Below, piece after piece: positions 1 through 25,954 of a stretch of DNA of 25,954 nucleotides. Location: positions 1 through 25,954 of IMG/VR virus record IMGVR_UViG_3300046009_001749. One strand, 5' to 3'. The first letter of the stretch is position 1. The number at the start of each line of letters is the position of its first letter. The position numbers were made by a program, and so were the translations under genes. This stretch comes from a virus. The notes under the pieces are model-generated. The model did not search any database. It saw only the letters and a list, made by a program, of their open reading frames with translations, and had not been told where the DNA came from.

Positions 1-357
1 TTACAAAAGATTTTTAATACTTACATTCGGGAAAGAGATTTACATTTAGGTTGTATTTCTTGTGGAGCTGAGTTTAAAAGCAAATACGATGCTGGTCATT
101 ATTTTAGCGTTGGAGCTTATCCTAATTTAAGATTTAACGTTGATAATGTACACGGTCAATGCGTAGCTTGTAACCAACATAGACATGGAAATATAAACGA
201 ATATTCGATAAGATTACCTCAAAGGATTGGAGAGGAGCGTTTTAATAAGCTCCTGGATCAAAGAAACGTTCAAACAAAATTATCAATTCCGGAGATTGAA
301 GTATTAAAAATAAAATACAGAGAGTTGACAAAAATTATCCAGAATGAACGAAATTGA
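1..357 (+). CDS. ninG: NinG-like recombination protein (5' truncated)
   Basis: The reading frame is open from the first base to TGA at 355-357, giving 118 residues without the N-terminus. The visible part has the cysteine/histidine pattern of the phage lambda NinG (Rap) family: CISC at residues 18-21, a histidine in DAGHYFS, then CVACNQHRHGN, which resembles an HNH-type zinc-binding fold. NinG proteins take part in phage homologous recombination, acting on branched DNA. It heads a tightly packed early region, and the next small ORF overlaps its end by 14 bases. The family assignment is from motif recognition; the missing N-terminus lies outside the window. Confidence 0.8.
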   Translation, partial: LQKIFNTYIRERDLHLGCISCGAEFKSKYDAGHYFSVGAYPNLRFNVDNVHGQCVACNQHRHGNINEYSIRLPQRIGEERFNKLLDQRNVQTKLSIPEIEVLKIKYRELTKIIQNERN

Positions 358-508
358 AATAATTGCAATAAACTTAAAAACAGGCGACACAATTAAAAAA
401 ATAATGACTCTAGACAATTGGATCCTGTTTCATAAAACAAAGCGTAAAAAAGGCTTTATTTACATTCCTTATAAAATTGGATTCAGTCAATTTAAAATAA
501 ATATGTAA
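344..508 (+). CDS. small hypothetical protein, 54 aa
   Basis: ATG at 344 lies inside the end of the ninG-like gene (14-base overlap) and runs to TAA at 506-508. The protein is lysine- and isoleucine-rich (begins MNEIEIIAINL, ends SQFKINM) with no motif I recognise. It is predicted from an uninterrupted frame and the translational-coupling geometry common in this phage. A promoter-like element starts directly behind its stop. Function unknown; it could be a chance ORF. Confidence 0.5.
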   Translation: MNEIEIIAINLKTGDTIKKIMTLDNWILFHKTKRKKGFIYIPYKIGFSQFKINM

Positions 509-512
509 AAAG

Positions 513-543
513 TTTTTTAATTAGAATAAAATTTTTATATTTG
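513..543 (+). promoter_or_regulatory. Bacteroidota-type promoter
   Basis: TATATTTG at 536-543 matches the Bacteroidota -7 consensus TAnnTTTG. A T-run (513-518, TTTT instead of TTTG) sits 19 bases upstream in the -33 position. It lies in a 155-base non-coding gap just before the replication gene at 664. Transcription would start near 549-552, giving a leader of about 113 nucleotides. Consensus match is seen; activity is inferred. Confidence 0.55.
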
Positions 544-549
544 GCACAT

Positions 550-663
550 GATTGGCTTCTCACATTACCCAGTCTAAAGATATTAAATAACGGTTATAAT
601 GAAAAACGAAGTGAGAAGCGTTTGGATTTATAGCCGTTTATGTTTTAATAAAATATTTATATT
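550..663 (+). ncRNA. structured 5' leader, possible H-type pseudoknot
   Basis: Two long complementary pairs interleave in this leader. GCTTCTCAC at 555-563 is the exact reverse complement of GTGAGAAGC at 611-619 (9 bp). AACGGTTATAA at 589-599 pairs with TTATAGCCGTT at 628-638 (11 bp with one G-U). The order arm 1, arm 2, arm 1', arm 2' is that of an H-type pseudoknot, or of two mutually exclusive hairpins. The second 3' arm ends 25 bases before the ATG at 664, so folding could control translation. I cannot assign it to a named riboswitch or RNA family. The pairing is seen in the sequence; function is inference. Confidence 0.45.
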
Positions 664-1446
664 ATGGCAAAGGAATTACCTTATTTTCAATTTGAACCGG
701 CCGAGTACTTAACAAAAGACATTTCGTTTTGTACATTATCGGCTCAGGGTTTATTTATTAATATTTGCTCTTACTATTGGCAAAGACAATGCGATTTATC
801 TAAAATTCAATTCTTAAAAAGGTTTAATTATAAGGATGAGTTTGAAGAGCTTTTAACAGAGGGAATAATTGATCTAGAAGACGACAAAATTATTATTAAG
901 TTTCTAGACAATCAATACTTTAATGCAACTAGTAAAAGCTCAGTTAATAGTTTAAACGGTGCAAAAGGAGGAAGACCAAAAAAGCAAATAGAAACCGAAA
1001 TAAAAGCGAATCAAAACCCAATTGAAAGCGAATCAAAAGGCATAAGAGAAGATAAGATAATAAAAGAGGAAATAATAGAAGATAAAATAATAAAAAATGA
1101 AATATTACCGGCTTCGCCTAAATTCTCTTTTTTAGGTAGTTTAATTGATTACGGTTTCGATAGACAATTAGTTGAGGACTGGCTTAAAGTACGAAAAACA
1201 AAAAAAGCAACTAACACAGAAACAGCATTTAAAAATTTTATTTCAGAATTAGAACAAAGAACTTGCAACATAAACGAAGTTTTAGAAATTTGTGTTGAAA
1301 AAAGCTGGTCTGGTTTTAAATGGAGCTGGATCGATAATTTAAAACAAACAAATACTTTTAACAATGGAAGAGTCGAAAAAACACCTCAGCAACTTGCAAG
1401 TGACATCTTTAATTCAGAAACGGCAAGAAACTTTAAATTTAGCTAA
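664..1446 (+). CDS. phage replisome organiser / replication initiation-like protein
   Basis: The 260-residue protein has an N-terminal domain (about 1-95) beginning MAKELPYFQFEPAEYLTKDI, which resembles the Lin1244/Lin1753 (DUF4373) N-terminal winged-helix domain of phage replication proteins. A low-complexity Lys/Glu/Ile linker follows (about 105-145), then a C-terminal helical domain (about 150-225) containing EICVEKSWSGFKWSW, similar in style to the DnaD/DnaB-like C-terminal motif of replisome organisers. Such proteins bind origin DNA and help load the helicase. It is the first gene behind the promoter and structured leader. The next gene starts 83 bases before its stop, in another frame. 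No helicase gene is seen in the window. The family call is from recognition of domain style, not a search. Confidence 0.6.
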   Translation: MAKELPYFQFEPAEYLTKDISFCTLSAQGLFINICSYYWQRQCDLSKIQFLKRFNYKDEFEELLTEGIIDLEDDKIIIKFLDNQYFNATSKSSVNSLNGAKGGRPKKQIETEIKANQNPIESESKGIREDKIIKEEIIEDKIIKNEILPASPKFSFLGSLIDYGFDRQLVEDWLKVRKTKKATNTETAFKNFISELEQRTCNINEVLEICVEKSWSGFKWSWIDNLKQTNTFNNGRVEKTPQQLASDIFNSETARNFKFS

Positions 1447-2068
1447 GGCAATAATAACTAAAAATGTAAACTTAGGTTTTTACGAATTGGAATTATCAAT
1501 TGATAAAACTTTGGATAAACCAATTATAAGATCTACTTTTAAAAACGAAAATTCACAAATTGGATTTACAATTGTTGGAATACTAGTAAACCGTTTTATT
1601 GATTCATTCGGTTTTAGCACTAAATTAAACGAATCTCAATTGGAAATTTTGACATGCGATACAATTGAAAAGTTTACTTACGAAAGTTTAGAGGATATTG
1701 TTTTATTTTTTAAACTTGCCAGGAGCGGAACTTTTGGAACTACAAAGCGAGGAGTTGACAGCAATTTAATATTTGGCGAATGGTTCCCGATGTACATGGA
1801 AATGAAAGCAGAGGCAAGGGAGCGAGAACAATTAAAACAAAAGAAACTAACCGAAGAGAGTTTACTAAGTATCGAAGACGTGAAGAAATCATACGAAAAA
1901 ATTCAGGTTGGAAATTCATTTCGGGACCGAGTTTTAAATTATATCGACAAAATTACTCAAGGCATAACGAGATTAGAGCTGGAGGATTTAATACAGGCAT
2001 GGAGCGAAGACGAACAAAAGAAACCTTATTTAAGAGAATTAAAAGCAAAAAGATTAACTATAAAATGA
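1364..2068 (+). CDS. DUF6633-like phage protein
   Basis: This 234-residue protein contains ESLEDIVLFFKLARSGTFG (about 107-125) followed by a region ending FGEWFPMYME. This resembles the DUF6633-type proteins that sit next to replication genes in Bacteroidota phages and mobile elements. The rest is mostly helical and charged. The start at 1364 gives an unusually long 83-base overlap with the preceding gene, but no other in-frame ATG nearby keeps the conserved-looking N-terminus (MEESKKHLSNLQVTSLIQ). Its TGA overlaps the ATG of the next gene (ATGA at 2065-2068). Molecular function is unknown; a role in replication or its regulation is inferred from position only. Confidence 0.6.
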   Translation: MEESKKHLSNLQVTSLIQKRQETLNLAKAIITKNVNLGFYELELSIDKTLDKPIIRSTFKNENSQIGFTIVGILVNRFIDSFGFSTKLNESQLEILTCDTIEKFTYESLEDIVLFFKLARSGTFGTTKRGVDSNLIFGEWFPMYMEMKAEAREREQLKQKKLTEESLLSIEDVKKSYEKIQVGNSFRDRVLNYIDKITQGITRLELEDLIQAWSEDEQKKPYLRELKAKRLTIK

Positions 2069-2322
2069 AATTAGAAGAAATCAAAACAGAATCAAAACCA
2101 ACAGACCAATTTTTTACTGCAATTGAAATATCCGAAATGTGCGGAGTAAGTTACGGATGTATAAAAGAACGGATCCACAGGCTTGAAATATTTCCGGATG
2201 CAATAAAAGGAAAAGCCAGGCTTTTTTCATTAGAAAAGGCTCAGGCAATTATTAGCCAAATAAAATACCAAAAAAGAACTTATTACCAAATATTTGAATC
2301 AAAACTAAATTATGACAACTAA
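2065..2322 (+). CDS. small MerR/excisionase-like helix-turn-helix protein
   Basis: The start is placed at the ATG in the ATGA overlap with the upstream gene, giving 85 residues. The frame is open further upstream (from 1780), but that part only shadows the preceding gene. Residues about 18-60 (TAIEISEMCGVSYGCIKERIHR, then a segment ending ARLFSLEKAQAII) have the pattern of a winged HTH of the MerR/excisionase type: a helix choosing a module, a recognition helix, and a wing ending in a Phe-Ser turn. It probably binds DNA as a small phage regulator or accessory replication factor. There is no partner gene (no integrase) to prove an excisionase role. Confidence 0.6.
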   Translation: MKLEEIKTESKPTDQFFTAIEISEMCGVSYGCIKERIHRLEIFPDAIKGKARLFSLEKAQAIISQIKYQKRTYYQIFESKLNYDN

Positions 2323-2452
2323 CGCAAAATTAAAACTGGAGCAATTACTTAAAAAACAAAATAACTTGTATTTAAAAGGCTCAAACGACGAAAAATTAAA
2401 CGATCAAATAAGATCAATTCAAAAACAAATTAGAGAGGAAAATAAAAGCTAA
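2312..2452 (+). CDS. small coiled-coil protein, 46 aa
   Basis: ATG at 2312 overlaps the end of the HTH gene by 11 bases, and TAA is at 2450-2452. The product is almost entirely charged and helical (begins MTTNAKLKLEQLLKKQNNLY, ends QKQIREENKS) with heptad-like leucine/isoleucine spacing, so a short coiled coil is likely. Its overlap with the upstream gene and the 3-base gap to the next one fit the run of small co-translated genes. Function unknown. Confidence 0.55.
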   Translation: MTTNAKLKLEQLLKKQNNLYLKGSNDEKLNDQIRSIQKQIREENKS

Positions 2453-2455
2453 ATT

Positions 2456-2791
2456 ATGAAATTGAATAATACGATTATAAACCAAATATTTGCTCAGGCC
2501 GGAATTAAAAATCACCGACTTTTAAATAAACACCATTCACAATACAATGAAATGGATATAGAAGTTTTAAAATGTATTAGCCAGGGGAAAAAAGTAAAAA
2601 ACAATTATTATATTCCAAAGCGAGAAATGAAATACAAACAAGTTTTAAGACTTGAAGACAGACAAATATTTGAATCAGTTGCAGAATGTGCAAACGAGAC
2701 AGGATATTCAAAACAACAGATTTATAATTTTATAAATAATAATAAAATTGAAGAGAATCGAATTTTTATGTATTTAGAGGATGACGAATAA
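2456..2791 (+). CDS. hypothetical protein with NUMOD1-like HTH
   Basis: This 111-residue protein has a C-terminal region (about 67-110, from LEDRQIFESVAECANETGY to RIFMYLED) that fits the NUMOD1-type helix-turn-helix pattern found in phage DNA-binding proteins and homing endonucleases: a Ser/Ala-rich first helix, a Gly-Tyr-Ser turn and a recognition helix. No nuclease domain is present. The N-terminal half (MKLNNTIINQIFAQAGIKNH) is not recognised. It lies 3 bases after the previous stop and overlaps the next gene by 11 bases. A DNA-binding regulatory role is inferred. Confidence 0.55.
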   Translation: MKLNNTIINQIFAQAGIKNHRLLNKHHSQYNEMDIEVLKCISQGKKVKNNYYIPKREMKYKQVLRLEDRQIFESVAECANETGYSKQQIYNFINNNKIEENRIFMYLEDDE

Positions 2792-3005
2792 AACGCAAAT
2801 GAATAGAATTGAAAAGCAACTAAGACTGTATAAACATTATTTAAAAATATGTCGAATTGAATATGTTGCTAATCTTTGCAAAGAGATTGTAAAGCTGGAG
2901 GACCGACTGGACCTATTTAGGCAAATGACAGAAACTGAAATAAAAAACAAAGTTGCCTTTCAATATGTAATCGTACAAAGCAAAGCCAATAAATTAAATT
3001 TATAA
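2781..3005 (+). CDS. hypothetical protein, 74 aa
   Basis: The start ATG at 2781 lies within the last codons of the preceding gene (11-base overlap). The stop TAA at 3003-3005 shares a base with the next ATG. The protein is basic and helical (MTNKTQMNRIEKQLRLYKHY, then KEIVKLEDRLDLFRQM), likely a short coiled coil. I recognise no family. Its packing among overlapping genes is the main support for its being real. Confidence 0.55.
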   Translation: MTNKTQMNRIEKQLRLYKHYLKICRIEYVANLCKEIVKLEDRLDLFRQMTETEIKNKVAFQYVIVQSKANKLNL

Positions 3006-3130
3006 TGAAAAAGATTGAAAAAAGATACGAAAATATTTTTGAACAGGAAAAGAGATTAAAAAAAGAAGCTAAAGAAATAGCAGAAAAACATAAAGATATA
3101 AAACCAATTAAATACATGTTAAAAAAATGA
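3005..3130 (+). CDS. small charged protein, 41 aa
   Basis: ATG at 3005 overlaps the previous TAA by one base, and TGA at 3128-3130 overlaps the next ATG (ATGA at 3127-3130). The product is very lysine/glutamate-rich (MKKIEKRYENIFEQEKRLKK) and probably one long helix. There is no recognisable domain. The precise stop-start overlaps at both ends argue that it is translated as part of the chain. Function unknown. Confidence 0.5.
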   Translation: MKKIEKRYENIFEQEKRLKKEAKEIAEKHKDIKPIKYMLKK

Positions 3131-3489
3131 CAAACCAAAACAACACATTGCACGCAAATTTAGTTTATAATCCAATAAAAAGAAAAGTAAAATACAATGA
3201 ACTTGAGGCTTTAGTTATTGCATGGGCGGAACAAAAAGGAATATTTGAAAAAGGAAATCCAGGAGCTCAATGCGATAAAACATTGGAGGAGGTTGTTGAA
3301 TTGCACGAGGCAATATTTAAAAATGACAAAGACGAAATAATTGACGCTTTAGGAGATATTTTAGTCACTATAATTATACAGGCCGAAATGCAAGGATTGA
3401 AACTTGAGGAATGTTTGCAAAGTGCTTATAACGTAATATCAAAACGTAAGGGAAAAATGATTAACGGGCAATTTGTAAAAGAAAAATAA
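3127..3489 (+). CDS. MazG-like nucleotide pyrophosphohydrolase
   Basis: The 120-residue protein shows the metal-binding pattern of the all-alpha NTP pyrophosphatase (MazG-like) superfamily: EEVVELHEAI at 54-63 supplies E55 and E58, and DEIIDALGDILV at 69-80 supplies E70 and D73. These acidic residues coordinate magnesium for hydrolysis of NTPs or dNTPs to monophosphate and pyrophosphate. The usual C-terminal element for phage versions (KRKGKMINGQFVKE) is also present. In phages such enzymes may clean the nucleotide pool or blunt host alarmone signalling; the substrate here is not known. It ends the early gene chain, and a new promoter follows after the stop. Confidence 0.8.
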   Translation: MTNQNNTLHANLVYNPIKRKVKYNELEALVIAWAEQKGIFEKGNPGAQCDKTLEEVVELHEAIFKNDKDEIIDALGDILVTIIIQAEMQGLKLEECLQSAYNVISKRKGKMINGQFVKEK

Positions 3490-3517
3490 AAAAAAATAAA
3501 AAAAAAGTTGATTTATA

Positions 3518-3548
3518 TTTGGTAATTAAAAAATATTAATTAAATTTG
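3518..3548 (+). promoter_or_regulatory. strong Bacteroidota-type promoter
   Basis: TTTG at 3518-3521 and TAAATTTG at 3541-3548 match the -33 and -7 elements with 19 bases between, the best promoter match in the window. It would give a leader of about 35-40 bases before the ATG at 3592. The surrounding 100 bases are almost pure A/T. A second -7-like TATATTTG overlaps the -33 site at 3514-3521. Confidence 0.75.
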
Positions 3549-3591
3549 TCAAAGAAATTAAAACAATAACCAAAATTAAAAAATCAAAATC

Positions 3592-3963
3592 ATGGCTTAC
3601 ATCAATTCAGAATCAGTAAAACAAATGAGAAATCAAATCAAAGAAATGTTTCCAGCTAAACAAGGTTGGAAATTCTCAATCACAAGAGAAAACTATTCAA
3701 ACGTAAGATGTGTTATTCTAGCAGCTCCAATTGAATTAAGAGTTGACAATTCTAAAACTAACGAGGGAGTTAATAATTATTACATCGAAACTCGTTACAA
3801 CGGAGAGAATGACAAAGCAACAGAGGTTTTAAAAAATATTAACAATATTTTAAATACTGATAATTTTGACGAAAGCGATTCAATGACTGATTATTTTCAT
3901 GTTGGACATTATGTTTCAATTTCAATCGGTTCATGGGATAAGCCTTTTACTGTATTAAATTAA
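3592..3963 (+). CDS. LPD29-like small phage protein
   Basis: This 123-residue protein begins MAYINSESVKQMRNQIKEMF, then has WKFSITRENYSNVRC and, near the C-terminus, DYFHVGHYVSISIGSWDKPF. The layout (short helix, strand with KFSI, later paired strands with the FHVGHY and SIGSWDKPF segments) resembles the LPD29 domain found in polyvalent proteins of phages and conjugative elements. The match is by overall look only. It stands alone, with its own good promoter, a hairpin behind it, and a new promoter before the next gene. Codons such as AAC, ATC and AGA recall the capsid gene more than the neighbouring small genes, suggesting high expression. Function unknown; an early host-takeover or anti-defence role is speculative. 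Confidence 0.6.
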   Translation: MAYINSESVKQMRNQIKEMFPAKQGWKFSITRENYSNVRCVILAAPIELRVDNSKTNEGVNNYYIETRYNGENDKATEVLKNINNILNTDNFDESDSMTDYFHVGHYVSISIGSWDKPFTVLN

Positions 3964-3971
3964 AAATATCA

Positions 3972-3991
3972 GGGGTGCGACTGTAACGCAC
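3972..3991 (+). terminator. weak hairpin after the LPD29-like gene
   Basis: GTGCG at 3975-3979 pairs with CGCAC at 3987-3991 around a 7-base loop, 11 bases after the stop codon. What follows is A/T-rich but not a T-run, so termination would be weak or factor-assisted. The GGGGTG and TAACGCAC blocks recall the better hairpin at 23650, minus its closing CCCC. Confidence 0.35.
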
Positions 3992-4016
3992 AATTTAATT
4001 GTTTAAAAAAATAACC

Positions 4017-4051
4017 TTTGTCAAAACAAATCAAAAAAAATATTACATTTG
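4017..4051 (+). promoter_or_regulatory. Bacteroidota-type promoter
   Basis: TTTG at 4017-4020 and TACATTTG at 4044-4051 match the -33/-7 pair with a 23-base spacer, at the long end of the accepted range. The predicted start near 4057-4060 lies about 30 bases upstream of an intrinsic-terminator-like hairpin, so most transcripts may be short. Confidence 0.6.
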
Positions 4052-4088
4052 TAATGATTTTGAATTATGTTTTGGTTAACATGGTGAA

Positions 4089-4124
4089 ATAGGGGTTGTT
4101 TACTTTTAACGCCCCTATTTTTTT
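4089..4124 (+). terminator. intrinsic terminator or attenuator upstream of 4148
   Basis: ATAGGGG at 4089-4095 pairs with CCCCTAT at 4112-4118, and an inner GTT/AAC (4098-4100 with 4108-4110) extends the stem. Seven T residues follow (4118-4124). This is a canonical intrinsic terminator shape. It sits between a good promoter and the HTH gene at 4148 without another promoter in between, so it may work as an attenuator for that gene or end a small RNA. Confidence 0.7.
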
Positions 4125-4147
4125 AATAACCTTAAAACAAACAAATT

Positions 4148-4450
4148 ATGATCAACTTTTTTAAAACAAAAAACAGACTTTACTTAGATAAGCCAAACAA
4201 TCAAAAGGCTGAAATACTTTTTGAGTTAATCAATCAAAATTATGCAACCAGATTGGATTTAATGCAAATGACTGGCTGTTTAAATATCACAGCAATTATT
4301 TCAAAACTAAGATTAGACCACGAAATTGAAATTAAATGCAATTTTAGGGACGTATTTAATAAACACGGAAGACCGGTTAAGTTCGGAGTTTATAATTTAA
4401 TTGACAAAGGAGACGCATTAAGCAAATACAATTCAATAAATAAAAGATAA
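4148..4450 (+). CDS. HTH_39-like DNA-binding protein
   Basis: The 100-residue protein contains KAEILFELINQNYATRLDLM, the motif MTGCLNITAIISKLR, and EIEIKC (about 21-63). This follows the HTH_39 pattern: an 'ILeLL' helix, a 'Tr-dl' turn, a recognition helix ending in 'ISkLR', and a strand with 'gyeI'. A wing-like segment follows (KHGRPVKFGVYNL). Such small phage proteins are probable DNA-binding regulators. The gene is preceded by the promoter/terminator leader and is 9 bases from the methyltransferase gene, so it may regulate that operon or itself. The target is unknown. Confidence 0.6.
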   Translation: MINFFKTKNRLYLDKPNNQKAEILFELINQNYATRLDLMQMTGCLNITAIISKLRLDHEIEIKCNFRDVFNKHGRPVKFGVYNLIDKGDALSKYNSINKR

Positions 4451-4459
4451 CCAAAACAA

Positions 4460-5755
4460 ATGAAAAAATTTAAAATTAGTGAGGTAAAACTCAACCCAAA
4501 CAACCCACGTTTAATAAAAGACGACAAATTTGAAAAGCTGGTAAAGTCAATAAAAGAGTTTCCAGAGATGCTAGATATTAGACCAATTGTAGTCAATAAA
4601 GATATGGTAATCCTTGGTGGTAATATGCGGTTCAAAGCATGTAAGGAAGCTGGACTAAAAGAAATACCTGTAATTGTTGCCGATAATTTAACAGAGGAGC
4701 AACAAAGAGAATTTTTGATTAAAGACAATACAAGCGGTGGAGAGTGGGATTTTGAAATGTTAGCCAATGAATGGGATAATGAGCAGTTAGAAGAGTGGGG
4801 CTTGGATATTACAGCATTTGAAACTGACGAAGTTTTAGAAGCTAAAGAAAAAACAAAAAAACTATCAGACCGTTTTATTATACCGCCATTTTCGGTTTTA
4901 GATACAAAACAAGGAGCGTGGCAACAAAGAAAAAATTATTGGTTAAGTTTAGGCATTAAAAGCGAAGAGGGAAGAGATGCAAAGGTTAATTGTGATTTAA
5001 AACCATTTAAAGGTAATCCTGATAGATTTGAAGATAAATTAACTTCAATTTTTGACCCAGTACTTTGTGAGTTAGCTTATCAATGGTTTAATATTCCAAA
5101 AGGTAAAATCCTTGACCCGTTTGCTGGCGGTTCTGTTCGTGGAATTGTAGCGGCAAAACTTGGTTTTGAATATTTAGGTAATGATTTAAGACAAGAGCAA
5201 ATATATGCAAACCGTATAAACGCCAAAGATGTTTTAAAAGATGCTGAATTATATCCGACTTGGAATTGTGGCGATAGTTTAAATATTGATAGTATTGCAA
5301 ATGGGTATGAAGCAGATATGATTTTTAGTTGTCCGCCTTATGCTGATTTAGAAGTTTATAGTGATGCAAAAGAAGATATTTCAAATATGCCTTATGATAA
5401 ATTTATAGAGGTTTACAAAGAGATAATAAAAAAATCATGCGATAAATTAAAAGAAGACCGTTTTGCAGTTTTTGTTGTTGGAGATGTTAGATCTAAAAAA
5501 GGATTTTATCAAAATTTTGTTTCTGATACAATAATGGCTTTTTGGAATTGTGGTGTTATTTTATATAATGAAATGATTTTAGTAAATCAAATTGGAAATT
5601 TACCGATGAGAGTTGGTAAAAGTTTTAGTTCTGGTCGTAAAGTAGGTAAACAACACCAAAACGTTTTAGTTTTTTACAAAGGCAATCCTAAAAATATAAA
5701 AGCAAATTACCCTGAATTAGATTTAAGTTATATTAACGATATTGAAACAGAATAA
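4460..5755 (+). CDS. ParB-like domain fused to DNA methyltransferase
   Basis: This 431-residue protein has two parts. Residues 1-100 are a ParB/sulfiredoxin-like domain, with the signature ILGGNMRFKACKEAG at 51-65 (GGNxR). From about 135, starting PPFSVLDTKQGAWQQRK, comes an S-adenosylmethionine-dependent amino-methyltransferase of a type common in phages. ILDPFAGGSVRG at 217-228 is motif I (cofactor), and FSCPPYADLEVYS at 289-301 contains motif IV (PPY, amino-group catalysis). Motif I precedes motif IV. Conserved-looking blocks DRFAVFVVGDVR and GKQHQNVLVFYKG follow. It should methylate adenine N6 or cytosine N4 in phage DNA, protecting it from restriction or marking it. The DNA target is not predictable. 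It ends 2 bases before the small terminase gene. No cognate restriction enzyme is visible. Confidence 0.85.
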   Translation: MKKFKISEVKLNPNNPRLIKDDKFEKLVKSIKEFPEMLDIRPIVVNKDMVILGGNMRFKACKEAGLKEIPVIVADNLTEEQQREFLIKDNTSGGEWDFEMLANEWDNEQLEEWGLDITAFETDEVLEAKEKTKKLSDRFIIPPFSVLDTKQGAWQQRKNYWLSLGIKSEEGRDAKVNCDLKPFKGNPDRFEDKLTSIFDPVLCELAYQWFNIPKGKILDPFAGGSVRGIVAAKLGFEYLGNDLRQEQIYANRINAKDVLKDAELYPTWNCGDSLNIDSIANGYEADMIFSCPPYADLEVYSDAKEDISNMPYDKFIEVYKEIIKKSCDKLKEDRFAVFVVGDVRSKKGFYQNFVSDTIMAFWNCGVILYNEMILVNQIGNLPMRVGKSFSSGRKVGKQHQNVLVFYKGNPKNIKANYPELDLSYINDIETE

Positions 5756-5757
5756 TA

Positions 5758-6135
5758 ATGGCATACGATAGGAAAAAAATATTTGAACAGGCAAAGGAAG
5801 TTATAGTAAAAAATAAATTGTTTTTTGTTGAGGATATTGTGGCTTTTTTGCCAATTTCAAAACCAACTTTTTACGATTTCTTTAATCCAGACTCTAACGA
5901 ACTTAACGAGCTAAAAGAATTATTAAACCAAAATAGAACTGAGCTTAAAGTATCAATGCGTTCTAAATGGTATAAGTCAAATGCTCCGGCTTTACAAATG
6001 GCATTGATGAAATTGATTGCGACACCAGAGGAATTGAAAAAACTTTCAATGCAATATAACGACCATACAACCGGAGGGGAAAAGATACAAGTTATTAATT
6101 TAGGAGAGGGAATAAAACCGAATGAAGCTAATTAG
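5758..6135 (+). CDS. terS: terminase small subunit
   Basis: The 125-residue protein lies directly before the large terminase and overlaps it by 14 bases. The N-terminal half contains an HTH-like segment (EDIVAFLPISKPTFYDFF, about 25-42) that would bind the packaging site. The middle (MRSKWYKSNAPALQMALMKL) is the part best shared with small terminases of Bacteroidota phages. The tail ends GEKIQVINLGEG, which may contact the large subunit. It would select phage DNA and regulate cutting and packaging. The call relies on position plus this architecture. Confidence 0.75.
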   Translation: MAYDRKKIFEQAKEVIVKNKLFFVEDIVAFLPISKPTFYDFFNPDSNELNELKELLNQNRTELKVSMRSKWYKSNAPALQMALMKLIATPEELKKLSMQYNDHTTGGEKIQVINLGEGIKPNEAN

Positions 6136-7423
6136 TAAACAGGAAAACGCAGTTTATTATTTAAAAGATAGCACCACAAAAGAAATTGTCTACGGAGGTG
6201 CAGCCGGAGGTGGAAAATCCGCTTTAGGTATTCTTTGGCTTATTGAGCAATCACAAAAGTACCCAGGAACTCGGTGGTTAATGGGTCGATCTAAATTGAA
6301 ACTATTAAAAGAAACAACCTTAAATACTTTCTTTGAGCTTACAACAAAGCTACAAATATCAAATCAATTTCATTTTAACTCACAATCCGGAGTTATTACC
6401 TGGAATAATAAAAGCGAAATTCTTTTAAAGGATTTGTTTTTGTATCCGGCCGATCCAAATTTCGACAGCTTAGGATCTTTGGAGATAACCGGAGCATTTA
6501 TTGACGAGTGCAATCAAATAAGTTATAAGGCTTGGCAAATTGTAAAATCTAGGATTAGATACAAATTAAACGAGTATAAGCTAGAGCCTAAAATGTTAGG
6601 AACTTGCAACCCGTCAAAGAATTGGGTTTACAATCAATTCTACATAAAAGAAAAGAACGGAACTATTGAAAGCGATAAAAAGTTTATCCAGGCTTTACCA
6701 AAAGACAATCCACATTTACCGGCTTCTTATTTAGAGTCTCTTTTATCGCTTGACGAAAATAGTAAACAACGTTTGTATTACGGAAACTGGGAGTATGATA
6801 ACGACCCGTCAAAACTTATTGATTTTGATCGAATTCAGAATGTTTTTACAAACGAATTTGTTGAGGGTGGGCAAATGTATATCAGTGCCGATATAGCCCG
6901 TTTTGGATCCGATAAAATGGTAATTTGCGTTTGGTCCGGTTTTAGAGTTATCGACTTAATTTCTTTAAACAAATCGTCAATTGTAGAAATTGCTCAGCTA
7001 ATTAGAGAGTTAGCAAATAAATACAAAGTAACAATGTCAAACGTAATTATTGACGAGGACGGAGTCGGAGGCGGTGTTGTTGATATGCTTAAAGGTTGCA
7101 AAGGATTTATAAATAATTCAAAGCCTCTATTAGTAGAAAATCAAATTGTACAATACCAAAATTTAAAAACTCAATGTTATTTTAAATTAGCCGAATTAAT
7201 ACAAAGCGATCAAATATATATTAAGTGCCAGGAACAAACAATAATTGACGATATTACAAAGGAGCTCGAAATGGTTAAAAGAGATAAAATTGACAGCGAC
7301 GGAAAGCTCCGAATAATATCAAAAGAAACAGTAAAACAATCAATCGGTAGGTCTCCAGATTATAGCGACGCATTAATGATGCGAATGTATTTTTGTTTTG
7401 AACAAACATTTTTTACCTTTTAA
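6122..7423 (+). CDS. terL: terminase large subunit
   Basis: The 433-residue protein is the ATP-driven packaging motor and nuclease. The ATPase half shows Walker A GGAAGGGKS at 25-33, Walker B with adjacent acids in ITGAFIDE (D128, E129), and a coupling-type motif GTCNP at 160-164. The nuclease half shows the RNase H-like acidic residues: D257 in ISADIARFG, D311/D313 in VIIDEDGVGGG, and D413/D416 in SPDYSDALM. Length is normal for this family. It overlaps the small-subunit gene and is followed by the portal gene after 27 bases. The cleavage mode (cos or headful) cannot be decided from this window. Confidence 0.95.
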   Translation: MKLISKQENAVYYLKDSTTKEIVYGGAAGGGKSALGILWLIEQSQKYPGTRWLMGRSKLKLLKETTLNTFFELTTKLQISNQFHFNSQSGVITWNNKSEILLKDLFLYPADPNFDSLGSLEITGAFIDECNQISYKAWQIVKSRIRYKLNEYKLEPKMLGTCNPSKNWVYNQFYIKEKNGTIESDKKFIQALPKDNPHLPASYLESLLSLDENSKQRLYYGNWEYDNDPSKLIDFDRIQNVFTNEFVEGGQMYISADIARFGSDKMVICVWSGFRVIDLISLNKSSIVEIAQLIRELANKYKVTMSNVIIDEDGVGGGVVDMLKGCKGFINNSKPLLVENQIVQYQNLKTQCYFKLAELIQSDQIYIKCQEQTIIDDITKELEMVKRDKIDSDGKLRIISKETVKQSIGRSPDYSDALMMRMYFCFEQTFFTF

Positions 7424-7438
7424 TATTTTTTTTTTTAA

Positions 7439-7446
7439 TATCTTTG
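7439..7446 (+). promoter_or_regulatory. -7-like TAnnTTTG element 4 bases before the portal ATG
   Basis: TATCTTTG is separated from the ATG at 7451 by ACGT. No clear TTTG lies in the -33 position; only T-rich DNA is there. If it is a real promoter, transcription would start at or very near the ATG, giving a leaderless portal mRNA. The same arrangement recurs at 12834 and 18483. Confidence 0.4.
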
Positions 7447-7450
7447 ACGT

Positions 7451-8836
7451 ATGAAAGAGACAATCAGCAATTTATTACAAAATTTAACCAGCAAAATAAT
7501 GGGCAAAAACGTTTATAACGAAGCCTTTTTTAGTTATTTAGGAGCTGGATTCACGTCTTACGACGTTGACAATAAAAGTTATTTAGATAAAGGATATAAT
7601 ACAAATCCAGACGTTTACGCCTGTATTACTCAAATGGCAACGAAAACAATTTCTGTTCCTTACGAGGTTAAAATTGTAAACGATAAAGAAAGCTACAAAA
7701 AACTTAAGAATTTCCACAAGGCAACTAGTGGGAATTTTGACTTTTTACAGCAAATCAAAAAAGCAAATCTAGAACGCAAATCTTACGACGAAATCGATTT
7801 GGCTTTTCCTTTGGATCAACCAAACGAAACTCAAACCTGGTCCGATGTTTGGGGATTGTATAAAACTTATATAAAACTAACAGGAAACTGCTATTTTTAT
7901 TTACTAAGTCCGGAAGAGGGTAAAAATGCCGGAGTCCCAGTTCAATTATATGTTTTGCCAGCTCACTTAATGCAAATTGTATTAAAAGAAAAGGCGAACA
8001 TGTTAAGCACTGAAAGCCCAATTGATCACTATGTTTTAATTGAGGGCAATACTTTAATTAAATTTAAAGCAAAAGATGTAATTCATATTAAATACTCAAA
8101 TCCAAACTTCGACCTTTCAGGATCGCATTTGTACGGAATGAGCCCATTAAGATCCGCTTTAAGAAACATAAACTCTCAAAACAGTGCAATAGACTTAAAT
8201 GTTAAAACTTTGCAAAATGGAGGAGCTTTTGGATTTATTCACGGAAAAAACTCACCTTTGACAATAGACCAGGCAAATAGTTTAAAAGAGAGGCTTGTTG
8301 AAATGGATGCAAGTCCGGAGAGATTGAGCCGAATTGCTGGAGCAAGTGGGGAATTGGCATTTACTAGAATATCGTTAACAACTGACGAATTAAAACCTTT
8401 TGAGTATTTAAAATACGATCAAAAGGCAATTTGCAACGTTTTAAATTGGCCGGATGAGTTATTGAATAATGACGGTAAAGCTAGTTTAGGAAGCACTGAG
8501 ACAAATCAGGCTCGTAAACAAGCTATTACTGACAATATTTTGCCGGACCTTGTTTTATTACAAGACTCGTTAAATAAAAACTTTATTAAAAAGTTCAAAG
8601 GCTACGAAAACGCTGTTATTGAGTGGGACATTGACGATTTGCCAGAAATGCAAGACGATATGTCTAAAAAAATGGATTGGTTAAGCAAAGCACCATTAAC
8701 ACCAAACGAGATTCGATACGCTTTGAAATATGAAATGATTATTGAAGACGGAATGGACACGGTTTGGATTGATAGCGGTAAGCAAAGAATTACAGACGTT
8801 TCAATGACGGCTTTTGATGCCGCAAATACTATATAA
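7451..8836 (+). CDS. phage portal protein (HK97/SPP1 type)
   Basis: The 461-residue protein has the layout of Siphoviridae portal proteins. Early motifs include NPDVYACITQMATKTISVPYEV (about 55-76). The mid-region reads DVIHIKYSNPNFDLSGSHLYGMSPL, then SALRNINSQNSAIDL. The helical stem follows, then a crown region with WPDELLNNDGKASLGSTETNQARKQAI. Portals form the dodecameric ring at the capsid vertex through which terminase pumps DNA and to which the tail joins. Position between terL and the Mu F-like gene supports this. The first ATG is chosen because it follows the TAnnTTTG element; an internal Met17 is an alternative start. The stop overlaps the next ATG (TAATG). Confidence 0.93.
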   Translation: MKETISNLLQNLTSKIMGKNVYNEAFFSYLGAGFTSYDVDNKSYLDKGYNTNPDVYACITQMATKTISVPYEVKIVNDKESYKKLKNFHKATSGNFDFLQQIKKANLERKSYDEIDLAFPLDQPNETQTWSDVWGLYKTYIKLTGNCYFYLLSPEEGKNAGVPVQLYVLPAHLMQIVLKEKANMLSTESPIDHYVLIEGNTLIKFKAKDVIHIKYSNPNFDLSGSHLYGMSPLRSALRNINSQNSAIDLNVKTLQNGGAFGFIHGKNSPLTIDQANSLKERLVEMDASPERLSRIAGASGELAFTRISLTTDELKPFEYLKYDQKAICNVLNWPDELLNNDGKASLGSTETNQARKQAITDNILPDLVLLQDSLNKNFIKKFKGYENAVIEWDIDDLPEMQDDMSKKMDWLSKAPLTPNEIRYALKYEMIIEDGMDTVWIDSGKQRITDVSMTAFDAANTI

Positions 8837-9597
8837 TGGTAAATTGGGAGCGATTGCAATATATGTACGAAAGGAAATCGTACAGGATTGTGCAAAAGCA
8901 CATAAAAAAGATTTTAGAAAACGTTCCGACAAATAACGTATCTTTAGGAACTTATAAAATATTGTTTTATACAAACATAACCGAAGAGCAAATCAAAGAA
9001 ATGTTTGTTGATATTTATAAAACAGTTGGTTACGATTATAATAAAAGAATAAAAAAGGAAATAGAAAAGACGACAAAGAACGTTTTATTTACTGATTCAT
9101 TTTTACAGGATATTTTATTATTTTTGTCAGGAGAGGGAGGAGCTAAAATAGTAAGCGTAAGAGGAACGTTAATTGAGGATATTGTAAAAGCTATTGAGAA
9201 CAAAATAAAAGACGATACGTCTTTGATTGCTTTACAAGACGCAATTTTTGAAATAGTGCAAAAGTCTCAGTTATTTTATAAATGGCAAGCGTTGAGAATA
9301 GCGAGAACAGAAACAACTTTCGCTTCGGCATTTGCAGCAATGCGAGCCGCTTCTCAATCAAACTATGAAATGACAAAAGAGTGGATTTCTGTAAAAGACG
9401 ATAGGACCAGAAAAGATCATAAAATTGAAAACGGACAAATTGTTGATTTTAACGAGCCGTTTATAATGGCAGACGGTTCTCAAATGCAATACCCTGGCGA
9501 TCCAAAAGGAGCAGCCTCACAAGTTATAAATTGCAGGTGTACAATTGGATTTAAGGCAAAGAGAGACAAGGACGGAAATATTATATTTAAAAAATAA
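8836..9597 (+). CDS. Mu F-like / SPP1 gp7-like head morphogenesis protein
   Basis: The 253-residue protein ends in the typical Phage_Mu_F domain: RIARTETTFASAFAAMRAAS at 154-173, ISVKDDRTRKDH at about 184-195, GQIVDFNEPF at about 200-209, and a Cys-Arg-Cys turn (C233, C235) near the end. The N-terminal half is helical. Such minor capsid proteins bind the portal and are taken into the procapsid, where they assist assembly or DNA ejection. ATG overlaps the portal stop codon by one base, so translation is probably coupled. A well-supported family call. Confidence 0.9.
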   Translation: MVNWERLQYMYERKSYRIVQKHIKKILENVPTNNVSLGTYKILFYTNITEEQIKEMFVDIYKTVGYDYNKRIKKEIEKTTKNVLFTDSFLQDILLFLSGEGGAKIVSVRGTLIEDIVKAIENKIKDDTSLIALQDAIFEIVQKSQLFYKWQALRIARTETTFASAFAAMRAASQSNYEMTKEWISVKDDRTRKDHKIENGQIVDFNEPFIMADGSQMQYPGDPKGAASQVINCRCTIGFKAKRDKDGNIIFKK

Positions 9598-9604
9598 AAA
9601 AGAT

Positions 9605-10249
9605 ATGGAATTCAAACAAATATCATATGATTTAAAAGACTTAGACGACAGCAAAGGAGTTGTTGTTGCCTATGCAAATGCTTACAACTTTAAAGATTCT
9701 GACGGAGACATTTCGGCTCCTGGATCATTTAATAAAACAGTAAGCGAAAACTTTAAAAGAATTAGAGTTTTAAAAGATCACAATCCAACGATGATGATCG
9801 GAGTACCTTTGGAAATAAACGCAAATGATCCTTACGGACTTTTAACGACGTCTCAATTTAACATGAACAAACCATTAGGAAAAGACATGTTTACAGACGT
9901 AAAATTGATGCACGAGAGCGGTTTAAATGCTGAATTGAGTATTGGGTATCAAGTTTTGCAAAGAGACGCTAAAAACAAGGCTATAATTAACGAGTACAAG
10001 TTAATGGAGTATTCTTTTTTGTCAAGCTGGGGAGCAAATGAATTAAGCACCGTTCAAGGTCTTAAAAGCATCAAATCACATTACGGTATTATGGAATTAA
10101 TCGAAAAGGCGTATAATTTAGATTACAGCGACGAACGATTGAGAAATATCGAACAATTATTGAAATCACTTACAGAGGAGCCGACAGAAATTGTCACTTT
10201 GAACGAGGAGCCGATTATATTAAACACATTGAAAAATTTTACACTTTAA
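9605..10249 (+). CDS. HK97-type prohead protease
   Basis: The 214-residue form starts at ATG 9605, 7 bases after the upstream stop. The frame is open 20 codons further up, but that part overlaps the previous gene and looks unrelated. The herpesvirus-assemblin-like fold is recognisable: GVVVAYANAYNFKDSDGDI at 18-36, the catalytic histidine in VLKDHNP (H59), and the nucleophile serine in ELSIGY (S112), followed by KLMEYSFLSS. It should cleave capsid N-terminal delta domains and itself inside the procapsid. It lies immediately upstream of the major capsid gene, as usual. No separate scaffold gene is seen, consistent with a capsid-borne delta domain. Confidence 0.92.
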   Translation: MEFKQISYDLKDLDDSKGVVVAYANAYNFKDSDGDISAPGSFNKTVSENFKRIRVLKDHNPTMMIGVPLEINANDPYGLLTTSQFNMNKPLGKDMFTDVKLMHESGLNAELSIGYQVLQRDAKNKAIINEYKLMEYSFLSSWGANELSTVQGLKSIKSHYGIMELIEKAYNLDYSDERLRNIEQLLKSLTEEPTEIVTLNEEPIILNTLKNFTL

Positions 10250-10263
10250 AAAAACAAACAAAA

Positions 10264-11406
10264 ATGGAAGCATTAGAAATTAAAGCTGCTTTAGAGGGAA
10301 TCAAAGCACAAGTTGAAACAAAAACTGCTGAGCAATCAGTAGAAGTAAAGTCTTTAATCGAAGCATTAGAGGCAAAAATGAAATCTGAAAACAACGAAAC
10401 AATCGAAGCGTTGAGAGCTGACTTAAAAGCTATTCAATCACACGCAGACTTATTGGACGTTAAATTACAAGAAAAAAATGCTGAGACTAAGTCAACAGGT
10501 TATTTTGACGTAATGGAAAAAGCATTGAACGAAAACTTCAATGAAATCAAAGAAGTAAGAAGCGGAAAATCTGTACAAGTGAAAGCTGTTGGAGATATGA
10601 CTTTGTCAAACTTGACAGGAGCTCAACCAAAAGATTATAACTTCAATACTGTTATGATTCCAGGTCAATTGGTAAACGTTGCTGACTTAGTAGGATCTGT
10701 AAGCATTGCTGGAGGAACTTATACTTTCCCAAGAGAGGGAGCTGGAGAGGGTTCTATCGCTGCTCAAACTGAGGGTTCAAGCAAATCTCAAAGAGATTAC
10801 GATTTCACAATGGTTGACGTGAACACTGACTTTATTGCTGGTTTCACTCGTTACAGCAAGAAAATGGCTAACAACTTGCCTTTTTTGACTTCATTCATTC
10901 CGAATGCATTGAGAAGAGATTATTTCATCGCTGAAAACTCTGCTTTTAACACTGTATTGGCTGGAGCTGCAACTGCATCTACTGAAGTTATCACTGACAA
11001 AAACAAAATTGAAATGTTGATTAATGAAGTTGCTAAATTAGAAAACTCTAATTATTCAGCTAACGGAATCGTTGTTCGTCCGTCTGACTTCTACGACATC
11101 ATGAAAACTCAAAAATCTGCTGGTTCTGGTTACGGACTTCCTGGAATCGTTACTTACGAGGGTGGTGTGTTGAGAATCAACGGAATTGCTGTTTATAAAG
11201 CTACATGGTTAGCTGCTAACAAATATTTTGTTGGAGACTGGTCTAGAGTTAACAAAGTTGTTACTCAAGGATTATCTTTAGAGTTCTCTGAGCAAGAGGG
11301 TACTAACTTTGTGAAAAATAACATTACAGCTCGAATTGAGTCTCAAACTGCATTAGCTGTTGAGCAACCAGCTGCATTAGTTTACGGAGATTTTACTGCT
11401 GCATAA
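10264..11406 (+). CDS. major capsid protein, HK97 fold
   Basis: The 380-residue protein has an N-terminal coiled-coil delta domain (about 1-90, rich in Glu/Lys/Ala with repeated EAL and EAK), then the capsid body. The body includes a region ending NTVMIPGQLVNVADLVGSVS, an E-loop with TYTFPREGAGEGSIAAQTEG, and a P-domain region with SKKMANNLPFLTSF and NGIVVRPSDFYDIM. The delta domain should act as internal scaffold and be removed by the protease just upstream, probably near residues 85-105. Codons are noticeably enriched in AAC, ATC, TTC and GGA compared with neighbours, as expected of a highly expressed gene. A strong terminator follows 21 bases after its stop. Confidence 0.94.
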   Translation: MEALEIKAALEGIKAQVETKTAEQSVEVKSLIEALEAKMKSENNETIEALRADLKAIQSHADLLDVKLQEKNAETKSTGYFDVMEKALNENFNEIKEVRSGKSVQVKAVGDMTLSNLTGAQPKDYNFNTVMIPGQLVNVADLVGSVSIAGGTYTFPREGAGEGSIAAQTEGSSKSQRDYDFTMVDVNTDFIAGFTRYSKKMANNLPFLTSFIPNALRRDYFIAENSAFNTVLAGAATASTEVITDKNKIEMLINEVAKLENSNYSANGIVVRPSDFYDIMKTQKSAGSGYGLPGIVTYEGGVLRINGIAVYKATWLAANKYFVGDWSRVNKVVTQGLSLEFSEQEGTNFVKNNITARIESQTALAVEQPAALVYGDFTAA

Positions 11407-11427
11407 GTTGTAACTTTCTAAAAATTA

Positions 11428-11458
11428 AAAGCCTATGCAATTTGTATAGGCTTTTTTT
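11428..11458 (+). terminator. intrinsic terminator after the capsid gene
   Basis: AAAGCCTAT at 11428-11436 pairs with ATAGGCTTT at 11446-11454; an inner G-U and C-G pair shortens the loop to 5 bases. Seven Ts (11452-11458) follow. This is the clearest intrinsic terminator of the window. It would end the head-gene transcript or cut it down so that capsid is made in excess of the tail proteins. Confidence 0.88.
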
Positions 11459-11467
11459 ATAAATTTG
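11441..11467 (+). promoter_or_regulatory. promoter overlapping the capsid terminator
   Basis: TAAATTTG at 11460-11467 is a perfect -7 element directly behind the terminator T-run. The nearest -33-like TTTG is at 11441-11444, inside the terminator loop, with a short spacer of 15 bases. It would restart transcription for the connector and tail genes from about 11474, with a short leader before ATG 11491. Confidence 0.55.
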
Positions 11468-11490
11468 TATAATATTAAAATAATAAAGCT

Positions 11491-11646
11491 ATGGAAAACT
11501 ATATTGTAATAAAACCTTTTTTTAAGGCAGACGAGAAAAAAGATTATAACGTTGGAGATTTTGTTGAATTGTCAAAAGACGATGCGGAGAGATTTTTACG
11601 CAACGAATTAGTTGAGAAATCAAAAGTAACAAAAGGGAAAAAATAA
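11491..11646 (+). CDS. small phage protein, FluMu/YqbF N-terminal-like, 51 aa
   Basis: The frame from ATG 11491 to TAA 11644-11646 encodes MENYIVIKPFFKADEKKDYN, then a segment reading VGDFVELSKDDAERFLRNEL and a lysine-rich end. The pattern (strand 'YIVIKPF', a loop, 'Y-VGD-VELS', and a helix ending at a short tail) is that of small proteins placed between capsid and head-tail connector genes in many phages, related to the FluMu N-terminal domain. Its stop shares a base with the next start (TAATG). A role in capsid decoration or connector assembly is inferred. Confidence 0.6.
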   Translation: MENYIVIKPFFKADEKKDYNVGDFVELSKDDAERFLRNELVEKSKVTKGKK

Positions 11647-12095
11647 TGGCATATTTAGACGTATTAACACTGGCAAGGGTCAAAAACTATTTAAGAATAG
11701 ATGAGGATTTGACTGAAGACGACAACGAAATCACTTCCATGATTAATGCGGCTTGTCGTTTTGTAGAAAAAAGAACGAATCATATATTTTATGATCGTGA
11801 TGTTACTTATTCAAATCAACTAACTTTAAAAGTTTACGATTATCCAATTAATGAAATTGTAACTCCAACCGATCCAATTGTAATTCATTTTTCGACTTAC
11901 GATGTATTTCCAAACGAAACAACTGTAACTTTAAACGTTGGTTATACAGATCCAACAGAGGTTCCAGACGAGCTTATACAGGCTTGTTTGCAAATGATTA
12001 AAGTTTGGTATTACGAAAGCGAAAAACAAGTCAATACAACGCTTATTCCGGAGGCAGTAATGCAGGCAATTGATATTAACAGACGATTTGTATGA
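11646..12095 (+). CDS. head-tail connector protein (gp6-like)
   Basis: The 149-residue protein starts MAYLDVLTLARVKNYLRIDE, the typical opening of HK97 gp6-like connectors ('l-evK-yLrid-t-dD-l'). It continues DDNEITSMINAACRFVEKRTNH and ends with PDELIQACLQMIKVWYYESE, a helix characteristic of the family. It forms the ring that joins the portal to the head-closure protein after packaging. The next gene starts 4 bases before its end. Position after capsid and before the closure protein supports the call. Confidence 0.88.
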   Translation: MAYLDVLTLARVKNYLRIDEDLTEDDNEITSMINAACRFVEKRTNHIFYDRDVTYSNQLTLKVYDYPINEIVTPTDPIVIHFSTYDVFPNETTVTLNVGYTDPTEVPDELIQACLQMIKVWYYESEKQVNTTLIPEAVMQAIDINRRFV

Positions 12096-12424
12096 CAGGG
12101 AGAGAACTTAGTAAAAAAGTAGAAATATTTAAAACGGAAACCTCAAATGACGGTTTTGGCGGTTTGGTAACTGAAGAGGTTTATATTGGGAAATTTTGGG
12201 CGACAGTTAAGCAAAATAATTCTTGGAGAGATAATACCTTAGGAGGTAATTATATCAAGGACAATTATATGTTTAAAATTAGAGCAAACGGATTAATTGA
12301 GGACAACAAAGACAACTTTTTTATAGTTTATAAAACGAAAAAATATTACGTCAATGAAATATCTTTCAGCGATCATTTATTCAGGTTTTTAGAAATTACT
12401 GCAAATGGCAAAGGAGTCGATTAA
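12092..12424 (+). CDS. head closure / head-tail joining protein
   Basis: The 110-residue protein fits the phage head-tail joining family (SPP1 gp16-like). It has RELSKKVEIFKTETSNDGFGG at the N-terminus, an 'FWATVKQNNSW' strand (about 34-44), 'YMFKIRANGLIEDNKDNF' in the middle, and a terminal strand 'FRFLEITANGKG'. These small beta-barrel proteins close the capsid exit after DNA packaging. It overlaps the previous gene by 4 bases and the next by 20 bases. Confidence 0.82.
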   Translation: MTGRELSKKVEIFKTETSNDGFGGLVTEEVYIGKFWATVKQNNSWRDNTLGGNYIKDNYMFKIRANGLIEDNKDNFFIVYKTKKYYVNEISFSDHLFRFLEITANGKGVD

Positions 12425-12833
12425 AGGAATTGATCAGGTTGTTAAAGAGCTTCGAAAAATTGGTAAGGATATGGAAAAACTTATCGATGCCGAAACTTCC
12501 GACATTGCCGACCAAATTGCTGGAGATGCAAAAAGAATAGCTCCGGCAAATATGGGTAAATTAAGACAAAGCATTTATCCAACTAAAATAAAAGAGAGCA
12601 ATTATAAAATTGTAGCTAGTGTTCCGTATGCTCCTTATGTTGAATTTGGGACCGGAGGATTAGTTAACGTTCCAGTTGGTTGGGAAGATTTGGCTATTAA
12701 ATTCAAAGGAAAAGGAATTAAACAAGTTAATTTATTTCCAAGACCTTATCTTTACCCGTCTTATACAAAAGGTAAAAAAGATTATTTAGAGAACTTAAAA
12801 AAATTATTATCAAAATATAATAAAAAAATTTAG
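12405..12833 (+). CDS. HK97 gp10-like tail completion protein
   Basis: The 142-residue protein carries the HK97 gp10 signature: GIDQVVKELRKIGKDMEK at the N-terminus, AGDAKRIAPANMGKLRQSI (about 39-57), and VPYAPYVEFGTGG (about 73-85), followed by FPRPYLYPSY. In siphoviruses this family lies between the head closure and tail terminator genes and helps join the tail to the head. It begins within the previous gene (20-base overlap). Its product ends in a basic helical tail (KKLLSKYNKKI). Confidence 0.9.
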   Translation: MAKESIKGIDQVVKELRKIGKDMEKLIDAETSDIADQIAGDAKRIAPANMGKLRQSIYPTKIKESNYKIVASVPYAPYVEFGTGGLVNVPVGWEDLAIKFKGKGIKQVNLFPRPYLYPSYTKGKKDYLENLKKLLSKYNKKI

Positions 12834-12841
12834 TAATTTTG
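12834..12841 (+). promoter_or_regulatory. -7-like TAnnTTTG element 4 bases before ATG 12846
   Basis: TAATTTTG overlaps no coding sequence and is followed by ACGT and the ATG. The string from its TTTG through ATGA (12 bases, 12838-12849) is identical to that at the portal start (7443-7454). No TTTG is found at the -33 distance. It suggests a leaderless message for the tail terminator gene, or a shared translation-start sequence. Confidence 0.4.
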
Positions 12842-12845
12842 ACGT

Positions 12846-13259
12846 ATGATAACAGTCAACCCAGATAAACACATTAGAAAAGCAATTTATGACTTATTAA
12901 ACGATATAGTTGTATCTGGCAAAACTATAAAATGTTATGACGCTAGGGTTTATGGAAATCAAGACGTTACGGATTATATTATATTAGCAAATCAAACAAA
13001 AAGCGTTGATAAGGCTACTAAATGCGAATACAGGTGGCAAGGATCAGTTTTGATTGAAATTTACACTAGAAGTTCAAGTAGTAGGGTTTTATTAAACGAT
13101 ATTGAGGAAGCCGTTACTGAATTATTAACGCCTAAAATATCAGTTAATAATTATGAGGTTATTTTTCAAAATATAAATTATCTTACACAATTAGAGTCTT
13201 TTACAGACACAGAAAATATTTACCGAAGTTTATTAACTTTGGAATTAACATTAAACTAA
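12846..13259 (+). CDS. tail terminator / tail completion protein
   Basis: This 137-residue protein opens MITVNPDKHIRKAIYDLLND, carries a middle segment with VTDYIILANQTKSVDKATKC and a strand WQGSVLIEIYTRSSSSR, and ends RSLLTLELTLN. This is the style of DUF3168-like tail terminator proteins (lambda gpU / SPP1 gp17 group) that cap the tail tube at its final length. Position between the gp10-like and major tail genes supports it. A 12-base intergenic gap with a TAnnTTTG element precedes it, unlike the overlaps upstream. Confidence 0.78.
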   Translation: MITVNPDKHIRKAIYDLLNDIVVSGKTIKCYDARVYGNQDVTDYIILANQTKSVDKATKCEYRWQGSVLIEIYTRSSSSRVLLNDIEEAVTELLTPKISVNNYEVIFQNINYLTQLESFTDTENIYRSLLTLELTLN

Positions 13260-13274
13260 AAAAATAAAAAAATT

Positions 13275-13715
13275 ATGGCAACACCAATCAAAGGAGAAGT
13301 TGGAATTCTTTACGTAGCAGACGAGTCAACTTACAAGCCAGTAGCTTGTTTGACTTCAAACAGTTTATCAACAGCCGTTTCGGTTATTGAATCAAACACA
13401 AAATGTAATCCTGGAATTACAAAAAAACAAGCTGGAATGTTCAGTTATACATTAGAAGCCGAGGGCGAGTATATCGACACAACTTCAGTTGGAGGAGATA
13501 GCACAAAAGCATCTCACGACTTTTTATTCGGACTACAACTTGCAAAAGATTTAATCACTTGGAAATTAGTTACTGGAGTTACAGGAGCAACTTATTACGG
13601 AAGTGCTTTAATTTCGGATTTATCTTTGGACTTAGGCTCAGGTGATGACTTAGCAACTTTCTCTTTGACATTAGACGGAGACGGTGAAATCGTTACTGTT
13701 GATCCACTAGACTAA
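13275..13715 (+). CDS. major tail tube protein
   Basis: The 146-residue protein has the all-beta build of TP901-1-type major tail proteins: GILYVADESTYKPVACLTSN at 10-29, TKKQAGMFSYTLEAEGEYID at about 49-68, and SALISDLSLDLGSGDDLATFSLTLDGDGE at the C-terminus. It polymerises into the tail tube along the tape measure. It sits between the tail terminator and the tail-assembly chaperone genes, as in other long-tailed phages. Two further proteins downstream (18495 and 19551) share its N-terminal pattern and its TKASHDF/TKASYDK segment, so they are probable paralogues. Confidence 0.85.
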   Translation: MATPIKGEVGILYVADESTYKPVACLTSNSLSTAVSVIESNTKCNPGITKKQAGMFSYTLEAEGEYIDTTSVGGDSTKASHDFLFGLQLAKDLITWKLVTGVTGATYYGSALISDLSLDLGSGDDLATFSLTLDGDGEIVTVDPLD

Positions 13716-13743
13716 ATAAAATCATTAACCAAACAATCAAAAC

Positions 13744-14076
13744 ATGAATAAAGTAGTATTATTAGACAAAGAGTTCCATTTTGGAATAGGATTTTTAAAT
13801 GAATTGTTAGACGGAACAGGTTTAAGACTTGACGAATTAGGCACACAAGCCGACGCGGTTTTAATTCCTAAAATGATGTATTATTCATTATTATATTCCT
13901 ACAAAAGAAACGATAAGGAAGTTGATTTTACTATGTATGACGTGAATGATTGGATTGACGAAAACGGAGGAGTTGGTGGCGAATTTTGGAATAATTTTCA
14001 AAAGGGTTTCAACGATTCAATGTATAAAGACGTCCCAGTTGATAATAGCAAAAAAAAAGTGAATCCAACGAAATAG
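13744..14076 (+). CDS. tail assembly chaperone, short form (gpG-like)
   Basis: The 110-residue product (MNKVVLLDKEFHFGIGFLNE, a helical middle, then NDWIDENGGVGGEFW) lies between the major tail and tape measure genes, the standard place for tail assembly chaperones. Near its end, codons 103-105 are three AAA (14050-14058), after which the zero frame runs only five more codons to TAG. The longer partner reading into 14402 is made by a -1 frameshift on this A-run. In lambda-like systems, the correct ratio of G to GT is needed for tail assembly around the tape measure. Confidence 0.8.
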   Translation: MNKVVLLDKEFHFGIGFLNELLDGTGLRLDELGTQADAVLIPKMMYYSLLYSYKRNDKEVDFTMYDVNDWIDENGGVGGEFWNNFQKGFNDSMYKDVPVDNSKKKVNPTK

Positions 14077-14402
14077 ATTTTAAGGCGGATGTAATCGCTT
14101 TTGCTTGTGGCGAACTTGGAATTTTGCGTTTGAGTGATGTTTATGATATGACTTTCGCGGAATTCCAAATTCGCCTTTTTGCGTATAAAAGAATGGAGTT
14201 AAGAGAATGGGAAAAGGTTCGTCAAATAGCTTGGAGTGCATTTATAGCACCGCACCAAGACCCTAAAAAGCTGCCAAAATCAATTGATAAATTTATGAAT
14301 TTAGGAGGCGGAAATAACACAAATAGAGGAGTTGGAATTGAACAAAAAGAAAACTTCTTAAAAGCATACAAAGAATATTTAAACCAAAAGAAAAATGGCT
14401 AA
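13744..14402 (+). CDS. tail assembly chaperone, frameshifted long form (gpGT-like)
   Basis: Reading 13744-14058, then slipping back one base and continuing 14058-14402, gives one protein of about 219 residues joined as KKK-SESNEIDFK. The -1 frame is closed by TAG at 14046-14048, just before the A-run, so the shift must occur at or after 14049. The downstream part has no ATG before Met at 14145; the frame could only initiate at TTG 14124, which is in the middle of a well-conserved-looking helix. It continues ELGILRLSDVYDMTFAEFQI and REWEKVRQIAWSAFIAPHQ, typical of tail chaperone C-terminal (T) domains. Its stop overlaps the tape measure start by 8 bases. Confidence 0.82.
14050..14059 (+). promoter_or_regulatory. 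programmed -1 ribosomal frameshift site
   Basis: Nine consecutive A residues (14050-14058) followed by G form three zero-frame AAA codons; both tRNAs can re-pair fully after a one-base slip (A AAA AAA at 14052-14058). The -1 frame opens only one codon earlier and stays open to 14402. No strong stimulatory hairpin is evident in the bases just downstream, although a homopolymer this long may not need one. Confidence 0.8.
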
Positions 14403-16251
14403 ATTAGAAGTACAGATTGGTGCCGATAGTGGCGAGTTTATGACTGAGGTTGCAAAAGTAGAAAAACAACTTGCAAATCTAAAAAGCCAACAAGCCGCAA
14501 ATTTAAAACTAGGTATTGATACTAGTGCAATTAATAATCAAATAAACGAAACAACTACTAAATTAAATACTTTAAAAGGTACAATTGGTAGTTCAGCTGC
14601 GGCATTCGATAATCACTCAAAATCGGCTGCAAACGGAGGTAATACCTTAATGCAATTTTCTCGTATTGCTCAGGATGCACCTTTTGGGATTATGGGTATT
14701 GGAAACAACTTAACTGCAACCGCTGAAAGTTTTAGTTATTTAGCAAAAAGCTCAGGAGGAGCCGGAAACGCTTTAAAGGCAGTGGCTAGCTCAATAATGG
14801 GTACCGGAGGTATTTTATTAGCTGTTTCTTTGGTTACAACCGGATTGACTATAATGTCTCAACAAGGTTTATCGGTTAGTGATGTATTCAACAAATTAAC
14901 TGGAAATTTTGACGGATTTGCAAATACATTAAAAACAGCATCACAAGAGGCAACTAAGTCAGCAATTGAGGAAACAGGTGCTTTAAAAGGACTAATTGCA
15001 ATTGCACAAGACGAAACGCAAACTAAAAAAATGCGTTTGGAGGCTGTTGATCAATTACAAAAAACTTATCCAAATTATTTTGGCAATTTGTCAAAAGAAG
15101 AGATAATGTATAGTAATTTAACCGGAGTTGTCAACGAAGTTACAAAGGCTTTAATAAATAAGGCTATTGCAGAAAAAATGTCTGAAAAGGCAGCTGAGCC
15201 AACTTTAAAATTGTGGGAGGCAAACGCAAGGTTAATTAAACAAAGAGAAGAGGCAACAAAAGCTGAGGCGGCTTATCAAAAAGCCGCGAGCAATCCGGCA
15301 GCAGCTGGATCAATGCAATTTTACGCATCGGCTTCGGCAAGAGCTGCTGAAAGATTAAAAGAAACAAGGCAAGAGGTTATTGCTTTAAATAAGGAAGTTG
15401 CAAAATACGATAAAGTAATAACAATGGCGTCTCAAAACGCAGCAAAAGTTATACTTAAACCAGGTGCAAGTGCAAAGCCAAAAAAAGCACAAAAAGAATA
15501 TTCCGAAAGAAATGTTGGAGCAATTGCGTTACCAAAAGCAGCCGACTTAGTAGGATTAGACGACAAAGAATTCCAACTTGCAAAAGATAGAATCGGACGC
15601 GACGGAGAGTTAATTAAAACATACGGTAAAGCTGGAGAGTTTGTTAAAGCAAATTTAGTATCTACAAAAGAAGCTGTTCAATCTGAAACAATTCAAATGT
15701 TAATGGCTTTGGCTAATTTTAACGATGCGGCAACTGATATTATAAACAATTCAATCTCAAATACTTTTGCCGGTCTAGGTGAATCAATTGGTTCTGCAAT
15801 GTCAACAGGAGCAAACGTTTTACAGGCGGCCGGAAGTGCATTACTCGCCGGACTTGGAGGTGTTTTAACCGACATGGGTAAAATGGCAATTCAAATTGGG
15901 GTTGGAATGTTAGGAATAAAAGCCGCATTAAAAACCTTAAACCCATACGCAGCGATTGCGGCCGGAATTGCTTTGGTTGCTTTAGGTTCTATTTTTAGCT
16001 CAAAATCAAAAGCGATTGGCGGATCAATGGGAAGCTCGTCAGGTTCTAGCGGTTCTGGTGGGTCTAGCGGAGGAAACATTCAAACCGGAGCTAGCGTTTC
16101 AAGTCCGACAAGCTCAGTTTCTAGCGGAGGAACTTTTAATAACAGCGGAGGAACAGTTGTTTTTGAAATAGCGGGACAAAAATTAATCGGAGTATTAAAT
16201 AACACATTACAGGGAAATCTTAGACTAGGAGGCAGCGGATTAGCTGGATAA
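14395..16251 (+). CDS. tail tape measure protein
   Basis: The 618-residue protein opens with a helical coiled coil (LEVQIGADSGEFMTEVAKVE, then repeated KQLANLKSQQ-type heptads, and INNQINETTTKLNTLK). Hydrophobic stretches lie at about 131-155 (IMGTGGILLAVSLV) and about 480-535 (LLAGLGGVLTDMG to AGIALVALGSIF), and a Gly/Ser-rich segment follows at about 540-560. Location after the frameshifted chaperones and the overall composition fit a tape measure, which fixes tail length and enters the cell envelope on DNA ejection. By the usual ratio of about 1.5 angstrom per residue, the tail would be near 90 nm (an estimate). Confidence 0.9.
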   Translation: MAKLEVQIGADSGEFMTEVAKVEKQLANLKSQQAANLKLGIDTSAINNQINETTTKLNTLKGTIGSSAAAFDNHSKSAANGGNTLMQFSRIAQDAPFGIMGIGNNLTATAESFSYLAKSSGGAGNALKAVASSIMGTGGILLAVSLVTTGLTIMSQQGLSVSDVFNKLTGNFDGFANTLKTASQEATKSAIEETGALKGLIAIAQDETQTKKMRLEAVDQLQKTYPNYFGNLSKEEIMYSNLTGVVNEVTKALINKAIAEKMSEKAAEPTLKLWEANARLIKQREEATKAEAAYQKAASNPAAAGSMQFYASASARAAERLKETRQEVIALNKEVAKYDKVITMASQNAAKVILKPGASAKPKKAQKEYSERNVGAIALPKAADLVGLDDKEFQLAKDRIGRDGELIKTYGKAGEFVKANLVSTKEAVQSETIQMLMALANFNDAATDIINNSISNTFAGLGESIGSAMSTGANVLQAAGSALLAGLGGVLTDMGKMAIQIGVGMLGIKAALKTLNPYAAIAAGIALVALGSIFSSKSKAIGGSMGSSSGSSGSGGSSGGNIQTGASVSSPTSSVSSGGTFNNSGGTVVFEIAGQKLIGVLNNTLQGNLRLGGSGLAG

Positions 16252-16255
16252 ATTT

Positions 16256-18475
16256 ATGGCTGTAAAAATAATAATAGACTTTTTAGATAATCCTACAATT
16301 GGAAACGCATTTAGTTACACGCTATCAATTGAAGCTGGTGATATTTTATATGATAACGGCGAAACATTTTTAGACTTAAATTATATTTCAGGAGCAAACG
16401 ATCCTTTGTTTGATATTCAACAAAAAACAAACAAACCGGAGACAATAAATAATACTTTGCAATTCCTACAAAACAATTGGAATCACCCAAATATTACTTA
16501 CGCTAAAGTTAACGACACGATTGAGGTTGTAGTAAATATAGACGACGTTGTTGTTGAATATGGCGAAAACTTAAACGAAGAGATTGCAATTAGTGACGAA
16601 TTAATTACGCCGGATGTTTCTAGCTTAATTTATTTTGCCGAATATACGGACCCGGAAAACGTTGACTATTATATTAGAATTTATAAAAAAGGATTTACCG
16701 GAACTGCAACACAAATAAATGGTTACGGAGTTTTAAAATATGGTACCGCAAAAAACTTATTAGATCCAATTCGAGGAAATGGTTTGGATTTAAGTTTGGA
16801 GGCGGATTTATCTCTTACATTGGAGGATTTATACACGGAAGACGAAAATCAATTTTCAGTACTTTTTTTGCGTGGAAATAAACTTTTATTTGAGGGGTTT
16901 TTAAAGCCAGACGGAATTTATCAATCTTTTGTGAGTGAGCGTTGGATGCTCTCTTTGACTTGTGTTGACGGATTAGGAATATTAAAAGATTTGGCTTTTG
17001 TTAATTCAAAAGGATTGCCTTTTATTGGTCGCATGAGTGCAATTGACGTAATATTCAATTGTTTAAATAGAACAAATTTAAATTTGCCAATAAATACAAG
17101 CGTTAATATTTATTACGAGGGATTAAGTCCAACGGATTTATTAGATCCATTAAACGAAGTTTATTTGAGCGTTGATAGGTTTAAAAAAGACGATAAGGAC
17201 ACGATTATGGATTGTCAGGAAGTTCTAACGTCTGTTTTAAATTTATTTAATGCAAATATTTGTCAAATAAATGGCGAATGGTATATTTATAAAGCAAATG
17301 AATTATTAAGAAATCCGTTAGTAAAATTTAGACATTATTTAAAAAATAATAATGCTTTTGAAAAAATAGTTACTAAAAATTTCGCACTTACATTAGGTAG
17401 TCAAATAAATAATAGATATCCGCATCATGCTGGAGGAAATCAACAAATAGAAATAAAAGGATCCGTTTCAAGTGCTAGAGTAAATTACAAATATGGCTTT
17501 GCAAAATCTTTAATTACAAATCCAAATTTTAATCACGTTGGAACAAATTACGGAGATTGGACTATAATAAGTGAAAACTTATTGGTTTTAGATCCTTTGA
17601 AAACTCAAGGAATAATGACACGCACAAAGTTAGGAGGTTTTAATGAGCCTACTTTGTTTCCTATTGCCGAATCAAATGTTGTTAATTTAAATATTAATGA
17701 CACAATTGCAATTAATTTAAGAGCAAATATATTTAATTCACCATTTGGAGGTACCGCAGTTTTTCAGGTTACAAATACCGATATTAACGGAGCTGTTGAC
17801 TATTTAAAACAGGACGGAACTTGGACCGCTACAAATACAAAATTTAGATTTGGATTAGATCCAAGTTTAAACGTTACTCTTAAAACTTCGGCTTTAAGAC
17901 ATACCGGATCGATTAGGTTAATAGTTTATGAATCTTTTCAGCCTGGAGCTAGTGTTTTAGGTGGCATTTATGAAATAACTTTTGCAGACATACAAAACAC
18001 AACAACAACAGCGTCGAATGGTGCAACAGGCGAATCGCATACCGTACAAAGACAAAATCGTCCTAGTAGTATTGCAGCGGATAGCGTTGAAATATTTAAC
18101 GGAGATAGTGCGTCTTTAATTTACGAGGGTGCAATTTATAAAAACGACATAATTAGTCCGACTTCAAAATGGTTTCGACGTGGTTTCACTGAAAGTAAAC
18201 CAATTTTGCAAATAGCCGGAGAGGACAATTTGAGAATTAGCCAAAGTCCGGCAAAATTATTTTCTGGAGATGCTTACGGTTTTGTTCCTTATTTATCAGT
18301 TATTACAATTGATTCGCTGAGCGGGGTTTTTATGCCTATTGAATGGACTTATAATACAAAGTCAAACATTGTTAACCTTAAATTATTAGAGGGCTTTACA
18401 AGTGAGTTAAACGACATAAAATATAATTTAACTTTGGATTATGGAAATACAGTTAAACCGACAATTACGTCTTAA
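16256..18475 (+). CDS. tail-tip hub / baseplate-like protein
   Basis: The 739-residue protein follows the tape measure directly. Residues about 1-110 look like a small mixed domain (MAVKIIIDFLDNPTIGNAFS). The middle (about 130-330) contains FAEYTDPENVDYYIRIYKKG, a region beginning RGNGLDLSLEADLSLTLEDL, and LLFEGFLKPDGIYQSFVSER. It is typical of Bacteroidota phage tail proteins, which I read as distal-tail/hub-like because of the strand-rich pattern and position. From about 425 a jelly-roll-like carbohydrate-binding style segment follows (LITNPNFNHVGTNYGDWTII and later strands). It would sit at the tail tip and connect tube and fibres. The exact domain family is not certain. Confidence 0.65.
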   Translation: MAVKIIIDFLDNPTIGNAFSYTLSIEAGDILYDNGETFLDLNYISGANDPLFDIQQKTNKPETINNTLQFLQNNWNHPNITYAKVNDTIEVVVNIDDVVVEYGENLNEEIAISDELITPDVSSLIYFAEYTDPENVDYYIRIYKKGFTGTATQINGYGVLKYGTAKNLLDPIRGNGLDLSLEADLSLTLEDLYTEDENQFSVLFLRGNKLLFEGFLKPDGIYQSFVSERWMLSLTCVDGLGILKDLAFVNSKGLPFIGRMSAIDVIFNCLNRTNLNLPINTSVNIYYEGLSPTDLLDPLNEVYLSVDRFKKDDKDTIMDCQEVLTSVLNLFNANICQINGEWYIYKANELLRNPLVKFRHYLKNNNAFEKIVTKNFALTLGSQINNRYPHHAGGNQQIEIKGSVSSARVNYKYGFAKSLITNPNFNHVGTNYGDWTIISENLLVLDPLKTQGIMTRTKLGGFNEPTLFPIAESNVVNLNINDTIAINLRANIFNSPFGGTAVFQVTNTDINGAVDYLKQDGTWTATNTKFRFGLDPSLNVTLKTSALRHTGSIRLIVYESFQPGASVLGGIYEITFADIQNTTTTASNGATGESHTVQRQNRPSSIAADSVEIFNGDSASLIYEGAIYKNDIISPTSKWFRRGFTESKPILQIAGEDNLRISQSPAKLFSGDAYGFVPYLSVITIDSLSGVFMPIEWTYNTKSNIVNLKLLEGFTSELNDIKYNLTLDYGNTVKPTITS

Positions 18476-18482
18476 AATTTAA

Positions 18483-18490
18483 TACATTTG
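18483..18490 (+). promoter_or_regulatory. -7-like TAnnTTTG element 4 bases before ATG 18495
   Basis: TACATTTG lies in the 19-base gap after the hub gene and is followed by TATT and the ATG. It repeats the TAnnTTTG-N4-ATG geometry seen at 7439 and 12834. A TTTG at 18433-18436 is too far upstream to be the -33 partner. Whether it is a promoter is open. Confidence 0.4.
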
Positions 18491-18494
18491 TATT

Positions 18495-19541
18495 ATGATA
18501 CATTACAAAGGCGAAGAGCGAATTCTATATTTAAAAATAAACGGCGAATTTTTACCAATTGGCTGTTTGTCTGAAAATTCATTTAGTGAAACCGCTGAGT
18601 CATTTGAAACTACAATAAAAGGCGAGGCAAGTTGGAAAACCGACAGAATATTAAGTCAATCTTATACTTTAAGTTTTAGCGGAATTCAAATATTAACTAA
18701 GTTTTTAAATACTGACTTTTTAAGTTACGACACGTTAAAAGATTTAAAACGAAGACGTCAGTTATTAGAATGGAAAATCGACGGAGATAATTTCCCAATT
18801 GTTGACTCAGGATATTGTTATATTACGGATATTTCGGAGTCGGCTGTTGTTAATGAGTTACTTACATTTAGCGGAACTTTGACAGGTTTTGGAGAGCCTA
18901 GAATTGGATTAGGAAATATTCCAATTGATTGCGTTTTAAGTGATTGGAGTGAATGGAGTGAATGCTCAGGAGGTTTGCAAACTAGAACTAGAACGGTTGT
19001 AACTTCGCCACAATTTGGAGGAAATCCTTGCGGTCCAACTATTGAGACAAGAGATTGTCAAGCACCTTTGCCACCAGTTGATTGCTTAGTTTCTGAGTGG
19101 AGCGATTGGGGACCATGTATAAATGGATCACAAACTAGAACTAGAACAATTCTAACAAGTCCGGAAAATGGAGGAGCGAGTTGCCCAGTTTTAAGCGAGG
19201 TTAGAAGTTGCACAACTTTACCTTATACAATTACGCCGAGCGTAATGACTTATTTTGTTCAAAGTACCGGAACTAAATACGATACAACGACAATTTCTGT
19301 AAATATTCCAAGTGGTAATTTTAGAATTGGAGTGAAAGTAAGCACTGGAGTTGCAACTGCAACGGCTTCTATTACAATAAATGGAATTACAAGAACAATA
19401 ACTAACTCAACAATAAATTTTGCTTATTCAGACTTTTTAACGTTGCCTCAAGGAACTTACAATAGTACAAATTTGAGTTTGTTAGTAGCTCCACAATATG
19501 GAACAGCGGTTGGAGATTTAGTAATTGAGTACGTTGCATAA
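18495..19541 (+). CDS. tail-tube-like protein with two thrombospondin type-1-like repeats
   Basis: This 348-residue protein has three parts. Residues 1-135 align with the next gene product and, more loosely, with the major tail protein (GEERILYLKINGEFLPIGCL, then SGIQI, and ELLTFSGTLTGFGE). Residues 146-188 and 197-239 are two copies of a thrombospondin type-1-like repeat. Each has a W-x-x-W pair (W151/W154 and W202/W205), a QTRTRT strand, and four cysteines with identical spacing (C146, C157, C179, C188 and C197, C208, C230, C239). Residues 243-348 form a beta-rich C-terminal domain. Likely a tail-tip decoration or adhesin. The repeat family is best known from secreted animal proteins. Binding partner unknown. 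Confidence 0.7.
   Translation: MIHYKGEERILYLKINGEFLPIGCLSENSFSETAESFETTIKGEASWKTDRILSQSYTLSFSGIQILTKFLNTDFLSYDTLKDLKRRRQLLEWKIDGDNFPIVDSGYCYITDISESAVVNELLTFSGTLTGFGEPRIGLGNIPIDCVLSDWSEWSECSGGLQTRTRTVVTSPQFGGNPCGPTIETRDCQAPLPPVDCLVSEWSDWGPCINGSQTRTRTILTSPENGGASCPVLSEVRSCTTLPYTITPSVMTYFVQSTGTKYDTTTISVNIPSGNFRIGVKVSTGVATATASITINGITRTITNSTINFAYSDFLTLPQGTYNSTNLSLLVAPQYGTAVGDLVIEYVA
18862..18888 (+). repeat. 27-bp perfect direct repeat, copy 1
   Basis: Identical over 27 bases to 19924-19950, starting TTACATTTAGCGGAAC. It encodes the (L/I)TFSGTLTG segment at the end of the tail-tube-like domain in both genes. It indicates recent duplication or gene conversion between 18495 and 19551, since most of the domain differs more. 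Confidence 0.85.
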
Positions 19542-19550
19542 TATATAAAT

Positions 19551-20057
19551 ATGGAAAATTACAAAGGAGAGGATAGAATTTTATATATAAAAATCGACGA
19601 TTTATTCGTTCCGATTGGTTGCTTGACTGAAAACTCGTTTTCTGAAAGTGTTGATACAATTGACACTACAACTAGAGAAAACATGGGTTGGACTTCGTCA
19701 AGACCCGTAATGCAATCTTATAGTATTTCATTTAGTGGAATTCAAATTTTGACAACAACAGACGACGGAGACGATACAAAAGCTAGTTACGATAAATTAA
19801 AAAGTTTAAAGAGAGACAGAGTTTTATTAGATTGGCAAATAAAAGGAACCAATTTTCCAATTTTAGATTATGGAAAATGTTTTATAACTGATTTGAGCGA
19901 AGCAACACCAGTAAACGAGCTAATTACATTTAGCGGAACTTTGACAGGTTACGGAGAGGCTTTTACAACATCTTTAAGCACTAATTTATTACTAAGCAAC
20001 GGACAAATTGAAACAATAGTAGAAGACGGAAATACTAATTTAATAAAAGTTACATAA
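19551..20057 (+). CDS. tail-tube-like paralogue
   Basis: The 168-residue protein opens GEDRILYIKIDDLFVPIGCL (about 5-24) and continues to VNELITFSGTLTGYGE (about 124-139). It matches residues 1-135 of the upstream gene closely and the major tail protein more distantly: the shared order is GE-x-ILY, then CLT-NS-S, then D-TKAS-D, then a closing S-TL-G-GE. It lacks the thrombospondin-like and beta C-terminal parts, ending instead in a 29-residue tail (SLSTNLLLSNGQIE). It lies 9 bases after 18495's stop, and its last base is adjacent to the fibre gene. Possibly a tail-tip ring protein or adaptor for the fibre. Role inferred from relatedness and place. Confidence 0.65.
   Translation: MENYKGEDRILYIKIDDLFVPIGCLTENSFSESVDTIDTTTRENMGWTSSRPVMQSYSISFSGIQILTTTDDGDDTKASYDKLKSLKRDRVLLDWQIKGTNFPILDYGKCFITDLSEATPVNELITFSGTLTGYGEAFTTSLSTNLLLSNGQIETIVEDGNTNLIKVT
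19924..19950 (+). repeat. 27-bp perfect direct repeat, copy 2
   Basis: Second copy of the 18862-18888 repeat, in the equivalent place of the paralogous gene. Confidence 0.85.
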
Positions 20058-23000
20058 ATGGATTATACATCTATAAAAGTCGGTCAATTGCCGACAGACG
20101 AAATTTCGGGCGGAAATTTTATCCCTCACGAAGTTGCTGGAATATTAAAAAAGGCAACATTTACAGACTTAGCAGCTTTTATTGGTGCAAGTGACGCCGT
20201 AGGATTTAAAGCCGTTTCAGTTCAAAATGGAGATACTTTACCGGCAACATCAACTCAAGAGTTTATTTTGGTTGGTCCTGGAACTTATAACAATGTTGGA
20301 GGAGGCTCGACAATAACAGTAACCGAGGAATTAAACGCTTTAGTTTCAAATGGTACTTATTGGTTTATTGGTGTTGAAATTCCAATTGATGCACCTCCAG
20401 GAAATGCGGTTTGGGGACAAATAATTGGAACTTTAAGCAATCAAACAGACTTACAAAATCTTTTCAATTTAAAAGCGGATCTAGTTGACGGAAAAGTTCC
20501 AAGTTCACAATTGCCAAGTTATGTCGATGACGTTATTGAAGTGGCAAATTACGCAGCTTTACCGGCAACAGGAGAGACAGGGAAAATTTATATCACAATT
20601 GACACGGAATATATTTATCGTTGGTCTGGAAGTGCTTATATTAGAATTGTTGACGAAGCGGCCGCATGGGGAACTATAACGGGAACTTTAAGCAATCAAA
20701 CAGACTTACAAAATGCTTTAAACTCAAAAGAGGACGATATTGCAGCGGGTACAACCGCACAATATTGGAGAGGGGACAAATCTTGGCAAACATTAAATAA
20801 AGCTGCTGTTGGATTATCAAATGTGGATAATACAAGCGATTTAAACAAACCAATTTCAACAGCAACTCAAACAGCCTTAGACGGAAAGTTTGACGATCCG
20901 ACAGGAGACACAACTCAATATATTGCTGGAGACGGAAGTTTAATTTCTTTTCCAATTTCGGGACAAGCCGGAACTTTGGTTAGGGAGGTAAGAAATACAA
21001 CAGGAGCAACTTTGACAAAAGGAACTGTTGTTTATATAAATGGAGCATCCGGAAATAAACCAACAGTCACAAAAGCACTTGCAACAGGAGACTCAACATC
21101 GGCTCAGACTTTTGGACTTATTCAGGCGGATATTTCAAACAATGCAAACGGATATGTTGTTTGTATTGGAGATTTAATAGGAGTAAACACAAGCGGAATT
21201 TCAGTTGGAACTCAATTATATTTATCGTCTTCAGTTGCTGGGGAATATACAACAACAAAACAATACGCACCTAATCATTTGGTTTACGTTGGAGTTGTTA
21301 CTAGATCACATGCAACTCTAGGACAAATTGAGGTTAAAATACAAAACGGATATGAACTTGACGAAATTCATGATGTGGCAATTAGTTCGGTTGCAAACAA
21401 TGAAGTTTTAGTTTATGAAAGTTCTACTAGTTTATGGAAAAATAAAACAATACCAACAATTTTAGGATATACGCCGCAATCACAATTAAGCGGAACGGGT
21501 TTTGTTAAAATTTCAGGAACTACTATTTCTTATGATACTAATACTTATATTCAGTCAGTAGCCGCTACTTTGCCTTTAGGTTCAACGGGTGGAACATCGC
21601 CTGTTATTTCTATAACACAAGCAACTACAAGTTCAAACGGATATTTAAGTTCAACTGATTGGAATACTTTTAACGGAAAACAAAACGCTTTAACCAATCC
21701 AATTACAGGAACAGGAACAACAAATTACTTACCTAAATTTACAGGTTCAACTGCTTTAGGTAATTCTTTGATTTATGATAATGGTACAAATGTTATTATA
21801 GGTAGTAGCGGAAGTACAGGCTCTAAATTATATGTATTAGAATCAGGAACTACAAACAATACTTTATTATTGGCAAATAGCAACGCTTCAAATACTGCTA
21901 ATCTATTACAGTTAAGTATAATAGGTAGCGGAAAAATTATTGAAGCAAATAATGCTACTTCTACTTTATTTTCTGTATCTAATTTAGGTGGAGGTTATTT
22001 TGCAGGCAACGTTGGGATTGGTACAACAAGTCCTCAAACTGCTTTAGATGTTATAAATAGCGGGACATATCAATTGCACGTAGCAAGTGGTACAGGAAGT
22101 TATTCAAATGGTAAAATTTATTTTGGAGGATTAAATACGGGAGACCCGTATTATTATGGAACTATTGGTTGGGACCAATCAGATGTAACAATGAGGATTG
22201 GTGCTCAATGCGGTAATGCAACGGGTGGAATTGCTTTTTATACAAGTCCAAGTACTGCTGCTCAAACCGAACGTATGCGTATCACTTCAGGTGGTTTAGT
22301 AGGAATAGGTACAACCTCGCCTTATTCAAAATTAGAAATAGTAGGAGCAGCAACAAGTTATTCAAATTCTCCTTCTATTGTATTAACTGATAACGCAGGA
22401 ACTACAGATAGTAGAAGATGGTTGATTGGTAACGTTGCTACAGATTATGGTTCATTAAATTTTGCTGTATCTTCAACAAATTCAGATGCTCCAACAAATT
22501 CCAAAATGACCATTACAAAGGCAGGTAATGTAGGAATTGGTACAACTTCATCAAGTGCAAGACTTTCTGTAGTAAACGCTGTTTCAACAACGGCAACAGT
22601 TATGTCTATTGGTACATCTAATAACGGATTAAATTTTATAATAAATTCAAATGGCGCCCCTGAAATATCATCGGCTGCAGCAGTTGCACCAATATATTTT
22701 AGTCAAGGTTCTACAAGAGTTATGACATTAAGTGATAACAGCAACGTAGGGATTGGTACAACAAGTCCGAGTTATACATTACACGTTAACGGTTCAGTTG
22801 CGGGTACAAGTGCTTACAATAACTTATCTGACAAAAGATATAAAAAAGATATATTACCAATTCAAAACGCTTTAGATAAAATTTTAGCTTTAAATGGTGT
22901 TACTTTTAATTGGGATAAAGAAGCTACTGATATGAATTTAGACGATAATAATCATATTGGTTTACTTGCTCAAGATGTAGAAGAAATATTACCACAAGCA

Positions 23001-23120
23001 GTAACAACAGGAACAGATGAGAATAAAACAAAATCAGTTGCTTATACAGATTTAGTGCCTGTTTTAATTGAAGCTATTAAAGAACTAAAAGCAGAAATAG
23101 AAATTTTAAAAAACAAATAA
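20058..23120 (+). CDS. tail fibre with C-terminal S74 intramolecular chaperone
   Basis: The 1020-residue protein is a modular receptor-binding fibre. The N-terminal part (about 1-135) probably attaches to the tail. Next come two related blocks containing GTLSNQTDLQN (near residues 126 and 211), then beta-rich segments. Four GIGTTS-P-type repeats follow (near residues 653, 749, 825 and 898), which mark triple-beta-helix shaft segments in many phage fibres. The last about 97 residues are a Peptidase_S74 / endosialidase-type chaperone: S924 and K929 in SDKRYKKD form the expected Ser-Lys pair, followed by HIGLLAQDVEEILP and a terminal coiled coil. The chaperone should trimerise the fibre and cut itself off before S924. 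Codon choice drifts toward GGT after about 21470, hinting at a swapped receptor-binding end. Confidence 0.88.
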   Translation: MDYTSIKVGQLPTDEISGGNFIPHEVAGILKKATFTDLAAFIGASDAVGFKAVSVQNGDTLPATSTQEFILVGPGTYNNVGGGSTITVTEELNALVSNGTYWFIGVEIPIDAPPGNAVWGQIIGTLSNQTDLQNLFNLKADLVDGKVPSSQLPSYVDDVIEVANYAALPATGETGKIYITIDTEYIYRWSGSAYIRIVDEAAAWGTITGTLSNQTDLQNALNSKEDDIAAGTTAQYWRGDKSWQTLNKAAVGLSNVDNTSDLNKPISTATQTALDGKFDDPTGDTTQYIAGDGSLISFPISGQAGTLVREVRNTTGATLTKGTVVYINGASGNKPTVTKALATGDSTSAQTFGLIQADISNNANGYVVCIGDLIGVNTSGISVGTQLYLSSSVAGEYTTTKQYAPNHLVYVGVVTRSHATLGQIEVKIQNGYELDEIHDVAISSVANNEVLVYESSTSLWKNKTIPTILGYTPQSQLSGTGFVKISGTTISYDTNTYIQSVAATLPLGSTGGTSPVISITQATTSSNGYLSSTDWNTFNGKQNALTNPITGTGTTNYLPKFTGSTALGNSLIYDNGTNVIIGSSGSTGSKLYVLESGTTNNTLLLANSNASNTANLLQLSIIGSGKIIEANNATSTLFSVSNLGGGYFAGNVGIGTTSPQTALDVINSGTYQLHVASGTGSYSNGKIYFGGLNTGDPYYYGTIGWDQSDVTMRIGAQCGNATGGIAFYTSPSTAAQTERMRITSGGLVGIGTTSPYSKLEIVGAATSYSNSPSIVLTDNAGTTDSRRWLIGNVATDYGSLNFAVSSTNSDAPTNSKMTITKAGNVGIGTTSSSARLSVVNAVSTTATVMSIGTSNNGLNFIINSNGAPEISSAAAVAPIYFSQGSTRVMTLSDNSNVGIGTTSPSYTLHVNGSVAGTSAYNNLSDKRYKKDILPIQNALDKILALNGVTFNWDKEATDMNLDDNNHIGLLAQDVEEILPQAVTTGTDENKTKSVAYTDLVPVLIEAIKELKAEIEILKNK
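20427..20459 (+). repeat. 33-bp perfect direct repeat in the fibre gene, copy 1
   Basis: Identical over 33 bases to 20682-20714; both encode the GTLSNQTDLQN motif preceded by a WG-I-G strand. It marks internal duplication of a short fibre module of about 85 residues and is a possible site for recombination. Confidence 0.9.
20682..20714 (+). repeat. 33-bp perfect direct repeat in the fibre gene, copy 2
   Basis: Second copy of the repeat at 20427-20459, 255 bases later (in frame), encoding GTLSNQTDLQN again. Confidence 0.9.
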
Positions 23121-23121
23121 T

Positions 23122-23439
23122 ATGACAATATTTAAGTGGATTATTTCAGCAATGGAATGTATCAAAAAAGATGGCGATTTAAACGATGTAGTAATTACAA
23201 TTCATTGGCGTTATGCTGCAACAAAAGATGAGGTTAGTACAGATATGTACGGGGCTACTTCTATGCCTTTGCCAACCGGAGAGGATTTTACGCCTTACGA
23301 GGATTTAACAAAAGAGCAAGTTTGCGGCTGGTTGGAAGCGACTTTGGATGTTCCAGCAATGGAAGAGAGTTTAGAGGCTCAATTGGATTTATTAATTAAT
23401 CCAATAAATGTGACTTTACAACCTCCATTTGATAATTAA
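23122..23439 (+). CDS. DUF7936-like phage protein
   Basis: The 105-residue acidic protein begins MTIFKWIISAMECIKKDGDL, continues VVITIHWRYAATKDEVSTDM, and carries FTPYEDLTKEQVCGWLEATL (about 53-72) with a final proline-containing tail (NPINVTLQPPFDN). This pattern is that of small phage proteins (DUF7936-type) found next to fibre genes, in cyanophages as well as here. It starts one base after the fibre stop. A role in fibre assembly is plausible from position; the activity is unknown. Confidence 0.65.
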   Translation: MTIFKWIISAMECIKKDGDLNDVVITIHWRYAATKDEVSTDMYGATSMPLPTGEDFTPYEDLTKEQVCGWLEATLDVPAMEESLEAQLDLLINPINVTLQPPFDN

Positions 23440-23455
23440 ATTTTTATTATCTTTA
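23428..23455 (+). promoter_or_regulatory. possible promoter before the lysis region
   Basis: TATCTTTA at 23448-23455 differs from TAnnTTTG at the last base. TTTG at 23428-23431 lies 16 bases upstream, a slightly short spacer, and overlaps the end of the previous gene. It would give a leader of about 20-25 bases for the small gene at 23482. Weak match. Confidence 0.4.
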
Positions 23456-23481
23456 CAACTTAAATTAAAAATATAACCAAA

Positions 23482-23643
23482 ATGGAAACAAAACAAGCGA
23501 TTGAAATTTTAGTACAAGTTGCACACTTAGCTCAAAAAGGAGGATTATTACAATTAAACGATGCCGTTGCAGTAGCTCAGGCAATTAATGTTTTAGCTCC
23601 AAAAGAGGACGAAAAAGAAGTTGAAAAAGAATTGGTTAATTAA
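23482..23643 (+). CDS. small helical protein, 53 aa
   Basis: ATG 23482 to TAA 23641-23643 encodes METKQAIEILVQVAHLAQKG, a segment with LLQLNDAVAVAQAINVL, and a Lys/Glu-rich end (EDEKEVEKELVN). The alanine/leucine-rich helices with a regular pattern suggest a small oligomerising protein. It is preceded by a candidate promoter and followed after 6 bases by a hairpin terminator, so it may be well expressed. I do not recognise a family; similar small ORFs occur between the tail and lysis genes of Bacteroidota phages. Confidence 0.65.
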   Translation: METKQAIEILVQVAHLAQKGGLLQLNDAVAVAQAINVLAPKEDEKEVEKELVN

Positions 23644-23649
23644 AAAATC

Positions 23650-23675
23650 GGGGTGTTAACGCACCCCATTTTATT
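23650..23675 (+). terminator. hairpin terminator before the holin gene
   Basis: GGGGTG at 23650-23655 pairs with CACCCC at 23662-23667 around a 6-base loop (TTAACG). An interrupted T-run (ATTTTATT) follows. It ends 11 bases or fewer before the holin ATG at 23678, and no promoter separates them, so the lysis genes probably depend on read-through. Confidence 0.7.
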
Positions 23676-23677
23676 AA

Positions 23678-24112
23678 ATGAAATATTTGAATTACATTTT
23701 TGCAAGTTTAATATTATTATTTGTTCCAATATATGGGCTTTTAATAGCGGTCGGTTCGGCTATCATTTTAGATACTTTTACGGGTATATTCAAGTCAATT
23801 AAATTAAATGGCTGGAAATCTATACGAAGCAGAAAATTGTCTAATATTATTTCCAAAATGGCTTTGTATGAAATTTGCATTGTATTTTTATATTTGATTG
23901 ACAATTTTGTTTTAAATGAATTTATCAAATCCGCTTTTGGGTTTGATTTTATGTTTACGAAAATATGTGCCATTCTTTTAATCTTTGTTGAGCTGGTTTC
24001 AATAAAAGAAAATATTGAGGTTTCTTTTGATGTTGATATTTGGCAATTATTAAAAAAGTCATTTAACAGAGCTAAGGAGATAAAAGGCGACTTAGACGAA
24101 ATTACAAAGTAA
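23678..24112 (+). CDS. phage holin
   Basis: The 144-residue protein has hydrophobic segments at about 6-32 (possibly two closely spaced), about 61-78 (MALYEICIVFLYLIDNFV) and about 92-107, and a charged C-terminal tail (LKKSFNRAKEIKGDLDE). The piece ILDTFTGIFKSIK and the later FVELVSIKENIE are typical of the phage holin 4 group (toxin-secretion/phage-lysis holins). It would open the inner membrane at the programmed time, releasing the endolysin encoded by the next gene, whose ATG overlaps its stop by one base. Membrane count is by eye. Confidence 0.85.
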   Translation: MKYLNYIFASLILLFVPIYGLLIAVGSAIILDTFTGIFKSIKLNGWKSIRSRKLSNIISKMALYEICIVFLYLIDNFVLNEFIKSAFGFDFMFTKICAILLIFVELVSIKENIEVSFDVDIWQLLKKSFNRAKEIKGDLDEITK

Positions 24113-24567
24113 TGCAACTATCTAAAAATTTATCACTTGCCGAAGTTGTTAGAAGTGAGTCGGCAAAACGAAGAGGCATAAACAATATGCCAACCGCTGA
24201 GCATTTGGAAAATTTAAAGGACTTGGCTTTAAATGTATTTCAACCAATTAGAGACCATTTTAAAGTACCAATTCATATTTCTAGCGGGTATAGATCAAGA
24301 ATACTAAATAATGCTGTAAATGGAGCCGCAAAGAGTCAACATTGCTTAGGAGAGGCAATTGATATTGATGTGGACGGGACCAGTATAACAAATAAACAAG
24401 TTTTTGACTTTATTAAAGACAATTTGGAATTTGATCAAATGATTTGGGAGTTTGGCAATGATTCAAATCCAGATTGGGTACACGTTTCATTCAATAAAGG
24501 ATCTAACAGAAAACAAGTTTTAAGAGCAAAGAGAAACGGAATAAAAACTTATTATACCAATTTCTAG
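24112..24567 (+). CDS. endolysin, M15-family peptidase
   Basis: The 151-residue protein is a zinc D,D- or L,D-peptidase of the M15 (D-Ala-D-Ala carboxypeptidase / L-Ala-D-Glu endopeptidase) type. The SGYRS motif is at 58-62. Zinc ligands are H77 in SQHCLGEAIDID, D84 in the same motif, and H124 in DWVHVSF; D121 is well placed as the catalytic acid. No signal peptide is visible, so release to the cell wall needs the holin upstream. It cuts peptide stems of peptidoglycan. Start and stop overlap its neighbours by one base each, as in a compact lysis cassette. Confidence 0.9.
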   Translation: MQLSKNLSLAEVVRSESAKRRGINNMPTAEHLENLKDLALNVFQPIRDHFKVPIHISSGYRSRILNNAVNGAAKSQHCLGEAIDIDVDGTSITNKQVFDFIKDNLEFDQMIWEFGNDSNPDWVHVSFNKGSNRKQVLRAKRNGIKTYYTNF

Positions 24568-25028
24568 TGAAAAAAATCATCCTTTTATTTTTATCAATTA
24601 TTTTATTTGGATGTGCATCCAGAAAAGTAAATATTGAAAAAAATAAAGAGGTTTTAAATTCGGACTCAATTTCAGTTACAAAAACAGATTCAGTTTCTAA
24701 GATAAATACCAACATTAAAATAACCGAAAATTTCGAAGAGATTGAAATCAAACCAGAAGTTTGCGGAGTTGAAATGATAGTTGGAGGAATTAGTTATAAA
24801 AATGCTGTTTTAACATATAAAAAAGCAAATAAGGTATATTACGACAACTCAAATAAAATAGTCTCTAAAAAGACTCAAAAACAAGTTTCTGAAAAGAAAA
24901 AAGAAATCAAAATCAACAAGGCTAAAATTATAGATAAAAAAGCAAACTATTTTGTTTATTTTTGGCTGTTGCTAATCCCAATTGGCATTTACATTTATAG
25001 AGAAATTAAAAAAAAATTATTTCTATAA
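24567..25028 (+). CDS. candidate unimolecular spanin (u-spanin) lipoprotein
   Basis: This 153-residue protein starts at GTG, with its first base shared with the endolysin stop TAG. It has a lipoprotein signal peptide with lipobox LFGC at 13-16 (lipidated C16). A Lys/Ser/Asp-rich periplasmic stretch (about 20-125) follows, then a C-terminal transmembrane segment at about 128-144 (YFVYFWLLLIPIGIYIY) followed by basic residues. An outer-membrane lipoprotein with an inner-membrane C-terminal anchor is the design of a u-spanin, which spans the periplasm and fuses the two membranes in the last step of lysis. The residues after C16 (ASRKV) lack an acidic surface-export signal, consistent with a periplasmic orientation. 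Gene order holin-endolysin-spanin agrees. Confidence 0.78.
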   Translation: MKKIILLFLSIILFGCASRKVNIEKNKEVLNSDSISVTKTDSVSKINTNIKITENFEEIEIKPEVCGVEMIVGGISYKNAVLTYKKANKVYYDNSNKIVSKKTQKQVSEKKKEIKINKAKIIDKKANYFVYFWLLLIPIGIYIYREIKKKLFL

Positions 25029-25072
25029 ATAATCTCAAATTGCGATTTGCAATTAAAAAAATCTAACTTATA

Positions 25073-25954
25073 ATGAAAAAAAGAACTAGATTAACCGAAA
25101 TGGAGGCTATCGCATTGGGATTAGCTTTAAAAAAGAGAAAAGAAAATTCATTAGGAAATCAACGTTATTTTCTTTCAAATGATCAAATTGATCAACTACA
25201 AAAATTGAGAGATTTTCATTCAACTGAATTTAAACAAGTTAGGCGAACATTAAATGATAGCGGTAAAGTAATTAGTACGGTTGAAAAATTAGGTCAAAAA
25301 AAACTGATTGATATTCCGTCAAATCATGAAATTAAAAGAGTTTCTACAAATGTTACTAATGGGCAGCAATGGATCATAACAGAGCCAATAAAAGAATCAA
25401 TTGTTGATCCGGAACAAATTGATTTTACTAAATTTTTTGAGGGGAAAATTATTCCGGTTGATGTAAAGCCAAAATCAATCAATCAAAAAGCTTTATTTGA
25501 TCGAGCAGTTTTAACAGATGTACATGTTGGAATGAAAGTTAGTGATGGACATTCTTTATACGATGGAGTTTGGAATGAAGAGGAACTTTTTAAAAGACGT
25601 GATATTTTTGTAAATGAAATCATAAACAATCAAAAATCAAATAAACTTTTATTGCATGAATTAGGCGATTTTATGGATGGTTATAACGGAATGACAACCA
25701 GGGGAGGTCACGAACTACCTCAAAATATGGATAACCAAAAAGCATTTGATGTTGCATTAAGTTTTAAAATCACTTTGATTGATGCTTTATTTCAGTATTA
25801 TAGCAAAATTGAAGTTGTAAATATTTGCAATGATAATCATGCCGGTGCTTTTGGTTATATTGTTAATTCAGCTTTTAAGGCTTACATTGAATTAAAATAC
25901 AAAAACGTTTCCGTTATTAATCAAAGAAAATTTATTGATCATTACATATTTGAC
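25073..25954 (+). CDS. calcineurin-like metallophosphoesterase (3' truncated)
   Basis: The frame from ATG 25073 stays open for 294 codons to the window end. Residues about 1-70 (MKKRTRLTEMEAIALGLALK and a basic helical stretch with RQVRR-like charge) look like an HTH-type DNA-contacting region. From about 140 there is the metallophosphoesterase core: DVH (D149, H151) in AVLTDVHVGM, GDFMDG (D199, D202), and NDNH at 253-256. The last histidine motifs lie beyond the edge. Phage members of this superfamily include SbcD-like nucleases and phosphatases; which applies here cannot be told. The 44-base gap after the spanin contains the imperfect palindrome AATTGC-GCAATT at 25038-25054. It may begin a DNA-metabolism block. 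Confidence 0.75.
   Translation, partial: MKKRTRLTEMEAIALGLALKKRKENSLGNQRYFLSNDQIDQLQKLRDFHSTEFKQVRRTLNDSGKVISTVEKLGQKKLIDIPSNHEIKRVSTNVTNGQQWIITEPIKESIVDPEQIDFTKFFEGKIIPVDVKPKSINQKALFDRAVLTDVHVGMKVSDGHSLYDGVWNEEELFKRRDIFVNEIINNQKSNKLLLHELGDFMDGYNGMTTRGGHELPQNMDNQKAFDVALSFKITLIDALFQYYSKIEVVNICNDNHAGAFGYIVNSAFKAYIELKYKNVSVINQRKFIDHYIFD

Follow-up and report, generated by a model that had tools for sequence, protein, structure and literature searches.

What would a pair of thrombospondin type-1 repeats (TSRs), which textbooks present as adhesion modules in animals and in apicomplexan parasites, do on the tail of a bacteriophage? The question was raised by a 348-residue protein encoded in the window, which is the whole stretch of 25,954 nucleotides of viral DNA that was analyzed. 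It was addressed through the domains of the protein and its place among the tail genes, the form of the repeats, their spread in phages and bacteria, and the functions that they may serve.

Architecture and operon context of the TSR protein

The features of the tail region are listed in Table 1. The N-terminal part of the TSR protein (residues 4-135) matched phrog_1407, a major tail protein family, with an E-value of 1.1e-22 in the PHROG profile search. In Pfam, Phage_tail_2 was matched with an E-value of 1.9e-4 and 21.9 bits, slightly below the cut-off of 23.8. Furthermore, the N-terminus of the AlphaFold model aligned with tail-tube proteins at Z-scores of about 9-11 (VIA-align). The original prediction had placed the protein in the phage tail, and this was supported both by the tail-tube domain and by the position of the gene in a tail operon. 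The model of the whole protein was moderate, with a mean pLDDT of 65 and a pTM of 0.30-0.35. The folding alignments A3 and A4 were set aside because paralogs were drawn onto the TSRs, and A5 and A6 were used instead. The C-terminal residues 246-348 resembled the sandwiches of SIDT1 and of the ColG collagen-binding domain (VIA-align; Z-scores of 8-10 and an rmsd of 2.5-2.8 across about 90-100 residues); for a small beta-sandwich, such scores would point to a fold class, with no function implied. The protein had ten cysteines in total, four in each repeat and two in the tube domain.

Table 1. Tail genes of the window, with the domains and shared bases of the TSR protein.
Feature	Position in window	Strand	Support
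Main tail-tube protein, third paralog, undecorated	13275..13715	+	phrog_1407, E 4e-32
Likely tape measure protein	14395..16251	+	phrog_25337, E 9e-9; 45% identical to phage 11b counterpart
Distal-tail protein, 739 aa	16256..18475	+	phrog_33803, E 8e-181; 41% identical to phage 11b
TSR protein, 348 aa (tail-tube domain, two TSRs, C-terminal beta-sandwich)	18495..19541	+	ORF, profiles, model
Tail-tube domain (gpV/TP901-1-like), N-terminal, residues 4-135	18504..18899	+	phrog_1407, Phage_tail_2, Z 9-11
TSR1, residues 146-188, 4 Cys	18930..19058	+	PF19028 and PF00090; pLDDT ~75-93
17-base identical stretch, copy 1, QTRTRT codons	18978..18994	+	sequence comparison
TSR2, residues 197-239, 4 Cys	19083..19211	+	PF19028 and PF00090, second stretch; pLDDT ~80-90
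17-base identical stretch, copy 2	19131..19147	+	sequence comparison
C-terminal beta-sandwich, residues 246-348	19230..19538	+	Z 8-10 to SIDT1, ColG collagen-binding domain
TSR-free tail-tube paralog, 168 aa	19551..20057	+	59% identical to TSR protein over tube domain
Tail fiber with C-terminal Peptidase_S74 chaperone	20058..23120	+	PF13884, E 9e-18; fiber PHROGs

The genes were arranged in the order main tube, tape measure, 739-aa protein, TSR protein, TSR-free paralog, and S74 fiber. The TSR gene was located between the gene of the 739-aa tip protein and the TSR-free paralog, with the fiber following, and this order makes a tail-tip location of the TSR protein likely. In Flavobacterium phage 11b (NC_006356), the tape measure, the 739-aa protein, a tail-tube paralog and the fiber followed one another in the same order, at 41-49% identity. 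The distal-tail protein was equal in length to PHG11b_43, and the counterpart of the TSR-free paralog was PHG11b_44. Unlike the window, phage 11b had no TSR protein and possessed the TSR-free paralog only. Cellulophaga phage phi10:1, which was syntenic and similar to 11b, also carried the undecorated paralog only. The simplest reading of these two phages is a gene duplication with the extension of one copy. A distal tail-tube-like gene would have given rise to the undecorated copy downstream and to a second copy, which would have gained two reduced TSRs and the beta-sandwich at its C-terminus. The same TSR architecture was found in two near relatives, L003 (98% identical) and L004 (80% identical). 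A homolog of the 739-aa protein was present in a Bacteroidota genome and, together with the relatives of the phage, suggests that the host probably belongs to the Bacteroidota. Elsewhere in the window (4460-5755), a 431-aa protein combined a part resembling ParB at its N-terminus (phrog_620, residues 2-131) with a DNA methyltransferase-like part (phrog_498).

The two repeats and their cysteines

Two repeats with a W-S-x-W core, a QTRTRT strand and equally spaced cysteines had been predicted from the sequence, and all of these elements were found. The cores lay at W151/W154 and W202/W205, QTRTRT occurred in TSR1 and TSR2 alike, and the cysteines at 146, 157, 179 and 188 and at 197, 208, 230 and 239 had the identical spacing of 11/22/9. 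The proposed membership in the TSP1 family was confirmed by Pfam, in which the whole protein exceeded the curated cut-offs of PF19028 (TSP1_spondin; E 3e-26, 91.9 bits against 41) and PF00090 (TSP_1; E 3.5e-12, 46.8 bits against 21.6), each in two stretches. In addition, a phmmer search of the PDB returned complement C8 beta (1.6e-9), C7, thrombospondin-1, F-spondin and further TSR proteins. The AlphaFold model, made from a TSR-rich alignment, had the three-stranded TSR fold, with the TSRs at a pLDDT of about 75-93. As the original prediction had anticipated, its best fold matches were TSR structures: Foldseek ranks 1-3 were human thrombospondin-1 TSRs (1lsl, 7yyk and 3r6b; probability 1.00, E 7e-5 to 1.1e-4), followed by the lambda tail-tube protein V (gpV) and other tail-tube proteins. 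The thrombospondin-1 matches had low TM-scores of 0.37-0.38 by target, with an rmsd of 7.6 across the doublet, probably because the two repeats stand at a different angle to each other. Moreover, the residues of the Trp-Arg ladder were present in the sequence, namely W151/W154 with R164/R166/R186 and W202/W205 with R215/R217/R237.

The disulfides of group-2 TSRs are C1-C4, C2-C5 and C3-C6, and the last of these matches a bond also found in group 1 (PMC6096484). Compared with group-2 TSRs (PF19028/PF00090; F-spondin and bacterial cell-surface proteins), the repeats of the window shared the WSxWSxC core, the TRTRT strand, GGxxCP and the final cysteine. They differed in being on a phage tail-tube protein and in lacking both C3, with a shortened CSxxCGGG segment, and C6, so that four cysteines per repeat were found in place of the canonical six with three disulfides. 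As C3 and C6 are absent, the C3-C6 disulfide cannot form, and we infer from the remaining cysteines that these are two-disulfide TSRs with C1-C4 and C2-C5. The predicted disulfide stabilization must be qualified, since each repeat retained only four of the canonical six cysteines.

The absence of C3 was common to all 91 parsed phage TSRs, and C3 was present in CSxxCGGG in all 13 bacterial TSRs compared. The C6 of CNTQPC was also scored as present in 13 of 13 bacterial TSRs, one of which was cut by the contig end with its C6 unseen. The bacterial CNTQPCPVDC corresponded to CQAPLPPVDC in the window protein, which was of the same length and had proline in place of C6. Many other phage TSRs did have a cysteine after C5, at a variable distance, and it was often the first cysteine of the next module; hence the loss of C6 is firm for the window protein and not general. 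Query bias as the cause of the missing C3 was checked by scanning the viral contigs with C3-containing bacterial TSRs, and was rejected because most of what these queries recovered was the same set of phage TSRs without C3. The same queries also gave two viral contigs with C3-type repeats, and these canonical-type TSRs (L062:4803-5807 and L077:4731-5780) were unlike those of the other viral contigs. Tail proteins are made in the reducing cytoplasm, which could account for the tolerance of fewer disulfides in these TSRs.

TSR1 and TSR2 were identical at 22 of 45 amino acids and 76 of 135 nucleotides. The 17 bases which the copies had been said to share were real, and the stretch CAAACTAGAACTAGAAC was found at 18978 and 19131 only. 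It codes for the best-conserved motif of the whole TSR family. The claim built on it, that the copies arose by duplication, did not hold: TSR1 and TSR2 ranked only 47th and 83rd of 101 as the match of each other. A recent tandem duplication was rejected, as each repeat was nearer to TSRs of other phages and the two did not pair in the tree. A recent transfer from a foreign genome was also unsupported. The GC content of the TSR stretch was 43.6% against 32.7%, but its GC3 of 22% did not differ from that of the remaining gene, and the GC excess was hence due to amino-acid content. Between the TSR region and its L004 orthologue, dN was 0.109 and dS was 0.677 (dN/dS about 0.16) and 8 of 8 cysteines were kept; by this comparison, purifying selection acts on the TSRs.

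Spread of TSRs in phages and bacteria

A TSR alignment scan of 2.9 million viral contigs gave 33 loci, nearly all with clear TSRs, and the short TSR was found in about 30 other uncultured phage contigs besides the window. By contrast, no TSR was detected in 50,697 deposited phages by tblastn at E-values of 0.001 to 1 depending on the query, a search that short divergent copies could escape. Thus, the survey of other phages that had been suggested was positive for uncultured phages and negative for deposited ones. No PHROGs or NCBIfam family covering these TSRs was returned by the profile search.

The phage proteins carried 1 to 11 copies (11 in one protein of 2044 aa), with 92 distinct repeats in all. 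The carriers were unrelated, and included a family with a short Cys-rich N-terminal anchor, a virion structural family (phrog_14478), a family adjoining a tape measure (phrog_38559) and giant multi-repeat proteins. Such an occurrence on unrelated phage proteins is what would be expected of a mobile adhesion module. The combination of tail tube and TSR was considered as a general form in TSR phages and was rejected; phrog_1407 matched only the two close relatives among 28 TSR-phage records, so this architecture is clade-specific.

Several other carriers had forms of their own. The Cys-rich N-terminal segment C.GEPCEEI...CVRYTGPAIPCL before the TSRs was common to L005, L010, L011, L016, L024, L031 and L032, on contigs of up to 124 kb; it had no PHROG or Pfam match and looks like an anchor domain. 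The contigs L012, L014, L019 and L021 (3-6407) encoded related giant phage proteins of about 1800-2135 aa with 8, 11, 10 and 10 TSRs, respectively, and another module stood between some of the TSRs. Arrays of TSRs thus seem to grow and shrink from one related phage to another. In a phage protein of 1178 aa (L056:1954-5490), there were six longer TSR-like repeats with an inserted WTTC/WGPC segment (PF19028, E 4e-38); its C-terminal part reads like a beta-helix spike, and its TSR form was unlike that of the window.

The scan of bacterial genomes gave 10 loci in mixed phyla. Among 395 Bacteroidota genomes, PF19028 was above the cut-off in a single one, which had itself been chosen as the center of the search; judged by this profile, the TSR is very rare in genomes of the Bacteroidota. 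About 50 TSR matches lay in one open frame of about 3500 aa on L049 (3-10529), a contig of an actinobacterial (Micrococcales) MAG.

Proposed function of the tail-tube decoration

The TSR protein is, on a balance that favors this reading, a decorated distal tail-tube protein which would form a ring close to the tip of the tail and attach to host glycans through its TSRs. Gene order and homology suggest that the tube domain most likely builds such a ring or is part of one. Known tail tubes are hexameric rings, and if this ring is hexameric, about 12 TSRs would project from it. Through the projecting TSRs, the particle might be retained on surface glycans of the host until the fiber or tip engages. 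The most likely role of the decoration is predicted to be host-glycan binding, in which the TSRs and the beta-sandwich would serve as low-affinity, high-avidity binders, like the carbohydrate-binding modules of 936 phages. Since two of the six cysteines are absent, knowledge of ligands from canonical TSRs may not transfer.

Similar arrangements have been found in other phages. Lambda gpV, with its C-terminal Ig-like domain, also joins an extra C-terminal domain to a tail-tube domain and was among the fold matches. However, the decoration in the window consists of TSRs and a beta-sandwich, and it is on a separate downstream paralog and not on the main tube protein. In siphophages, carbohydrate-binding modules occur on major tail proteins, on Dit and on neck proteins, and two of them were shown to bind the host (PMC6669499). 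The MTP-TpeX and evolved Dit of 936 phages are alike in that binding modules were added to tail building blocks, but the folds and hosts are unrelated, and host binding is experimental there and predicted here (PMC6669499).

The main rival to glycan binding is a purely structural stalk, in which the TSRs act only as a stiff spacer or clamp for the beta-sandwich or fiber at the tip, with no host binding. TSRs are elongated modules, and the true ligand-binding part could be the beta-sandwich, carried by the TSRs as a stalk. Nevertheless, the W/R/T motif residues were (nearly) invariant across unrelated phage proteins with very different neighbors, and a copy number of 1-11 is no less compatible with avidity than with spacing, so we regard this alternative as unlikely, though a serious competitor. 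It is quite improbable that the targets of the TSRs are animal, mucus or other eukaryotic glycans, by which the phage would be kept in the habitat of its host in the manner of bacteriophage adherence to mucus. Metazoan TSRs bind glycosaminoglycans (PMC8487547), and mucin and heparan sulfate are bound by Ig-like adhesins of phages (PMC13370021), but nothing in the analysis tied the phage to animals, and its cultured, syntenic relatives infect Flavobacterium and Cellulophaga; the suggested binding to animal or mucus surfaces was thus unsupported. Least credible is a convergent WSxW/TRT-rich cysteine repeat with no true TSP1 kinship, which the missing C3 and C6 would favor but which is opposed by the E-values to PF19028 and PF00090, by the TSR structures at the top of the fold matches, and by the identity of about 60%, over the full domain length, between some phage TSRs and bacterial TSRs with C3.

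Beyond the window, the stripped-down TSR recurred in about 30 contigs, which points to a class of phage attachment parts that is as yet undescribed. More tentatively, and with slightly less than even confidence, the phage TSR subfamily lacking C3, and so the C3-C6 disulfide, may be a widespread class of adhesion modules of uncultured phages that has gone undescribed. It would be placed in 1-11 copies on tail-tube, tip and appendage proteins, bind host surface glycans, and be independent of animals and almost absent from host genomes. No description of TSRs in phages was found in the open-access literature, in which PMC7824862 merely cites an unrelated thrombospondin paper. The TSR fold is known, and its placement on phage tails and its reduced-Cys form are undescribed in that literature. 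Known decorations of phages are Ig-like, FN3, BACON and carbohydrate-binding modules, and the recurrent reduced-Cys TSRs on phage tails add one fold to them. The phage copies also touch on the question of the minimal TSR, as they are without the disulfide common to groups 1 and 2. In addition, as the TSR is so rare in Bacteroidota genomes, the origin of the phage copies becomes a testable question, and the TSRs are a concrete receptor-binding candidate for these phages.
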